This document shows positions 1 to 64,000 of a DNA stretch of 64,000 nucleotides, piece after piece. The DNA comes from an uncultured Chthoniobacterales bacterium. Its GTDB lineage: Bacteria > Verrucomicrobiota > Verrucomicrobiia > Chthoniobacterales > UBA10450. Made by a program: the position numbers and the translations under genes. The stretch is from positions 1 through 64,000 of the forward strand of contig CADCTA010000018.1 in NCBI GenBank assembly GCA_902805675.1, read 5' to 3'. The notes below the pieces were generated by a model that saw only the letters and a program-made list of their open reading frames with translations, searched no databases and had not been told where the DNA came from. How positions within the stretch are numbered: position 1 is the first letter of the stretch; the number at the start of each line of letters is the position of its first letter.

Positions 1-567
1 GGGATAAACTTCCCGCTGCAGCGGCTCGTCGTTCCGCACGCTGTCGACCTGCTGCGTGAGCTCGGAAATCGCCCGCGCTCCGCTTCCCGAAACCGCCTGG
101 TAGCTCGAGGCAAAGATCCGTCGCAGCCCAAACGCCAGATGCAGCGGGTAGAGCGCCATCAAGGTGACGGCCGTGGTGCAGTTCGGGTTGGCGATAATGC
201 CGTTGTGTTGCTGCGCGTCGGCGGCGTTGATCTCGGGAACGACCAACGGGACATTCGGATCCATGCGGAACACTGACGAGTTGTCGACGACGACAGCCCC
301 TGCTGCTGCCGCGACCGGCACATACTTGCGCGATGTCTCTCCACCGGCGCTGAAGAAGGCGACATCGACGCCGGCGAACGAATCATCGCGCAACTCTTCA
401 ACCGAGTGTTCGCTGCCGCGGAAAGGCAGCTTCTTGCCTGCTGAACGGGAGGAGGCGAGCAGCCGGAGATTGCCGACCGGGAATGCCCGTCTCTCAAGCA
501 CATCGAGCAACTCGACGCCTACTGCACCAGTCGCTCCGACGATGGCGATGTTGTAGCTTTTCCCCAC
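1..567 (-). CDS. asd: Aspartate-semialdehyde dehydrogenase, N-terminal part (runs off the window)
   Basis: Makes aspartate semialdehyde from aspartyl phosphate, the branch point to diaminopimelate/lysine, threonine and methionine. The minus strand reads from a GTG at 567-565 into VGKSYNIAIVGATGAVG, the Rossmann NADP loop, and stays open to base 1 (189 codons). The motif PNCTT holds the expected active-site cysteine at residue 130. An in-frame stop at 582-580 means no earlier standard start is available, so GTG is the best start. The C-terminal dimerisation half lies outside the window. It diverges from the next gene with only 6 bp between start codons, so promoter elements must lie inside one of the two coding regions. 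Confidence 0.93.
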   Translation of the reverse strand, partial: MGKSYNIAIVGATGAVGVELLDVLERRAFPVGNLRLLASSRSAGKKLPFRGSEHSVEELRDDSFAGVDVAFFSAGGETSRKYVPVAAAAGAVVVDNSSVFRMDPNVPLVVPEINAADAQQHNGIIANPNCTTAVTLMALYPLHLAFGLRRIFASSYQAVSGSGARAISELTQQVDSVRNDEPLQREVYP

Positions 568-573
568 GCGCTG

Positions 574-1116
574 ATGATCCTACGCTGCTCGCACGTGAAG
601 AAAAGTCGCCAGCCCAGCATTCACATCTCGGTGGCGCGACAGCGACTCGCGTTGAAGCGCGGCCGCAGCACGGAGCGCTCGTTTGCCATCTCGACTTCCA
701 AATACGGCCTCGGCAGCGAAGAGGGGAGCATGAAGACACCCGTCGGCCGGTTCCGCATCGCGGAGAAGATTGGAGCCGGCGAGCCGATCGACATCGCCTA
801 CAAAGCGCGCGTGCCGATGCGGGCGTCGGCCGAAGCCCTGAAGGGCGACGACCTCATCATGTCCCGGATCCTGTGGCTGGACGGCTTGGAGGAAGGGAAC
901 GCGAACACCCACCCGCGCTACATTTACATTCACGGCACGAACCACGAGGAGAAGATCGGCGAGGCCGCGAGCCACGGCTGCATTCGCATGAAGAACGCCG
1001 ACATCGCGGAGCTTTTCGAGCTCGTGGAAGTCGGGACGCAGGTCGTAATCGCGGCTCCGCGACTCGTTAGCCGTGCGGGAAAAAAGCGGCAGAAAAGCGT
1101 TGCGCGAACGAAGTGA
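574..1116 (+). CDS. L,D-transpeptidase (YkuD domain), no signal peptide
   Basis: YkuD-family enzymes form 3-3 crosslinks in peptidoglycan or attach proteins to it, using a catalytic cysteine. The family signature is visible near the C-terminus: a histidine in YIYIHGTNHEE followed by SHGCIRMKN, with the cysteine in SHGC. The domain begins around residue 15 (IHISVARQRL) and covers nearly the whole 180 aa. No signal peptide or lipobox is seen, which is odd for a periplasmic enzyme; export could be missed if the start is wrong. A GTG at 595 is an alternative start and would widen the gap to divergent asd. It is the first of three YkuD proteins in the window. Confidence 0.85.
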   Translation: MILRCSHVKKSRQPSIHISVARQRLALKRGRSTERSFAISTSKYGLGSEEGSMKTPVGRFRIAEKIGAGEPIDIAYKARVPMRASAEALKGDDLIMSRILWLDGLEEGNANTHPRYIYIHGTNHEEKIGEAASHGCIRMKNADIAELFELVEVGTQVVIAAPRLVSRAGKKRQKSVARTK

Positions 1117-1168
1117 CCTGACTAAATGACCCCAGCACACTTGCTCGGAAAGGGGGCGAATTAACACA

Positions 1169-1294
1169 ATGAATATCTTGAAACTGATCATGATCGTGGC
1201 CGTAGCGGCCGGTGCATTGAGCCTTGGCGCTTGCGCACAGAAGAAGGAAACGATGTCCACCAGCGCAGGGACCAGCAGCACCTACTCGAAGTAG
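1169..1294 (+). CDS. Tiny lipoprotein (41 aa), function unknown
   Basis: An ATG preceded by a purine-rich AGGGGG at suitable distance opens a 41-residue frame: a lysine-containing n-region (MNILK), a hydrophobic stretch of about 14 residues, and a lipobox LGAC with cysteine at residue 22. The mature part is only about 20 residues, rich in Ser, Thr and Lys. It is followed at once by a strong Rho-independent terminator, which supports it as a real transcription unit. It resembles the small entericidin-like lipoproteins common in Gram-negative genomes, but assignment to that family is only by general form. Confidence 0.72.
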   Translation: MNILKLIMIVAVAAGALSLGACAQKKETMSTSAGTSSTYSK

Positions 1295-1327
1295 TTCTCG
1301 GTTGTCCGTCTCCGGATAGCTTTATCT

Positions 1328-1368
1328 AAAGGCCAGGTCGTTTATTCGGCCTGGCCTTTTTCTTTTTG
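1328..1368 (+). terminator. Rho-independent terminator after the tiny lipoprotein
   Basis: A perfect 10-bp stem (AAAGGCCAGG at 1328-1337 pairing with CCTGGCCTTT at 1350-1359), a 12-nt loop and a following T-rich run. It separates the envelope genes from the hut operon. Confidence 0.9.
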
Positions 1369-1431
1369 TGGTCGCGCATCAGGGCCGCGTGCGACCCTTT
1401 CATTTCCTCGTCCGCTCACTAAGATGCGGCG

Positions 1432-2943
1432 ATGGAACTAACGGGTGAGCCGCTCTCATTGACGCAAATCGCCGAGGTGGCGATTGGCGGCGCGAAGGTG
1501 AGCATCGCCGCTTCGGCGCACCCGCGGATCCACGCGTCGCGTCGTGTGATCGAGGAGATCCTAAAGAGCGACGCTGTCGTTTACGGCATCAACACCGGCT
1601 TCGGCCGGCTCGCCGATGTGCAGATCGAGCGTGGCGATGTGCGGCAGCTCCAGCTGAATCTGGTGCGCAGCCACGCGTGCGGCATTGGCGCTCCGCTGCC
1701 CGAAGCGGAGGTGCGCGCGATGATGCTCCTGCGGGCGAACGTGCTCGCTCTCGGCTTCAGCGGGATTCGGCTCGAGGTGATCGAGCTTCTTGCCGAGCTG
1801 CTGAATCGCGGCGTGCACCCGATGGTTCCGGAGAAGGGATCCGTCGGCGCGAGCGGCGATCTCGCCCCGCTCGCGCATCTCTCGTTGACGTTGATCGGAG
1901 AAGGCGAAGCGTTCTACCAGGGCGAGCGGATGCAGACGGCGGACGCATTGTCGCGCGCCGATCTGCAGCCGGTCACGCTCGAAGCAAAGGAAGGCCTCGC
2001 GTTGCTCAATGGCACGCAGGGCATGCACGCTACCGGGGGATTGGCTCTGCTGCGGGCGAAGCGCTTGTCGCGCGTTGCTGATATTGCCGGCGCCATGACG
2101 CTCGAAGCGTTGAAGGGCACGCCGGCTGCGTTCGACGCGCGCATCCACAATGCCCGACCGCATCCTGGACAGAAAGCGGTCGCAGAGCATCTGCTGCGGC
2201 TGCTGCGCGACAGCGAAATCCGCGCATCTCATCTGTCTGGTGATCCGCGCGTTCAGGATGCGTACAGCCTTCGCTGCATGCCGCAGGTACATGGTGCGGT
2301 GCGCGGCGCGCTCCAGCACTGCGAGGAGGTACTGTCGGTAGAGTCCGGCTCCGCGACGGATAATCCGCTCGTGTTCTCGGATGATGACGCGGTGATTTCC
2401 GGCGGAAACTTCCACGGCGCGCCGCTCGCGCTCGCCCTCGACTACGCAGCCATCGCGGTGACCGACCTGATGAGCATCAGCGAGCGCCGTATCGACCGAC
2501 TGATCAACCCCGACGAGAACGAAGGCCTTCCTGCATTCCTCGCGCCGAAAGCGGGCACGCAATCCGGATTCATGATCCCGCACGTCGCTGCGGTGTCGCT
2601 GCTCAACGAAGCGAAGGTGCTCGCGCATCCAGCCAGCGTCGATAATTTGCCGACGTCCGCCGGCAAGGAAGATCACGTGTCGATGGGAATGACAGCAGCC
2701 TTGAAGCTCCGCACGATCGTCGACAACGCGGAGAACGTGCTCGCGATCGAGTTGATGGCTGCTGGGTCAGCGCTCGAGTATCGTCGGCCGCTGAAAGCAG
2801 GACTCGGCGTGGAACGCGCGCGCGAACGGCTGCTGGCCATCGTCCCGCCGCTGACTGAAGACCGCGCAATGTACGGCGACATTGAACGCGTGGCCGCGGC
2901 GATCCGGCGAGGCGAGTTCGACAGCGAGATGGAAACACTATGA
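1432..2943 (+). CDS. hutH: Histidine ammonia-lyase
   Basis: First step of histidine degradation: removes ammonia from histidine to give urocanate. At 503 aa it matches the usual length of about 500. The segment [14 protein letters not shown] contains the Ala-Ser-Gly triad (residues 140-142) that cyclises into the MIO electrophile, and the region around [10 protein letters not shown] and [11 protein letters not shown] also matches the aromatic amino-acid lyase family. It is first in a hutH-hutU-hutI operon, overlapping hutU by 4 nt (ATGA). No hutG or hutF homologue is present in the window, so the later formiminoglutamate step must be encoded elsewhere. No regulator lies nearby. Confidence 0.97.
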
Positions 2944-4604
2944 GCGATCGTCTGATCCGCGCCGCACGAGGCGCTGAGATGAGCTGCAAAGGGTGGCACC
3001 AGGAAGCCGCCCTGCGCATGCTGATGAACAACCTCGATCCGGATGTCGCCGAGGATCCAGATCGGCTGATCGTCTACGGCGGCACTGGGCGAGCGGCTCG
3101 GAACTGGGAGGCTTTCGACGCGATCGTGCGTTCCCTTCGCGAATTGGAGAACGACGAGACGCTGCTCATCCAATCGGGCAAACCTGTCGGCAAGTTCCGC
3201 ACGCATGAAGAGGCGCCGCGCGTGCTGATCGCGAATTCCAATCTTGTCGGCCATTGGTCCAATTTTCCGGAGTTCAATCGGCTGGAGCGACTTGGCCTAA
3301 CGATGTACGGCCAGATGACGGCGGGCTCTTGGATCTACATCGGCAGCCAGGGAATCGTGCAGGGGACGTATGAGACGTTTGGCGCTGCGGCCGTTCGGCA
3401 TTTCAACGGCTCCCTCGAAGGCAAGTTTGTCGTCTCCGGCGGAATGGGCGGGATGGGTGGCGCGCAGCCGCTCGCCGCGACAATGAACGGCGCCGTCTTC
3501 CTCGGCGTGGATGTTGATCCGACGCGCATTGAGAAGCGGCTGAAGAGCGGCTACTGCGATGAGATCGCCGGGTCGCTGGACGAAGCGATGGAGAAAGTCG
3601 ACGCCGCTCGTGCGGAGAAGCGTGCGCTCTCGGTTGGGCTTGTCGGAAATTGCGCGGATGTGCTGCCGGAGATGGTGCGCCGCGGAATCGTGCCGGACGT
3701 TTTAACAGACCAGACGAGCGCGCACGATGCGCTCAATGGATACGTGCCGCACGGCATGAGCTTCGACGACGCGCTGGAGCTGCGTGCGAGCAATCCTGAC
3801 GAGTACACCGAGCGCTCCATGCAATCGATGGCGGTGCACGTGGAGGCGATGCTCGCGCTGCAGAAAAAAGGCGCGGTGACGTTCGACTACGGCAACAACA
3901 TTCGGACCCAAGCGCGGAAAGCCGGCGTGGAGAACGCGTTCGATATTCCTGGATTCGTGCCCGAGTACATCCGGCCGCTGTTTTGCGAAGGGAAGGGGCC
4001 CTTCCGATGGGTTGCCCTGAGCGGCGATCCGGCTGACATCGCGCGCACCGATAAGCTCGCGCTCGAGATGTTCCCCGACAACGCGATCCTCTCGCGCTGG
4101 ATGAAGCTCGCGCAGGAGCGCATTCACTTTCAAGGCCTGCCGGCGCGCATCTGCTGGCTCGGATACGGTGAGCGCGCCGAGTTTGGACTCGCGATGAACG
4201 ATCTCGTCAAACGCGGTGAAGTGAAGGCCCCCATTGTGATCGGTCGCGATCATCTCGATACCGGATCGGTGGCTTCGCCTTATCGCGAAACTGAGGGCAT
4301 GCTCGACGGCAGCGACGCCATCTCGGACTGGGCGTTGCTGAACGCGCTGGTAAACACCGCGTCCGGCGCATCGTGGGTGTCGATTCACAACGGCGGCGGA
4401 GTCGGCATCGGTTACTCGCAACATGCCGGGATGGTTGTTGTCGCGGATGGCACAGAGAGTTCGCGACGTCGTCTCGAGCGCGTGCTGACGAGTGATCCTG
4501 GAATGGGTGTTCTGCGTCACGCAGATGCTGGGTATTCGCGCGCGATTAGCTTCGCAGGCGAAAACGACATCGGTATCCCGGTCGAACCGAAAGCCCGCGA
4601 TTAA
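2940..4604 (+). CDS. hutU: Urocanate hydratase
   Basis: Converts urocanate to imidazolonepropionate using tightly bound NAD as an electrophile. At 554 aa it is full length. A glycine-rich [11 protein letters not shown] segment near residues 175-185, YGNNIRTQA, and a C-terminal histidine/glycine-rich [13 protein letters not shown] region fit the urocanase family. Its ATG overlaps the hutH stop, so the two are probably translated together. It ends 28 nt before the proposed GTG start of hutI. Confidence 0.97.
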
Positions 4605-4632
4605 CACGCACGTCAGCGATGCGCCGCTCGCA

Positions 4633-5883
4633 GTGAAGACCATCGCTGTCATCAACGCGGCGCAGCTCGTCACGCTGGCCGGTCCGCGGCGGGCGCGCAT
4701 CGGTGAAGAGATGAGCGATGTCGCTGTCGTGAACGACGGCGGCATGCTGATCCGCGACGGGATGGTTGCCGCCACCGGTACGTCGGCGCAGATCAAGCGC
4801 GCGGCACCCGCTGATGCGGAGATCATCGATGTCAACGGTCGTGTCGTCTTACCGGGGTTCGTTGATGCTCACGCGCATCCGGTCTTCGGCGGAAATCGCG
4901 TCGACGAATTCGAGATGCGGGCACGTGGTGCGAGCTACGAAGAGATTGCGGCGAGTGGTGGCGGGATTCGCTCCACGATGCGGAGGACGCGTGCGGCTAC
5001 GGAAGCCGAGCTGGAGCAGCAGGCATTGCAGCACCTGCGGCGGTTTATCGCGTGCGGGACGACGACGCTGGAAGCGAAGTCGGGCTACGGGCTCTCTGTA
5101 GACGACGAGCTGAAGATGCTGCGGGTAATCCGGAGCCTTGGCGACAATTCCGGGATTGAAGTCGTGCCGACATTCCTCGGCGCGCATGCTGTCCCGCCCG
5201 AATACGAGGGCAACATCGCCGGCTATGCCGAGCTGGTGATGAACGAGATGCTCCCGCGGGTCGTGGCAGAAGATCTGGCTGAGTACTGTGACATCTTTTG
5301 CGAACACGGGTATTTCGATAGCGATATCGCTCGGCGGATCTTGAAAGACGCTAAGCGCCAGGGGCTGCAGCTACGGATGCACGTCGACCAACTAACGAAC
5401 TCGGGCGGCGCAGCTCTGGCTGCGGAGCTCGGTGCGACGACGGCTGACCACCTCGAGCAAACCGAGCACGACGGCATCGCGGCGCTCAAAGCGGCAAACG
5501 TGCAGCCGGTTCTCCTGCCAGGCTCCGTGTATTCATTAGGAAAGACGCGCTACCCGCGCGCCCGCGACATGATTGAAACCGGCCTGGCGGTCGTGCTCGC
5601 GACGGACTTCAATCCCGGATCCTCGCCGACGCCGTCGATCCCGATGGTGCTGTCGCTGGCTGCGACACACATGAAGATGACGCCTGCGGAAGGGGTGACG
5701 GCAGCGACGATCAACGCTGCGTACAGCCTTGGGCGTGGCGATAAGATCGGCTCACTCGAGCCGGGGAAGGTAGCGAACTTCGCGATCTTCGATTGCGAGG
5801 ATTTCCGCGAGCTCGCCTACTACTTCGGGATCCCGCAGACGCACTCCGTCTACGTGCGCGGCGAGCGGATCTTCGGACTGTAG
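4633..5883 (+). CDS. hutI: Imidazolonepropionase
   Basis: Hydrolyses imidazolonepropionate to formiminoglutamate; an amidohydrolase-superfamily metalloenzyme. Metal-ligand motif DAHAHPVFGGNR follows the first beta strand, then GGGI, a downstream AHAVP histidine, HVDQ, and LATDFNPGSS with the catalytic aspartate. The open frame extends upstream into hutU, but a GTG at 4633 just after the hutU stop gives a 416-aa protein, close to the usual 400-410, and starts directly at the first beta strand. No convincing Shine-Dalgarno is visible. It completes the three-gene hut operon. Confidence 0.94.
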   Translation: MKTIAVINAAQLVTLAGPRRARIGEEMSDVAVVNDGGMLIRDGMVAATGTSAQIKRAAPADAEIIDVNGRVVLPGFVDAHAHPVFGGNRVDEFEMRARGASYEEIAASGGGIRSTMRRTRAATEAELEQQALQHLRRFIACGTTTLEAKSGYGLSVDDELKMLRVIRSLGDNSGIEVVPTFLGAHAVPPEYEGNIAGYAELVMNEMLPRVVAEDLAEYCDIFCEHGYFDSDIARRILKDAKRQGLQLRMHVDQLTNSGGAALAAELGATTADHLEQTEHDGIAALKAANVQPVLLPGSVYSLGKTRYPRARDMIETGLAVVLATDFNPGSSPTPSIPMVLSLAATHMKMTPAEGVTAATINAAYSLGRGDKIGSLEPGKVANFAIFDCEDFRELAYYFGIPQTHSVYVRGERIFGL

Positions 5884-5937
5884 AGTCGGGGCGGCTGTTT
5901 GCGGATCGCGTGGCGCGCCGTTACCGTCGCTCCGCTC

Positions 5938-7287
5938 ATGAAAATCGAAGTCGAAACGCAGCCGCATAGTGTCGCCACACTCCGCATCGAGCTGCCGCCG
6001 GAAGAGGTGCGCAAGGAGTGGGACTCGATCGCGAGTAACTATGCGCGCTACGCGAAGATCCCAGGCTACCGCCCCGGTAAGGCTCCGAAGGCAGTGATCG
6101 AGCGGAAGTTCCGCAAGGACATCCAGGATGAGGTCACGAAAAAGCTCGTCTCGAAGAGCTATCACGAGGCCATCGCCGAGAAACAGCTGCGCGTGGTTTC
6201 GCTGACAAATTTGGAGGACGTCGAGTTTGGTGATGATCGCTCCATGCGCTTCCGCGCGACGGTGGTGACTGCGCCGGAGTTTGAGCTGCCGGAATACAAA
6301 GGCATCGCGGTGGAGCTTCCATCGGCCGAGGTGACGGACGCGGACATCGACAAGGCTCTGGAAGGTTTGCGCGAGCAAGCAGCTGACTTCGTCGATGTAC
6401 CTGAGCGTCCGGTCGCGATGGAAGATTTTGCGGTGGTCGATTTCGATGGCTCAGTCGATGGAATTCCGATCAGTGAGATCGTGCCGAACGCGAGCAAGAA
6501 CCTGCATGGTGGCAAGAAATTCTGGCTGCGTGTCGCGCCTGATAACTTCCTGCCAGGATTCGTCGAGCAGATGATCGGGATGAACATCGGCGAAACGCGG
6601 AGCGTGCAGGTTGAGTTTCCCGCCGAGTTCCCGGTGCCGGAGCTCGCGGGCAAGAAAGCTGACTACGCGGTGACGTTGAACGAGATCAAGCAGCGCGTGC
6701 TGCCGGAGCTGAATGACGAGTTCGCTGCGAAGTTGGTCCCGGACAAGACGCTCCACGACCTGCGCCACACGCTGGAGCACAATCTCGAGCACGAGAAGGA
6801 GCACGAGATCGAGCGCGCGAAGGAGCAGCAGGTCGTGCGCTTCCTACACGAGCGGATCAGCTTCGATTTGCCGCCGGCGTTGCTGAAAAACGAGACGCGT
6901 CGCGCCCTCAATGAGCTCGTACATCGCAATCGCGAGCGCGGTGTGCCGGACGAGATGCTGAAGGACAAGGAGAAGGAGCTGATCGACGGCGCCGGATCAC
7001 TGGCCGCTCACCGGCTCAAGACGAATTTCATTCTCCATCGGATTGCCGAGCAGGAGAAGATCAAGATCACCCGCGACGACATCGATGAGCGGATCCGCGA
7101 ACAGGCGGCGCAATACAACGTGCCGGTCGAAAAGATGCGCAAAGAACTCGAGCAAAACGACCGCATTGACGGCCTGGCCGAGGAGCTGCTGCTGGGCAAG
7201 ACTCTTGATTTCCTAAAGTCGAACGCTACTATGCAACCATCTTCAAGTTCGCCCGCCGAGGGCGCGTCTCCCGAATCCAACTCATGA
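5938..7287 (+). CDS. tig: Trigger factor (ribosome-bound chaperone, prolyl isomerase)
   Basis: Binds the ribosome exit tunnel and shelters nascent chains. The start at ATG 5938 gives 449 aa. The N-terminal ribosome-binding loop is present as GYRPGKAP (canonical GFRxGK), followed by an FKBP-type middle domain ([13 protein letters not shown] through [18 protein letters not shown]) and a long, charged helical C-terminal domain. The C-terminus overlaps clpP by 4 nt, giving the classic tig-clpP-clpX cluster. Confidence 0.95.
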
Positions 7288-7982
7288 CATTTTCCCACGC
7301 AAATCGCTCGCAGTCGGTCCTCGTCCCCATGGTGGTCGAGCAGACCGGACGCGGCGAACGCAGCTACGACATCTACTCGCGGCTGCTGAAGGACCGCATC
7401 GTTTTCATCGGCACGCCGATCGACGATCACATCGCCAATCTGGTGATCGCGCAGTTGCTCTTCCTGCAAATGGAAGACGGCAAGAAGGACATCAACATCT
7501 ACGTGAACTCGCCGGGTGGATCGGTCACGGCCGGTCTGGCGATTTACGACACGATGCAGTTCCTCACGTGCGACGTGACGACGTACTGCCTCGGGATGGC
7601 GGCGAGCATGGGCGCGGTGCTGCTGGCGGCGGGAACGAAGGGAAAGCGGTTCGCGCTTCCAAACTCCGACATCATGATCCATCAAGTCTCGGGCGGCGCC
7701 CAAGGACAAGCCAGCGACGTAGAGCGGACGGTGGAATACATGTTCAAGCTCAAGAAGCGCTTGATCCGGATTTTGTCGCAGCACACTGGCCAGCCCGAGG
7801 AGAAGGTGCACCACGACTCGGACCGCGATTATTACATGTCGGCGGCGGAGGCGAAGGAGTACGGCCTGGTCGACGAGGTGATCAAATCTCGAAAGGAAGC
7901 GAAGTTACTCGACGGCTCGGTCCCTGATAAGGTCGCGACGGCAATTGCAGAAGCTGCGTTGCCGCACAAGGTCGAGGAATAG
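7284..7982 (+). CDS. clpP: ATP-dependent Clp protease proteolytic subunit
   Basis: Tetradecameric serine protease that degrades substrates fed by ClpX/ClpA. At 232 aa it has the normal core plus a C-terminal extension of about 25 residues. Catalytic triad: serine in [11 protein letters not shown], histidine in [16 protein letters not shown], aspartate in [13 protein letters not shown]. The oligomer motif YVNSPGGSV is intact. The start overlaps the tig stop; clpX follows 26 nt later. Confidence 0.97.
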
Positions 7983-8008
7983 AAGCTGCTATTTAAGCCG
8001 GCATCATC

Positions 8009-9289
8009 ATGGCCCGCGCTTCCAATCTCACGATGTGCTCCTTCTGTGGCAAAAGCCACGCCGAGGTGCGCAAGCTCATCGCCGGTCCCGGCGTCTACAT
8101 CTGCGACAGTTGCATCAACGTCTGCAAGAGCATCCTGGATAAGGAGTTAAACGAGGACGCACGGCGGCAATCCTCGAACATCCGGGTGCCGAAGCCAATC
8201 GAGATCCGGCGCCAGCTCGACAATTACGTCATCGGGCAGGACACGGCGAAAAAGACGCTGTCCGTCGCGGTGCACAACCATTTCAAGCGCGTGCTTCAGA
8301 GCGCGCCGCCTGCCGATTCGTCGGCTGCGTTCCAGCCTGATCCGTTTGCAGAAGTTGAAATCGAGAAGAGCAACATCCTGCTCATCGGGCCGACGGGCTC
8401 GGGCAAAACGCTGCTCGCCAAGACTTTGGCGAAGATCCTCGATGTGCCGTTCTGCATCGCTGATGCAACGACGCTGACAGAAGCCGGCTATGTCGGTGAG
8501 GATGTCGAAAACATTATCCTGCGCCTCCTGCAGAACGCCGACTACGACGTGAAGCGTGCCGAGATCGGCATCGTCTACATCGACGAAATCGACAAGATCG
8601 GTCGCAAAACTGACAACGTGAGTATCACTCGCGACGTGTCGGGCGAAGGTGTGCAGCAGGCTTTGCTGAAAATTCTCGAGGGCAGCACCTGCAATGTGCC
8701 GCCACAAGGCGGGCGCAAGCATCCGCACCAGGAATACATCCAGGTGAACACGGACAAGATTCTCTTCATCTGCGGCGGAGCGTTTGTCGGGCTCGAGAAG
8801 ATCGTCCAGAAGCGCATCGGCAATAAGATGATGGGCTTCGGCAGTCCGTCGCTTGAAGCCGAGGAAGCCCTCGCCAAGCAGGCCGTCCGCCATGTTGAGC
8901 CGGAAGATCTGCTCGGGTTCGGGATGATTCCGGAATTTATCGGTCGTCTGCCGGTTGTTACCGCGCTCGACGCTCTGACCGAGGACGAGATGGTGATGAT
9001 CCTCACCGAGACGAAGAACGCGATGATCAAGCAGTACACCAAGCTGTTCTCCATGGAGGGAGTTCGGTTGAGTGTGACGAAAGACGCGTTGCGGGCGCTG
9101 GCTGCTCAGGCAGTCACCAAGGGAACGGGCGCCCGTGCTCTGCGGTCGATGCTTGAGCGCATCATGCTCGACATTATGTATGACGTGCCGAGCCGCGAAG
9201 ACATCGCGGAGGTCACGATCAACCGCGCCGTCGTCGAAGGCAAAAAGCTCCCGCTCATTCGCAAGAAGCAGGACAAGGACGCGGCTTAA
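8009..9289 (+). CDS. clpX: ATP-dependent Clp protease ATP-binding subunit ClpX
   Basis: AAA+ unfoldase partner of ClpP. The N-terminal zinc-binding domain shows the four cysteines in CSFCGK and CDSCINVC (residues 9-35). Walker A is [15 protein letters not shown], Walker B is [10 protein letters not shown], and the sensor/[10 protein letters not shown] pore loop and RVGF-type region are conserved. At 426 aa it is full length. Last gene of the tig-clpP-clpX operon. Confidence 0.97.
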
Positions 9290-9620
9290 GACGGAAGCGC
9301 TTCGCGCTTCACACGCCCGACGTGCCCGTGCCACTGTGGATCGGCGCGGGAAGTCCCCGAGCCGCTACTCGCCGGTCGGCTGTGAGCTGTGTTATTCCGA
9401 CCAGAGTGGAGGAATCCCGTGGCGCTGCAGTGGGTGAACACCACGGGATCCCTCGACTTCGCTCGGGATGACGCAGCTTTGTTCAGCGTGGGACGTGCGA
9501 CTCTAACGTCACGCTTGGCTACGGGCTGCTAAATCACTGCTCACTTTTAGCGAAATGTTCGCGTCTCTTCGCTGAAGCGTTGGACGTGGAGCGTCGGACG
9601 TTGAACGTTCCCGCTCTTTC
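9290..9620. other. Intergenic region clpX-cinA
   Basis: 331 bp without a credible gene. It holds a type A palindromic element (9393-9472) and, just before cinA, a short run in which a GGACGT/GAGCGT-like unit recurs three times (about 9580-9611). No clear terminator for clpX or promoter for cinA could be identified by eye. Confidence 0.6.
9393..9472. repeat. Type A palindromic dispersed element, copy 1
   Basis: Two inverted arms: ATTCCGACCAGAGTGGAGGA continuing to ATCCCGTGG, and CCACGGGATCCCTCGACTTC continuing to GCTCGGGATGAC, separated by about 15 nt. The same arms recur at six other places in the window. The left arm is less well conserved than in other copies. Confidence 0.85.
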
Positions 9621-10874
9621 ATGCGCGTTCACGTCATTAACACCGGCACCGAGCTGTTGCTCGGCCACGTTCTCAACACGCACCTCACTTTCATCGCGCG
9701 CGAGCTGTTCCCGCTCGGCCTGCGCGTGGAGCGGCAATCAACGGTGCCGGATGGTGCGGCCATCCGCGACGCTATGGCCGCCGCGCTCAAGGAAGCTGAT
9801 GTCGTTTTCGTCACCGGCGGTCTTGGACCAACGACGGATGACGTCACGCGCGAGGCTGCCGCGGAGTTGTTCAGCCTGACACTGCACCAGGACTCGAAGG
9901 TGGCCGAGGCCATCAAGCTGCGGCTGCGCACGCGCGGCTTTCCAATGACCGATCGCATCCTCCGCCAGGCCGATGTGCCGGAAGGCGCGGAGGTCCTGCC
10001 GAACGCGAACGGCACGGCGCCCGGTTTGTATTTGAAGCGCAACACGGCACGTCGGACGCGGCATCTGTTTCTGCTGCCGGGCCCACCGCGCGAGCTGGAG
10101 CCGATGTTTCGCCGCTCTGTCCTGCCGATGCTGGTGGATATCAATAAAGGCGCAGTTGCGCCGCAAGTGCGCACATTCCGCATTGCCTGTGTCGGCGAAT
10201 CCGTCGTCGAAGAGGCAGTCGGTCCGCAGTTGCTTGCGCTGCCCGGGATCGAGCTTGGTTATTGCGCGCGGCCGGGTGAAGTCGACGTCCGGGTGATCGG
10301 TTCCGCCGCGGTGCTCGACGAGGCGGACAAAATCATCAAAGAAGCTTTCGCGCAGCAGCTCTACACCACCGGCGACGAGGACCTGGAGGAAGTAGTGGTG
10401 CGCCTGCTCGCGCAGCGCAAACACACCCTGGCGGTGGCGGAGTCCTGCACTGGTGGCGCGCTGGCCAGCCGGATCACCGACGTGCCCGGCGCCTCCGCAG
10501 TCTTCCTCGCGGGTTTCGTTACCTATGCGAACGAGGCGAAGGCTGAAATGCTCCGCGTAACCCGGACGACTATCAGCACACAGGGCGCAGTCAGCGAGGC
10601 GGTCGCGCGTCAGATGGCGGAAGGGGCGATCGCTCGCGCGGGCTCCGACTATGCTCTCGCGACGACCGGCATCGCCGGTCCCAGCGGCGGTTCGGACGAG
10701 AAGCCAGTCGGCACAGTGTTCATCGCGGTGGCCAGCGCCAGCGGCGAGACACAGGTCCACCGGCGGCGGTTTCAGACCGACCGCAGCAGCTTCAAGCAGC
10801 TGGTGACGGAGACTGCGCTCGAGCTGTTGCGCGAGCGCCTGGTAGCGGAAGAGGGCGAATCGGCAGCCGCTTAA
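9621..10874 (+). CDS. cinA: CinA-like protein: MoaB/MogA-type domain plus nicotinamide-nucleotide amidase
   Basis: Two-domain CinA. Residues 1-170 form the COG1058 MoCF-biosynthesis-like domain (INTGTELLLGHVLNTH, FVTGGLGPTTDD), often an ADP-ribose/FAD pyrophosphatase; residues 255-405 form the PncC-type NMN deamidase domain (AVAESCTGGALASRITDVPG, TTGIAGPSGGSDEKPVGTVF). At 417 aa it has the standard length. PncC recycles nicotinamide mononucleotide into NAD synthesis; nadD lies 3 kb away but in another unit. The stop overlaps the stop of the convergent L,D-transpeptidase gene (10871-10874). Confidence 0.95.
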   Translation: MRVHVINTGTELLLGHVLNTHLTFIARELFPLGLRVERQSTVPDGAAIRDAMAAALKEADVVFVTGGLGPTTDDVTREAAAELFSLTLHQDSKVAEAIKLRLRTRGFPMTDRILRQADVPEGAEVLPNANGTAPGLYLKRNTARRTRHLFLLPGPPRELEPMFRRSVLPMLVDINKGAVAPQVRTFRIACVGESVVEEAVGPQLLALPGIELGYCARPGEVDVRVIGSAAVLDEADKIIKEAFAQQLYTTGDEDLEEVVVRLLAQRKHTLAVAESCTGGALASRITDVPGASAVFLAGFVTYANEAKAEMLRVTRTTISTQGAVSEAVARQMAEGAIARAGSDYALATTGIAGPSGGSDEKPVGTVFIAVASASGETQVHRRRFQTDRSSFKQLVTETALELLRERLVAEEGESAAA

Positions 10875-11551
10875 TCGCGCACGACCTGCACGTTGGTGCC
10901 GAGCTTCACCTTGTTGAAGAACATCTCGGCCGCTTGCGGTGGCATGCGGATGCAACCGTGCGACGCCGGATAACCGGGCAAAATGCCGACATGCATGCCG
11001 ACGCCGTCGCTCGTCAGCCGCATGAACCAGAGCATTGGCGCGCCGACGAAGCGCGTGCCACTCGGCGCAGAGTCGATGCGCACGCTCACGCCGCCGCGCA
11101 CCGTGCGACCGTTTTTATCTTTGAAGTCGCCGTAGATATTCGAGCGGTGGTCCTTGTCCTTCTCTGAGATATTGAAGCTACCCGTCGGCGTCATGCCGGC
11201 GCGTTTGCCTGACGAGATCGGAGAGTCGATCGCCACCTGGTCGCCGTGCAGCAGATACGCGCGCTGCTTCGTCAGGTTCACGACGACGCGCGAATCAGCC
11301 TGCGTGAGCGCATCATAGACCTCCTTGTTTATGCTGATCGGCGTTTGCCGGCTGATCAGCTCAGACGCTTTCTTCATCGGCTGTTTCGGCGCCGGGGTTT
11401 GGCGCATCACCGGTTGCTGCTGTGGAGGCGCGCCGGCAGGTCGCGGCATTTGGCCGGGCCGTGGCGGCTGCGCGACGGCAAACGGCAGGGCGACAGAGAT
11501 GAAGAGCGATACGGCGGCGAGCCGCGCGAAGGTCCGAATCACGTGGTTCAA
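10871..11551 (-). CDS. Secreted L,D-transpeptidase (YkuD domain)
   Basis: A 226-aa protein with a typical signal peptide (LAAVSLFISVALPFAVAQ), a proline/glutamine-rich linker of about 40 residues, and a YkuD domain from about residue 85. The catalytic motif is GMHVGILPGYPASHGCIRMP, with the histidine and cysteine in place. It likely crosslinks peptidoglycan in the periplasm. The gene is convergent with cinA; the two stop codons share bases. The upstream secreted lysozyme-like gene ends at 11548, overlapping the start by 4 nt, so the pair may be co-translated. Confidence 0.9.
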   Translation of the reverse strand: MNHVIRTFARLAAVSLFISVALPFAVAQPPRPGQMPRPAGAPPQQQPVMRQTPAPKQPMKKASELISRQTPISINKEVYDALTQADSRVVVNLTKQRAYLLHGDQVAIDSPISSGKRAGMTPTGSFNISEKDKDHRSNIYGDFKDKNGRTVRGGVSVRIDSAPSGTRFVGAPMLWFMRLTSDGVGMHVGILPGYPASHGCIRMPPQAAEMFFNKVKLGTNVQVVRD

Positions 11552-12339
11552 CTTTGCGCGTAGGTTTTAACGCGTTTCAACCATCCTGCAAGCCAGCGCG
11601 ATTCCTTTCTCTCTGCCGGTGAATTCTCGACGCGTTGGGTGAGAACTTTGCCTGCGGAGACGGAGAACTCGCCCGCGGCCGCGGCACCGTTGCCGCTGCC
11701 CGACATTCCCTGCAGCACTTGTAATAGGCCCCAGCCCTCGCCTTTGTAGCGCTCCGTCTCGAGCACGCCTTCGCCTTTGAAGTTCACGTAATCGACGAGC
11801 GCGTAGCAGCCCTGCGAGGAGCTGGCGACCCGCTGAAACTGGCGCTCGATATTGGCACGCTCAGCGGCCGGCGCTGCCGACGCCATCTTCGGCAACGCCT
11901 TCTGCAGGCGCTGCACAAGGAACTCCGCCTGGATCGGCACCGTATCGGCGAGGAACTTGCGCAGCTGGGTCACTTCCGGCGAGTTGCTCGCAGCGAGGAA
12001 TTCGTCGCGCGAGCTCCACGGGCATCCGCTCTTCAAATTTTCCCTCACGACCTCAGGCAGCGTGGCGTTGCGGCTAGCGGCGAAGCTCGCCAGCTCAGGG
12101 AAGCTCTCATCAAACGGCCCCCGCACCCCCTTCGGATACCAGATGAAGTGACCGATGCCGAGCGAGGCGAAGTTCTCGCCGGTGTTCCACGACGTCAGGC
12201 CGGCTACGGTGCCGCCACATTCGTTCTGCCAGATCTTCTTCCCGATGCGCATCGATTCGGCGGCGGACAGATTGATTTGTTCGGCTCCGGCACTGACGGC
12301 GAAAACGACGATGGCTGAGAGAGTCGCCGCTCGTCGCAA
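11548..12339 (-). CDS. Secreted protein with a lysozyme-like (GH24-resembling) N-terminal region
   Basis: Not a family I can name with certainty. The open frame reaches back to 12531, but a TTG at 12339, preceded by AAGGTGG, starts right before a signal peptide (RRAATLSAIVVFAVSAGAEQ); an ATG at 12441 is the other candidate. The mature N-terminus reads MRIGKKIWQNECGGTVAGLT then ENFASLGIGHFIWYPKG. A glutamate about 20 residues before a G-I-G-H motif recalls the E/TIGYGH arrangement of phage-type lysozymes. The rest is helical with no recognised motif. It is coupled by a 4-nt overlap to a peptidoglycan transpeptidase gene, which supports a cell-wall role, but this remains inference. Confidence 0.6.
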   Translation of the reverse strand: MRRAATLSAIVVFAVSAGAEQINLSAAESMRIGKKIWQNECGGTVAGLTSWNTGENFASLGIGHFIWYPKGVRGPFDESFPELASFAASRNATLPEVVRENLKSGCPWSSRDEFLAASNSPEVTQLRKFLADTVPIQAEFLVQRLQKALPKMASAAPAAERANIERQFQRVASSSQGCYALVDYVNFKGEGVLETERYKGEGWGLLQVLQGMSGSGNGAAAAGEFSVSAGKVLTQRVENSPAERKESRWLAGWLKRVKTYAQS

Positions 12340-12439
12340 GAAGCTCAGCCACCTTGACGGAAGGCTGTTCCCCTCTAGCGTGCTGACTTCCGCGGCGCCT
12401 CCACTCCGGTCCGGCGCTGCTTCCGTTGGTATTCTTTTC

Positions 12440-13210
12440 ATGAAATCATCCGTCATCTTCATCGCCGCACTTTCCGTCGCATCCACCGTCCTCGGGCAGG
12501 ACAAAACCCAGCTGAAAGACGATCGCGACAAGGTTAGTTACAGCATCGGGCTCGACATTGGAAACACCTTCAAGAAGCAAAACATGGATATCAACACGGA
12601 AGCGCTGATGTCTGGGTTGAAGGACGCGACCACCGGCGGCAAGCCGCAGATGACCGACGAGGAGATGAAGAACACCATGGCGGCGTACTCGAAGACGATG
12701 ATGGAAAAACAACAGGCGGTGGCTAAAGAATCCGGCGCGAAGAACGCTGCAGCGGGCGAGAAGTTTCTGGCGGAAAACAAAGGCAAGGAAGGCGTGAAGA
12801 CGACCGCCAGCGGCCTCCAATACAAGGTAATCAAAGAGGGGAACGGCCCGTCGCCGAAGGAGACCGACACGGTTGAAACGCACTACCGGGGCACGCTGCT
12901 GGACGGGACAGAATTCGACAGCTCCTACGCGCGCAACGAGCCGGCGACGTTCCCGGTCAATCGCGTGATCAAGGGCTGGACTGAGGCGCTGCAGATGATG
13001 AAGGTCGGCTCGAAGTACGAGCTCTACATTCCGGCCAGCCTCGCCTACGGCGAACGCGGCGCCGGGCAGGAGATCGGGCCGAACGCGACCCTGAAATTCG
13101 AAGTCGAGCTGCTCGGAATTAAGGACGCTGCCGCAGCCGCTGCTCCAGCAGCCGCGCCGGCTGCGGCGAGCAAAGCCGCGGCTTCGCCAGCGGGCTCGCC
13201 GAAGAAGTAA
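12440..13210 (+). CDS. FKBP-type peptidyl-prolyl isomerase, exported (FkpA/Mip-like)
   Basis: A 256-aa protein with a signal peptide (MKSSVIFIAALSVASTVLGQ), an N-terminal helical dimerisation domain (about residues 25-120; VSYSIGLDIGNTFKKQ is typical of FkpA/Mip), then an FKBP domain (VETHYRGTLLDGTEFDSSY, PASLAYGERGAG, PNATLKFEVELL). The C-terminus is a low-complexity Ala/Pro tail of about 35 residues ending in lysines. It likely assists folding of envelope proteins. The ATG at 12440 was chosen because it starts the signal peptide; the gene diverges from the lysozyme-like gene. Confidence 0.93.
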   Translation: MKSSVIFIAALSVASTVLGQDKTQLKDDRDKVSYSIGLDIGNTFKKQNMDINTEALMSGLKDATTGGKPQMTDEEMKNTMAAYSKTMMEKQQAVAKESGAKNAAAGEKFLAENKGKEGVKTTASGLQYKVIKEGNGPSPKETDTVETHYRGTLLDGTEFDSSYARNEPATFPVNRVIKGWTEALQMMKVGSKYELYIPASLAYGERGAGQEIGPNATLKFEVELLGIKDAAAAAAPAAAPAAASKAAASPAGSPKK

Positions 13211-13221
13211 CTGCGGATGAG

Positions 13222-13587
13222 TTACTGCGGCGCGGTCGCAGCGGTCTGCCACTTCAGCCGGGGAGCGTCGCCCCACAGATCCTCGAGCGCGTAAAAGCCA
13301 CGCTTCTCCGCGTGGAAGACGTGCACGATGACCTGCATGAAATCGAGCACGATCCATTGGCTCGCCGGGAATCCGTCGACGGCCGCGGCGCGCACGCCGT
13401 GATCCTGCTTTAGCCGCACCTCCACTTCACCGGCGATCGCTTTGATCTGCGGCTCCGAAGCGGCCGAGCAAAGGACGAAGAACTCGGTGAAGGTGGAGAT
13501 CTCGCGCAGATCCATCACGATGATGTCCTCGGCCTTTTTGTTCGAGGCGAGCTCGGCGCAGGTTTTCGCTAGTTCTTCGGATGTGAT
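13222..13587 (-). CDS. rsfS: Ribosomal silencing factor RsfS, probable non-standard ATC start
   Basis: RsfS binds ribosomal protein uL14 and blocks subunit joining in starvation. Family landmarks: SNKKAEDIIVMDLREISTFT, FFVLCSAASEPQIKAIA, DGFPASQWIVLDFMQVIVHVF, FYALEDLWGDA. The conserved domain begins at about SEELAKTC, but no ATG, GTG or TTG occurs in frame nearby; the nearest upstream is a TTG at 13809 deep inside nadD. An ATC at 13587-13585 lies 9 nt after AAGGA and gives 121 aa, the normal size. It overlaps the end of nadD by 19 nt, the usual nadD-rsfS pairing. Confidence 0.85.
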   Translation of the reverse strand: MTSEELAKTCAELASNKKAEDIIVMDLREISTFTEFFVLCSAASEPQIKAIAGEVEVRLKQDHGVRAAAVDGFPASQWIVLDFMQVIVHVFHAEKRGFYALEDLWGDAPRLKWQTAATAPQ

Positions 13588-14162
13588 TTTGCTGGTTCCT
13601 TGTAAAGCTGCTGCCGCTGGATGATCTCCTCGACCGCCGCCGGTACGAGATACCGAATCGACCGCCCAGTGGCAACCCTGTTTCTGATGTCCGTCGCGGA
13701 AACGTCGATCAGGCGGCGGATGGTTGTGTAGCAGTCGTCGATGGGCTCTGCGCCCCGCGCGAGGACCACGAATTGCACCAGCTTCTGCAAGTCGTGGAAG
13801 CGGTGCCAAGTCTGTAGGCGCGGCAGGTTGTCTGCGCCCACAAGGTAGAAGACCTCGGACTGGGGATTACTGCGGCGCACATCCTCGATCGTGTCGACGG
13901 TGAAGGAGGGCGGCGACCGTCGCAGTTCCACATCATTCACTTCGAACCCCGACTCGCCTTCCACGCCCGCGCGGAGCATTTCCAAACGCACCGCCGCGGA
14001 CGTCGCCGCTCGCTCGAGCTTGTGTGGTGAAGCCGCAGCAGGAACGAAGATCAGGCGATCGAGCTGAAGCTGCTCACGCGCTTCGCGCGCGAGGATGAGG
14101 TGCCCGTTGTGGATCGGGTCAAACGTCCCGCCGTAAATGCCGAGCTTGCTCACCAGCGTCAC
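13569..14162 (-). CDS. nadD: Nicotinate-nucleotide adenylyltransferase
   Basis: Adenylates nicotinate mononucleotide in NAD synthesis. The nucleotidyltransferase signature GGTFDPIHNGHL lies at the N-terminus and the second motif ISxTxIR appears as VSATDIRNRV near residue 165; FYLVGADNL and the PSFTVDT substrate loop are typical. Starts at GTG 14162; 197 aa is normal. Followed by overlapping rsfS. Confidence 0.95.
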   Translation of the reverse strand: MTLVSKLGIYGGTFDPIHNGHLILAREAREQLQLDRLIFVPAAASPHKLERAATSAAVRLEMLRAGVEGESGFEVNDVELRRSPPSFTVDTIEDVRRSNPQSEVFYLVGADNLPRLQTWHRFHDLQKLVQFVVLARGAEPIDDCYTTIRRLIDVSATDIRNRVATGRSIRYLVPAAVEEIIQRQQLYKEPAKSHPKN

Positions 14163-14189
14163 TTAGGCACGCGATGGTGCAGCCCGCCA

Positions 14190-14279
14190 GTCATCCCGAG
14201 CGAAGTCGAGGGATCCCGTTGCCCGATCGGAGGTTTGCCACGGGATTCCTCCACTCCGCTTCGCTGCGGTCGGAATGAC
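14190..14279. repeat. Type A palindromic dispersed element, copy 2
   Basis: Ninety bp in the divergent nadD/nagZ gap. Left arm begins GTCATCCCGAGCGAAGTCGA; right arm begins GCCACGGGATTCCTCCACTC and ends CGGTCGGAATGAC. The arms are imperfect inverted copies around a spacer of about 13 nt. Confidence 0.9.
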
Positions 14280-14349
14280 CGCGGGTGGAGCGATTGATCA
14301 GCAAACAACTAGTGGATTGATCGTCACACGCTCCTAAGTTCGAGCGCGT

Positions 14350-15450
14350 ATGCGCTCCGATCAGCTCGGCCAACTCATCCTCACCGGCGTTCCCGGGACT
14401 GAACTCGACGCCGAGTCGGCCGCGCTCTTCCGGCGCGTGCAGCCGGGCGGCTACATTCTGTTTGGTCGAAATATCACCGGCGCAGCGCAGCTCCGGAGGT
14501 TGATCGACGATCTTCGCGATCTCAGCGAGGTCGAGCCGATCATCACGATTGACCAGGAAGGCGGTCGCGTTTCGCGCCTGCGCCTGATCGGTAATGAGCC
14601 GCCGAATGCGCAGCAGCTACGCGAGAAAGGCGACCTCTCGCTCGTGCGCGAGCACGGACGGCTTACTGGTCGACTGCTCAGATTGTTCGGCTTCAACCTC
14701 GACCTGTGCCCGGTGCTCGACCTCTCCTTCGATGACGACGCCGACAACTCGCTCCGCGGCCGCTGCTACGGCGGGAATGTCGACGAAGTGGTGCGGCTCG
14801 CGGGTTCGTTCAACGATGCGATGCATGACGAGGGCGTGCTCAGCTGCGGCAAGCACTTCCCGGGGTATTCCTGCGCGAGCGTCGATGCGCATCACGATCT
14901 GCCGCGGATTGATCGCTCTCGTGCTGATCTTGAGGCGGAGGAACTCGCCGTATTCCGCCGCTTCGCGAAGCGCGTGGAGAGCATGATGATCTGTCACGGC
15001 TGGTATCCTTCCTTTGATCCGGAGAAGCTGCCCGCTTCGCTCTCGCCGACGGTGATTACGCAGCTCCTCCGCGAGGATGTCGGGTTCGAGGGATTGGTCA
15101 TGACCGACGACCTCGACATGGGCGCGATCTACAACGAATACGGCCTCGAAGACACGATCCGCATGGCGATCACTGCGGGGAACGACCTCGCGATGATTTG
15201 TCACCGCATCGATGCGATCGGCACCGCGCGCGAGACGTTGACGCAATTGCCAGCAAAGCATCTCGACCGAGCACTCGACAGCGTGACGCGATTTAAATCT
15301 GTGATGTCGCCACCGCACGATTTTTCAGAGGGGGCGTTCCGCGCGCTGGACGAGGAAGTGTGGAAGCTGCGCGTCGCGGTTCTCGGCGAAGAGCGGGCGG
15401 CAGAGCGGAGTGCGGAAGACGGAAAGCGCTCGCCGGTCGAGACGTATTAG
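14350..15450 (+). CDS. nagZ: Beta-N-acetylhexosaminidase, glycoside hydrolase family 3 (NagZ-like)
   Basis: Cleaves N-acetylglucosamine from anhydro-muropeptides in cell-wall recycling. Family 3 landmarks: FGRNI, IDQEGGRV, the NagZ-specific SCGKHFPGYSCASVDAHHDL loop carrying the catalytic His/Asp, and the nucleophile aspartate in VMTDDLDMGAI. At 366 aa it is a single-domain NagZ without signal peptide, so cytoplasmic. The C-terminal 30 residues are charged and not conserved. Confidence 0.92.
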   Translation: MRSDQLGQLILTGVPGTELDAESAALFRRVQPGGYILFGRNITGAAQLRRLIDDLRDLSEVEPIITIDQEGGRVSRLRLIGNEPPNAQQLREKGDLSLVREHGRLTGRLLRLFGFNLDLCPVLDLSFDDDADNSLRGRCYGGNVDEVVRLAGSFNDAMHDEGVLSCGKHFPGYSCASVDAHHDLPRIDRSRADLEAEELAVFRRFAKRVESMMICHGWYPSFDPEKLPASLSPTVITQLLREDVGFEGLVMTDDLDMGAIYNEYGLEDTIRMAITAGNDLAMICHRIDAIGTARETLTQLPAKHLDRALDSVTRFKSVMSPPHDFSEGAFRALDEEVWKLRVAVLGEERAAERSAEDGKRSPVETY

Positions 15451-15504
15451 CGTTGGCGCAGAGCGGTAATTGACGCCGATTCGCGCAACTCATAATCTTC
15501 GCGC

Positions 15505-16209
15505 GTGCAATCCGAATTGGAGCAGCTGCTCGTCCTGCAAGACCGCGACCAGAAGATTAAGCAGATCCAATCCGAAGTGCGCACGCTTCCGCAGCAGCGG
15601 GCGCAACTGGAAGGGCAGCTGAAAGCAAGCGCCGCTGCGCTGGACGCGGCCAAGCACAAGGCGCAACAAGTTGAAGTGGAGAAGAAGCGCCTCGAGCTCG
15701 ACGTCGGCACGCGTGAGACGAGCATCGGGCGCCTGCGCACCCAGCAATACGAGACGCGCAAGAACGAGGAGTTCCGCGCGATCGGGAATGAGATCGAGCG
15801 TTACCAGAAGGAGATCCAGGGCATTGAGGACCAGGAGCTCGAGCTGATGGAGCAGGCAGACAAGCTCAAGATCGAAACTGCGGAGGCGGAGAAGCAGGCG
15901 GCAGCTGGGCGTGAATCAGTGGCGCGGCAGATGGCTGACCTGGAGGCCAAAGGGAAGGCGCTCGACGAGCGTCTGCAGGCACTGACGGCGGAGCGCACGG
16001 AGATCGCGTCGCGGGTCGATGAAGATGTGCTGGACCGGTTTCAGCGGTTGTTTGCGAGCAAGGGGGACGCGGCAGTCGTCGGGCTAAGACACGAAGTCTG
16101 CACCGGGTGTCACATGAAGCTGACGCCACAGACGGTGCATCGGGTGAAGGGCGAGCGGGAGCTCGTCAGCTGCGAGCAGTGCGGACGGATCCTTTACTGG
16201 GAGGATTGA
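15505..16209 (+). CDS. Coiled-coil protein with C-terminal C4 zinc ribbon (DUF164/CdsZ type)
   Basis: Starts at GTG 15505; 234 aa. Residues 1-180 form a long alpha-helical hairpin rich in Glu, Gln, Lys and Arg; the C-terminus is a four-cysteine ribbon, CTGCHMKL and CEQCGRILYWED. This architecture matches the widespread DUF164 family (Chlamydia CdsZ, mycobacterial and Helicobacter HP0958-like proteins), whose members act in flagellar/secretion or RNA-related roles. No secretion locus is adjacent, so the precise role is unclear. Confidence 0.88.
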   Translation: MQSELEQLLVLQDRDQKIKQIQSEVRTLPQQRAQLEGQLKASAAALDAAKHKAQQVEVEKKRLELDVGTRETSIGRLRTQQYETRKNEEFRAIGNEIERYQKEIQGIEDQELELMEQADKLKIETAEAEKQAAAGRESVARQMADLEAKGKALDERLQALTAERTEIASRVDEDVLDRFQRLFASKGDAAVVGLRHEVCTGCHMKLTPQTVHRVKGERELVSCEQCGRILYWED

Positions 16210-16242
16210 GGCGTCTCGTAGCCACTGCGCCGTCGCGCAATG

Positions 16243-16415
16243 CGCGGTCATCCTGAGCCGCGGAGACGGCGAAGGACCTCGCGCCGTCACATGGCGTGTT
16301 CGCGACCTCACATGCAGCGAAGAGGCCGTGCGCTGCTTTTTCGAATCGAAGGGCAGCGAAAGTCCTTTTCGCTGCGTGAGGTCCTTCGCCGTCTCCGCGG
16401 CTCAGGATGACCGCG
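16243..16415. repeat. Type B palindromic dispersed element, copy 1
   Basis: A perfect 38-bp inverted repeat: 16243-16280 (CGCGGTCATCCTGAGCCGCG then GAGACGGCGAAGGACCTC) and its exact complement at 16378-16415, with a 97-nt spacer. It sits between the convergent zinc-ribbon gene and ychF. It shares the terminal GTCATCC with type A but differs inside. Confidence 0.95.
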
Positions 16416-16434
16416 TCCACACGCGACACGGCGA

Positions 16435-17559
16435 TTAGACGTTGAAGCGGAACTCCACCACGTCGCCGTCTTTGACCACGTATTCCTTGCCCTCGATGCG
16501 GAGCTTGCCGGCTTCGCGCGCTTTGGCAAACGAGCCTAGCGAGACGAGGTCGTCGAAGTGCACCGTCTCGGCGGCGATGAAGCCGCGCTCGAAATCGGTG
16601 TGGATGACGCCAGCCGCAGCAGGCGCTTTGTCGCCCTCGCGGATCGTCCAGGCGCGCGTCTCCTTTTCGCCCGTGGTGAGGTACGTGCGCAGGCCCAGCA
16701 GGTGATACACCGCGCGAATCAACGCGCTGACGCCACTGCCTGAGACGCCGAGATCGCGCAGATACTCGTTCGCTTCCGCTTCGCTGAGATCTACAAGCTC
16801 GCTCTCAATCTCCGCGCTGATCACCACCGCCTCGCTGCCGAAATGCGTGCGCGCGTATTCTTCCACCGCGCGGACGTGCTGAACCGCAGGATGTGACTCG
16901 GTGCCGGCCGCAATCGGCGCTAGATCAGACTCTGCGACATTACATGCGAAGAGCGTCGGCTTTGACGTGAGCAGGAAGAACTCGCGTGCGAGGACCTTCT
17001 CATCATCCGTCAGCTCTGCCGTGATCGCCGGCTTTCCCGCGTCGAGATGCGGCAGCAGCTTTTCGATGATCGCGCTCTCCGCCTTTGCGGTTTTGGACCC
17101 GGCACGCACCTCCTTCTGCAAACGATCGCGACGCTTCTCGAGCGACGCATAATCCGCGAGCACGAGCTCGGTGTTGATCACCTCAATGTCCCGCACCGGA
17201 TCGATGCTGCCGCTGACGTGATGGATGTCGCCGCTCTCGAAGCAGCGCACGACCTGCACGATCGCGTTCACCTCGCGGATGTGGCTGAGGAATTGATTGC
17301 CGAGCCCTTCACCCGCGCTCGCGCCTTTCACCAGCCCGGCGATGTCGACGAACTCGATCGCCGCCGGAATGACCTTCTGCGAACCGGAGAGTTTCGAGAG
17401 CACATCGAGCCGCGAGTCGGGCACGGTGACCACGCCCACGTTCGGATCTATCGTGCAGAACGGATAGTTCGCCGCCTGCGCTTTGCGGGTTCGGGTCACC
17501 GCATTGAAGAGCGTCGACTTTCCGACGTTCGGCAGGCCGACAATTCCAGCGCTCAGCAT
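16435..17559 (-). CDS. ychF: Redox-regulated ATPase/GTPase YchF (Obg family)
   Basis: Conserved P-loop protein that binds ribosomes and prefers ATP. G1 motif GLPNVGKST (residues 8-16), G3 [20 protein letters not shown], a helical insertion, and a C-terminal TGS domain ([20 protein letters not shown] to [18 protein letters not shown]). At 374 aa, slightly longer than the usual 363. Stands alone, next to tRNA-Pro. Confidence 0.96.
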
Positions 17560-17620
17560 AAGGCGCGGACGTTAAGGCCGATGGAGCCGCGCCGCAATCT
17601 GCGCCGTGATTGCGAAAAGA

Positions 17621-17694
17621 TCGGGCCGCCGGGATTCGAACCCGGGACCTCTTGAACCCCATTCAAGCGCACTACCAAGCTGTGCTACGACCCG
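17621..17694 (-). tRNA. tRNA-Pro (anticodon GGG)
   Basis: A full cloverleaf on the minus strand: acceptor CGGGTCG/CGGCCCG, D-arm GCACAGCTTGGTAGTGC, anticodon stem CTTGA/TCAAG with loop ATGGGGT (anticodon GGG), T-arm CCGGG TTCGAAT CCCGG, discriminator A. CCA is not encoded. Confidence 0.96.
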
Positions 17695-17764
17695 ATGTGC
17701 GGCCACTATCCACCGCGAGCCTCGACCCTGCCAAGAAGTTTTGGCGGCCTGCTCGCGTTGGCCG

Positions 17765-17917
17765 TTAGAGAAACTTCTTCGCCAGCCAGACGAGGAGGAA
17801 GATGATCGCGCCGATCCAGAGCAGATGCAGAAAGAGCGAAGTCACCGCGAGCAGAACCCGCGCGAAAATCCAAATGACGACGAGCGCGACGGCGATCCAG
17901 ACAAACGAGTGATTCAT
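17765..17917 (-). CDS. Small membrane protein, 50 aa (Lmo0937-like form)
   Basis: ATG at 17917 opens 50 codons ending TAA: MNHSFVWIAVALVVIWIFAR, then two hydrophobic segments with a central FLHLLWIGAIIFLL helix and a final lysine pair. The pattern (two short membrane helices around an H-L-L-W-I core) resembles the small DUF5670/Lmo0937-type stress proteins found in many soil bacteria. Homology is inferred from form only. Just downstream on the same strand is the tRNA-Pro gene. Confidence 0.6.
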   Translation of the reverse strand: MNHSFVWIAVALVVIWIFARVLLAVTSLFLHLLWIGAIIFLLVWLAKKFL

Positions 17918-17950
17918 AGAGGGGTAGTGGTTTTGTCGACGATAAACGCC

Positions 17951-18042
17951 GTCATCCCGAGCGTAGTCGAGGGATCCCGAGGCGTCACGGCAAGGTTAGG
18001 CCACGAGATTCTTCGACTGCGCTTCGCTTCGCTCAGAATGAC
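17951..18042. repeat. Type A palindromic dispersed element, copy 3
   Basis: Ninety-two bp from GTCATCCCGAGCGTAGTCGA to TCGCTTCGCTCAGAATGAC, arms separated by about 23 nt. It lies just downstream of the end of the histone-deacetylase-like gene. Confidence 0.9.
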
Positions 18043-18068
18043 CGCCATCGCCGGGCTGTGGGCCGTTG

Positions 18069-18929
18069 CTATCGCGCCGTCCACCCGACGAGGAAGTTGT
18101 CGATTAAATCCGGTAGCTCTTCGCTGTAGCCACCTTCGAGGATCGCGCCCGCGCGGATTCCGGTTTCGCGCAGCCAGCGACCGCAAGTGGCGAAGTCCTC
18201 CGGCTCGAGTGTCATCTCGGTGATCGGATCATCGACATACGCGTCGAAGCCAGCGGAGACCAGGATCAGATCGGGCTTGGAAAAGACGAGGAACTCCAGC
18301 GCCTGCTCGATCGCATACATGTGCGTGGAACGTCCGATCCGCGGCGCGACCGGAAAGTTGCGGATGTTACCTGAAGACGTAACGCCCGTCCCAGGCCAGC
18401 CAGGGAACTGGTGCACTGACGCGAACGCGATCCGCGGATGTCCGGTGAAAATCGCTTCGGTGCCGTTGCCGTGATGCGCATCGAAATCCCAGATCGCGAC
18501 CCGTCCAGCGCCGTGATCGAGCGCATCGAGCGCCGCGATGGCGATGTGATTAAAATAGCAAAACCCCATCGGCTGGTCCTGGGTGGCGTGGTGGCCGGGC
18601 GGGCGCATCAAGCTGAACGCTTGCTCACCGAGGAGCGCAGCACGCCCTACCTCTACCGCTGCGCCGGTCGCGCGCGCCGCGTGTGCGAAGACCTCCGGGT
18701 AAGCGGGGCAATCAGAATCGAAGTCATCGCACGCGGTGCCGACCGCCTCGAGATGGTCGTGCGTGTGCGCGCGGAGCAGGGTGAGCCGATCGGCTGTCGC
18801 AGGCTCGCGCCATTCCCACTCAGGATGACGATAACTCAACAACTGCGCACTCCGCACCACACGCACGGGCGTGTCGACATGCCCATCCCGCGAGTACTCC
18901 GCCGAGCGCGGATCGTGAAAGATGATCAT
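18069..18929 (-). CDS. Histone deacetylase-like amidohydrolase (AcuC/AphA superfamily)
   Basis: Zinc-dependent deacetylase of small molecules, polyamines or acetyl-lysine. Active-site features are present: RPPGHHA (tandem histidines), IWDFDAHHGNGT (Asp-His metal site), SAGFDAYVDDP (second metal aspartate) and the catalytic-tyrosine region EGGYS. ATG at 18929 gives 286 aa, shorter than AcuC but normal for this clade; a longer frame upstream lacks family sequence. The real substrate cannot be told from sequence. Confidence 0.92.
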   Translation of the reverse strand: MIIFHDPRSAEYSRDGHVDTPVRVVRSAQLLSYRHPEWEWREPATADRLTLLRAHTHDHLEAVGTACDDFDSDCPAYPEVFAHAARATGAAVEVGRAALLGEQAFSLMRPPGHHATQDQPMGFCYFNHIAIAALDALDHGAGRVAIWDFDAHHGNGTEAIFTGHPRIAFASVHQFPGWPGTGVTSSGNIRNFPVAPRIGRSTHMYAIEQALEFLVFSKPDLILVSAGFDAYVDDPITEMTLEPEDFATCGRWLRETGIRAGAILEGGYSEELPDLIDNFLVGWTAR

Positions 18930-18987
18930 CAAAGGTACGCGATCGAGCCCGCGGTATTCCTGCTGTCGAGTGACGCCCGCGCGCGCG

Positions 18988-21201
18988 CTACGGCTTCTGG
19001 TCCGGCGCAACCTTTGCCGGCGCTTCGGCTGTCGCACCATCCATCACGAGCCCACGGCGCTCGAGTAGCGCGTCGAGCTCTGGCTCGCCACCACCGGTGA
19101 AGTTCCGGAACTGACCGACCGGGTCTTCGCTGCCGCCGCGCGAGAGTAGCATCTTGCGAAAACGATCGCCGTTCTCCCGCTTCAGGCCGCCGTTGTTCTT
19201 GATCCACTGAACCGTGTTCGCGTCCAGGACCTCACTCCAGATGTAGGAGTAATATCCGGCCGAATAGCCGCCGGCGAAGGTGTGCGAGAAGTACGCCGTG
19301 CGATACCGCGGCGGCACGGCCGCGAGATCAACGCCGACCTTCTTCAGCGCCTCTGCTTCGAACGCGAGAGCGTCAGTCGGGATCTTGTCGGGCCCGATCT
19401 GATGCCACGCCTGGTCGAGCAAGGTGGACGCGAGGTATTCGGTAGTCCGGAAGCCTTCGCCGAATTTCTGCGACGCGAGCATCTTGTCGAGCAGCTCCTG
19501 CGGCATCGGCTCGCCCGTTTTGTGATGCTTCGCGTAGTTGCGCAGGATCTCCGGCCAGATGCGCCACATCTCGTTGACCTGCGACGGGAACTCGACGAAG
19601 TCACGCGGCACGTTCGTCCCGGCGAAGCGCGGATATTTCACATCCGAGAACATGCCGTGCAGCGCGTGGCCGAACTCGTGGAACATCGTGGTCACTTCGT
19701 CGAAGGTCAGCAGCGTCGGCTCGCCCGCGGGCGGCTTCGGGATGTTGAGATGGTTCGCCACGACGGGCTTGGTGCCGAAGAGGCCGCTCTGGCCGACGTA
19801 TTCGTTCATCCACGCTCCGCCGCGTTTCGAGGGGCGCGCGTAGAAGTCGGTGAGGAAGAGTGCGAGCGGTTTACCGTCGGCATCGAAGACTTCCCAGACG
19901 CGCACGTCTTCCTGATAAACCGGGAGCTCCTTGCGCTCCTTGAACGTGATGCCGTAGACCTGCGTGGCAGCGTAGAAGACGCCGTCCACGAGGACGCGAT
20001 TCATCTCGAAGTACGGCTTCAGCTGCGACTCGTCGAACGCGAAGCGATCCTTCAGGACTTTCTCGGCGTAGAAGCTCCAGTCCCAGGAGGCGAGGTCGAA
20101 ATCGCCGCCTTCTTTCTTGACCATGGCCTGCAGTTCGGTGGCCTCTTTCTTCGCGTTCGTGACGGCAGCCGGCGCGAGTTCGTTCATCAGCTTGTTCACC
20201 GTCGCGACACTCTTCGCGGTCTGGTCTTCGAGCTGATAGGCGGCGTGATGCTCGTAGCCGAGCAGCTTCGCGCGCTCGGCGCGCAGCCGCGCGATCTTGA
20301 GCACCATCTCGCGCGTGTCGAACTCGCCGCCCTTGCTGTTGCGCGCCAGCGATGTCTTCATGATCCGCTCGCGCACGGCGCGATTCTGGAGCGAGGAGAG
20401 CGCCGGCTGGCCGCTCGTGTTGAGCAAAGCGATGACGAACTTGCCCTCGAGCTTGCGATCCTTGGCGGCGGCTGCGGCAGCGGCGATGTCGCCCTCGGAC
20501 ATGCCGGCAAGTTCCTCGCGCGTATCCACCACGACTGCGTCCGCGTTCTTCTCCTTCAGCACGCTCTGGCTGAACTTCGTCTGCAGGGTGGCGAGCTCAG
20601 CATTCATGGCCTTGAGCTTCTCCTTGTCGGGCTCGGAGAGCTTCGCGCCGGCACGCACGAAATCCTTGTAGTAGCGCTCGAGCAGGTATTTCGACTCGGC
20701 ATCGAGCTTCGATTGCTCGCGCTTCTCGTGCAGCTCCTGGATGCGAGCGAAGAGCTTTGGGTTCAGCCTGATCGCGTCGCGATGGGCCGATAACTTGGGC
20801 GCCATCTCGGCTTCGAGCTTCTGGATCTCGGGATTCGTGTGCGCGCCGGCAAGATTGCCGAAGACGTTTTCCACGCGCTCCAGCGTCTGGCCGGAGCGTT
20901 CCATCGCGACCAGCGTGTTCTCGAATGTCGCGGCCTCTTTGGTGTTGGCGATCGCTTCGACTTCCTTCAGATTCTCTGCCAGGGCGGTGGCGTAAGCCGG
21001 GCCGAAGTGCTCGTTCTTTATCTGGTCGAACGGCGGCATCTTGTACGGCAGCGTGCTCTCAACCAGGAGCGGATTGTCCGAGGTAGCCGGAGCGCCGGCT
21101 TTCTTCGCGGCGGGAGTGGGACTGGCAGCTTGGATGGACATTGCGGTGAGTAGCAGCGACGCGCCGAGCGCCGCACGAGCGGTGAGATGGTTGTGTAGCA
21201 T
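18988..21201 (-). CDS. dcp: M3 family metallopeptidase (peptidyl-dipeptidase Dcp-like), exported
   Basis: Zinc peptidase that trims dipeptides or digests oligopeptides. The catalytic HEFGHALHGMFSD starts at about residue 508 from the chosen ATG (21201), which begins a signal peptide (MLHNHLTARAALGASLLLTA). Length 737 aa fits Dcp/oligopeptidase A. The N-terminus after cleavage (NPLLVESTLPYKMPPFDQIK) and C-terminal PRYRTAYFSHTFAGGYSAGYYSYIW are typical Dcp. Periplasmic location is inferred from the leader. It is 58 nt upstream of the deacetylase-like gene on the same strand. Confidence 0.93.
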   Translation of the reverse strand: MLHNHLTARAALGASLLLTAMSIQAASPTPAAKKAGAPATSDNPLLVESTLPYKMPPFDQIKNEHFGPAYATALAENLKEVEAIANTKEAATFENTLVAMERSGQTLERVENVFGNLAGAHTNPEIQKLEAEMAPKLSAHRDAIRLNPKLFARIQELHEKREQSKLDAESKYLLERYYKDFVRAGAKLSEPDKEKLKAMNAELATLQTKFSQSVLKEKNADAVVVDTREELAGMSEGDIAAAAAAAKDRKLEGKFVIALLNTSGQPALSSLQNRAVRERIMKTSLARNSKGGEFDTREMVLKIARLRAERAKLLGYEHHAAYQLEDQTAKSVATVNKLMNELAPAAVTNAKKEATELQAMVKKEGGDFDLASWDWSFYAEKVLKDRFAFDESQLKPYFEMNRVLVDGVFYAATQVYGITFKERKELPVYQEDVRVWEVFDADGKPLALFLTDFYARPSKRGGAWMNEYVGQSGLFGTKPVVANHLNIPKPPAGEPTLLTFDEVTTMFHEFGHALHGMFSDVKYPRFAGTNVPRDFVEFPSQVNEMWRIWPEILRNYAKHHKTGEPMPQELLDKMLASQKFGEGFRTTEYLASTLLDQAWHQIGPDKIPTDALAFEAEALKKVGVDLAAVPPRYRTAYFSHTFAGGYSAGYYSYIWSEVLDANTVQWIKNNGGLKRENGDRFRKMLLSRGGSEDPVGQFRNFTGGGEPELDALLERRGLVMDGATAEAPAKVAPDQKP

Positions 21202-21321
21202 AGGGGACAGCTCGCGAACGGAGCCGAGCCGCAACGTCGATACATCAGGGCGTCGTTACAAGTGGCGAAAGCAACTCGGCAGCGCTCCGATGCGGCACCT
21301 GACCCGCGTCACGCCGGCCTG

Positions 21322-21828
21322 ATGCGAATCAGGAGTATGAACATTCCACTGGCTTTCAGGATTCTGATCGGAGCGTCATTTGCGGTCGCCGTCGTGCCGC
21401 TCGAGGCGCAGGAGAAGAGCGTGAGCCAAAAGACGGCGGAGGTCTGGGACAAAACCAAGAAGACGACGAAGAACGTCAGCCGGAAAGTGGCGAAGACGAC
21501 GCGTGACACGGTCAACCGGGTCGAAGCCGCCGTGCGCGAGCCGGATGCCGACGCGCGCAAGATTGACGTGAAGGTAAACGACAAAGGCGTGCAGATGCCG
21601 AAGAGCCTGAGCGCCGGAAAAACGGCGTTCGTGGTGACGAATACCGGCAAGGAAGCGCACAACTTCGAGATCGAAGGCTCCGGCATGGAGAAGAGCTTCT
21701 GGTTCGCGCTCGGGCCCAACCAGACGAAGACGATGCAGGTCGACTTGCGACCCGGCACGTACGACGCCGTCTGCACCGCTGAAGCACACGGCGGCAAAGA
21801 GCAGAAGATTCGCGTGACAGTGAAATAG
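21322..21828 (+). CDS. Exported cupredoxin-like protein
   Basis: A signal peptide (IPLAFRILIGASFAVAVVPLEAQ), a lysine-rich helical segment (about residues 30-75, KTAEVWDKTKKTTKNVSRKV), and a C-terminal cupredoxin-fold domain with DVKVNDKGVQMPKSLSAGKT and TGKEAHNFEIEG. One histidine (HNFEIEG) and the loop VCTAEAHGG offer His, Cys and His ligands of a type 1 copper site; the usual axial methionine is not obvious. ATG 21322 was chosen; ATG 21337 is equally possible. The metal and role are unproven. Confidence 0.72.
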   Translation: MRIRSMNIPLAFRILIGASFAVAVVPLEAQEKSVSQKTAEVWDKTKKTTKNVSRKVAKTTRDTVNRVEAAVREPDADARKIDVKVNDKGVQMPKSLSAGKTAFVVTNTGKEAHNFEIEGSGMEKSFWFALGPNQTKTMQVDLRPGTYDAVCTAEAHGGKEQKIRVTVK

Positions 21829-21942
21829 CGGTTTCGCTGGTAGCTGCAGCGGCGGCTCGAGGCGTCTTGAGCTTGCATCTCGGGCTGAGAGGCTTTCCGT
21901 TCGCCTGCCGTGCACTTGAATCGAGTGCGCTGCTTCACCGCC

Positions 21943-23583
21943 GTGGACCCTTCCAAGACGTCACGCTTCCGCCGCAACCTGACCGCGGCCGGCATCTGCA
22001 TCGCGCTTGCGGCGATCACGTGGACGGTATTCGGCCGCACCGTCGGGCACGAGTTCGTCAACTACGACGATCCCTCCTATGTCACAGCAGAGCCGAACGT
22101 CGCCGGCGGTCTGAGCTGGCCCGGTGTCGTCTGGGCGTTCACGAAGACTCACTCCGGGAACTGGCATCCGGTCACAACGCTGACCCACATGCTGGATTGG
22201 CAGCTGTACGGGCTGAACGCAGCGGGGCATCATCGCAGCAACGTTTTGCTGCACACCGCCGCGGTCGTGTTCCTGTTTCTGGCGCTCAGGCAAATGACAG
22301 GCGCCGCGTGGCGCAGCGCTCTCGTGGCTGCAGTCTTCGCGATCCATCCGCTGCGGGTGGAATCGGTCGCCTGGGTGGCTGAGCGCAAGGATGTGCTCAG
22401 CGGGGTGTTCTTCGCGCTGACTCTGGCGGCGTATACGCGCTACGTGCGCAAGCGAAGCGTCACCAGCTACGTGGTTCTCGCATTCGCCTTTGCGCTCGGG
22501 CTGATGTCGAAAAGCACGCTGGTGACGTTGCCGTTTCTGCTGCTGTTGCTGGACGACTGGCCGCTGCGGCGCGGCGTGGGGATCGTGCGGTTGTTCCCGG
22601 AAAAAATCCCGCTTCTCCTGATGTCCGCCGCCACATGCGCCGTCACGTACATGGCTCACGCGCAGACGATGAGCTCGGTCCAAACGGTGCCGCTGCTCGC
22701 GCGTCTGACGAACGCCTGCGTCAGCGTCGTCACCTACGTCGGTCAGATGTTCTGGCCGGCCAGGCTTGCCGCCTTTTATCCCCACGCGGGCGATCAACTC
22801 CCGCTCTGGCAGGGTGTGGCTGCCGCCGCTTTGATCGTGATGATCACGCTCGCGATCGTCGCGATCCCCCGCGTCCCAGCCTACGTGCCGATCGGCTGGT
22901 TGTGGTATCTCGGGATGCTCGTGCCGGTGATCGGGATCGTGCAGGTGGGGCTTCCAGCGCGGGCGGACCGATACACTTACCTGCCGCAGATCGGGCTCTA
23001 TGTGTTGATCGTGTGGGGAATCGCCGATTTGACGAGGCGGTGGCGCTTTCAAAGGCAAGTGATGGCGATCGCAGGCGCGGGGATCGTCGGCCTGCTCGCA
23101 TGGGGCGCTGTTCTCCAGACGGGACACTGGCGAAACAGCGAATCTCTCTGGCGGCGCGCACTTGCCGTCACGGCCAATAACGCCGTCGCGCACACGAACC
23201 TCGGCAACCTGTTACCCGGTCGCGATGCGGTGCCGCACTACGAACAGGCGCTCGCGACCGAGCCCGGCGCGACGGTGACGATGAACAACCTCGCCTGGGT
23301 GCTGGCCACACACCCGGACCTCGGCGTCCGCAACGGGCCCAGAGCCGTCGAGCTCGCCGCGAACGCGGCGCGGATGACGGGCGGGAGCGACCCGGTCTAC
23401 CTGCGCACCTTAGCCGCTGCCTACGCCGAGGTGGGCAGTTTCAGAGACGCGGTCAGAATCGCCACCGTTGCGGTACCGCTAGCGGAGGCCGCTGGAAATG
23501 AGGCGCTGGCGTTCGACCTCCGGAACAACATCGCCGGCTACGAGCGCGGCTTTCCAATGCGCGACAGCTCGATGGGCGAGTAG
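21943..23583 (+). CDS. Polytopic GT-C-like membrane protein with C-terminal TPR region (TMTC type)
   Basis: About 9-10 membrane helices followed by a soluble region of about 140 residues. The first loop carries EFVNYDDPSYVT, then NWHPVTTLTHMLDWQLYGLN and HPLRVESVAWVAERKD, the hallmark motifs of the bacterial tetratricopeptide/glycosyltransferase family related to eukaryotic TMTC O-mannosyltransferases. The C-terminal part has one clear TPR (HYEQALATEPGATVTMNNLA) and degenerate ones, fewer than typical. GTG 21943 is the preferred start; GTG 21910 is also in frame. Probably transfers sugar from a lipid carrier; substrate unknown. Confidence 0.78.
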   Translation: MDPSKTSRFRRNLTAAGICIALAAITWTVFGRTVGHEFVNYDDPSYVTAEPNVAGGLSWPGVVWAFTKTHSGNWHPVTTLTHMLDWQLYGLNAAGHHRSNVLLHTAAVVFLFLALRQMTGAAWRSALVAAVFAIHPLRVESVAWVAERKDVLSGVFFALTLAAYTRYVRKRSVTSYVVLAFAFALGLMSKSTLVTLPFLLLLLDDWPLRRGVGIVRLFPEKIPLLLMSAATCAVTYMAHAQTMSSVQTVPLLARLTNACVSVVTYVGQMFWPARLAAFYPHAGDQLPLWQGVAAAALIVMITLAIVAIPRVPAYVPIGWLWYLGMLVPVIGIVQVGLPARADRYTYLPQIGLYVLIVWGIADLTRRWRFQRQVMAIAGAGIVGLLAWGAVLQTGHWRNSESLWRRALAVTANNAVAHTNLGNLLPGRDAVPHYEQALATEPGATVTMNNLAWVLATHPDLGVRNGPRAVELAANAARMTGGSDPVYLRTLAAAYAEVGSFRDAVRIATVAVPLAEAAGNEALAFDLRNNIAGYERGFPMRDSSMGE

Positions 23584-23732
23584 GATCCGCCGGCGCACCT
23601 GGCGTCGCGCAGCCCAGACGGAGCAGCCATCCGGCTCGGCGTGCGCACTGCGGGTGAGGCGTCGGATCAGGCGTGCGCGCGCGTTCGGAAGGGTCCCGGC
23701 TCACCACACGTGCTGGCGAAGAGTTCGGGAAC

Positions 23733-23804
23733 TGCGCGATGCAGGGTTCGAACCTGCGACTTCTTGCGTGTGAAGCAAGCGCTCTACCACTGAGCTAATC
23801 GCGC
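23733..23804 (-). tRNA. tRNA-Val (anticodon CAC)
   Basis: Minus-strand cloverleaf: acceptor GCGCGAT/ATCGCGC, D-arm AGCTCAGTGGTAGAGC, anticodon stem CTTGC/GCAAG with loop TTCACAC (anticodon CAC), T-arm GCAGG TTCGAAC CTGC, discriminator A. CCA not encoded. Confidence 0.96.
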
Positions 23805-23900
23805 GGAGTTGCCGAAGCGCGGAACAATAGTGCGCGCGCCCGGGGTTTCCAGAAAAAAGCGGTCGCTTGTCAGTCGCGGTGCGCCGTTCTAGATAGCGGC

Positions 23901-24347
23901 ATGTCCGAACACAAAGCCACTCTTCGTTGGGAACGCGGCGACGCCGAATTCAGCTATCAGAAGTATCCGCGCGATCATTCGTGGACGTTTGACGGCGGGC
24001 ACACGATGACCGGCACAGCCGCGCCGGCGTATCTCGGCAACCCGGCGAATGTGGATCCGGAGGAAGCGTACGTCGCGTCGCTCTCGAGCTGCCACATGCT
24101 CACTTTCCTCGCGATCGCGTGTAAGCAGAAGTTCGTGCTGGAGCGCTACGAAGACGAAGCGGTCGGTCACATGGAGAAGAATGCGCAGGGTAAGATGGCG
24201 ATTACCCGTGTCGAGTTGCATCCGAAGATCACGTGGGGCGGCGACAGAACGCCGACTCCTGAGGAGCTGGACAAGCTGCATCACGCAGCTCACGACAATT
24301 GCTTCATCGCGAACTCGGTCACGACTGAGGTGACGGTCGCGAAGTAG
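23901..24347 (+). CDS. OsmC family peroxiredoxin-like protein
   Basis: A 148-aa OsmC/Ohr-superfamily protein, thiol-dependent reduction of organic hydroperoxides in characterised members. Redox cysteines lie in SLSSCHMLTFL (about residue 64) and HDNCFIANSV (about residue 133). The N-terminal WERGDAEFSYQKYPRDHSW and the GNPANVDPEEAYVASL signature fit the OsmC subfamily rather than Ohr. Single gene between tRNA-Val and the element upstream of glyS. Confidence 0.92.
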   Translation: MSEHKATLRWERGDAEFSYQKYPRDHSWTFDGGHTMTGTAAPAYLGNPANVDPEEAYVASLSSCHMLTFLAIACKQKFVLERYEDEAVGHMEKNAQGKMAITRVELHPKITWGGDRTPTPEELDKLHHAAHDNCFIANSVTTEVTVAK

Positions 24348-24380
24348 CGCTGACCGGAACCAGTCGATAGGAAGAGGAAC

Positions 24381-24533
24381 GAATCAGGAAGACAGGAAAG
24401 CAGGAAAAGCGTGACGGCTCATCAATGCCGAACTGTTCCTGCGCAGCTGTTATTCCTCCCGTCCACGCGTTGCGGTGAGCGGTGACGCTCAACGTCCGCT
24501 TCTCTTCTTCCTGCTTTCCTACTTTCCTGATTC
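24381..24533. repeat. Inverted-repeat element upstream of glyS (third kind)
   Basis: Arms of about 30 nt: GAATCAGGAAGACAGGAAAG with CAGGAAAAG at 24381-24409 and its imperfect complement TTCCTGCTTTCCTACTTTCC with TGATTC ending at 24533. The spacer is about 94 nt. The right arm ends 9 nt before the glyS ATG, so the element forms most of the glyS leader. Only one copy is in the window, so calling it dispersed is inference. Confidence 0.7.
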
Positions 24534-24542
24534 ATCATCCCA

Positions 24543-25904
24543 ATGAGCACGCCCAATGATCCGCAGCGCATGGAGCGCATCGTCAGCTTGTGCAAGCGGC
24601 GCGGCTTCATCTTTCAATCGAGCGAGATCTACGGCGGCCTGAACGGCGTCTGGGATTTCGGCCCGCTCGGCACGGAGCTGAAGCGGAATCTGAAGGACTA
24701 CTGGTGGCGCATGATGGTGCGCGAGCGCGACGATGTGGTCGGGCTCGATGGCTCGATCATCACGCATCGCGCAGTGCTCAAGGCGAGCGGCCATGAAGAC
24801 ACCTTCAGCGACCCGATGGTCGATTGCCGGACGTGCAAAGCACGACTGCGCGCCGATCAGCTGGCCGAGAAAAACGGCGCGAAGCAGTGCTCGAACTGCG
24901 GCGGCAAAGACCTGACCGAGCCGCGTGCGTTCAATCTCATGCTCCGCACGCATCTCGGCGCGACGGAAGATGAGTCATCCATCGCGTATCTTCGGCCGGA
25001 GACTGCGCAGTCGATTTTCGTGCAGTTCAAAAACGTGCTCGATACCGCGCGCAAGAAGCTGCCGTTCGGCATCGCGCAGATCGGCAAGGCTTTCCGCAAC
25101 GAGATCAACCCGCGCAACTTCATCTTCCGCTCACGCGAGTTTGAGCAGATGGAGCTCGAGTATTTCTGCGCGCCGGAGCAGGGGATGCAGTTGCTCGATT
25201 ACTGGCTCGAGGAGCGGCTGAAGTTCTACGAAAACATCGGGATTCCGCGCGCGAAGCTGCACGTGCTCACGGTGCCGGATGCGGACCGTGCGTTTTATTC
25301 GAAGGGGACTTACGACATCGAGTACGAGTTCCCATTCGGCGTGCAGGAGCTGGAGGGCGTGGCCTATCGGACAAACTTCGATCTAATGGCGCACCAGACC
25401 GGCAGCGGAAAGCCGCTCGAGTATTTCGACGAGGAGACGAAGGCGAAGTTTGTCCCGCACGTGGTCGAGCCGAGCGCGGGCGTCGATCGCACGCTACTCG
25501 CTCTGATCTGCGAGGCGTACGACGAGGAGACGGTCACCGACGAAAAGGGGAAATCTGAAGTGCGCACGGTGATGCGTTTCCATCCGCGGATGGCGCCGAT
25601 CAAGGTCGGCGTGTTCCCGTTGCTGAAGAACAAGCCCGAGCTCGTCGCGAAAGCACGAGAAGTGCACAGCCTGCTGAAGCCGCACATGATGACTTTCTAC
25701 GATGAAGGCGGCGCGATCGGGCGACGTTATCGGCGGCAGGATGAGGCTGGGACGCCGTTTGGCCTTACGATTGATTTCGAGACGCTCGGCGAGCGCGGCG
25801 ACGAACTGCGGAATACCGTCACACTGCGCCACCGCGACAGCATGCAGCAGGAGCGGGTGAAGATTGCGGAGCTGCTCAGCCGCCTCTTGCCGCTCGTGCA
25901 GTAA
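24543..25904 (+). CDS. glyS: Glycyl-tRNA synthetase, single-chain (alpha2) type
   Basis: Charges tRNA-Gly. This is the archaeal/eukaryal-like homodimeric GlyRS (453 aa), not the alpha2beta2 form. N-terminal IYGGLNGVWDFGPLG, the zinc-binding pairs CRTC and CSNC (about residues 98-122), class II motif 2 in GKAFRNEINPRNFIFRSREFEQME, motif 3 in EPSAGVDRTLLAL, and a C-terminal anticodon-binding domain from about residue 350 (PIKVGVFPLLKNKPELVAKA). The start at ATG 24543 directly follows an inverted-repeat element. Confidence 0.96.
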   Translation: MSTPNDPQRMERIVSLCKRRGFIFQSSEIYGGLNGVWDFGPLGTELKRNLKDYWWRMMVRERDDVVGLDGSIITHRAVLKASGHEDTFSDPMVDCRTCKARLRADQLAEKNGAKQCSNCGGKDLTEPRAFNLMLRTHLGATEDESSIAYLRPETAQSIFVQFKNVLDTARKKLPFGIAQIGKAFRNEINPRNFIFRSREFEQMELEYFCAPEQGMQLLDYWLEERLKFYENIGIPRAKLHVLTVPDADRAFYSKGTYDIEYEFPFGVQELEGVAYRTNFDLMAHQTGSGKPLEYFDEETKAKFVPHVVEPSAGVDRTLLALICEAYDEETVTDEKGKSEVRTVMRFHPRMAPIKVGVFPLLKNKPELVAKAREVHSLLKPHMMTFYDEGGAIGRRYRRQDEAGTPFGLTIDFETLGERGDELRNTVTLRHRDSMQQERVKIAELLSRLLPLVQ

Positions 25905-25952
25905 CGTCGCGCGCTACGTCGACGCATCCCGCCGCGCGTGCTACGTTGCGCG

Positions 25953-26294
25953 GTGCCGAAGCGGTTAATCGTTGGTCTCATGTTGCTGACGGCGCTGTTT
26001 AGCGCGCCGCTCCAAGCATCGGCGCCGCGGTGTGCGATCAACCCCGCCGGCATTGCGAAAGCGAGCTGCGCCGAGTGTTGCGCAACGATGAAGTGGTGTG
26101 CGCTCCCGCAGCGTGATTCGCAGCCGACCGCCGCATCGACGGCGCAGGACAACCTGGTGACGATCGCCGCACCGCTGGTGCGGTTGTTGGTTGCCGAGCT
26201 CCCTGCAACGCCGGTGCAATTCCGGCGTGTCTCGAGCCCGATCGGGCATTCTTCAGTGCCGCGTCAGGCGCTGCTCTGCGTGTTTCTTATCTGA
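25953..26294 (+). CDS. Small Cys-rich exported protein upstream of cusBA, unknown
   Basis: GTG 25953 gives 113 aa: signal peptide PKRLIVGLMLLTALFSAPLQAS, then a cysteine cluster ASCAECCATMKWCALP (4 Cys within 12 residues) after an earlier RCAIN cysteine, then a low-conservation tail. The position just before a heavy-metal efflux pair and the Cys cluster suggest periplasmic metal binding or sensing. I do not recognise the family. Its stop codon lies inside an inverted repeat that precedes cusB. Confidence 0.65.
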   Translation: MPKRLIVGLMLLTALFSAPLQASAPRCAINPAGIAKASCAECCATMKWCALPQRDSQPTAASTAQDNLVTIAAPLVRLLVAELPATPVQFRRVSSPIGHSSVPRQALLCVFLI

Positions 26295-26364
26295 TCCCCG
26301 GCTGTTCACGCCGGAGGTGTGCTGTTTACCGGCACGGCTGCGGCTGCCGTTTTGGATCAGATAA
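26287..26364 (+). promoter_or_regulatory. Inverted repeat between the Cys-rich gene and cusB, possible RNA switch or attenuator
   Basis: A perfect 11-bp inverted repeat (TTATCTGATCC at 26287-26297, GGATCAGATAA at 26354-26364) encloses an inner hairpin (CCGGC TGTTCAC GCCGG) and a second GC-rich stem. The left arm overlaps the TGA stop of the Cys-rich gene; the right arm ends 33 nt before the cusB ATG. The structure could control cusB expression or mRNA processing. Confidence 0.45.
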
Positions 26365-26397
26365 TCAACAACCCGCCTTTTTCGCAGAGCTACCGTT

Positions 26398-28041
26398 ATG
26401 ACTTCAAAAATTTTAAACAGACGCACCATCGCCGTCGCCGTGCTCGGCGCGCTACTCCTCGCGGCCGGAGCCGCGTGGCTGCTCATCGCGCGCAGTTCGC
26501 ATTCCGAACCGCACGTGCAGGCCGCTTCCGGGAAAGCCGCCCGTTACCAGTGCCCGATGCACCCCTGGGTTCAATCCGACCGACCGGGCAAGTGCACGGT
26601 CTGCGGGATGGACCTCGTGGCGTTCGATCAACGCCCCGGCGCGAGCGCCGCCGCGACCGACATCGTGATGCTGCCGGAGAGTGCTCCCAATGTTGCGAAC
26701 ATCAGGACCGCAGAAGTGCAGCGGCGTTCCCTCGCGCGTTCGTTGCACGTCGCCGGCATGATCGAGGATGATGACTCGAAGCACCGCATCCTGAGCGCGT
26801 TTACCGGCGGCCGGATCGAGAAGCTTTTCGTCAATTACGAAGGCGCGGACGTGCAGGCCGGGCAGCCGATCGCCACCTTCTACAGCAATGACCTGCTCGC
26901 TGCGATTCGCGAATACAAGGTGGCGTACGCGCAGGGGCCGAGCCCATTGCTCACGGCCACGCGTGTGCGGCTGCAACAGCTCGGGCTGAGCCCGGATCAA
27001 ATCGCGAAGGCACATCAGCGCAGTGAAGCGGAAGTCTTCGTCGAAATCCTGGCGCCGGTCTCCGGCACGGTGGTGAAGCGATACGTCTACGAGGGTCAAT
27101 ACGTCGAAGAAGGCGAGAAGCTGTTCGAGATCGCCGACTTCTCGACGATGTGGTTTCAATTCGTCGCTTACGAGCAGGACCTGCCGCTGCTGAAGATCGG
27201 GCAAAAGGTGACGGTGCGAACGCCGTCGCTGCCGGAGAAGACGTTTCAGGCGGCGATCACGTTTATCAATCCAAACCTCGACGCAGCCACGCGATCGGCT
27301 CGCGTACGCGTGGAGATCGAGAATCCCGGCCGCGAGCTGCGGCACAAGCTTTACGCGGAAGGCACGGTTGAGATCGATGCGCCGGAAGTGGTCGCAGTGC
27401 CGCGGACGGCAGTGGTCTGGCCCGGAAACAATCCACGCGTCTACGTCGAGCAGGCGCCCGGTGTGTATCAGCAGCGGGCCGTGATCCTCGGCCGCCCCGG
27501 CGATGATTTCTGGGAAATCCTGGAAGGCGTAAAGCCGGGCGAGCGCGTCGTCACGAGCGGCAACATGCTGATCGACGGACAGGCTCAGCTTTCGAATGTG
27601 AGCGCCGCGCCAGAGGGATCGCCGCCGCCGCAGCGTGCCGCGCTAAGCCCCGGCGAGCATGGGTCGTTAGGCAAGTTTTTCCAGGCGGTGGCGGAGCTGT
27701 CCGATGCGCTCGCGCGTGATGATCTCGGCGCGTTTAATGCATTGCTGCCGCGCATCCGGCCGACGCCGCCGGAGCTCGCTCCAACGCTGCCGGCGCCGCC
27801 GCAAACGGCGCCTGATTTGTCCACTGCGCGACGCACGTTTCTGCCGTTCAGCGAAGCCGTCGCGGAATACGCGATGCAGGTTCGCTCGCAGTTTCCGGAG
27901 CTGAAGGTTTTCCGCTGCCCAATGAGCGACGCGATGGGTGAGGACGCGCCGAAGAATGCGAAGTGGGTGCAGTTTTCCGATCGCCTGCGCAATCCATTCA
28001 TGGGCCAGGAGATGGTGGAGTGCGGCACTGAGGTGAAGTAG
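26398..28041 (+). CDS. cusB: CusB-type periplasmic adaptor of heavy-metal RND efflux, with HMBD and DUF3347-like ends
   Basis: Membrane-fusion adaptor linking inner-membrane pump and outer-membrane channel. 547 aa: N-terminal membrane anchor (residues 10-30), a heavy-metal-binding domain YQCPMHP...CTVCGMDL (Cys at 52, 66, 69), beta-barrel and lipoyl-like half motifs (VYEGQYVEEGEKLFEIADFS), a membrane-proximal domain, and a C-terminal DUF3347-like region (FLPFSEAVAEYAMQ, RCPMSDAMGEDAPKNAKWVQ) ending QEMVECGTEVK. Metal is likely Cu/Ag, but Zn/Co/Cd cannot be excluded. cusA follows after 12 nt; no cusC channel is nearby. Confidence 0.92.
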   Translation: MTSKILNRRTIAVAVLGALLLAAGAAWLLIARSSHSEPHVQAASGKAARYQCPMHPWVQSDRPGKCTVCGMDLVAFDQRPGASAAATDIVMLPESAPNVANIRTAEVQRRSLARSLHVAGMIEDDDSKHRILSAFTGGRIEKLFVNYEGADVQAGQPIATFYSNDLLAAIREYKVAYAQGPSPLLTATRVRLQQLGLSPDQIAKAHQRSEAEVFVEILAPVSGTVVKRYVYEGQYVEEGEKLFEIADFSTMWFQFVAYEQDLPLLKIGQKVTVRTPSLPEKTFQAAITFINPNLDAATRSARVRVEIENPGRELRHKLYAEGTVEIDAPEVVAVPRTAVVWPGNNPRVYVEQAPGVYQQRAVILGRPGDDFWEILEGVKPGERVVTSGNMLIDGQAQLSNVSAAPEGSPPPQRAALSPGEHGSLGKFFQAVAELSDALARDDLGAFNALLPRIRPTPPELAPTLPAPPQTAPDLSTARRTFLPFSEAVAEYAMQVRSQFPELKVFRCPMSDAMGEDAPKNAKWVQFSDRLRNPFMGQEMVECGTEVK

Positions 28042-28053
28042 CACCCTCGGCAC

Positions 28054-31000
28054 ATGATCAATTACGTCATTGAGTGGGCGTTGCGGAACCGCTTCCTCGT
28101 CGCCTGCGCGACACTCATCATCATCGGCCTCGGCATTCGCGCGGTGTGGCAAACGCCAGTCGATGCGATCCCGGACCTGAGCGAGAACCAGGTGATCGTC
28201 TTCGCCGACTGGCCGGGGCGCAGTCCGCAGGAGGTGGAGGACCAGGTCACCTATCCGCTCTCGGTCAACCTGCAGGGCCTGGCGGGCGTGAAGACGGTAC
28301 GCGCGAATTCGATGTTCGGCTTTTCGCTCGTCACCGTCGTTTTCGAGGATCGGATCGACACCTATTTCGCGAGGCAGCGGGTGCTCGAGCGGCTGAACTA
28401 TCTCAGCGGCACATTACCGGCTGGCGTCGAGGCGAAGCTCGGGCCTGACGCGACTGGACTCGGCTGGGTGTATCAATATTACCTCGCGGTGGATCCGGCA
28501 CGCGCGCCGGGTGGCGGATACGATCTCGGCGAGCTGCGATCGGTGCAGGACTGGTTCGTGCGTTACCAGCTGAATGCCGTCCAGGGCGTCGCGGAGGTGG
28601 CGAGCATCGGCGGCTTCGTGAAGCAATATCAGGTTGAAGCCGACTCGCAAAAGATGCGCGCGCTTGGCGTGTCGTTAGGCGCGGTGATGGAGGCGGTCAG
28701 CCGCAGCAATCTGAACGTCGGCGGGAAAACGGTCGAGGAGAACGGCGCTGAGTTCATCGTGCGCGGTGTCGGCTTGATCAAGAGCGTGCAGGACCTCGAA
28801 AACATCGTGCTGCTCGAGCGCGACGGCATTCCGGTCTACCTCAAAGACGTCGCGCGGGTGGAGATCGGCGGCGATTTCCGCCGAGGCGTGCTCGACGTCA
28901 ACGGCAGCGAAGTTGTTGGCGGTATCGTCGTGATGCGCACCGGCGAAAACGCGTATGAAGTGATCCGGCGCGTGAAGGAAAAGATCGCGCAGATCGCACC
29001 CAGCCTGCCGCCGGGGATCACGATCAAGCCGTTCTACGACCGCAGCGAACTCATCGACCGCACGATCGCGACGCTCAAACATGCTCTCGCTGAGGAGATC
29101 GTGCTGGTGACGCTCGCGCACATCATCTTTCTTTTTCATTTCCGCTCGATCCTGATCGTGACCTTGCCGCTGCCGGTCTCGATTCTGATTTCGTTCGCGC
29201 TGATGAAGGAGTTCGGCATCACGTCGAACATCATGTCACTGAGCGGAATCGCGATCGCGATCGGCGTGTTGGTGGATGCCGCAATCGTGTTGACGGAAAA
29301 CGTGCTGCGTCATGCGGAAGACGCGGAGCGACGGAAAGGCGCACGGTTGTCGCGAAGCGAAACGTTTGACGTGGTGCTCGCCGCCTCGCGCCAAGTCGGC
29401 CGGCCGATCTTCTTCGCGATGGCGATCATCATCCTCGCGTTCGTGCCGGTCTTCGCGCTCAGCGGTCAGGAAGGGAAGCTGTTCCACCCACTGGCCTTCA
29501 CCAAGACGTTCGCCATGGTCGGCTCGACCTTGCTCGCCGTGACGATCGTGCCGGTGCTCTGCACGTGGCTGGTGCGCGGTCCGTTCCATTCGGAAGAGCA
29601 AAACATCATCATGCGCACGCTCCTGCGCCTCTACGATCCGGCGCTCGACTTTGCGCTCCGCTGGCGCAAGACGGTTATCGGCATCGCGGTCGCGCTGCTG
29701 GTCATGGCGGTGTTGGTCACACGAGGCATTGGGCGGGAATTCATGCCGCCGCTGAACGAAGGCAGTTTGCTGCTGATGCCGACGTTCGTGCCAGCGACGT
29801 CGTTGACGGAAGTGAAGCGCGTGATGGCGTGGCAGGATCGGGTGCTCAGCGCGACGCCGGAAGTTGCATCCGTCGCCGGCAAGCTCGGCCGAGCCGACAC
29901 GGCTACAGATCCCGCACCGACCGAGATGATCGAGACAACGATCATGTTGAAGCCGGAAAGCGAGTGGCGGGCCGGCATGACGAAGCAGAAGCTCATTGCA
30001 GAGCTGACTGAAAAGCTGCGGCAGGTGCCGGGAGCTGTTCCCGGTTTTCTCCAGCCGATCGAGAACCGCGTCTTGATGATCTCGACCGGCATCCGCGCGC
30101 AGCTTGGGGTCAAGATTCTGGGCGAGGATCTCGATGCGCTGCAGGCGAAAGCGTTTGAGGTGCAGCGGGTGATCGAGAGCGTGCGCGGCGCGGCCGGCGT
30201 GGCGCCGAGCCGCGTGCAAGGGAAGCCGTTCGTGGAAGTGCGCGTGAACCGGGAAGCGATGGCGCGCTACGGACTGCAAGCGCAGGATGTGCTCGAGACG
30301 GTCGAGGCCGGCATCGGTGGGAGGAACGTCAGCACCACGATCGAAGGACGCGCACGCTATCCGATTCAGGTGCGGCTCGAGCGGAGCGAGCGCGAGGACC
30401 TGACACGGCTCAAGCACGTGCTGGTCTCATCGCGGTCCGGCAAGGTGATCCCGCTCGGCCAGGTAGCCGACATCGTCCGCGTGGAAGGACCAAGCGAGAT
30501 CGCGAGCGAGAACGGCCGGCTGCGCGTTTTCGTGCAGGCGAACGTGCAGGACCGCGATCTCGGCAGCTTCGTGGAGGAGGTGAAGGCGCGGATCGCACGC
30601 GAGATCGTGCCGACGCTGCCGAGCGGCATGACGGTGGAGTACAGTGGCGAATTCGAGAATCAGATCCGCGCTGGGAAGACGCTGCGCGTGATCGTGCCGG
30701 CGGTGCTGGCGGTAATTTTCGTGCTGCTCTACATCGTGTATCGCAACTGGCGCGAAGCGGCGCACGTCATCCTCGCGGTCCCGTTCGCGCTAACGGGCGG
30801 GGTGTTCCTGCAATATCTGCTCGGCTACAACTTCAGCGTCGCGGTGTGGGTCGGCTACATCGCGCTGTTCGGCACCGCGATTCAGACCGGCGTCGTGATG
30901 GTGGTCTATCTTGAGGAGGCGGTGCAGCGAAAACGGGAGGAGCTCGGCGCGAAGTTCCGGATTGGCGATCTGGTCGATGCGGTGAAGGAAGGCGCGCGAC

Positions 31001-31212
31001 TGCGGTTGCGGCCGAAGGTGATGACTGTCGCGACAATCGTAGCGAGCCTGCTGCCGATCATGTGGAGCACGCGAACGGGAGCTGAAGTGATGAAGCCGCT
31101 CGCCACCCCGGTGATCGGCGGGATGATCAGCAGCCTGCTCCATATCCTCATCGTCACGCCGGTGATCTTCCTCTGGATTCACTCGCGCCGGCTGAAAGCG
31201 AAGGCGGACTAG
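28054..31212 (+). CDS. cusA: CusA/CzcA family heavy-metal RND efflux pump
   Basis: Proton-driven inner-membrane pump of 1052 aa. N-terminal IDAIPDLSENQVIVF and DWPGRSPQEVEDQVTYPL match the heavy-metal HME subfamily. The first membrane helix is followed by a large periplasmic domain, then helices 2-6 with the GVLVDAAIVLTENVLRHAED proton-relay segment, and the repeat in the second half (REFMPPLNEGSLLLMP, FGTAIQTGVVMVVYLEEA). Metal-specific residues cannot be assigned reliably by eye. With cusB it forms a two-gene export unit. Confidence 0.95.
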   Translation: MINYVIEWALRNRFLVACATLIIIGLGIRAVWQTPVDAIPDLSENQVIVFADWPGRSPQEVEDQVTYPLSVNLQGLAGVKTVRANSMFGFSLVTVVFEDRIDTYFARQRVLERLNYLSGTLPAGVEAKLGPDATGLGWVYQYYLAVDPARAPGGGYDLGELRSVQDWFVRYQLNAVQGVAEVASIGGFVKQYQVEADSQKMRALGVSLGAVMEAVSRSNLNVGGKTVEENGAEFIVRGVGLIKSVQDLENIVLLERDGIPVYLKDVARVEIGGDFRRGVLDVNGSEVVGGIVVMRTGENAYEVIRRVKEKIAQIAPSLPPGITIKPFYDRSELIDRTIATLKHALAEEIVLVTLAHIIFLFHFRSILIVTLPLPVSILISFALMKEFGITSNIMSLSGIAIAIGVLVDAAIVLTENVLRHAEDAERRKGARLSRSETFDVVLAASRQVGRPIFFAMAIIILAFVPVFALSGQEGKLFHPLAFTKTFAMVGSTLLAVTIVPVLCTWLVRGPFHSEEQNIIMRTLLRLYDPALDFALRWRKTVIGIAVALLVMAVLVTRGIGREFMPPLNEGSLLLMPTFVPATSLTEVKRVMAWQDRVLSATPEVASVAGKLGRADTATDPAPTEMIETTIMLKPESEWRAGMTKQKLIAELTEKLRQVPGAVPGFLQPIENRVLMISTGIRAQLGVKILGEDLDALQAKAFEVQRVIESVRGAAGVAPSRVQGKPFVEVRVNREAMARYGLQAQDVLETVEAGIGGRNVSTTIEGRARYPIQVRLERSEREDLTRLKHVLVSSRSGKVIPLGQVADIVRVEGPSEIASENGRLRVFVQANVQDRDLGSFVEEVKARIAREIVPTLPSGMTVEYSGEFENQIRAGKTLRVIVPAVLAVIFVLLYIVYRNWREAAHVILAVPFALTGGVFLQYLLGYNFSVAVWVGYIALFGTAIQTGVVMVVYLEEAVQRKREELGAKFRIGDLVDAVKEGARLRLRPKVMTVATIVASLLPIMWSTRTGAEVMKPLATPVIGGMISSLLHILIVTPVIFLWIHSRRLKAKAD

Positions 31213-31274
31213 CGAGTTGCGGTGATCGCGCCTCTCGACGCATCTCAAACGCCTTCACCATCCGAAGTAGCAGT

Positions 31275-32861
31275 ATGGCAACGCACGATCACCAGACGGA
31301 ACACGCAGGCTCAAGAACTTCGCTCTGGGAGGCGACGACCGAAACCAGCGCGCTAAACCCGTTGCGCGAAAGCATCGAGGCCGACGTTTGTATCGTCGGC
31401 GCGGGAATCGCGGGACTCTCGTGCGCATACCGGCTCGTGCGCGACGGGCAGAAGGTCGTCGTGATTGACGATGGGGAAATCGGCCGCGGGATGACTGGGC
31501 GGACGACCGCGCACCTCGCCAGCGCGCAGGATGATGGGTTCTACGAAATCGAGAGCCTGCACGGCGGAGAAGGAGCGCGCTTTGCGTATGAGAGTCACGC
31601 GGCGGCGGTCGGCCAGATCGAGGCGAACGTGCGCGATGAGAGGATCGACTGCGGCTTCGAGCGCCTGGATGGCTATCTCTTCGAACCGCCGAACCAGGGC
31701 ACAGAAAACCTCCGCCAGGAATTTGAGGCAGCCGTGCGTGCGGGGGCGGATGTGGAGTGGGTGGAGCGGTCGCCGATCTCCGGGTTCGACACCGGGCCGG
31801 CGATCAGATTCGCGAACCAGGGTCAATTCCACCCGTTGCACTACCTGCGCGGTCTGGCGGCCGCGATCGAGCGTTACGGCGGCAAGATCTACACCGGCAC
31901 GCGCGTCGTGGACGTGCAGGAGAGTGAGAACGGCGTGGCCAAGACGCAGGAGGGGCACACGATCCGCGCGCGTCACTTCGTCGTGGCGACGAACACGCCG
32001 ACAAACGATCGCTTCGTCATCCACACGAAGCAGGCGCCCTACACGACGTACGTGCTCGGGCTGCGCGTGCCGAAAGGCTCGGTGACGCACGCGCTTTACT
32101 GGGACATGGCCGAACACGCCGGCCAGGAGGACAAGCCGATCGGGCAAGTTCCGTATCACTACGTGCGCGTGGCTGCTGGTGCTGATGGCGATGAAGTGCT
32201 CGTCGTCGGCGGCGAGGATCACAAGACGGGGCAGGAGGAGGGCTACGAGCAACGTTACCAAAACCTGGAGGATTGGACGCGCGTTCGCTGGCCCCAGGCG
32301 CAGGAGGTGGTGTTCCGCTGGTCGGGGCAGGTGATGGAGCCGGAGGATTACATGGGCTTCATCGGCCGTAATCCTGCAGACAAGGACAACGTCTATATCG
32401 CGACCGGCGACTCAGGGCAGGGGATGACGCATGGCTCGATCGCGGGCATCCTGATCCCGGACCTGATCATGGGTCGCGAGAACCGCTGGACGAAGCTCTA
32501 CGATCCCTCGCGCCTGATCTTCAAAGGCATCGGCGACTTCCTGAAGGAGAACATCAACGTCGCCGCGCAATATCGCGATTACGTCACCGGTGGTGATGTG
32601 AAGTCGCTGGAGGAAATCCCCGCGGGTCAGGGTGCGGTGTTCCGGCGCGGCTTGCGAAAGGTGGCGTGCTACCGCGACGACTCAGGCACGCTCCACGAGA
32701 TGACCGCGGTCTGCCCGCACATGAAGTGCATCGTGCATTGGAACCGGAACGAGAAAACGTGGGACTGCCCGTGCCACGGTTCGCGCTTCGATGCCATGGG
32801 GCATGTGCTGAATGGTCCGTCCATCGCTGATCTGGAGCCCATCGAGCGCGACGGCGCGTAG
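31275..32861 (+). CDS. FAD-dependent oxidoreductase (DAO fold) fused to a C-terminal Rieske 2Fe-2S domain
   Basis: 528 aa. An FAD-binding GAGIAG at residues 42-47 starts a D-amino-acid-oxidase-like fold (CIVGAGIAGLSCAYRLVRDG); the C-terminal 80 residues are a Rieske ferredoxin with CPH (480-482) and CPCH (498-501), the Cys/His cluster ligands. This fusion (glycine/D-amino acid oxidase plus Rieske) is known from many soil bacteria; the substrate is unknown. The N-terminal ETSALNPLRESIEADVC is typical. It stands alone after cusA. Confidence 0.9.
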   Translation: MATHDHQTEHAGSRTSLWEATTETSALNPLRESIEADVCIVGAGIAGLSCAYRLVRDGQKVVVIDDGEIGRGMTGRTTAHLASAQDDGFYEIESLHGGEGARFAYESHAAAVGQIEANVRDERIDCGFERLDGYLFEPPNQGTENLRQEFEAAVRAGADVEWVERSPISGFDTGPAIRFANQGQFHPLHYLRGLAAAIERYGGKIYTGTRVVDVQESENGVAKTQEGHTIRARHFVVATNTPTNDRFVIHTKQAPYTTYVLGLRVPKGSVTHALYWDMAEHAGQEDKPIGQVPYHYVRVAAGADGDEVLVVGGEDHKTGQEEGYEQRYQNLEDWTRVRWPQAQEVVFRWSGQVMEPEDYMGFIGRNPADKDNVYIATGDSGQGMTHGSIAGILIPDLIMGRENRWTKLYDPSRLIFKGIGDFLKENINVAAQYRDYVTGGDVKSLEEIPAGQGAVFRRGLRKVACYRDDSGTLHEMTAVCPHMKCIVHWNRNEKTWDCPCHGSRFDAMGHVLNGPSIADLEPIERDGA

Positions 32862-32910
32862 CCGTTCCACCTTCGTACGTCGGCTCTCGATCGCTCGACT
32901 TCCTGTCGTG

Positions 32911-33267
32911 ATGCACGTCGACACGTTTCGCGCCTACTGCCTGAAGAAACCGGGCGTGGCCGAAGACTCGCCGTTCGGCCCGGAGCACCTCGTCTTTAAG
33001 GTTGGAGGCAAGATGTTTGCGCTGCTCGCCTTCGAAGAGATTCCTCCGACGGCAAATTTGAAGTGCGACCCCGATCTGGCGCTTGAGCTTCGTGACCGGT
33101 ACGAGGAAGTCAGACCGGGATACCACATGAACAAGAAGCACTGGAACACTGTGCAGATCGATGGCGCCATCCCGCAGGGGGAACTGACCAGGATGGTCGA
33201 CCACTCGTATGACCTGGTCGTGAAATCGCTTCCACGAGCGGAGCGCGAGCGATTCGTGGCGCGTTAG
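32911..33267 (+). CDS. MmcQ/YjbR family DNA-binding-like protein
   Basis: 118 aa with YjbR/CyaY-like fold landmarks: FRAYCLKKPGVAEDSPFGPEHLVFKVGGKMFALL, NLKCDPDLALELRDRY, PGYHMNKKHWNTVQIDG, DHSYDLVVKSLPR. Members bind DNA in structural studies, but the physiological role is not known. ATG 32911 was chosen because the family begins at VDTFRAYC; an upstream extension is unsupported. It is 49 nt after the FAD/Rieske gene and converges on murI. Confidence 0.9.
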   Translation: MHVDTFRAYCLKKPGVAEDSPFGPEHLVFKVGGKMFALLAFEEIPPTANLKCDPDLALELRDRYEEVRPGYHMNKKHWNTVQIDGAIPQGELTRMVDHSYDLVVKSLPRAERERFVAR

Positions 33268-33270
33268 CCT

Positions 33271-34125
33271 TTACGCTGCCGCAGCCGCAGGTGAGACGCT
33301 GCGCAGCTCGATCTCACCGATGTCGAGTCGCAGCGCTTCGTGGGCGACATCGAGGAAGGCGTCCGGCGGATCGGTCAGTGCGACCTGCAGGTGTCCGGTG
33401 CGGCCGCTCGACGCGTTCAGGTCTTCGCGCACCAGCAATTCACGCACGGCGATCGCGCAGTTCTCGGCGCTGTCGACAAGGGTTACGCCGTCGCCGAGGA
33501 GCCGATGAATCGCAGGGCGTAGCAGAGGGTAATGGGTGCAGCCAAGCACGAGGGTATCGATGCCGGCTTCGAGGAGCGGGCCGAGGTATTGCATGAGCAC
33601 CTTGTCGGTCACGTCGCTTTGCAGCCACCCCTCTTCGATCAGCGGCACGAGCAGCGGACAGGCGCGCGCGGTGACACGCGCCTGCGGGTTCAGCTCGTGG
33701 ATGGCGCGCTCGTAGGCGCCGCTTTTGATCGTGGCACGCGTGCCGATCACGCCGATGTGGTTGTTGCGCGTCGCGGTGGCGGCAGCTTCCGCGCCGGGCT
33801 TGATCACGCCGGTGACGGTGACCGGCAACTCTGCCGTGAGGACAGGAAGCGCGAGGGCGGAGGCGGTGTTACAGGCGACGATGATGGTCTTGGCATCGCC
33901 GTCGAGCAGCAGCGAAGCGATCTCGCGGCTGTAGCGTTGCACGGTGCTGGGGCTCTTCCCGCCGTAGGGCACGCGCGCGGTGTCGCCGAGGTAGTAGATT
34001 GACTCGTTAGGCAACACGCTGCGCAACGCGGCGACGACCGTGAGCCCGCCGATGCCGGAATCGAAAACGCCGATCGGGCGGGAATCACCGCGCCGGCTGC
34101 CTGAGTCCTCGCTATTCGCCTGCAC
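33271..34125 (-). CDS. murI: Glutamate racemase
   Basis: Makes D-glutamate for peptidoglycan. Both catalytic cysteines are visible: VACNTASALAL and LGCTHYPLLRP. The phosphate/substrate loop IGVFDSGIGGLTV and YLGDTARVPYG are conserved. The frame runs upstream into the amidase gene, but GTG 34125 gives 284 aa and starts 14 nt inside the amidase end, implying coupled translation. The C-terminus (about 40 residues) is divergent and ends in alanines. Confidence 0.95.
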   Translation of the reverse strand: MQANSEDSGSRRGDSRPIGVFDSGIGGLTVVAALRSVLPNESIYYLGDTARVPYGGKSPSTVQRYSREIASLLLDGDAKTIIVACNTASALALPVLTAELPVTVTGVIKPGAEAAATATRNNHIGVIGTRATIKSGAYERAIHELNPQARVTARACPLLVPLIEEGWLQSDVTDKVLMQYLGPLLEAGIDTLVLGCTHYPLLRPAIHRLLGDGVTLVDSAENCAIAVRELLVREDLNASSGRTGHLQVALTDPPDAFLDVAHEALRLDIGEIELRSVSPAAAAA

Positions 34126-35227
34126 TGATGGAGACGGAAGGTTCTTCCGGAGCGACTGGTGTGACGGGCGGTGCGGCGTGCAACGGCTCGGTGATCGAGC
34201 GCGAATGCGCCGGCAGACTGGCGCGCGCGACGGTGAAACCTGCATTCCCTGACCTGTAGTTCACGGCCGCGTTGTAGTTTTGGATGCCCTGGGCGATCGC
34301 AGTGCCGAGTTGCTGGCGGTACTGCGGCGTCGCGATACGCTGGCCCTCGCCGGGATCGTTGAGGAATCCGCCCTCCACGAGAACGGCGGGGATCCTGATG
34401 TGACGCAGCACCTTGAAGCGCGCGTGGCGCACACCACGATCGTTGGCCGAGACGCGCGACAACACGGACGCGTGAATCGCAGCCGTTAGCGCGACGTTGT
34501 GCCCGTCCTGCGCGTTGCCGTTATCCGGCTGCGCATCAGCGGAGGCGGCGTGATGCCCGCCGGATTGGGTCGAGGGCACGCCTTCCGGTGCAAGCGCGTA
34601 GCTCTCTACACCAGCGCCGCCGGTCCCGGCATTGAAGTGGATGCTGACGAAGACTGCGTTGTTGAATCGGTTCGCAAACTCGACCCGCTCCTCGAGCGAA
34701 AGCCCCTGGTCTCCTGAGCGCGTCATCTCGACCGTGAACCCGGCGCGCTGGAGCTGCTCGCGCGCGATCAATGCGACCTCGAGGGCGAACCCTTTTTCGG
34801 TGCCCCACGCGTTCTTGGTCCCGATGTCAGTGCCACCGTGCCCGGGATCGAGCACGACGGTGTCGACCTTCTGCGCATTCTTCAGCCGGCTGGGACGCAA
34901 GACCGGCTCGACGATTTTTCCGACGTCTACCGCCGAGATCAGGCTTTCGCCGCCGTGCATTTCGAGCGGAAAGAGCGTGTAGAATTTGACGCCGTTGATG
35001 CGGATCTCGTTCGTCTCGGCGTGTGCCAGGATGCCACGCCGTTCGCTGCGCAGCGAGATGGTGCGGTTCGCATGGGTGTATTCTCCGAAGTGGTAGAACT
35101 CCGCCAGGTTCGCGAAGGAGACGTAATCGCGGCCGTTCTGCTTCACGATCTTCCATTCGGTCGCGGTCGCCGCGCGCGCGAGCAGGGCAGCCGCAACGAC
35201 GAGGCCGAGCAGCTTTCCGGCTTTCAT
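34112..35227 (-). CDS. Secreted N-acetylmuramoyl-L-alanine amidase (Amidase_3, AmiC-like)
   Basis: Zinc amidase that cleaves the peptide stem from MurNAc. Signal peptide GKLLGLVVAAALLARAATA, then an N-terminal copper-amine-oxidase-like beta domain (NGRDYVSFANLAEFYHFG) and Amidase_3 domain from about residue 125: VVLDPGHGGTDIGTKN (zinc histidine), VEMTRSGDQGLSLEERVEFAN, VFVSIHFNAG (second histidine), and VLVEGGFLNDP (catalytic glutamate). 371 aa. A Pro/Glu-rich tail follows. Co-transcribed upstream of murI. Confidence 0.93.
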   Translation of the reverse strand: MKAGKLLGLVVAAALLARAATATEWKIVKQNGRDYVSFANLAEFYHFGEYTHANRTISLRSERRGILAHAETNEIRINGVKFYTLFPLEMHGGESLISAVDVGKIVEPVLRPSRLKNAQKVDTVVLDPGHGGTDIGTKNAWGTEKGFALEVALIAREQLQRAGFTVEMTRSGDQGLSLEERVEFANRFNNAVFVSIHFNAGTGGAGVESYALAPEGVPSTQSGGHHAASADAQPDNGNAQDGHNVALTAAIHASVLSRVSANDRGVRHARFKVLRHIRIPAVLVEGGFLNDPGEGQRIATPQYRQQLGTAIAQGIQNYNAAVNYRSGNAGFTVARASLPAHSRSITEPLHAAPPVTPVAPEEPSVSISAGE

Positions 35228-35566
35228 GAGCCGGGAAGGTGGCTTTGGCGGCGTAGCGCCGCAAGTTGTTTGGGCTCGGGCGCCTCGATGCGGATTCGAT
35301 CAGCGCGTACGGTCATCCTGAGGCGGCGAAGCGCGCCGAAGGACCTCACGTGCTCGCACGGCGTTTTAGCGAAATCGAGAGCGGCGGCGACGAAGCGAGC
35401 GCGGTGACGAGCAAGATCAAACACCGCGCGTGAGGTCCTTCGTCGTCTACGCGACTCAGGATGACCGTGAGAGAGGGCATAGCTATGCGAGAATGCGATT
35501 GCGCACGAGCGTCAGCGCCTGCCGTCGAGTTGATTTCACCGCCGCCTCTCGGATGATTGGTGCGCC
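35228..35566. other. Intergenic region amidase-valS
   Basis: 339 bp between divergent genes. It holds a type B element (35311-35466); the remaining 80-100 bp on each side must carry both promoters, but no confident -35/-10 pair is visible. Confidence 0.6.
35311..35466. repeat. Type B palindromic dispersed element, copy 2
   Basis: Arms GGTCATCCTGAGGCGGCGAA with GCGCGCCGAAGGACCTCACG (35311-35350) and the imperfect complement ending GACTCAGGATGACC (35429-35466), spacer 78 nt. Same design as copy 1, but the arms have diverged in the middle. Confidence 0.9.
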
Positions 35567-38263
35567 GTGGCCGAAATCCCCAAGACATACGACCCGAATG
35601 CGGTCGAACCGAAGTGGTATCAGCGCTGGATCGAGCGAGGCGACTACCGGGCGGACGCTACCTCGGAGAAGCCGCCGTTCTCGATCGTCATCCCGCCGCC
35701 GAACATCACCGGGGTCCTGACGCTTGGCCACGTTCTGAACAACACCATCCAGGATATCCTCGCGCGCCGTGCCCGCATGCTCGGTCACGAGGTGCTGTGG
35801 CTGCCGGGTCAGGACCACGCCGGCCTGGCGACGCAAAGCGCGGTCGAGAAGGCGCTGCGCAAGGCGGAGAAAGTCACGCGCCATGATCTCGGGCGCGAGG
35901 AGTTCGTGCGTCGCGTGTGGGAATGGCGCGAGAAACACGGGCGCATCATTTTCGAGCAGCTCCAGCGGCTGGGCGCGTCGTGCGATTGGTCGCGCGAGCG
36001 TTTCACGCTGGACCCGGAGTATGCGCGCGCTGTGCTCGACGTGTTCGTCGATTTGCACGCGAAGGGGCTGATCTATCGCGGGAAGCGGATGATCAATTGG
36101 GATCCCGCCGCGCTGACTGCGTTGTCGGATGAGGAAGTCATCCCGACGAAGCAGAAGGGCAGCCTCTATTTCGTGCGCTACGAACTCGTCGATGAACCCG
36201 GTCGCTTTCTCGAAGTGGCGACCACCCGCCCGGAAACAATCATGGCCGACACCGGCCTCGCGGTGCATCCGAACGACGAGCGTTATCGCGCACTGATCGG
36301 CTCATTCGTGTGGCGGCCGCTGGTGCGCGAGAAGCTGCCGATCGTTGGCGACGACGTGATCGATCTGGAGTTCGGCACCGGCATTCTCAAGGTCACACCA
36401 GCGCACGACAAAGTGGATTTCGAGATCGGCCTGCGACACAAGCTGCCGGTCATCGACGTGCTTCATCCCGACGGCAAGATCAATTGCCCGGACATGCCGG
36501 AGCTCGACGGGCTCGACCGTTTCGAGGCTCGCAAGCGGGCGGGCGAGTTGCTCGCCGAGCGCGGACTGCTGGCAAAGGAGGAGCCGCACGAAAACAATGT
36601 CGGCTTCAGCGAGCGCGCGGGCGTTCCGATCGAGCCACGGCTGAGCGAGCAATGGTTCCTGCGCTATCCGAAGACGGAGGAGGCGCTCGCAGTCGTGCGC
36701 GATCACCTCATCCGATTCTTCCCGGTGCATTGGGAGAAGGTCTACGAGCAGTGGCTCACGAATATCCAGGACTGGTGCATCAGCCGGCAGGTGTGGTGGG
36801 GCCACCGGATTCCGGCGTGGTATGGACCCGATGGCGAGATCCGCGTGCAGCTCGACTCGCCTGGCGACGGCTGGCGACACGACGAGGACACGCTCGATAC
36901 TTGGTTTTCGTCCTGGCTGTGGGCATACGAGACGATGGATGCGGAGACACGCGCCAAGTTTTACCCGACCTCAGTACTTGTGACCGGGCCGGACATCATT
37001 TTCTTCTGGGTTGCCCGCATGATCATGGCGGGGCTGGAATTCCGGCCGGGCAAATCGGAGCGCGTCGAGGACAACATCGCCTTCCAGCACGTTTACCTCA
37101 CCGGGCTGATCCGCGACAACAAAGGTCGCAAGATGTCGAAGTCGTTAGGCAACTCGCCCGACCCGCTCGACCTGATGGCGAAGTATGGTGCCGACGGCCT
37201 GCGCTTCGGGCTCATGCGCATCGCCCCGAGCGGCCAGGATATCCGGTTCGACGAGAAGCAGGTCGAGGAAGGGCGCAACTTCGCGACCAAGCTCTGGAAC
37301 GCAGCGCGCTTGCGGCAGATGCATGGCGGCGCGACCGAAAGCGAGATCGATCGACGTCTGCTCACCAGCGACGACAAGTGGATCCTCCTGCGGCTGGACT
37401 CCGCGATCGTCGAGGTCTCCCGCGCACTGGACGAATACAATTTCAGCGAGGCGGCGCAGCGACTCTACGGCTTCTTCTGGGGTGAGTTTTGCGACTGGTA
37501 TCTTGAAGCCAGTAAAGCGTCCCTCGGCTCACCCGTCGCCCTGCCGACGAACGGAAGCGCCGGGCACATCAACCCGCAGCCGCCGGAGAAGGTGAACACG
37601 CTTGCGGTGATTGACTTCGTGCTCGGTCATACGCTGCGCCTGTTCCATCCGTATATGCCGTTCATCACGGAAGAGCTGTGGCACGGGCTCGGGTTCAACG
37701 CTGATCTTCCGGAAGACCAAGGCGGTCGCACGATCCAGTTCGCGCACTGGCCGAAGCCGCTGGGCGACGAGTTCAAGGCGCACTACGGTCTCTCCGCTGG
37801 GGATGAGGAGTTTGTCGCGGCGAAGCAGGCCCTCGTGCTGGCCGGACGCAAGCTCCGCAGCGACTACAACATCGCGAGCAATAAGCGCGTGCGCTTTATT
37901 CTCGCGGCAAGTGGCGATGCTTTGCCCCAGGCGGAGCTCAAGGTCCTGCAGCAACTGCTGAACGCGACCGATCTGGATACGCCGAGCGACTATGCGGCGC
38001 CGCAAGGCACCCCGAGCAGCGTGACACCTTTCGGCGTGCTCTATATGCCGCTCGAAGGTCTGGTCGACAAAGCCGCGGAAGCCGAGCGGCTCGACAAAGA
38101 GATCGCGAAAGTGCTCGCGGAGATCGAGACGGTGCGGCGGAAGCTTGGCAACGAATCATTTGTGAACGGCGCGCCACCCGCGGTCGTGGCAGAGCATCGC
38201 AAACGCGAAGCTGACTTCGTTGCACGGCTGGCGCAGTTGCAGCAGCTGCGCGACGCTTTTTAG
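35567..38263 (+). CDS. valS: Valyl-tRNA synthetase
   Basis: Class I synthetase of 898 aa. The HIGH motif appears as TLGH (residues 52-55, in PPPNITGVLTLGHVLN), so the first histidine is replaced by Thr; KMSKS is intact (GRKMSKSLGNSPDPL). Editing CP1 domain (TTRPETIMADTGLAVHP) and tRNA anticodon-binding domain are full. The C-terminal coiled-coil (VDKAAEAERLDKEIAKVLAE through LAQLQQLRDAF) is the ValRS-specific arm. The GTG at 35567 begins the standard N-terminus AEIPKTYDPNAVE. It is a single-gene unit. Confidence 0.96.
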   Translation: MAEIPKTYDPNAVEPKWYQRWIERGDYRADATSEKPPFSIVIPPPNITGVLTLGHVLNNTIQDILARRARMLGHEVLWLPGQDHAGLATQSAVEKALRKAEKVTRHDLGREEFVRRVWEWREKHGRIIFEQLQRLGASCDWSRERFTLDPEYARAVLDVFVDLHAKGLIYRGKRMINWDPAALTALSDEEVIPTKQKGSLYFVRYELVDEPGRFLEVATTRPETIMADTGLAVHPNDERYRALIGSFVWRPLVREKLPIVGDDVIDLEFGTGILKVTPAHDKVDFEIGLRHKLPVIDVLHPDGKINCPDMPELDGLDRFEARKRAGELLAERGLLAKEEPHENNVGFSERAGVPIEPRLSEQWFLRYPKTEEALAVVRDHLIRFFPVHWEKVYEQWLTNIQDWCISRQVWWGHRIPAWYGPDGEIRVQLDSPGDGWRHDEDTLDTWFSSWLWAYETMDAETRAKFYPTSVLVTGPDIIFFWVARMIMAGLEFRPGKSERVEDNIAFQHVYLTGLIRDNKGRKMSKSLGNSPDPLDLMAKYGADGLRFGLMRIAPSGQDIRFDEKQVEEGRNFATKLWNAARLRQMHGGATESEIDRRLLTSDDKWILLRLDSAIVEVSRALDEYNFSEAAQRLYGFFWGEFCDWYLEASKASLGSPVALPTNGSAGHINPQPPEKVNTLAVIDFVLGHTLRLFHPYMPFITEELWHGLGFNADLPEDQGGRTIQFAHWPKPLGDEFKAHYGLSAGDEEFVAAKQALVLAGRKLRSDYNIASNKRVRFILAASGDALPQAELKVLQQLLNATDLDTPSDYAAPQGTPSSVTPFGVLYMPLEGLVDKAAEAERLDKEIAKVLAEIETVRRKLGNESFVNGAPPAVVAEHRKREADFVARLAQLQQLRDAF

Positions 38264-38335
38264 CGCGCGAGCGAGCGCCGGGTTGCTCTGGCGGCATCAG
38301 TTCGCGTATCGTGCGTCTGAGTCTTCCTCCCCCGC

Positions 38336-40378
<2,043 letters not shown>

Positions 40379-40385
40379 AGCACGA

Positions 40386-40877
40386 TCAGCGCCGGCGCAG
40401 GGGAGCGACGATCTCCTGATCACGGCCGCGGACGAGCACCACGCGCCCATCTTCGATCGCCTTGACGGTGATCTGATACGTCGACGAGCCCATCTGCAAC
40501 CCGAACACCTGGCCTTCGTTCATCACTTTGCCGTTGATGATGGCGAAGCGCGCACGGGGATCCATGACGATCGAGCTGACCAGAAACGCGCTCGGCGGAA
40601 CTTCGGGACCAGCCACTTCGGTCGCTGGACCTGTGGCCCCCGCCTGCTTCGGGGTAGGTTTCCAGCCGATCGGCCAGAAGGGGCTGCGCCCGTTCTCTGG
40701 AATGGCGAAAGCGGACTTGTTCTTAATTTCGATTGCGGCGGGCGCAGGGATTCCCTCGCCAGACGCTTCGACGCTTGGCGGGGCGCTCACTGGGGCGTCG
40801 TTCGCAGTGGCGTCTGCTGCTTGTGCTGAGTGCAGCGCCAGGCTGGTGGCGACGATTGTGAAAATAAGGTTCTTCAT
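40386..40877 (-). CDS. PilP-like exported protein of the pilM-N-O cluster
   Basis: 163 aa: signal peptide MKNLIFTIVATSLALHSAQA, an Ala/Pro/Glu-rich linker, a NGRSPFWPIGW motif at about residue 62-72, and a C-terminal beta-rich region (FLVSSIVMDPRARFAIINGK, VFGLQMGSSTYQITVKAIED). Placement after pilO with a 4-nt overlap and the small beta domain fit PilP/GspC-like alignment proteins, but sequence homology to PilP itself is weak by eye. It is the last gene of the operon; no PilQ secretin is next. Confidence 0.62.
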   Translation of the reverse strand: MKNLIFTIVATSLALHSAQAADATANDAPVSAPPSVEASGEGIPAPAAIEIKNKSAFAIPENGRSPFWPIGWKPTPKQAGATGPATEVAGPEVPPSAFLVSSIVMDPRARFAIINGKVMNEGQVFGLQMGSSTYQITVKAIEDGRVVLVRGRDQEIVAPLRRR

Positions 40878-41449
40878 CGCTTGAGAACGGTTGTGTTGAT
40901 CGTCAGGCTGACCTGCTGGTATTGCGGGTTATTCGCGTCCGCTTTGATGCTCAGCCGGCTGATGTTCAAAAGTGGCTCGGTATTCTCCAGCTGCGCGAGC
41001 GCTTTGCCTGCGGTGGCAAAATCCGTCTGGGGGAGCTCGACCTGCCAGGTGTACCGCAGCCACTCGGCGAGTTCAGGTTGTTTGTAAGGACCGTTGGACT
41101 CGAGCCGCGCCGTGGACTTCTCGATCTGTTGGTTAACGAAAAACAGTTTCATGCGCGGCGGAAACCACGCGATCGGTGCACCCTCGGGGCTCAGCGCCTT
41201 GAACCCCGCAAATCGTGCCGTGGCCACGGTTGCCTGCTGCTCGAGGTTGCTCGCCTTCATCAATTCGGATTTTGACGATGCGATCTTGCCCTGCAGGTCA
41301 GCGGTCCGAGCCTCGGCCGCAGCGCGACTTTTGCTCAGCGGCCCGAGGAAGAAGCTCATGTAGACGTAGATGAGGCCGACGAAGCCGATCGCGCTTAGGA
41401 TCAGCTTCTGGATCTGATCTTTGGAAAGCTTGTTCTGCGTAGGGCTCAT
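40874..41449 (-). CDS. pilO: PilO-like type IV pilus inner-membrane alignment protein
   Basis: 191 aa bitopic: a short cytoplasmic N-terminus, one membrane helix (LILSAIGFVGLIYVYMSFFL), a coiled coil (SRAAAEARTADLQGKIASSK), then a ferredoxin-like domain (ESNGPYKQPELAEWLRYTWQ). This topology is that of PilO. Overlaps pilN by 4 nt. Confidence 0.75.
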   Translation of the reverse strand: MSPTQNKLSKDQIQKLILSAIGFVGLIYVYMSFFLGPLSKSRAAAEARTADLQGKIASSKSELMKASNLEQQATVATARFAGFKALSPEGAPIAWFPPRMKLFFVNQQIEKSTARLESNGPYKQPELAEWLRYTWQVELPQTDFATAGKALAQLENTEPLLNISRLSIKADANNPQYQQVSLTINTTVLKR

Positions 41450-42099
41450 GACTTTGGTGCGCGCGGGGTGGCGGTGGAGGCTTTGCCTTCCTCAGCGGTG
41501 AGGGGATTGAAGTTTACGGAGAGAACAAACCGGGCCATGGCCATGTTGGCGCCGGCGACGTTCACGATCGTATCGAGATCCTCGAGGGTTCGGAATTCCA
41601 CCTTCACCTCGCTGTAGCTGCGCCCGAGTTGCTCGAGAAGCAGCTGCCGCAGCTCTTCAGCGGCGGCGCGGGGCTCACGGCCAGCGGCGATCCCCTCGAT
41701 CGAGACGGTGACGAGCTTGGCGTCCTCGCTGACGTTCGCGTCGATGGTGGTGAGTTGCGCGTTGGGCGCGACGCAGAGCGAAAGCTTTTGCAGGAAAGGC
41801 GCCCAGAAGAACCGCCCTTCGATCATGGTGTCGAGCACGGTGGTCGTCTCGATGATGCCGTTGAGTTCCTTCGAGCGCTTCTGCGCCGCAGTCACCTTTG
41901 GCTCCACCCGCGACCAGTCAGCTTCCACGGCTGCGAGCTGGCTCTTGACGCCGAGCGTCTGGTAGCCTTTCCACATGTAGAAGAGGATCAGGAGCGCGGC
42001 GATAGCGCCGAGCGCCATCATGCCGAGCTTGAGCGGATCGCGTTGGCGTTGACGCTGCTCGGCGATCTCCTCGTGCAGGAGGTTGAGATGAAGAGCCAT
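41446..42099 (-). CDS. pilN: PilN-like type IV pilus inner-membrane protein
   Basis: 217 aa. N-terminal MALHLNLLHEEIAEQRQRQR resembles the PilN motif (INLLP) that docks PilM, followed by a membrane helix (LGMMALGAIAALLILFYMW), a coiled coil, and a small alpha/beta domain (VTVSIEGIAAGREPRAAAEE). ATG 42099 was chosen; a longer frame runs upstream without homologous sequence. Lies between pilM and pilO. Confidence 0.8.
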   Translation of the reverse strand: MALHLNLLHEEIAEQRQRQRDPLKLGMMALGAIAALLILFYMWKGYQTLGVKSQLAAVEADWSRVEPKVTAAQKRSKELNGIIETTTVLDTMIEGRFFWAPFLQKLSLCVAPNAQLTTIDANVSEDAKLVTVSIEGIAAGREPRAAAEELRQLLLEQLGRSYSEVKVEFRTLEDLDTIVNVAGANMAMARFVLSVNFNPLTAEEGKASTATPRAPKS

Positions 42100-42110
42100 T
42101 GAGGGGGTGG

Positions 42111-43175
42111 TTAGTTCCGCAGGTATTCGAACGCCGCGCCGCATGCGACGTTAAGCGAGACAAATTCACTGGGCAGCGCCTGGCGCTTCGCTGCGGGGAG
42201 AGCGACCTCGCAGGTTTCGAGCGGGTCCCAAATTTCGCAAGGCAGGCCGAGCTCATCGCTGAGCGTCTGGAGGATGGTCTCCGTCTTGGCCAGGCCGCCC
42301 GAGACGAAGATGCGGTGGATGCTCTCTTCGCGTTGTCCTTCGAAGAACCCGATCGAGTTGCGCACTTCGGTGGCGAGACGGGTCAGGGAGGTGCGGCAGA
42401 TTTCCGTCATCCCGCCGTCGCCTTCTTCCATCATGAGCTTGGCCGCGTTTGCATCGAGGGCACCGTCGGCGGTGAGCGCCTGGGTGAGCGACTTACCGCC
42501 GTAGTCAATGCTGCGGACGAGCACGAGCTCCTTCTTGCTGCCGATGAGCACCGTGCTTTGCAGGTGGCCCATATCGAGGAGCAGGAACGTGTCGTTCTCG
42601 AAAATCTGCGGGTAGGCGAGTTCGAAGGCGTTGAACGAGCAGACCGGCGCGAGCTGGAGGATGTCCGCGGAGACGCGCGTTTTGCTCATCGCGTCGGTGA
42701 TTTGTTTCACGTGCGGACGCAGCATGCCGCCGACGAGGTACTTCTTTTTCGGCACCTGGTAGCCGCCTTCTCCGTTGCTGCTGCCGTTCGAGTGGCCGTT
42801 GCTGCCGTTTGTTCCGTTGGAAACGGCGGCGCAATCGAGGACGAAATCTTTGCACTCCTGGTTCAAGACGGCGAGGCCGTTGAGGCGAAGCGCGTTGCGG
42901 AGCAAATCCACCGGCGTGTCCGGCTGCTCGATGATGCGCAGTAGCGATGACGGATCCGACACTGCGATCGCACAGCCTTTCGCGGTGCCGAGCTCCTTGA
43001 GCAGAGCCTTCAGCTCCTGGGCGAGGTCGTCGGCGCTCTGCATGTCCTCGGGCACTTGGCGCGAGGCGTAGCTCGTGAGGACGTAGCGCGCGTCACCCTT
43101 GCGGTGGAGGACCACCCCTTTGAAGACGTGCTTCCCGAGATCGATGCCTATGACTGAGTTGCCGCGTTTCGCCAT
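42111..43175 (-). CDS. pilM: PilM-like actin-fold ATPase of type IV pilus assembly
   Basis: 354 aa cytoplasmic protein of the FtsA/actin fold. N-terminal phosphate loop VIGIDLGKHVFKGVVL, and a second ATP region around FLLLDMGHLQSTVLIGSKK and FVSGGLAKTETI. An Asn/Gly/Ser-rich insertion (NGTNGSNGHSNGSSNGEGG) near residue 145 is unusual. It heads a minus-strand operon pilM-pilN-pilO-pilP-like. PilM binds the PilN N-terminus. Confidence 0.85.
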   Translation of the reverse strand: MAKRGNSVIGIDLGKHVFKGVVLHRKGDARYVLTSYASRQVPEDMQSADDLAQELKALLKELGTAKGCAIAVSDPSSLLRIIEQPDTPVDLLRNALRLNGLAVLNQECKDFVLDCAAVSNGTNGSNGHSNGSSNGEGGYQVPKKKYLVGGMLRPHVKQITDAMSKTRVSADILQLAPVCSFNAFELAYPQIFENDTFLLLDMGHLQSTVLIGSKKELVLVRSIDYGGKSLTQALTADGALDANAAKLMMEEGDGGMTEICRTSLTRLATEVRNSIGFFEGQREESIHRIFVSGGLAKTETILQTLSDELGLPCEIWDPLETCEVALPAAKRQALPSEFVSLNVACGAAFEYLRN

Positions 43176-43338
43176 GATGGTGCAATCCCATGTAGCGGGA
43201 AACGTGCCGACCCTGATTTTTTCTCCCCGATGTGGCCTCTGCGCGCAGTGTCGCCGTGCTTGTGCGAAGCACCGGCGGTGACGTCGTACGCGTGCGCAGG
43301 CGGTTTGACACAAACGCCTCTACACACGGCCGGCGTAC

Positions 43339-44751
43339 CTAAGCCGCCGCGGGCGCGTGGTAGCCGAAGAAGCCGCGGTCTTTGATGATCTTGGCCACCT
43401 CCGGGGGCACCATCGTCTCCCAGGCGGGATCGCCTGATTGGATCTTCACGAGCGCTTCCGGCGGATGGATGCTGAGATACTCCGGATTGTAGTCGGTGAT
43501 CTCCTGGATGAACTCGTTGTCGATCAGGTAGTGGAACAATGAGCGCAGATTCGGCGCGACTGGCATTTTGTGCGCAGTGATCAGCTCACCGGTCTCCTCG
43601 TCGATCACGGGATAGACGTAGAGCTTCAGCCCGCTTTTGAACATGCGACCAAGCGCCTCGAGAATGCCGCCTTCGAGGTTCAGGTAGTACTTTTCGTCGA
43701 AGATCTCCATCAAACTCGGCACGCCCATGACGAGGCCGATCATGCGATTCGTGTAACGCGCGAGGTAGGCCGCCAGCCGGTAGTATTCGCCGAATTTCGA
43801 GATCAACACCGTCCGCCCGAGCGCGCCGAGGATGTCGACCCGCGCGAGAAAGTCGGCGTGGTTCAACTGGCCCTCGGACAAGAGATTCTCGAGCGTCATC
43901 TCCATCAGCACGATCAAGTCGCTTTCGGTATAATTGCACTGCTTGAGGAACGCTGGCCGCGCGCCGTTCAGCATGTCATTTGTCGCGTAGGTCACCGGCC
44001 GGAAGCTGCCGCGCTCGACGAGAATCGCCTTTTTGTAGAACACCTCGGCCGGCTGCACCGTCTCGCCATCCGCAGTGAACATGACCGCGTTGGTTAGTCC
44101 CTGGCTCACGAGCTGGAGGCTCATCAGGCGATTGTCGACCTTCGCGTAGGCGGGGCCCGAGAACTTGATCATGTCCACCTGGATTCGCTCGTCCGCGAGA
44201 TTCTCCTGCAGCGACGCGATCAGCTTCTCCGGCTGGTGATAGTAAAACGCGCCGTAAAGCAAGTTCACACCGACGACGCCGAGCGCTTCCTGCTGGTCGA
44301 CGTTTGTCTCATCTAGCATCCGCACGTGCACGATGATCTGGCTCGGCTCTCCGCGTGTCTCGGTCTGGAACCGCACACCAAGCCACCCATGCGACTCGTT
44401 GTGCTGCTTGAAGCTGCGCGCCGCCACTGTGTCGGCGAAGACGAAGAAGGTGCGCTCGCTGCCGAGCTTTGCGTCCAGCCGCTCCACCAGCAGCTCGAAC
44501 TCGTGGTCGAGCATCTTCTGCAGACGCGCGCGGCTGACATATCGGTCCGTCGAGCCGTAGATCGCGTCGCTGAAGGTCATGTCGTAGGCCGACATCGTTT
44601 TGGCCACGGTCCCCGCTGCACCACCGACATGGAAGAAACGGCGCGCCACTTCCTGCCCGGCTCCGATCTCCGCAAACGTGCCGTACTTCTTCTGATCGAG
44701 ATTGATCTGGAACGCCTTCTTGTTGGTGCCGACGTCCATCTCTGCGTTCAT
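43339..44751 (-). CDS. Conserved protein of unknown function, often mislabelled TonB-dependent receptor
   Basis: 470 aa, highly conserved-looking, without signal peptide or membrane helix. N-terminal FQINLDQKKYGTFAEIGAGQ and FFHVGGAAGTVAKTMSAYDM are strongly reminiscent of a family spread across Acidobacteria, Bacteroidetes, Planctomycetes and Verrucomicrobia that databases have called TonB receptor or nicotinate-nucleotide adenylyltransferase; neither name fits a soluble protein with no such motifs. DFLARVDILGALGRTVLISK and LNLEGGILEALGRMFKSGLK are further conserved blocks. Function unknown. It lies upstream of the pil operon on the same strand after a 163-bp gap. Confidence 0.85.
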   Translation of the reverse strand: MNAEMDVGTNKKAFQINLDQKKYGTFAEIGAGQEVARRFFHVGGAAGTVAKTMSAYDMTFSDAIYGSTDRYVSRARLQKMLDHEFELLVERLDAKLGSERTFFVFADTVAARSFKQHNESHGWLGVRFQTETRGEPSQIIVHVRMLDETNVDQQEALGVVGVNLLYGAFYYHQPEKLIASLQENLADERIQVDMIKFSGPAYAKVDNRLMSLQLVSQGLTNAVMFTADGETVQPAEVFYKKAILVERGSFRPVTYATNDMLNGARPAFLKQCNYTESDLIVLMEMTLENLLSEGQLNHADFLARVDILGALGRTVLISKFGEYYRLAAYLARYTNRMIGLVMGVPSLMEIFDEKYYLNLEGGILEALGRMFKSGLKLYVYPVIDEETGELITAHKMPVAPNLRSLFHYLIDNEFIQEITDYNPEYLSIHPPEALVKIQSGDPAWETMVPPEVAKIIKDRGFFGYHAPAAA

Positions 44752-44808
44752 ACGGCTTTCAAGATGTGGACAAATCGGGCCATCTCAACCGCCGCTGGAA
44801 ACGGGCAC

Positions 44809-44894
44809 GTCGAGCGAAGTCGAGACATCCCGTGGCGGAACGTTTAGGTGCGCCACGGGATTCTTCGACTCCGCTTCGCTTCGCTCAGAATGAC
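44809..44894. repeat. Type A palindromic dispersed element, copy 4
   Basis: Left arm truncated (starts GTCGAGCGAAGTCGAGACAT, missing the GTCATCC tip); right arm GCCACGGGATTCTTCGACTC to TCAGAATGAC is complete. It lies downstream of uvsE and upstream of the conserved unknown gene, on their shared strand. Confidence 0.85.
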
Positions 44895-44927
44895 CGCTCG
44901 GCTTTGCTCGCGGTATAATCCGGAATG

Positions 44928-46049
44928 TTACAGGTCTTCGGCTGCCGCTTCGGCGACTTCGATCGTGTTCGGCTCCTCAGGTAGCTCGTCGAGCATCTCG
45001 AGCCCGAACCGCTTCGCCACGTCCGGCGCATATCGCTGCAGATCTCGCCTCAGCCGGAGCAGGGCGAGGTCCTTGGATTTCGCTTCGATCATGACGTCGA
45101 ACTCGAAGCCCTTGAGCAGACGCATGAGCGCGATGAACTCGAATGGCTGGCAGAAATCCGCGTGCCCGGTCCAGACCGGCGGCTGCAGCACCAGCTTCTT
45201 CTTGCGGCTGTTCGCCACCTTGCGCTTCAACTGCCGCAGCTCCGTGCGCGGCGACGAGAAGTGAATCTTCGGCCGCACGCCTTTGGGCCACGTTGCGAGG
45301 AACCGCTCCACCGTCTCGCGCAGGTCGAGCTGTTCCGGGTTGTGACACCAGAAGTGTTGATGATCGAAGATCAGCGGAACGCCGGTCATCTTGTGGATCT
45401 TCAACACGTCGGCTGCGCTGTATCGCAGGTCGTCGTTTTCGAGCACGAGACGGCGGCGGATTGCTGGCGAGAGCAGCTTGTAGGTCTCCACCCAGCGCGC
45501 GCGTCCCGCGTCCGTGTCGCCATAGGTTCCGCCGGCATGGACCACTACGACCGCCTCGGGCCCGAGCTCCATGCGATCGAGCATCTCCGTCTGCGCGGCG
45601 AGATCGGCCACGCTCTTCTGCACGAGCACCGGATCGGGGCTGTTCAAGACGATGAACTGCGACGGGTGAAACGACAGCCGCACATCCAGCGACCGCGCCC
45701 GTCCGCCGATCGCCTTTAACTCATCGGCGCATTCCTCGATCATCCCGTGGAACTGCGGCATGTCGGGGTGGGTGACGTAGGGCGCGAGGTCCGATGACAT
45801 CCGATACATCCGGATATCGTTCGCCTCGAGATGATCGAGGATCTTCTCGAGGTAGCGCAGCGAGACACGCAGATGCGGCTTCTGCTGCCAGCGCCGCGTG
45901 TCGTTGCTCTTCAACGCACCGGCTGCCAGCACCTTGACGGGAAAGCCCAGCTTGAGCGGGCTGCCGCTGCTCGTGCGCCTAACGACTGCGCTTCTTGAGC
46001 GCGCTCGCTTTGTGCGCTGCAACGCCACCGGATTTTTTGCTTTCGACAA
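44928..46049 (-). CDS. uvsE: UV DNA damage endonuclease (UVDE)
   Basis: TIM-barrel nuclease that nicks 5' of UV photoproducts. Landmarks: LKLGFPVKVLAAG, YRMSSDLAPYVTHPDMP, RLSFHPSQFIVLNSPDPVLV, VVVVHAGGTYGD, RRRLVLENDDLRYS, PLIFDHQHFWCHN, KIHFSSPRTE, and DVMIEAKSKDLALL, which carry the metal-binding His/Glu/Asp/Lys set. Conserved sequence starts near LKLGF, about residue 32. The true start is unclear: TTG 46049 and GTG 46028 lie inside the preceding DUF2945 gene. The listed range takes the longest version. Confidence 0.88.
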   Translation of the reverse strand: MSKAKNPVALQRTKRARSRSAVVRRTSSGSPLKLGFPVKVLAAGALKSNDTRRWQQKPHLRVSLRYLEKILDHLEANDIRMYRMSSDLAPYVTHPDMPQFHGMIEECADELKAIGGRARSLDVRLSFHPSQFIVLNSPDPVLVQKSVADLAAQTEMLDRMELGPEAVVVVHAGGTYGDTDAGRARWVETYKLLSPAIRRRLVLENDDLRYSAADVLKIHKMTGVPLIFDHQHFWCHNPEQLDLRETVERFLATWPKGVRPKIHFSSPRTELRQLKRKVANSRKKKLVLQPPVWTGHADFCQPFEFIALMRLLKGFEFDVMIEAKSKDLALLRLRRDLQRYAPDVAKRFGLEMLDELPEEPNTIEVAEAAAEDL

Positions 46050-46194
46050 GGTATTGCGGGTTCTCTTTCGACGCGGCGACGACGTGCGATTTGATCTTCG
46101 TCTTCGAGCTCAGCTTCTTCTTCACCGTCCCGGAGGTTTTGCCCTGCGATGTTTGCCACTCCACCTGGTCACCAGTTTTCAGCGTCTTGGCCAC
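45979..46194 (-). CDS. DUF2945 / HVA1 TUDOR-domain protein
   Basis: 71 aa. KTGDQVEWQTSQGKTSGTVK, KIKSHVVAASKENPQYLVES and SGGVAAHKASALKK match the hypervirulence-associated HVA1/TUDOR family, small basic SH3-like proteins in many soil bacteria and fungi; role unknown. ATG 46194. The 3' end overlaps the long version of uvsE by about 70 nt, so the two may be coupled. Confidence 0.88.
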   Translation of the reverse strand: MAKTLKTGDQVEWQTSQGKTSGTVKKKLSSKTKIKSHVVAASKENPQYLVESKKSGGVAAHKASALKKRSR

Positions 46195-46236
46195 AGTGGA
46201 TCTTCGCTTCGGCGGCAGCCGCGGATGCGGCGGAAT

Positions 46237-46983
46237 CTACAAGCGAACGAGCTCGGCCGATTGCGCCGGAATCCAGCCGCGCAACTCGTTGGGGAGCGCG
46301 ACGTACATCCAGTCGCCTCGCGTGCTGAGAACCTTGATCTCGCTCCCGGGCGGAAGCGTAAGGACTGTGTTCGCGTTGTCGGCTGTGGCGAGCCGCGCGT
46401 CCACTTTGTTGTCGATCACGATCGCAAGCGCCCGGCCGCGTGTGCCGCTCTCGAGCGCATAAGCGCAAGAGACGCCAACCACGCAGCTGAGCACCCCGAC
46501 TACGCACGCCGTGATCAACAGCACAGAGCGTCGACGGCGGAGGACGAGCGCGGCAGCTGCCAACGCCAGGACCCAGAAGCCGATCGTTGCTGTCACCACA
46601 TAGTGAGTGGTTGTCGCGCGGCTCGCGAAGGCTTCCCACCTACTCTTGCGAAGCTCGAGCGCCCGGGCTTTCTCACGCGCCAGGCGCACGTTCGCCGCTG
46701 CCTCCGGATGGCGCGGCTCCAGTGCGAGCGCGCGCTCGTAATTTAAAATTGCGCGCCCGAGGTCTCCGGCGCGATACCAGGCATTCCCCAGATTGTAGAA
46801 GACCGGCGCGCTCGTCGCGCCTGCCGCGACCGCCGTTTGGTATTTCTCCGCCGCTTCTTTGAACCGCCCTGCAGCGTACTCGGTGTTGCCATCGGCAAAC
46901 GCGTCAGCGCGCGCGTCACTGAGCATTGCCACCACGAGCAATACGCAGCAGCAAAGAATGCGGCTAAGTCGCTCGCCACTCAT
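46237..46983 (-). CDS. batE: BatE-like TPR and SH3 domain protein
   Basis: 248 aa. Signal/membrane segment near residues 8-27, two to three TPR units (FADGNTEYAAGRFKEAAEKY, APVFYNLGNAWYRAGDLGRA), two more membrane helices (VVTATIGFWVLALAAAALVL and LLITACVVGVLSCVVGVS), and a C-terminal bacterial SH3 (ADNANTVLTLPPGSEIKVLS, RGWIPAQSAELVRL). Domain order fits BatE of the Bacteroides aerotolerance cluster. Its start overlaps batD by 4 nt and it is the last gene of the Bat operon. Possible role in envelope stress; not demonstrated. Confidence 0.82.
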   Translation of the reverse strand: MSGERLSRILCCCVLLVVAMLSDARADAFADGNTEYAAGRFKEAAEKYQTAVAAGATSAPVFYNLGNAWYRAGDLGRAILNYERALALEPRHPEAAANVRLAREKARALELRKSRWEAFASRATTTHYVVTATIGFWVLALAAAALVLRRRRSVLLITACVVGVLSCVVGVSCAYALESGTRGRALAIVIDNKVDARLATADNANTVLTLPPGSEIKVLSTRGDWMYVALPNELRGWIPAQSAELVRL

Positions 46984-48818
46984 GCGCGCAGGTTCTCCAC
47001 CAACTCCAGAATCTCGCGCTGATTTTCGGGCGAGATGGTGTGCCCGCCATTGCGGCTGCCGCTGTAGCGCAGCTCATCGCTTTGCTCGAACAGCTGACGC
47101 AGCTGCGCGCTCTGCTGCTCATCCAGCCGGAACGCCGTCGCTGCTGTTTCCGCATCCACGAGGTTTGGGTCGACGTTCTTCGCCAATGCTGTTTTTAGCT
47201 GCACTGTACGCGACGCATCGGCGAGGTACTCGCGGGGGGCAGCGCCATTCGCGCGCAGCCGCCGCTCCAGCTCGGCAGCTTGGTGCTGCAGATCGGCAGT
47301 TCTTTGCGCGTCGCGATTTGCCAGCCGCCTCTGACGCATTCTCCACGCGACGAGACCGGCGAGCGCCGACAACGGCACCAATTGCGCGAGCCAGAAAGCT
47401 GGCCGCGCGTGGAGAGGCGCGAATGTCTGGCGCGCAGTCGGGCGCTCGCTCAGCTGATAAAGGATGTCGCGCTCCTGCGGCGCGGGGGTAGGAGTCGGCG
47501 CGATCGCGGGAGTCGCCGTCTGCGGAGCTGCTGCGGCCGCGGCGGGCGTTGCGGTCGGCGCTGCGCCGCCTTCGACACGAAGCGGGAGGTCGGCGCTACG
47601 CAATGAAACGTAAGTCTCTTTCACCGGGTCGAAGAACGTGAAGACGAGCGGCGGCATCTTGTCCTTTCGCTCCTTCGGACTCACGACGGTCTCGAAGGTT
47701 TTGGTGCCGCTGATCCCGACATCGTCGTCCTGGCTGAACTTGTCGGAGGGCGGATACTTGTGCCAGCCGGCCTCGTTCTCCAGCACCGGCGCAGTCACGC
47801 GGTCGAAGTTCCCGCGCCCGATAATCGCAGCCGTCACGGTGATGGGATCTCCGACCTGCACCTTCTTCGGATTCGCATCGCTCTTCATCGCGAAGGTGCC
47901 GACTGCTCCCCCGAAAGTCGGAGGTGCATTCGGCGGCAGCGGCTTCACTTCCACGGTTGTCGCTTGGCTCTTGAGGTTGATCTCCTTCGGCACCGAAGGG
48001 CTCAGGAACGGATCGTTTAATAACTGGTTCAGCGGATCGGACGGATCGTCGAACAAAGACCGTGGGAGGGTAGGACTGCGCGGCCCCCCACGCGGGACTC
48101 GCACCACCGGCTTGATCTCCGCCGGTCCGATCTCGAGCTTGCCCGCGCGCACCGGCGAGATGGCCGTTTTAAAGATGAACACCTGGTAGCTGCGGCCATT
48201 GATGGTCTCGATCGTTTGTCGCGGTTCCGGCATTTTCTGCGTGGTAAATCCCTGACCCGCGATCTGCATCCCGCTCCCGAGCGAATCAACCGGCGCGCGC
48301 ATGTTCAATCCCAGCCGGATCTGCACCGGAATCATCTCGCCGACGTAGGCGACCTGCTTCGGCAACACCATCTCGATGAAGCCGATCTTCGCCGGGTCCA
48401 CCGCGCCGGCATCGTCGCGGCCGCCGCCTCGACGGGAGGACCTGCCGGGCGAGTCCACCACATTGAGCGAGAGCGCCGGGGTCTTCATTGCTCTGCCGGC
48501 GACCTCCACAGTCTGCGGAGGGATAGTGAACGTCCCCGTGCGCAGCGGCATGATCGTGTAGTTGTAGGTGAAGCTGTAGCTCACGCTGAAATTCTGCATC
48601 TGATACTGCCGCGACACGCCCGCCGAGCGGATGTCGAGACCGTCGACGTTGATCTCGCCGGGCGGCTTCGGGTTCGACGCGCCCGTGACCACGATCTGTA
48701 GCTGAACCGGATTACCGAGCCCGGTCTCCGAGCTGTCGAGTACAGCGGTGACACTCGGTTGCTGCGCGAGGGCGACCGGGGCGCTCAGAAACAGCGCGAG
48801 CACCAGCCACACTGTCAT
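46980..48818 (-). CDS. batD: BatD-like membrane protein, start codon inside a type A repeat
   Basis: 612 aa from ATG 48818. A signal peptide (TVWLVLALFLSAPVALAQQ), repeated Ig-like beta domains of the BatD family (DSSETGLGNPVQLQIVVTGA, PLRTGTFTIPPQTVEVAGRA), one transmembrane segment near residue 500 (FWLAQLVPLSALAGLVAW) and a cytoplasmic tail. The frame is open upstream to an ATG at 48977, 4 nt after the batB-C stop, but that would translate the whole type A repeat into a 53-residue n-region before the signal sequence. ATG 48818 lies in the repeat tip (GAATGAC), so either way the repeat defines the N-terminus. Confidence 0.85.
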   Translation of the reverse strand: MTVWLVLALFLSAPVALAQQPSVTAVLDSSETGLGNPVQLQIVVTGASNPKPPGEINVDGLDIRSAGVSRQYQMQNFSVSYSFTYNYTIMPLRTGTFTIPPQTVEVAGRAMKTPALSLNVVDSPGRSSRRGGGRDDAGAVDPAKIGFIEMVLPKQVAYVGEMIPVQIRLGLNMRAPVDSLGSGMQIAGQGFTTQKMPEPRQTIETINGRSYQVFIFKTAISPVRAGKLEIGPAEIKPVVRVPRGGPRSPTLPRSLFDDPSDPLNQLLNDPFLSPSVPKEINLKSQATTVEVKPLPPNAPPTFGGAVGTFAMKSDANPKKVQVGDPITVTAAIIGRGNFDRVTAPVLENEAGWHKYPPSDKFSQDDDVGISGTKTFETVVSPKERKDKMPPLVFTFFDPVKETYVSLRSADLPLRVEGGAAPTATPAAAAAAPQTATPAIAPTPTPAPQERDILYQLSERPTARQTFAPLHARPAFWLAQLVPLSALAGLVAWRMRQRRLANRDAQRTADLQHQAAELERRLRANGAAPREYLADASRTVQLKTALAKNVDPNLVDAETAATAFRLDEQQSAQLRQLFEQSDELRYSGSRNGGHTISPENQREILELVENLRA

Positions 48819-48905
48819 TCCGACCGAAGCGAAGCGCAGTGGAGGAATCCCGCGGCTCCACCCACCGGTAGCGCCACGGGATTCCTCGACTTCGCTCGGA
48901 ATGAC
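48814..48905. repeat. Type A palindromic dispersed element, copy 5, inside the bat operon
   Basis: Ninety-two bp from GTCATTCCGACCGAAGCGAA to CTTCGCTCGGAATGAC, arms separated by about 17 nt. It sits between batB-C and batD, in a frame that stays open across it (reads VIPSEVEESRG...). Its tip supplies the proposed batD ATG. Confidence 0.95.
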
Positions 48906-48981
48906 GCGAGGCGGCGAATCCAGCGGCGTGACATGTGGAGCGCTGTTCGAAGCGGTGGGTGCAAGGGCGCGCGTCATCGGC

Positions 48982-51123
48982 TTACCAATCATTATAGACG
49001 CGCCGCGAAGCCTTGCGTTCATCCAGCTGCACACGCTGTTCTTCGTCGCGCATGGCCCGCAGAAGACGCTCGGCCTGCTGTGGGGTCATGCGTGCTTCTT
49101 CCATCGCCTCCGCTTCCGCGCCGGCCTCCGCGTTCTGCTCGGCTTGCTCCTGCGGCGCGCCCTTCACTTCACCTTCGAGCTTCTTCGCTGGTGTCGCGGA
49201 AGGCGTGCCCGTCGGCGGCGAATCGGAATCGCCACTCTCCCCTTCTCCTTCGCCCGGTGATGGCGACGGAGCCTGCTCCTGTTCGCCCGGAGTCGGCGAT
49301 GCGCCTTCTTCGTCGCCGGGTGATGCGCCGGCCTGCGGGCTTGGCGAAGCACCGGGCGACGGGGCGGGGGATGGCGACGGCGAGCCGCTCGGCTTTCCCT
49401 GTGGGGATGGAGACGGCGTTTGGCCGGGCTTTTCCTCTTCGCCAGAGCCCTGTTCCTTCTGCTCCGACTGATCCTGACCCTCCTCCGGCTTCTTGTTATC
49501 GCCGCTGCCGGACTGGTCCTGCTGTTGCTGCTGTTGTTGCTGATCCTTCCCCTGCTGGTCCTGCTTCTTCTGATCCTTCTTCGCCTGCTGGTTCGGAGAG
49601 GGCGAAGGCGTCGGGCTCGGCTGTTGCTCCTGCTGCTGCTTTAGCTCCTCGATCTTCCTTTTGACGAACTCGGCGTTCTCGTTCGCCTCCTTGCTCTCGG
49701 GTTCGATCTTCAGCGTGTGCTCGTAATGCTGCAGCGCGTTCTGCCAATCGCCGAGCTTCTTGTCGTTGCCCTTCTGCGTCTCGCCGCGCTGATAAAGTGT
49801 GTTGCCGAGATTGTAATGGCTGCGGCTTTGCAGCTGCCGGTCGGGCGAGAGGAGCGCCTGGCTAAACGACTGCAGCGCCTTGCTGTAATCCTTCATCTTG
49901 TAAGCGGCCGCGCCGGAATCGAAATGGAGCTTGTCGGCTGCGTGGGTGTTTGGGTGCTCCTTTAGCGTCTGCTGGAAGTGTTCGTAGGCCTCGGGGAAAC
50001 GCTCGTTACGGTAGGCTTCCAACCCCGGAGCCGCCGCGAGCGTGGCATGCGCGCCGAACATCAACACCGCCGCCGCGGCTGCTGCGGTTGCTTCCCGGCG
50101 GACCGGCGAGACGGCGCGTCGTCGTGCGGCTTTGCGCTCATTCATCAGCAGCGACGCTGCCAGCGCGAGCAACGCTGCGCCGAGTGGCCATTGATACCGC
50201 TCGATGGGCTGCCGCGACACGCGATCCTGGATGTCGCCGGCCTGCATCTTCGCGAGGCCCTGCTCGTAGAGCTGCTTCATGGTCGCAGGTCCGCCTGCGA
50301 GGTGGAGATAGGTGCCACCGGTCGCCTCAGCGATCTCGCGCAATCGTTTCTCGTCCAGCTTCGACTTCACGACCTGGCCGCTACCGTCCTTCACGAACGC
50401 TGTCGTGCCACCGGCGCCGGTCAGCGGAATCAACGATCCCTCCGGCGTCCCAACACCAATGGTGAAAATCTTCACGCCGCCATCCGACGCTGCCTTCGCC
50501 ACCTTGACGGCGTCGCCCGAGAGTTCCTCGCCATCCGTGAAGATGATGAGCGCACGATTGCCGATCGCCGACTGCCCAAAGGTGCGTGTGGCGAGTGTGA
50601 TCGCGTCGGCGATGTTCGAGCCGCCTTCCGGGATGATGCTGGTGTCGAGATCGTTCAACGATTCGACGGCCGCGTCATAGTCGATCGTGAGCGGCGCTTG
50701 CAGGAACGAGCGACCGGCGAACGCAATCAGTCCGATGCGATCGCCGCGGAGTTCGTTGAAGAGATCCTGCCCCGCCAGCTTCACGCGCTGGAGACGGTTC
50801 GGCGCGACATCGTTTGCCAGCATGCTGCGCGAGGTGTCGACCGCGACGAGCAGGTCGAGGCCTTTGCGTTTTACCTCCTCATAGCTGTAGCCCCAGCGCG
50901 GCTGCGCGAGGCTCAGGATCGCAAGCGTCACGCCGGTGAGGATCAATGCGAACCGCACCCGGCGGCGAAAAGGATTCACCGCGGATCCGAGTTGTGGCAG
51001 CAAGCGCGCCGAGACGAACTCGCGCAGCTTCGCCGCACTGCGCGCTTCGGCACGCATGAACAACAACCCGAGCACCGGCACGGCGAGCAAAGCCCAGAGC
51101 CAATGCGGTGCACCGAAACTCAC
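48982..51123 (-). CDS. batB: BatB-BatC fusion: von Willebrand A membrane protein with TPR and low-complexity tail
   Basis: 713 aa. N-terminal part is BatB: two membrane helices, a vWA domain with MIDAS motif DTSRSM (residues 96-101) and IFTDGEELSG, then a closing helix (YQWPLGAALLALAASLLMN). From residue 340 a second membrane helix and TPR repeats (EAYRNERFPEAYEHFQQTLK, LHFDSGAAAYKMKDYSKALQ) correspond to BatC. Residues 490-640 are Gln- and Pro-Ser-rich low-complexity repeats. In Bacteroides batB and batC are separate genes; here they are one. It overlaps batA by 4 nt. Confidence 0.88.
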   Translation of the reverse strand: MSFGAPHWLWALLAVPVLGLLFMRAEARSAAKLREFVSARLLPQLGSAVNPFRRRVRFALILTGVTLAILSLAQPRWGYSYEEVKRKGLDLLVAVDTSRSMLANDVAPNRLQRVKLAGQDLFNELRGDRIGLIAFAGRSFLQAPLTIDYDAAVESLNDLDTSIIPEGGSNIADAITLATRTFGQSAIGNRALIIFTDGEELSGDAVKVAKAASDGGVKIFTIGVGTPEGSLIPLTGAGGTTAFVKDGSGQVVKSKLDEKRLREIAEATGGTYLHLAGGPATMKQLYEQGLAKMQAGDIQDRVSRQPIERYQWPLGAALLALAASLLMNERKAARRRAVSPVRREATAAAAAAVLMFGAHATLAAAPGLEAYRNERFPEAYEHFQQTLKEHPNTHAADKLHFDSGAAAYKMKDYSKALQSFSQALLSPDRQLQSRSHYNLGNTLYQRGETQKGNDKKLGDWQNALQHYEHTLKIEPESKEANENAEFVKRKIEELKQQQEQQPSPTPSPSPNQQAKKDQKKQDQQGKDQQQQQQQQDQSGSGDNKKPEEGQDQSEQKEQGSGEEEKPGQTPSPSPQGKPSGSPSPSPAPSPGASPSPQAGASPGDEEGASPTPGEQEQAPSPSPGEGEGESGDSDSPPTGTPSATPAKKLEGEVKGAPQEQAEQNAEAGAEAEAMEEARMTPQQAERLLRAMRDEEQRVQLDERKASRRVYNDW

Positions 51124-52178
51124 GGCAGCTTCCTCCAGAGCGTTTGCGACAGGAGCACCTGCGCGACGAGCACGCCGCAGCCGGCCATGATGCAGACCGG
51201 GAACAGGTCGCGGTATTGCTGGAGCTTCTTCACGCTCACGGTCGACTTCTCCATCTGATCGATCTCGCGGTAAATCTCCTCCAGCGACTCCGTGTCCGTG
51301 GCCCGGAAGAACTTCCCCTCCGCGATGCGCGCGACTTCCTTCAGACCCGCTTCATTGAAGTGCACGGGCTGGTTTTGGTAGAGCATGTTGCCGGAGAGAT
51401 CGGTGAGGAACCCGCCGCGACGATCGGGCACGGGAGCGGGCGCAATGCCGTTGATGCCAGCCCCGATTGCATAGAGCCGAATCCCGAGCGCCTTGACGGC
51501 CTCGGCCGCGGTGTTCGGCGGGATCTTGCCGGCGTTATTCTCGCCGTCGGTCAGCACGATGAGCACTCGGCTCTTCGCCTTTTTGTCATTGAGCCGGCTC
51601 GCTCCCGCCGCCATGCCGGAGCCGATCGCGGTGCCGTCTTCGACGAGGCCGACCTTGAGGCGGTCGAGGTTCTGGATCAGCCAATCGTGATCGAGTGTCA
51701 TCGGGCTGACGACGTACGGTCGGCCCGCAAAGGCGATGAGCCCGATCCTGTCGTTAGGCCGCTTCTCGATGAACCTGCGCGTCACTTCGCGCACCGCCTC
51801 CACGCGGGTGGCCTGATCGCCGCCGACGGTAAAATCCTTGATCAGCATCGAGCCCGAGACATCGAGCACGAGCATGATGTCGATGCCGCTCGCCTCGACC
51901 TGCGTCAGGGTCTTGCCAAGCCGCGGCCGCGCCATCGCGATGATGAACATGGCGAGGCTGAGAAGCAGCAGCGCGCGCAGCAATTTACCGACGCGCGACT
52001 TGCTCGATTTGCCGAGGCCGCGCAGCACCGTCGTGGAGGAAAAGATCAACGCCGCCGCCGGCCCACGCTGGCCGCGCAGATAGGCGAGCACCGGCAATGC
52101 CAGCAACAGCAGCAGCACCCACGGGTGCTGGAAGGTCAGCGCCGTATCGGCGGGCCACCAGTCACGCAGCAGGTTCAA
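51120..52178 (-). CDS. batA: BatA-like von Willebrand A membrane protein
   Basis: 352 aa. Two N-terminal membrane helices (WVLLLLLALPVLAYL, LLRALLLLSLAMFIIAMARP), vWA domain with intact MIDAS DVSGSM (residues 106-111) and LIVLTDGENNAG, and a C-terminal helix (LFPVCIMAGCGVLVAQVLL). Part of the moxR-DUF58-DUF4381-batA-batB/C-batD-batE unit. Its start overlaps the DUF4381 gene by 17 nt. Confidence 0.9.
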   Translation of the reverse strand: MNLLRDWWPADTALTFQHPWVLLLLLALPVLAYLRGQRGPAAALIFSSTTVLRGLGKSSKSRVGKLLRALLLLSLAMFIIAMARPRLGKTLTQVEASGIDIMLVLDVSGSMLIKDFTVGGDQATRVEAVREVTRRFIEKRPNDRIGLIAFAGRPYVVSPMTLDHDWLIQNLDRLKVGLVEDGTAIGSGMAAGASRLNDKKAKSRVLIVLTDGENNAGKIPPNTAAEAVKALGIRLYAIGAGINGIAPAPVPDRRGGFLTDLSGNMLYQNQPVHFNEAGLKEVARIAEGKFFRATDTESLEEIYREIDQMEKSTVSVKKLQQYRDLFPVCIMAGCGVLVAQVLLSQTLWRKLP

Positions 52179-52671
52179 GCCGGCCTCCTTGCACGAAGCG
52201 CGTTGCTTCCTCGAGCAGCAACTCGCTGTCAGCTGTAGTCGCGTCGTAGCGCGCGAACTTGATCAAATCGCATCGCGTCAGAAAATCGCCGAGGAGCGAT
52301 TTGTCCTCTTCCGAGAACTGCGACTTCGAGGTAAGCGATTCGAGAAACTCGACGGATGTCTGCCGCGTCATCGGCAGCTGATAGTGCTGCATCACGTACT
52401 GCCGCAGAATATCCGACACGCGGATGCTGAACTCGTACGGGCTGAGCGCCGTGATCTCGTGGCGGACGCGCTGGAGCAACTCGAGCGCACGGGTGCGCGG
52501 CGTCTGCTCCGGCTTCGGTTTGCGCAACCAGCGCCATACGAACCAGCCCACCAGCCCCAGCAGGGCGAGCACGAGGAAGCTGCCGGCGAACACAACCCAC
52601 GGCGGGATGAGCGAGTAATCAACCGGCGGCGAGATGTCGTGCAGCTGTTCCTGGGCGAGAAAGAGGGGCAT
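52162..52671 (-). CDS. DUF4381-like membrane protein of the Bat operon
   Basis: 169 aa: N-terminal HDISPPVDYSLIPPWVVFAG leading into one membrane helix (SFLVLALLGLVGWFVWRWL), then a cytoplasmic helical domain (RALELLQRVRHEITALSPYE, RQYVMQHYQLPMTRQTSVEF, LLGDFLTRCDLIKFARYDAT) typical of DUF4381, a standard neighbour of batA. Role unknown; likely part of the MoxR-Bat membrane complex. Confidence 0.8.
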   Translation of the reverse strand: MPLFLAQEQLHDISPPVDYSLIPPWVVFAGSFLVLALLGLVGWFVWRWLRKPKPEQTPRTRALELLQRVRHEITALSPYEFSIRVSDILRQYVMQHYQLPMTRQTSVEFLESLTSKSQFSEEDKSLLGDFLTRCDLIKFARYDATTADSELLLEEATRFVQGGRLEPAA

Positions 52672-52683
52672 GGTCGATCAGGT

Positions 52684-53643
52684 TCATCGCACCGCCATGC
52701 GGCGCTCGCGTGCTTTGAAAAACGAACGCAGACCGGGCAGATAGTCACGCCCGGTCTGCAGCGAAATCGTATCGATATTGCTGCGATGCAGCGTGCGCTT
52801 CAGGTGCGCAGCTTGCGCTTCGACGAGCTCCGCGAAGTGCGTGCGGGTCGCGCGGTCAGACGTGTTGATCTCGATCTGCTCACCCGTCTCGGCGTCTTCG
52901 AGGGTAATGATGCCGACGTTCGGGAAAACCTTCTCGCGTTCATCCTGCACGTGGATCGCGATCACGTCGTGGCGTCGACCGCTGACGGCGAGCTCGCGCG
53001 AGAAATCGCCGGCCTGAAAGTCTGAGATGAAGAAGACGACCGCGCGGCGGCTGACGACCTGGTTCAGATACTGCAAGGCCAGCGCCGGATCGGTGCCGCG
53101 TTGTTGCGGCTCGAAAAACAGGATCTCGCGAATCAAGCGAAGGGTGTGCGAGCGGCCCTTCTTCGCCGGGATGTAGAGCTCAACTTTATCGGTAAACAGC
53201 AGCAGGCCGACCTTGTCGTTGTTCCTGATCGCGCTGAACGCCAGCAGACACGCGACCTCCGCTGCGAGCTCGCGCTTGGATTGCGTGGTGCTGCCGAAAC
53301 TGCCCGACGCGCTGACATCCACGACGAGCAGCACAGTCAGCTCGCGTTCCTCGGTAAACTTCTTCACGAACGCGGTGCCGAGGCGCGCGGTCACGTTCCA
53401 ATCGATGGCGCGGATCTCGTCGCCCGGCTGATACTCGCGCACTTCGTCGAAGTTCATGCCACGACCTTTGAAGACGCTGTGGTAGTCGCCCGCAAAGACG
53501 GTCTGCACGAGCCCTTTCGTTTTGATCTCGAGAGCGCGGATCTTCTTCAGAATTTCCGCGGGCGTTTGCTGCGCCTGGCCGCTGGAGCCTCCCCCGCCGT
53601 CATCCCGAGCGAAGCGAAGCGGAGTCGAGGGATCCCGTGGCAC
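52684..53643 (-). CDS. DUF58 protein of the Bat operon, N-terminus supplied by a repeat element
   Basis: DUF58 proteins carry a degenerate vWA domain and partner MoxR ATPases. The conserved core begins PAEILKKIRALEIKTKGLVQ and continues GDYHSVFKGRGMNFDEVREY, PGDEIRAIDWNVTARLG. Upstream of this there is no ATG/GTG/TTG in native sequence; the frame opens at GTG 53643-53641, which overlaps the stop of the GIY-YIG gene (TAGTG), and reads 16 residues (PRDPSTPLRFARDDGG) encoded by a type A repeat arm. 319 aa. Removing the 445-bp insert would instead join it to an ATG overlapping the moxR stop. Confidence 0.88.
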   Translation of the reverse strand: MPRDPSTPLRFARDDGGGGSSGQAQQTPAEILKKIRALEIKTKGLVQTVFAGDYHSVFKGRGMNFDEVREYQPGDEIRAIDWNVTARLGTAFVKKFTEERELTVLLVVDVSASGSFGSTTQSKRELAAEVACLLAFSAIRNNDKVGLLLFTDKVELYIPAKKGRSHTLRLIREILFFEPQQRGTDPALALQYLNQVVSRRAVVFFISDFQAGDFSRELAVSGRRHDVIAIHVQDEREKVFPNVGIITLEDAETGEQIEINTSDRATRTHFAELVEAQAAHLKRTLHRSNIDTISLQTGRDYLPGLRSFFKARERRMAVR

Positions 53644-54035
53644 TACCGAGAACCTCCCGCGGAACGGAATGCGTACATCTCATCAAACAAATTGCGCCAT
53701 TCGGGATTGGAGCGCGCGATCAGCAGTTCCTTCTTACTCCGGCTCCACCGCTTCAGCTGTTTCTCGCGCGCAATCGCGCTTTCGGGATCGGGATATGTCT
53801 CAAAGTGCACCAGCTTGTGTGCGTGGTACTGCTTCGCGAAAGCGCTGCCTTCACCGAGCGAATGCTCGCTGCAGCGACGCTCGAGGTCGTTCGTAACCCC
53901 GATGTACAACACGATGTGGCGATCTCCGTTGGTAAGCATGTACACGAAGTAGTTCTGATGTGTCATCGGGAGCTGCTCGCTTTCGCCACGGGATTCCTCG
54001 ACTTCGCTTCGCTGCGCTCGGAATGACGGCGGGGG
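53591..54035 (-). mobile_element. Split type A element carrying a GIY-YIG nuclease gene, inserted in the bat operon
   Basis: Terminal inverted repeats of 51 nt (53591-53641 and 53985-54035); 43 nt of each match type A arms (39 of 43 identical between them) and the outer 8 nt (CCCCCGCC / GGCGGGGG) are perfect. Between them lies a GIY-YIG gene instead of the usual 13-25 nt loop. No target duplication is obvious. It separates moxR from DUF58, neighbours in typical Bat operons. It preserves the chain of overlapping stop/start codons. The name mobile element is inference; no transposase is present. Confidence 0.75.
53643..53966 (-). CDS. GIY-YIG nuclease-domain protein within a palindromic element
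   Basis: 107 aa, a single GIY-YIG (UvrC N-terminal/YhbQ-like) domain: FVYML (GIY strand, residues 7-11), LYIGVTNDLERR (YIG plus Arg30), SAFAKQYHAHKLVHFE, IAREKQLKRW with the catalytic Glu68, and NPEWRNL. All residues expected for catalysis are present, so it should be active. The ATG overlaps the TGA of a 27-codon repeat-encoded leader (ATGA), and the stop overlaps the DUF58 GTG (TAGTG). Base composition looks lower in GC than its neighbours. Possible role: mobility or maintenance of the type A repeats; unproven. Confidence 0.9.
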   Translation of the reverse strand: MTHQNYFVYMLTNGDRHIVLYIGVTNDLERRCSEHSLGEGSAFAKQYHAHKLVHFETYPDPESAIAREKQLKRWSRSKKELLIARSNPEWRNLFDEMYAFRSAGGSR

Positions 54036-54045
54036 CGACGTCTCA

Positions 54046-55032
54046 TTATGGGACCGGCAACCCGGCGAAGATGCGCTCGACGATCTTCTCGCTCGTGATC
54101 GACTCCGCTTCAGCTTCGTAGCTGACGATGACGCGGTGACGTAGCACGTCCGTGCCGATGCTCTTGATGTCCTGCGGCGTGACGTAGCCGCGGCCGTTCA
54201 GGAAGGCATGCGCGCGCGCGGCGAGAGCGAGGAAGATGGTCGCGCGAGGCGAGGCGCCGTAGCGAATCAGGCCGTCGAGCTTCAGGTTGTACGTCGCCGG
54301 TTCGCGTGTCGCCCAGACGACATCGACGATGTAATCCTTTACGCGGTCGTCGATGTAGATGCTGTTCACGACGGAGCGCGCGTTGATGATCTGCTGCGGA
54401 TCGACGACCGGCGTAACGCTCAGGTTCGGTGCTGACGTCGCCATCAGATCAAGGATGCGGCGCTCCTCGGCCTTCGCTGGATAGCCGACGTTCAGCTTCA
54501 ACATGAAGCGGTCGAGCTGCGCCTCCGGCAGCTGATACGTGCCTTCCTGCTCGAGCGGGTTCTGCGTCGCGAGGACGAGGAATGGATCGGAAAGGGGATA
54601 CGTCGTGTCGCCGATCGTGACCTGGCGTTCCTGCATCGCTTCAAGCAATGCGCTCTGCACCTTGGCGGGCGCGCGGTTGATTTCATCTGCCAGGATCAGG
54701 TTCGAGAACAGCGGGCCAAGTTTGGTCGTGAACTCTCCGCTGCGCGGATTGTAGATCAGCGTTCCGATCAGGTCGGCGGGCAGAAGATCGGGCGTGAACT
54801 GCAAACGCTGGAAGCCCGTTTGAATCGCGGCCGCCATCGTTTTCACCGTCAGCGTCTTCGCCAAACCGGGCACGCCTTCGAGCAGGATGTGACCGTTGGC
54901 GAGCAAGCCCAGCAGCAGGCGATCGACGAGATATTTCTGGCCGATCACAACGTGGCCGACCTGCTCCCGGAGGGCAGGAATCCATTGGCCGAGCTCCTGC
55001 ACTTCGCGGGTGATTTCCTGCGTGGACTTCAT
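54046..55032 (-). CDS. moxR: MoxR family AAA+ ATPase
   Basis: 328 aa chaperone-like ATPase that activates vWA-containing partners. Walker A EGVPGLAKT (residues 52-60), Walker B LILADEINRAPAKVQSALLE, sensor VLATQNPLEQEGTYQLPEAQ, and a C-terminal lid (YGASPRATIFLALAARAHAF). ATG 55032. It heads the Bat operon; its TAA stop overlaps an ATG (TAATG) that now begins the 27-codon leader of the inserted element. Confidence 0.95.
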   Translation of the reverse strand: MKSTQEITREVQELGQWIPALREQVGHVVIGQKYLVDRLLLGLLANGHILLEGVPGLAKTLTVKTMAAAIQTGFQRLQFTPDLLPADLIGTLIYNPRSGEFTTKLGPLFSNLILADEINRAPAKVQSALLEAMQERQVTIGDTTYPLSDPFLVLATQNPLEQEGTYQLPEAQLDRFMLKLNVGYPAKAEERRILDLMATSAPNLSVTPVVDPQQIINARSVVNSIYIDDRVKDYIVDVVWATREPATYNLKLDGLIRYGASPRATIFLALAARAHAFLNGRGYVTPQDIKSIGTDVLRHRVIVSYEAEAESITSEKIVERIFAGLPVP

Positions 55033-55123
55033 AAGAATGGTTGAGACAGGAGCAGCGGGGGAATGTTCGATCAAACTCTTCCCTCGCACGTGCTTCGTCG
55101 GGCCGCGAGCACACGCAGACGAA

Positions 55124-56515
55124 TCACTCGTTGCGCGTCTGGGTGCGGGCGCGACAGGTGAGGAGCACCGGCAAACCCGGATACGGCTCGGCCGCGCGGA
55201 TGCGGCCTTCGAGGTACCGCCCGTACGGATCGCTCAGCAGCTTCGGCTGGTTAACGAAGAGGATGAACTTCGGCGGATCGATCGCGCGGCCGGGTTCTCC
55301 CGCCGATTGTGCGGCGTAGAAGATCTTGAGGCGTTTGTTGCCGATGGTGGGCGGCAATGTTTCATCTAGGGCGGCGCGCAGCATTCGGTTCAGCACGCCG
55401 GTGCCGATGCGCACACCAGCGGCGCGCTTGATCTCGGAGATCATCGCGAAGAGCTGCGTCACGTTTTCACCGGTGAGCGCGGAAGCGATCAACACCGGCG
55501 CATAGTCGAGGAAGAACAAGTTTTCACGCGTGGTGGTGACGAGCTCCTTCATCGCGTCCTTCGCGCCGCGCGCCGGCTTCACGAGGTCCCACTTGTTGAG
55601 GATCACGATAGAAGGCTTCCGCGCTTCCTGGATGAGCCCGGCGATCTTCTTGTCTTGTGAGGTGACGCCGCTCGTCACGTCGATCACGAGCACACAAAGA
55701 TCAGCCCGCCGGACGGTGCGCTCCGCACGCATGACGCTAAACACTTCCACCGAGGTCGAGTGTTTGCTGCGCGCCCGCATGCCGGCTGTGTCGATGAGCA
55801 GGAACTTCTCGCCATCACGCTCATACTCTATGTCGACGGCGTCGCGCGTGGTTCCCGGTATGTTGCTCACGATCGTGCGTTGATCCTTCAGCACGGAGTT
55901 GATGAGCGACGACTTGCCGGCGTTCGGTCGGCCGATGATCGCCAGCGCGACAGGCGGTTTTGTCTCGGGCTTCTCGCCGTCGCCTTCTGGCGCGTCCGGC
56001 GGAAGCAGCGCGTCGATCGTTTCGAGCAATGTCGAGATGCCGCGTCCATGTGCGGCGCTGATCGGCAGCGAGGCGGTAAAATTCAGCGCGGCAAAATCCG
56101 ACTCAAGGTCCTCGTGTTTCGGATCGTCGATCTTGTTCATGACGAGAACGACTGGGGTGCGTGCCTTGCGCAACATCCGCGCGAGCTCTTGATCGATCGG
56201 CGCGAGGCCGTGTTGGGCATCGACAACGAACAGGATCACATCGCTCTCGCGCATCGCGGCATCGGCCGCAGCTCGGACTTCGGCGTTTAACTCGGTCTCG
56301 CCCGCACCGCCGATTCCACCCGTGTCCCAGATCAGAAAGGGCCGACGCCCGCGGGTTGCCGGCGCAGCGAGGCGATCACGAGTGATGCCCGGTTGATCAT
56401 GGACGATCGCAATGTTGCGGCCGGCCAGCCGGTTGAAGAGCGCGGACTTGCCGACGTTCGGCCGCCCGACGATGGCGACTTTCCCGGCGTAATTCGGCGT
56501 GCTTGCGCGTTCCAT
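55124..56515 (-). CDS. der: Ribosome-associated double GTPase Der (EngA)
   Basis: Essential for 50S assembly. Two G domains: first with GRPNVGKSALFN (residues 17-28), DTGGIGG and NKIDD; second with GRPNAGKSSLIN, DTAGMRARSK and NKWDL. A C-terminal KH-like domain follows (FYAAQSAGEPGRAIDPPKFI, VNQPKLLSDPYGRYLEGRIR). ATG 56515 gives 463 aa, normal. Separate from moxR by 91 nt; pgsA lies 28 nt upstream on the same strand. Confidence 0.96.
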   Translation of the reverse strand: MERASTPNYAGKVAIVGRPNVGKSALFNRLAGRNIAIVHDQPGITRDRLAAPATRGRRPFLIWDTGGIGGAGETELNAEVRAAADAAMRESDVILFVVDAQHGLAPIDQELARMLRKARTPVVLVMNKIDDPKHEDLESDFAALNFTASLPISAAHGRGISTLLETIDALLPPDAPEGDGEKPETKPPVALAIIGRPNAGKSSLINSVLKDQRTIVSNIPGTTRDAVDIEYERDGEKFLLIDTAGMRARSKHSTSVEVFSVMRAERTVRRADLCVLVIDVTSGVTSQDKKIAGLIQEARKPSIVILNKWDLVKPARGAKDAMKELVTTTRENLFFLDYAPVLIASALTGENVTQLFAMISEIKRAAGVRIGTGVLNRMLRAALDETLPPTIGNKRLKIFYAAQSAGEPGRAIDPPKFILFVNQPKLLSDPYGRYLEGRIRAAEPYPGLPVLLTCRARTQTRNE

Positions 56516-56543
56516 GATTCTTGTGCGGCAAGGGCGCGATGCC

Positions 56544-57149
56544 TCAGCCGACTTTCGCGTTCGCGTGGCCGCCGGCGTGCAGCTGCCGCATGCCATCCAT
56601 GACGTAGATGACGCCGGAGATGAACGTGAAGAAGCCTGCTGCCGCGACGACGTAAGTCAGCGGAAAGAAGTGCAACTGTAGCATCACCCAGGCGATTGCC
56701 ATCATCTGCAAAACGGTCGCGACCTTGCCGGTCCAACTCGTGCGCACGACGACGCGGCCGTTCAGCAGGTGGAGCACGGCGCTGCCGACCAGGATGACCG
56801 CGTCGCGCGAGATGACGAGGACGGGAAACCAGACCGGGAACTGCCCGTAATCCGGATTGCTCGCGCTCCAGTTACTGATGCTGAGGGTGATGATGCCGCT
56901 CAAGAGCAAGCCCTTGTCCGCGATCGGGTCGAGGATGACGCCGAGCGAGCTGCGCTGGTTGTAACGCCGCGCGACATAGCCATCGAGCCCGTCACTTGCG
57001 GCAGCGACGAGGAAGATCATGATCGCGGTGAAGCGCTGCCATTCGAGCGGCTCGCCGCGGGCCACGGTTTGGCCGTAGTAGATCGCCATCGTGACGAACG
57101 CGGGGATCAGCAAAATGCGAACGATGGTGATCTTGTTAGCCGTCGTCAT
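56544..57149 (-). CDS. pgsA: CDP-alcohol phosphatidyltransferase (phosphatidylglycerophosphate synthase-like)
   Basis: Inner-membrane enzyme of 201 aa. The family motif DGx2ARx8Gx3Dx3D is complete: SDGLDGYVARRYNQRSSLGV then ILDPIADK. Five to six membrane helices. ATG 57149 was chosen because TTANKITIVRILLIPAFV is the typical N-terminus. Phosphatidylglycerophosphate synthase is the likeliest function; other CDP-alcohol transferases are not excluded. A type A repeat lies in its upstream region. Confidence 0.88.
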   Translation of the reverse strand: MTTANKITIVRILLIPAFVTMAIYYGQTVARGEPLEWQRFTAIMIFLVAAASDGLDGYVARRYNQRSSLGVILDPIADKGLLLSGIITLSISNWSASNPDYGQFPVWFPVLVISRDAVILVGSAVLHLLNGRVVVRTSWTGKVATVLQMMAIAWVMLQLHFFPLTYVVAAAGFFTFISGVIYVMDGMRQLHAGGHANAKVG

Positions 57150-57218
57150 GATGACCGCGAGGAGCGGTTTAGACGTGCAATCGCTGCCATGAAGTTGCAA
57201 CGGAATTCTCGCCGCCGT

Positions 57219-57300
57219 CGTCATCCCGACCGAAGTGGAGGGATCCCGTGGCAAAGCCAGACGTATCTCCACGGGATGTCTCCGCTTTGGCCGACATGAC
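57219..57300. repeat. Type A palindromic dispersed element, copy 7
   Basis: Eighty-two bp, GTCATCCCGACCGAAGTGGA through TCTCCGCTTTGGCCGACATGAC. Left arm is intact, right arm has drifted. It lies in the pgsA upstream region, 57 nt before tRNA-Leu. Confidence 0.85.
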
Positions 57301-57356
57301 TGCTCTTCAATTCTCTTGGTCTCCGCCGAGTGCGACGTAAGATGCAAAGCTCCGCA

Positions 57357-57441
57357 GCCGATGTGGCGAAATGGCAGACGCAACGGACTTAAAATCCGTT
57401 TCCATTAACATGGAGTGCGGGTTCGAGTCCCGCCATCGGTA
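57357..57441 (+). tRNA. tRNA-Leu (anticodon TAA)
   Basis: Class II cloverleaf of 85 nt: acceptor GCCGATG/CATCGGT, D-arm with AAATGGCAGA, anticodon stem ACGGA/TCCGT with loop CTTAAAA (anticodon TAA), a long variable arm (TTCCATTAACATGGAG), and T-arm GCGGG TTCGAGT CCCGC. Discriminator A, CCA not encoded. Confidence 0.95.
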
Positions 57442-57550
57442 GGCTCACCGTACGAGCAGTGGAACGGCTGTGCGCAGCAAGAGCGGCTGCGAATATGATG
57501 AACGTTTCGTTTCGATAGCCGGTGGGGCCAGCAATGCTTAAAGTTCGCGC

Positions 57551-58576
57551 GTGAAGGCGCTCTGGAAAAAGCTCCGCTATCGGCTCGAGTGGCTGGCACT
57601 CCGCGCGGCTCTGAAGCTCGTGCCGCTCCTATCGCGCAATGCGTGCTACCAGCTCGCCGGGTTCGCAGGGACGCTGGCTGCGACATTCGACCGCCACGGC
57701 CGACGCGTGTCTCTCGCCAATCTGGAGGCCGCCTTCGGCGACGAGCTTCCATCGGCACGTCGGGCAGAGATCGTGCGCGAATCGTATCAGCACTTCGCCC
57801 GCACCATGCTTGATCTGTTCTGGAGCCCGCGGCTCACGAGCGAGAGCTTCGCGGATTATATTGAATTCGAAGGCGTCGATCGCGCTGGTGCCGAGATCGC
57901 GCCGTCGAACAGCTGCATCGTTGGCACGTTCCACTATGGGAACTTCGAGTGGCTCGGGCTCGCGACTGGCTGGATCGGGTATCCGTGCGCGATCACGACA
58001 CAGGAATTTAAGAACCCACTGCTCGATGAGCTCTTCACGAAGCTGCGCGAACAGTCGGGCCACAAAGTGGTGGAGCGCGAAGGTGCGATCATTCGTCTCT
58101 ACAAAACGCTGCGAAAGAGCGGGCGCGTCGCCTTGCTCGTGGATACCACGCTCCCTCCTCATCAGCCGACGGTGGCGATCAGTTGTTTCGGGTTGAAGAC
58201 AATCGTGACCGTCGCGCATGCCTGGCTGCAGGAGCGCACGGGGGTGCCGGTGATCCCGGTGCATTGTGAGCCGCTCGCGGCCGGTCGATACCGCGTGGTC
58301 GCGCACCCGAAGGTCCAGCTGCGGGAAGGCGCTACGCACCAGGAGATCGCGCAGGCGTGCTGGGATGCGTTTGAGCCAGTCGTGCGGCGAAACCCGGCGC
58401 CGTGGCTGTGGATGTACAAGCACTGGCGGTACAAGCCGGCCGGAGCGAACGGCTACCCACGTTACTCGCAGGAATCGTGGGCCTTCGACCAGGTCGCGGC
58501 GCGGCCGAACTACGCGAAGCTCGACCGAAGCCTCTCGCCCAAAGCCACCAGCGCGACGGGAGGCATTGCGCCATGA
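57551..58576 (+). CDS. LpxL/HtrB-family lipid A acyltransferase, copy 1
   Basis: 341 aa. Transfers a secondary acyl chain onto lipid A (or a similar glycolipid) at the inner membrane. The catalytic HX4(D/E) motif is visible as FHYGNFEW (about residue 125), with GRRVSLANLEAAFGDEL and NPAPWLWMYKHWRYKP as flanking family blocks. An amphipathic N-terminal helix anchors it. The GTG at 57551 gives the standard N-terminus. It overlaps copy 2 by 4 nt; the two are clearly paralogous. Confidence 0.88.
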   Translation: MKALWKKLRYRLEWLALRAALKLVPLLSRNACYQLAGFAGTLAATFDRHGRRVSLANLEAAFGDELPSARRAEIVRESYQHFARTMLDLFWSPRLTSESFADYIEFEGVDRAGAEIAPSNSCIVGTFHYGNFEWLGLATGWIGYPCAITTQEFKNPLLDELFTKLREQSGHKVVEREGAIIRLYKTLRKSGRVALLVDTTLPPHQPTVAISCFGLKTIVTVAHAWLQERTGVPVIPVHCEPLAAGRYRVVAHPKVQLREGATHQEIAQACWDAFEPVVRRNPAPWLWMYKHWRYKPAGANGYPRYSQESWAFDQVAARPNYAKLDRSLSPKATSATGGIAP

Positions 58577-59568
58577 GCTTCAGCTGGAAGAAAGCGAGGC
58601 ATCGACTCGAGTGGCTCGTCATCCGCTTCATGGCGAACGTCATTCCGCGGCTCCCGCGCCGGGTGTGCCACTCGTTATCCGATGCCCTCGGCGCCGCTGC
58701 ATCGATGGTGCACTGGCCGAGCCGCAAGGTCGCACTGAGCAACCTGGAAGCAGCATTTCCGGAGATGTCGCAGGGAGAGCGGAAGCGCGTTGCGGTGGAC
58801 TCCTACCGCCATTTCGCCCGTGCGCAGGCCGACCTTTTCTGGAGCCCGCGCCTTACGGCGGAGAACCTGCGGACGGTCTTCGACTTGGAAGACATCGAGC
58901 GGCTGAAGGTCGAAGGCGGCGCCGAGCGCGGCGCGATCTTCGCCTGCCTGCATTACGGTGGATTCGAGTGGATCGCGCTCGTTCTGGGGCTGAGCGGGTT
59001 CAGGTGGACGTTCGTCACGCAAGGTTTCAAGAACCCGCTCCTGAACAGCACCTTCAACGATCTTCGTGAAATTACCGGCCATCAAACGGTTCGGCGCGAG
59101 GGTGCAATCCTCCGCTTGATGAAGGCGCTACGAAACAACCGGAGCATCGGACTGGCGGTGGATCTCACCGTCTCCGCGAAGCTGCCGAGCGTGCCGATCA
59201 CATGCTTCGGCATGCAGACGTGCGTGACCTTTGCCCACGCGTGGCTGCACAAGCGCACCGGCGCGGCGGTGATCCCTACGCATTGCGAGCCGCTCGCCGA
59301 TGGGCGATACAAGATCGTCCTTCATCCGCCGCTCCAGATCGCGCCGGACGCGACCAATCACGACATCGCGCAGGCCTGCTGGGATTGCTTCGAGCCCGTC
59401 GTCCGTCGGAATCCCGCACCATGGCTTTGGATGTACAAGCACTGGCGCTACCGGCCCGCAAACCCGCCGCGCCCCTATCCTGATTACGCCAACGAATCGC
59501 CCCACTTTCGGAAGCTGCTCGCACGCACTGAAAAGGAGAAAGCTGCAGCCGTCGCCGCACCCGTCTGA
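58573..59568 (+). CDS. LpxL/HtrB-family lipid A acyltransferase, copy 2
   Basis: 331 aa, a tandem paralogue of the preceding gene: the HX4E motif is LHYGGFEW, with KVALSNLEAAFPEMSQGERK, SYRHFARAQADLFWSPRLTA, and NPAPWLWMYKHWRYRP in the same order. Two copies may add two different secondary acyl chains, as LpxL and LpxM do in enterobacteria, or one may act on another lipid. The gene starts at the ATG overlapping the stop of copy 1. Confidence 0.88.
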   Translation: MSFSWKKARHRLEWLVIRFMANVIPRLPRRVCHSLSDALGAAASMVHWPSRKVALSNLEAAFPEMSQGERKRVAVDSYRHFARAQADLFWSPRLTAENLRTVFDLEDIERLKVEGGAERGAIFACLHYGGFEWIALVLGLSGFRWTFVTQGFKNPLLNSTFNDLREITGHQTVRREGAILRLMKALRNNRSIGLAVDLTVSAKLPSVPITCFGMQTCVTFAHAWLHKRTGAAVIPTHCEPLADGRYKIVLHPPLQIAPDATNHDIAQACWDCFEPVVRRNPAPWLWMYKHWRYRPANPPRPYPDYANESPHFRKLLARTEKEKAAAVAAPV

Positions 59569-59621
59569 GCAGCCATCAGGGCGCTCCCGATTGACAAAGG
59601 CCTGTGAATAAGCTCTCAGGT

Positions 59622-60242
59622 ATGCCTATCATGCGACTCCTTTCCCGGCTCCTACTCGTCCTCGGCTTTGCCTCGGCGACGTTCCTGACCAGTTGCGAAA
59701 CCGCTCCCCGCACCGCCGGCGGCAGTGGTAACTACAAAGTGACGGCGCTTCGCCCGAAGAACCCCGAGAACGTGAAGGTGAAACTCTCCACGTCCACCCA
59801 GCACGTCTACGTTATGGAAGGCGATCGCCTCCTCATGGCGGTGCAAGGCACCGTCGGCATTGGTAACACCACGCCGATGGGTAACTTCCGCATCACGCGG
59901 AAGGAAAAGAACAAGCGCCGCATCAGCCAGCCCGATCGCGGTTATCCGATGGCCTACTGGGCCGAGATCAAACCCGCTTACGGCTTCCATGAAGGTTTCG
60001 TGCACGCGCGTCCCCGCTCGCACGGCTGCATCCGCCTGCACCGCGAGGCGGCCGCCCGCCTCTTCGCGCTCGTGAAGGTCGGCACACCGGTGAACATCTC
60101 GACGACCCAGGCGGAGGATTCGAAGTACGGCCACCTCGTCCGCAAGCTCGACCAGAGCAAGGACCCCGATCCGCCGCGCGCGCTGCTGATGTCGCCGGCG
60201 TGGTTCAAGGATCCCGTCGGACCACTGCTCGTCGACGGATAA
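59622..60242 (+). CDS. L,D-transpeptidase lipoprotein (YkuD domain)
   Basis: Third YkuD protein. Signal sequence RLLSRLLLVLGFASATFLTSC with lipobox LTSC; mature protein has KLSTSTQHVYVMEGDRLLMA, GNTTPMGNFRITRKEK, and the catalytic FVHARPRSHGCIRLHREAA (His and Cys in place). About 206 aa. ATG 59622 or 59631 are both possible starts; a GTG at 59604 is less likely. Probably anchored in the inner or outer membrane facing the periplasm. Confidence 0.9.
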   Translation: MPIMRLLSRLLLVLGFASATFLTSCETAPRTAGGSGNYKVTALRPKNPENVKVKLSTSTQHVYVMEGDRLLMAVQGTVGIGNTTPMGNFRITRKEKNKRRISQPDRGYPMAYWAEIKPAYGFHEGFVHARPRSHGCIRLHREAAARLFALVKVGTPVNISTTQAEDSKYGHLVRKLDQSKDPDPPRALLMSPAWFKDPVGPLLVDG

Positions 60243-60275
60243 TCGCCGCCGCGTTAGAATTTCGAACACGACGAG

Positions 60276-60299
60276 CGCCCGCACTGGAAAGTGCGGGCG
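60276..60299 (+). terminator. GC-rich hairpin after the lipoprotein gene, possible terminator
   Basis: A perfect 10-bp stem (CGCCCGCACT/AGTGCGGGCG) closed by a GGAA tetraloop. Only two T residues follow, so it is a weak Rho-independent terminator at best; it could also stabilise the upstream mRNA. Confidence 0.55.
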
Positions 60300-60318
60300 T
60301 TCGCATGTTCAGTAGGGC

Positions 60319-61560
60319 ATGAGCAGCCCTGCATCAGCTGGACCGGTCGTCGCGCCGCCCCAGAAGGTGAACCTCCGCACGCCGGAGGTGATGAGCGCCG
60401 TGCAGGAGCAGGTCGAATCGCACTACCGCAGCGACATTGTCGACAAGGTCCGGCGCAACGGCGGCATTCTCCGAGTCGGCGACGTCACCGTGCGGCTGGC
60501 GAAGCAGTTCGGCTTTTGCTACGGCGTGGAACGCGCGATCGATCTCGCCTACGCCGCGGGCAAGGTGTTCAAGGACCGCCGCCTCTTCATCCTCGGCGAG
60601 ATCATTCACAACCCCGAGGTCAATGAGCAGATCCGCTCGTTAGGGATCAAGAACCTGATGGGGAAGGGCAAGGAGGCCGAAATCGACGATCTACAGCCCG
60701 GAGACGTCGTGATCGTGCCTGCCTTCGGCACCGAAATCTCGACGCTCGAGCAGATCAAAGAGCGCGGCTGCCAGATTGTCGACACCACGTGCGGAGACGT
60801 GATGAGCGTCTGGAAGCGCGTGCGCAAATACGCGAGCGAGTCCGCTACTTCGATCATTCACGGCAAGGCCGAGCACGAGGAGACGAAGGCGACGAGCTCA
60901 CGCGCGCTCGGGAACGGGCAGGGGCATTACCTCGTCGTCCTGACGCTCGCCGAGACGGATTACGTTTGCGATTACATCCGCCACGGCGGCAACAAGGAGG
61001 AGTTCCTCGAGAAGTTCCGCGGCGCGTATTCGAGCGGCTTCGATCCCGAGCTGCATCTGCGCAGTGTCGGTGTTGCCAACCAAACGACCATGCTCCGCGG
61101 TGAGACGGAAGAAGTGCAGCGCCGCATTCGGCAGGCGATCATGGATCGCGATGGCCCCGAGCTCGCCGGGACGAATTTCCGCTTCTTCGACACCATCTGT
61201 GGAGCGACGCAGGAGCGGCAGGACGCGCTGCGCGAGTTGCTCGATGTGAAGATGAATCTTCTGCTCGTGGTCGGCGGCTACAACAGCTCAAACACTTCGC
61301 ACCTCGCCGAGATGGGCGAGGAAAAGTTGCCCACGTATTTCGTGCGCAATGCCTCGCGGCTGCTCTCGACAGAGGAGATCCTGCATTACAACCTGCACGC
61401 CCGCGAGGAAGTCGTGGCGCGCAACTGGTTACCCGAGGGGCCGCTCGTCGTCGGAATCACAGCCGGCGCCTCCTGTCCGAATAACCTCATCGAAGAGACG
61501 CTGATCCGCCTCTTCGAACTCCGCGGGATCGGGCGCGAGCAGCTCCAAGCCGCCGCGTAG
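60319..61560 (+). CDS. ispH: 4-hydroxy-3-methylbut-2-enyl diphosphate reductase, long form
   Basis: Last step of the MEP isoprenoid pathway, a 4Fe-4S enzyme. Cluster cysteines: FGFCYGVERA (Cys67), DTTCGDVMSVW, and TAGASCPNNLIEETL near the end; another Cys lies in DTICGATQERQ, the normal sequence block of the second domain. At 413 aa it is the long type seen in cyanobacteria, plants and several PVC bacteria, with an N-terminal extension of about 50 residues and an insertion (HGGNKEEFLEKFRGAYSSGF) absent from the E. coli enzyme. Confidence 0.95.
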   Translation: MSSPASAGPVVAPPQKVNLRTPEVMSAVQEQVESHYRSDIVDKVRRNGGILRVGDVTVRLAKQFGFCYGVERAIDLAYAAGKVFKDRRLFILGEIIHNPEVNEQIRSLGIKNLMGKGKEAEIDDLQPGDVVIVPAFGTEISTLEQIKERGCQIVDTTCGDVMSVWKRVRKYASESATSIIHGKAEHEETKATSSRALGNGQGHYLVVLTLAETDYVCDYIRHGGNKEEFLEKFRGAYSSGFDPELHLRSVGVANQTTMLRGETEEVQRRIRQAIMDRDGPELAGTNFRFFDTICGATQERQDALRELLDVKMNLLLVVGGYNSSNTSHLAEMGEEKLPTYFVRNASRLLSTEEILHYNLHAREEVVARNWLPEGPLVVGITAGASCPNNLIEETLIRLFELRGIGREQLQAAA

Positions 61561-61610
61561 CGCGGGAGATACGCGCGCGTTTCGCCTGCGAGAGGCGAAG
61601 TACGTCACGT

Positions 61611-62459
61611 ATGCGCGCAATCTGGAAGGGCAGTATCAGCTTTGGTCTCGTTAACATCCCGATCGCTCTCTATCCCGCGACTCGGAAAGAGGAGCTGAAG
61701 TTTCGACTGCTTCGCTCGACCGATCACAGCCCGGTGAACTACAAGCGCGTCGCTGCGACCGATGGCAAGGAGGTGCCGTGGGATCAGATCGTGAAGGGTT
61801 ACGAGTACGAGAAGGGAAAATTCGTCGTGCTGAACGAGAAAGACTTCCAGCGCGTCGACCTCGAGGCGACGCAGACAGTGGACATCCAGGACTTCGTCGA
61901 CATCGAGGAGATCGATCCGATGTATTTCTACAAGCCGTACTACCTGGAGCCGCAGAAAGGCGGCGACAAAGCCTACGTGCTGCTGCGCGAGGCGCTTGCG
62001 AACGGCAAGAAAGTGGGGATCGCGAAGGTCATCATCAAAACCCGCCAGTATCTCGCCGGCGTAAAAGCGATGAAGCACGCGCTCGTGCTGGAGTTGATGC
62101 ACTTTGCCGAGGAACTTTCAGACGCCGAGAAGCTCAACGTGCCGAAGACGCTTGAGCCGGGGAAACGCGAGATGGATATGGCCAAGGCGCTGGTGGACAG
62201 CATGAGCGCCAAGTGGGACCCGCAGAAGTACCACGACGATTACCGTGAGGCGTTGCTCGAGGTGATCGAGGAGAAGGTCGAAGCAGGCGGCAAGGAGATT
62301 GACGAGAAGCCGAAGAAGGCCGCGACAGCAACGAAAGTCATCGATCTTGTGGCGGTGTTGCAACAAAGCCTGGCGCAGTCGCAAAGCGCGAAGAAGAAGC
62401 CCGCCGCGAAATCAGCGGCCGCGAAAAAATCCGGCAAGCAGCACAAGAAGGCCGCGTAA
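61611..62459 (+). CDS. ku: Ku protein of bacterial non-homologous end joining
   Basis: Binds DNA ends and recruits LigD. 282 aa: AIWKGSISFGLVNIPIALYP is the Ku signature start; the YYLEPQKGGDKAYVLLREAL and KYHDDYREALLEVIEEKVEA blocks complete the core; a Lys/Ala-rich tail follows (residues 235-282), probably DNA-binding. No ligD is in the window, although bacterial ku and ligD are often neighbours. Confidence 0.95.
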   Translation: MRAIWKGSISFGLVNIPIALYPATRKEELKFRLLRSTDHSPVNYKRVAATDGKEVPWDQIVKGYEYEKGKFVVLNEKDFQRVDLEATQTVDIQDFVDIEEIDPMYFYKPYYLEPQKGGDKAYVLLREALANGKKVGIAKVIIKTRQYLAGVKAMKHALVLELMHFAEELSDAEKLNVPKTLEPGKREMDMAKALVDSMSAKWDPQKYHDDYREALLEVIEEKVEAGGKEIDEKPKKAATATKVIDLVAVLQQSLAQSQSAKKKPAAKSAAAKKSGKQHKKAA

Positions 62460-62468
62460 CGTTGGTGG

Positions 62469-62554
62469 GGACGCCGCGCTGCGGCGTCCGAGGCGCGTGG
62501 GCTACCGAGTTACGCATCGCCTGCGCCGAGAGCTGGCCACATCGCAGCGCGATG
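62469..62554. other. Two stem-loops between convergent ku and tatA
   Basis: Hairpin GGACGCCGC/GCGGCGTCC with a 3-nt loop at 62469-62489 and a second hairpin CATCGC/GCGATG at 62540-62554. No T-run follows either. They may end both convergent transcripts or belong to another dispersed repeat; only one copy is seen here. Confidence 0.45.
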
Positions 62555-62582
62555 TCCCTCTACCGCAGCGGCCAAGGAGTGG

Positions 62583-62903
62583 CTAGACTTTGCTGCCGGG
62601 CTCGACGGTTTCCGTCGGCGTCGGGCGCACGACACTATCGCCCGCCGCGTTCTCGATCCGCGGGATTGTGGCGGGGAGCGTAGAGCCTGCCGGGCGAACA
62701 TCGGTGCTCGCGGCGACATCGGTCTTCCCGGCGGTATGGAGCTCGTCGCTGAACTCGTCCTTTGCCTTCTGGAACTCCTTGATCGCCTGGCCCATCCCTC
62801 GGGCGAGCTCAGGCAGCTTTCGCGCACCGAAGAGGACGAGAATGATCAGCAGGATCAGGATCAACTCCTGACCGCCGATATTCATGAACGCGAGCGGCAT
62901 CAT
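62583..62903 (-). CDS. tatA: Sec-independent translocase subunit TatA
   Basis: Pore-forming part of the twin-arginine translocase. About 106 aa: one membrane helix (GQELILILLIILVLFG) then the amphipathic motif FGARKLPELARGMGQAIKEF typical of TatA/E, and a variable hydrophilic tail (about 50 residues, Thr/Pro/Glu). ATG 62903, 62900 or 62885 are possible starts; 62903 includes MPLAFMNIGGQE, as in relatives. No tatB/tatC next to it. Confidence 0.92.
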   Translation of the reverse strand: MMPLAFMNIGGQELILILLIILVLFGARKLPELARGMGQAIKEFQKAKDEFSDELHTAGKTDVAASTDVRPAGSTLPATIPRIENAAGDSVVRPTPTETVEPGSKV

Positions 62904-62986
62904 GCAGCGGCAAGATGAGGCTGGAGGCGTAAGTTGCAAGGCATTTCAGCGCCCGGCGGCAGACACGTTCCTCCCTAACGGAGCAA

Positions 62987-63859
62987 CTAATCGGCTCTGC
63001 GCCTGCTCGTCCACCTGCGCCGAATCGAGACCATCACCACCGCGGCCGCGCCGCTCGTCAGCCCCAGCAGTATCGCAGCGGGGGCCGACTGCCTGTTGAT
63101 CATCGGAGCTATGCTCAGCCACAGCACAGCGATGCCCGTTACCGCCACCGCCGCTCGTTCAGGCGCAGATAGACCTCGTGCCCGCAGGCCGTGCACCCAT
63201 GCGACGGTGATGCCTGATGCCCCCAAAACAACAGAGACTAGCACGCCAGCAGATCCACCGAAGCCGGCAGCTGATGCCGCCAGCAGCAATGCGCACGCAA
63301 TCAGAGGGAGCCGCCAGCCTGGCCACAGCTGCACCATGCGTGGCGCCGCACACGGCAGCGCTTCGGGGAACAGGAAGAAGCGCAACGATCGCCACTCGGC
63401 CAGAAGGGCGGTGACATTCAGGAGCAACAGGAAAGCATTCGCGTAGCTGGTGCCGCTCCAGTGGTTCGCCAGGGTGTAGGCGAGAATGCCGGCATTCATC
63501 GGCACCAGGGCCAGCAATCCCAACAGCGCCCATCGCCCGCTAAGCACCAGCGCGCCGACGGCAACTTGTGACAACGCGAGGAAGGGCCAGACGCTTTCCA
63601 GCCCCGGCGAGAACGCCGCAGTTGGCGGTCCGATCAGGCCGCCGAACTGACCCTGCGTCAACTTTGCCAGCCCCGCGGATGCGAATACATAGCCCAGCAG
63701 CAGCCGCACGAGCAGCAGGTAGAGGTCGGACACCCGTAGCTGCCGATCGTCGGCTGCATCGACGCAACGGCTCGCCGGCCCGGGTGGCACCGGGTCATTG
63801 CGCGGGAGCATTCCGTCGAGCGTAGGTAACGTGTCGAAGCGCGTCGCGATCTGCCGCAT
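62987..63859 (-). CDS. Polytopic membrane protein, DoxX/MauE-like N-terminal half
   Basis: 290 aa with about 7-8 hydrophobic helices. The N-terminal part, LYLLLVRLLLGYVFASAGLA followed by KLTQGQFGG, GLESVWPFLALSQVAVGALV and GRWALLGLLALVPMNAGILA, resembles the DoxX/MauE four-helix fold; the second half (three helices) is not recognised. The first 40 residues are hydrophilic and may be an overlong start. Function unknown; convergent or downstream of nothing obvious, followed by glnA on the same strand. Confidence 0.65.
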   Translation of the reverse strand: MRQIATRFDTLPTLDGMLPRNDPVPPGPASRCVDAADDRQLRVSDLYLLLVRLLLGYVFASAGLAKLTQGQFGGLIGPPTAAFSPGLESVWPFLALSQVAVGALVLSGRWALLGLLALVPMNAGILAYTLANHWSGTSYANAFLLLLNVTALLAEWRSLRFFLFPEALPCAAPRMVQLWPGWRLPLIACALLLAASAAGFGGSAGVLVSVVLGASGITVAWVHGLRARGLSAPERAAVAVTGIAVLWLSIAPMINRQSAPAAILLGLTSGAAAVVMVSIRRRWTSRRRAD

Positions 63860-63873
63860 CCGCTCGCGGTCGA

Positions 63874-64000
63874 CTACACGTCGTAGTACATCGCGAACTC
63901 GTACGGGTGCGGGCGCAGCCGCAGCGTGTCGTATTCCTTCTGCTTCATCTCGATCCAGTTGTTGATGAAGTCGGGATTGAACACGTCGCCTTTGAGCAGG
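63874..64000 (-). CDS. glnA: Glutamine synthetase, C-terminal end (runs off the window)
   Basis: Minus strand codes [20 protein letters not shown] then [21 protein letters not shown] and a TAG stop at 63876-63874. The helix ending in ..HPxEFxMYYxV is the universal C-terminus of type I glutamine synthetase, the ammonia-assimilating enzyme. Only 42 codons are in the window; the adenylylation tyrosine and active site lie outside. Confidence 0.92.

Follow-up and report, generated by a model that had tools for sequence, protein, structure and literature searches.

CGTC-like palindromic repeats in a Verrucomicrobiota operon: probable read-through in batD, a start codon for a DUF58 gene, and a candidate GIY-YIG mobiliser

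Several classes of short palindromic repeats in bacteria provide a background for the locus described here. Repetitive extragenic palindromes (REPs) with a CGTC tag were defined by Di Nocera et al. in 2013, and include the dRS3 repeats of Neisseria and the elements RPE-4 and RPE-6 of Rickettsia (PMC3733652). The CGTC REPs apparently have no dedicated transposase, and the number of tyrosine transposase genes found flanked by CGTC repeats was zero (PMC3733652). In the REPIN-RAYT, or REPtron, systems of the GTAG REPs, high-copy dimers of short palindromes coexist with a small nuclease-type gene that is framed by the same palindromes and is presumed to be their mobiliser (PMC3116915, PMC3733652). 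Finally, palindromic repeats translated in frame inside protein genes are known from the Rickettsia palindromic elements (cited in PMC3733652).

The repeat considered in this study (type A) lies at positions 48814-48905 of the window, the whole stretch of 64,000 nucleotides that was analysed. It has the length of 92 nt and is found at the 5' end of batD, between batB-C and the signal peptide of BatD, just where an earlier note on this DNA had placed it. It consists of two CGTC-like REP stem-loops joined as an inverted dimer, namely a first half-unit, GTCATTCCGAGCGAAGTCGAGGAATCCCGTGGC, at 48873-48905 on the minus strand, and an inverted second half-unit, GTCATTCCGACC..., at 48814-48856 on the plus strand, with its tag outward. 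The BLAST search of its own genome (a 3.5 Mb assembly in 125 contigs) yielded 76 matches, reverse-strand matches of the same palindromes included, and the tip motif occurs 168 times in the genome compared to zero for a reversed-pattern control; thus the repeat is far beyond chance. It was observed throughout the taxonomic family f1, and no match was seen in other sampled families of the order. The genome itself groups with the Chthoniobacterales, as the nearest named loci, L031-L034, come from MAGs of this order and match the query in the same stretch of residues and with the same identities as the loci of its own genus. The alignment of 49 extracted copies reads GTCATTCCGAGCGAAGTCGAGGAATCCCGTGGC, then about 17 nt of variable spacer, and finally GCCACGGGATTCCTCCACTGCGCTTCGCTTCGGTCGGAATGAC. 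Each half-unit is a stem-loop of its own, of the form GTC-ATnnn-loop-n'n'n'AT, with full stem complementarity in 166 of 173 halves (mean 65 and maximum 79 upon shuffling) and with covariation among seven stem types (TCC/GGA, CCC/GGG, TCT/AGA, GTC/GAC, and others). The inner gap measures 28-31 nt in 66 of the 73 outward-tagged pairs, and hence the copies are mostly inverted dimers. Nearly all copies have GTCAT at their tips, preceded in many but not all of them by C or T.

Several of these features are common to the CGTC-tagged REPs, namely the terminal CGTC/TGTC tag, the AT-opening stem maintained by pairing, the prevalence of inverted dimers, and the location of some copies within ORFs and at ORF N-termini (PMC3733652). 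However, the stem has 5 bp instead of 8-9 bp, the loop about 12 nt or more instead of 4-5 nt, and the tail is CCC(GTGGC) instead of CCA; in addition, Verrucomicrobiota are absent from the phyla listed for the CGTC REPs (PMC3733652), and some copies here carry a GIY-YIG gene, unlike the described CGTC REPs. Since stem, loop, and tail are unlike those of the four families of Di Nocera et al., the batD-type repeat is, judging by its sequence, a related, new long-loop family outside these four. The likeness to the REPIN-RAYT systems consists in the high-copy dimers and in the framed nuclease-type gene, whereas the nuclease and the tag differ, with an HUH tyrosine transposase and GTAG there, and GIY-YIG and GTCAT here.

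At the batC-batD junction, the earlier note had described a reading frame that stays open through the repeat, and this is indeed the case: beginning at the batB-C stop, the minus-strand frame continues across the repeat, where it reads VIPSEVEESRGATGGWSRGIPPLRFASVGMT, into the signal peptide. Its openness is by itself unremarkable, as a random 31-codon frame at about 63% G+C would be free of stops in roughly 40% of cases. ATG 48977 is situated, again as noted before, 4 nt past the stop of batB-C, a gene encoding VWA and TPR domains (ORF 48982-51123, minus strand). In the sampled relatives with BatD, the frame opens shortly after the batC stop and encodes a short signal peptide at its beginning; apart from the locus L019, their batC-batD junctions showed no repeat. 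Same-genus relatives show TGGTAGCCCGATG or TGGTAGCACCGATG in place of the TGGTAAGCCGATG of the window, and the repeat-free relatives have CCGATG at the same place as the batD start in the window. Because of this match at the same position in repeat-free relatives, the ATG at 48975-48977 (minus strand) is the likely native start of batD, upstream of the repeat, and the most likely full batD frame, whose product is assigned to BatD by Pfam and which includes the repeat, extends over 46980-48977 on the minus strand. A start at 48977 leaves an unusually long segment ahead of the hydrophobic core, and its ribosome-binding site is weak.

The earlier note had preferred as the start another ATG at 48816-48818 (minus strand), within the sequence GAATGAC at the tip of the repeat, and had suggested that the repeats act as movable start codons. 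In favor of this reading, a signal-peptide-like stretch, MTVWLVLALFLSAPVALAQQ, follows immediately after ATG 48818 in the same frame, and all but a few tips in the genome read ATGAC outward. The comparison with relatives, proposed in the same note, nevertheless points to a conserved start just after the batC stop, upstream of the repeat, and this start is retained in the window. Moreover, ATG 48818 is paired at the base of the hairpin stem (unpaired probability at most 0.002) in a repeat region that folds with z = -4.6, no Shine-Dalgarno sequence was found for it, and the n-region that would begin there is without positive charge. On the genome scale, the TGA of ATGAC closes the +1 frame at once, so that one outward frame is always shut and the proper null expectation for the ATG frame is 1 in 2 rather than 1 in 3. 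Over 154 tips, frames of at least 200 codons were the ATG frame in 20 cases and the other open frame in 17 (p = 0.74), and an apparent excess of the ATG frame among the first 87 tips (20 versus 8 at 100 codons) disappeared in this larger set; the tip ATG as a general movable start was thus rejected. The choice of ATG 48818 as the best start had been a matter of judgement and did not hold, and it is improbable that BatD uses this codon with the tips serving as movable starts generally. What stands of the earlier claim is that a repeat shapes the 5' end of batD. Alternatively, the repeat could be an untranslated 5' insertion, with BatD starting downstream of it in native sequence and the repeat, if active, functioning as an RNA hairpin. 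This has been inferred for many REPs annotated in ORF N-termini (PMC3733652), and a parallel is provided by L019, from another genus (genome G021), where a related diverged dimer occurs at the same junction, nearer the batC stop; since this repeat interrupts the batD frame with a stop codon, BatD there must start after it. In the window, however, the conserved ATG is kept within an intact open frame, and only weak starts (GTG at 48812) are available between the repeat and the hydrophobic core, which makes this alternative rather improbable here. The batC-batD junction has apparently been hit twice.

Given the start conserved upstream, the position of ATG 48818 buried in the stem, and the absence of a tip-ATG excess, translation probably passes through the batD repeat, which would then form an in-frame insert. 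This would resemble the Rickettsia palindromic elements, from which the batD case would differ in its N-terminal location before a signal peptide and in its occurrence in Verrucomicrobiota.

A second element in the same operon consists of two palindrome arms (53599-53642 and 53992-54027) and a small GIY-YIG nuclease gene of 107 aa between them (53643-53966, minus strand), downstream of a moxR-type AAA ATPase gene (54046-55089, minus strand). Its half-palindromes are 357 nt apart compared to the usual 28-31 nt, and the gap is taken by the GIY-YIG gene. The arm at 53599-53642 encodes the N-terminus of the adjacent DUF58 protein, PRDPSTPLRFARDD. The DUF58 gene (52684-53643, minus strand) starts with GTG 53643, its start and the GIY-YIG stop overlap as TAGTG, and a Shine-Dalgarno-like GGGAGG (53653-53658, minus strand) is positioned upstream, inside the end of the GIY-YIG gene. 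Between GTG 53643 and the conserved DUF58 residues TPAEI, no other in-frame ATG, GTG, or TTG was found in the window, and, as read from the sequence, the arm gives DUF58 its only usable start. The same combination of a stop/start overlap with an arm-encoded N-terminus is observed in four genomes from three genera, that is, in the window and in G011, G015, and G036, the overlaps in the last three being TGATG and TAATG; a Shine-Dalgarno sequence precedes the DUF58 start in the window, G011, and G015. The start supplied by the element is the loop-side GTG or ATG at the GIY-YIG stop, not the tip ATG. Accordingly, of the earlier proposal that two copies provide coding or start sequence in one operon, the DUF58 part is supported for both coding and start sequence, whereas the tip-ATG start of batD is not. 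At the DUF58 site, the GIY-YIG and DUF58 identities are only partly discordant, which concerns vertical descent versus repeated insertion, and the G036 copy looks degraded. A separate observation comes from genome G029 (L044), where DUF58 has an arm-like N-terminus, MGPSTAPAKAGSARDD, without an accompanying GIY-YIG gene; this looks like loss of the element with retention of its arm. The moxR-DUF58 gap is longer, with extra sequence, at the loci L038, L040, L043, and L062, and on account of these longer gaps in several relatives the junction seems to be insertion-tolerant.

The GIY-YIG domain of the window gene scores 58.1 bits against a curated cut-off of 22.6. An initial scan showed inverted arms around 32 of 78 small GIY-YIG rows and in 0.4% of random windows (repeat-dense own-genome loci), a count that includes duplicate loci and one masked-base artefact and that became 20 of 24 versus 0 of 49 upon cleaning. 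These latter figures refer to GTCAT-type arms under a strict rule, found at 20 of the 24 members of one GIY-YIG clade and at none of the 49 genes outside it (Fisher test, 2.5e-14, with related genes treated as independent); arms scoring at least 14 are present at 23 of the 24 clade members. Phylum-wide, arms were detected at three of five strong matches to the clade and at none of the weaker relatives. In other phyla, inverted palindromes with a score of at least 20 frame 9 of 14 GIY-YIG relatives, from Azospirillum, Rhizobium, Sinorhizobium, Shinella, Neorhizobium, Sphingobium, Novosphingobium, Aeromonas, and Neisseria, and most of these palindromes open with CGTCATCC or CGTCATTCC, as do the CGTC REPs. 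Among controls drawn from 50-kb stretches of seven of these replicons, none of 188 genes (from five replicons) and one of 6000 random windows reached this score, so that the framing is above both chance and control genes. The palindrome-linked GIY-YIG genes of all these phyla form one clade with support 0.98; the wider clade also contains members without detectable arms (L130, L223, L224, and the genes from Photobacterium and R. tumorigenes). On the plasmid p3 of Azospirillum lipoferum (L251), a GIY-YIG gene flanked on either side by CGTC-type REP dimers lies between sufB and sufC, within an operon. In most genomes, solo dimers far outnumber the GIY-YIG copies.

Palindrome linkage of GIY-YIG genes in general was considered and rejected, as the link with GTCAT arms occurs in a single clade only. 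Other GIY-YIG clades have other palindromes (CCGCGTAAAAGGCT..., TTCACCCCGTGAG...) or none, and the unrelated palindromes around them may represent parallel systems. Small GIY-YIG genes framed by the unrelated palindromes CCGCGTAAAAGGCTTCGCCTCACGCGG and TTCACCCCGTGAG were seen at L127, L128, L134, L181, and L199. Stand-alone GIY-YIG proteins (UPF0213; PDB 1zg2 and 1ywl) are similar to the palindrome-linked ones in having a single GIY-YIG domain and about 100 aa, whereas the palindrome-linked genes constitute a distinct clade, and small GIY-YIG genes of the same family outside it are without these arms. A search of the open literature yielded no work joining GIY-YIG with repetitive extragenic palindromes or MITEs; subscription journals and preprints were mostly outside the search, and an earlier description is possible.

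The genome under study has three GIY-YIG genes of this clade with three arm types, represented by 169 (type A), 14 (type B), and 3 (CTC type) half-units in the 362 kb searched, a sample chosen around type A copies. A second palindrome type in the window, GTCATCCTGAGCCGCGGAGACGGCGAAGGACCTC, is located at 16243-16415, where its arms are 98% complementary, and at 35428-35467, and arms of this type also frame a GIY-YIG gene on contig C54 of the same genome (L109).

The linkage and the co-segregation of arm type with the nuclease suggest that the GIY-YIG clade may be the mobiliser of the palindromes. The chief competing view of mobility is that the GIY-YIG genes, whose domain is also known from homing endonucleases, are homing-type parasites that have settled in the spacers of pre-existing REP dimers, which are themselves moved by something else. 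The window gene does reside exactly in a dimer spacer, which it extends to 357 nt, and the four DUF58-site copies belong to one clade, as befits a site-bound lineage. On the other hand, the three clade members of this genome have three different arm types even though type A accounts for most half-units, and across phyla only a single clade shows the linkage; we regard the parasite reading as unlikely, while giving it appreciable weight. Mobilisation by RAYT (HUH, Y1) transposases, as for the GTAG REPs, with the GIY-YIG linkage being secondary, would draw on the two Y1_Tnp genes of the genome. Neither of them has arms nearby, for which reason RAYT was rejected as the mobiliser; together with the lack of tyrosine transposase genes flanked by CGTC repeats (PMC3733652), this renders the RAYT explanation very improbable.

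We thus return to mobilisation by the GIY-YIG clade and combine it with the data on batD and DUF58 into a joint reading, in which we have moderate confidence. The batD repeat would be a mobile palindromic element of the non-autonomous kind, built as an inverted dimer with outward tags, one copy of which entered the 5' end of batD, downstream of the conserved start and before the signal-peptide core. As the insertion is in frame, translation of BatD would most likely still begin at ATG 48977, coupled to that of batB-C, and the protein would carry about 31 repeat-encoded residues ahead of the signal-peptide core. In the full element, the two halves of the same palindrome would enclose a small GIY-YIG nuclease gene; upstream of DUF58, the end of this gene would provide the ribosome-binding site, and the arm the start and the first codons. 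The GIY-YIG clade may mobilise this class of palindromes, as RAYT is thought to do for the GTAG REPs.

The CGTC-type palindromes, with dRS3 of Neisseria and the RPEs of Rickettsia among them, are widespread short repeats of bacteria, and a nuclease clade framed by such palindromes would allow the way they spread to be tested directly. Two routes by which repeats may become protein-coding are suggested by this operon, that is, read-through of an insertion, as is probable for batD, and an arm-supplied start codon, as in DUF58. In a wider interpretation, for which we see about even chances, a stand-alone GIY-YIG clade, distributed from Verrucomicrobiota to alphaproteobacteria and Neisseria, would be the dedicated mobiliser of a CGTC REP super-family, whose elements would spread in operons, be tolerated since most frames through them are open, and could give the next gene a new start and N-terminus.
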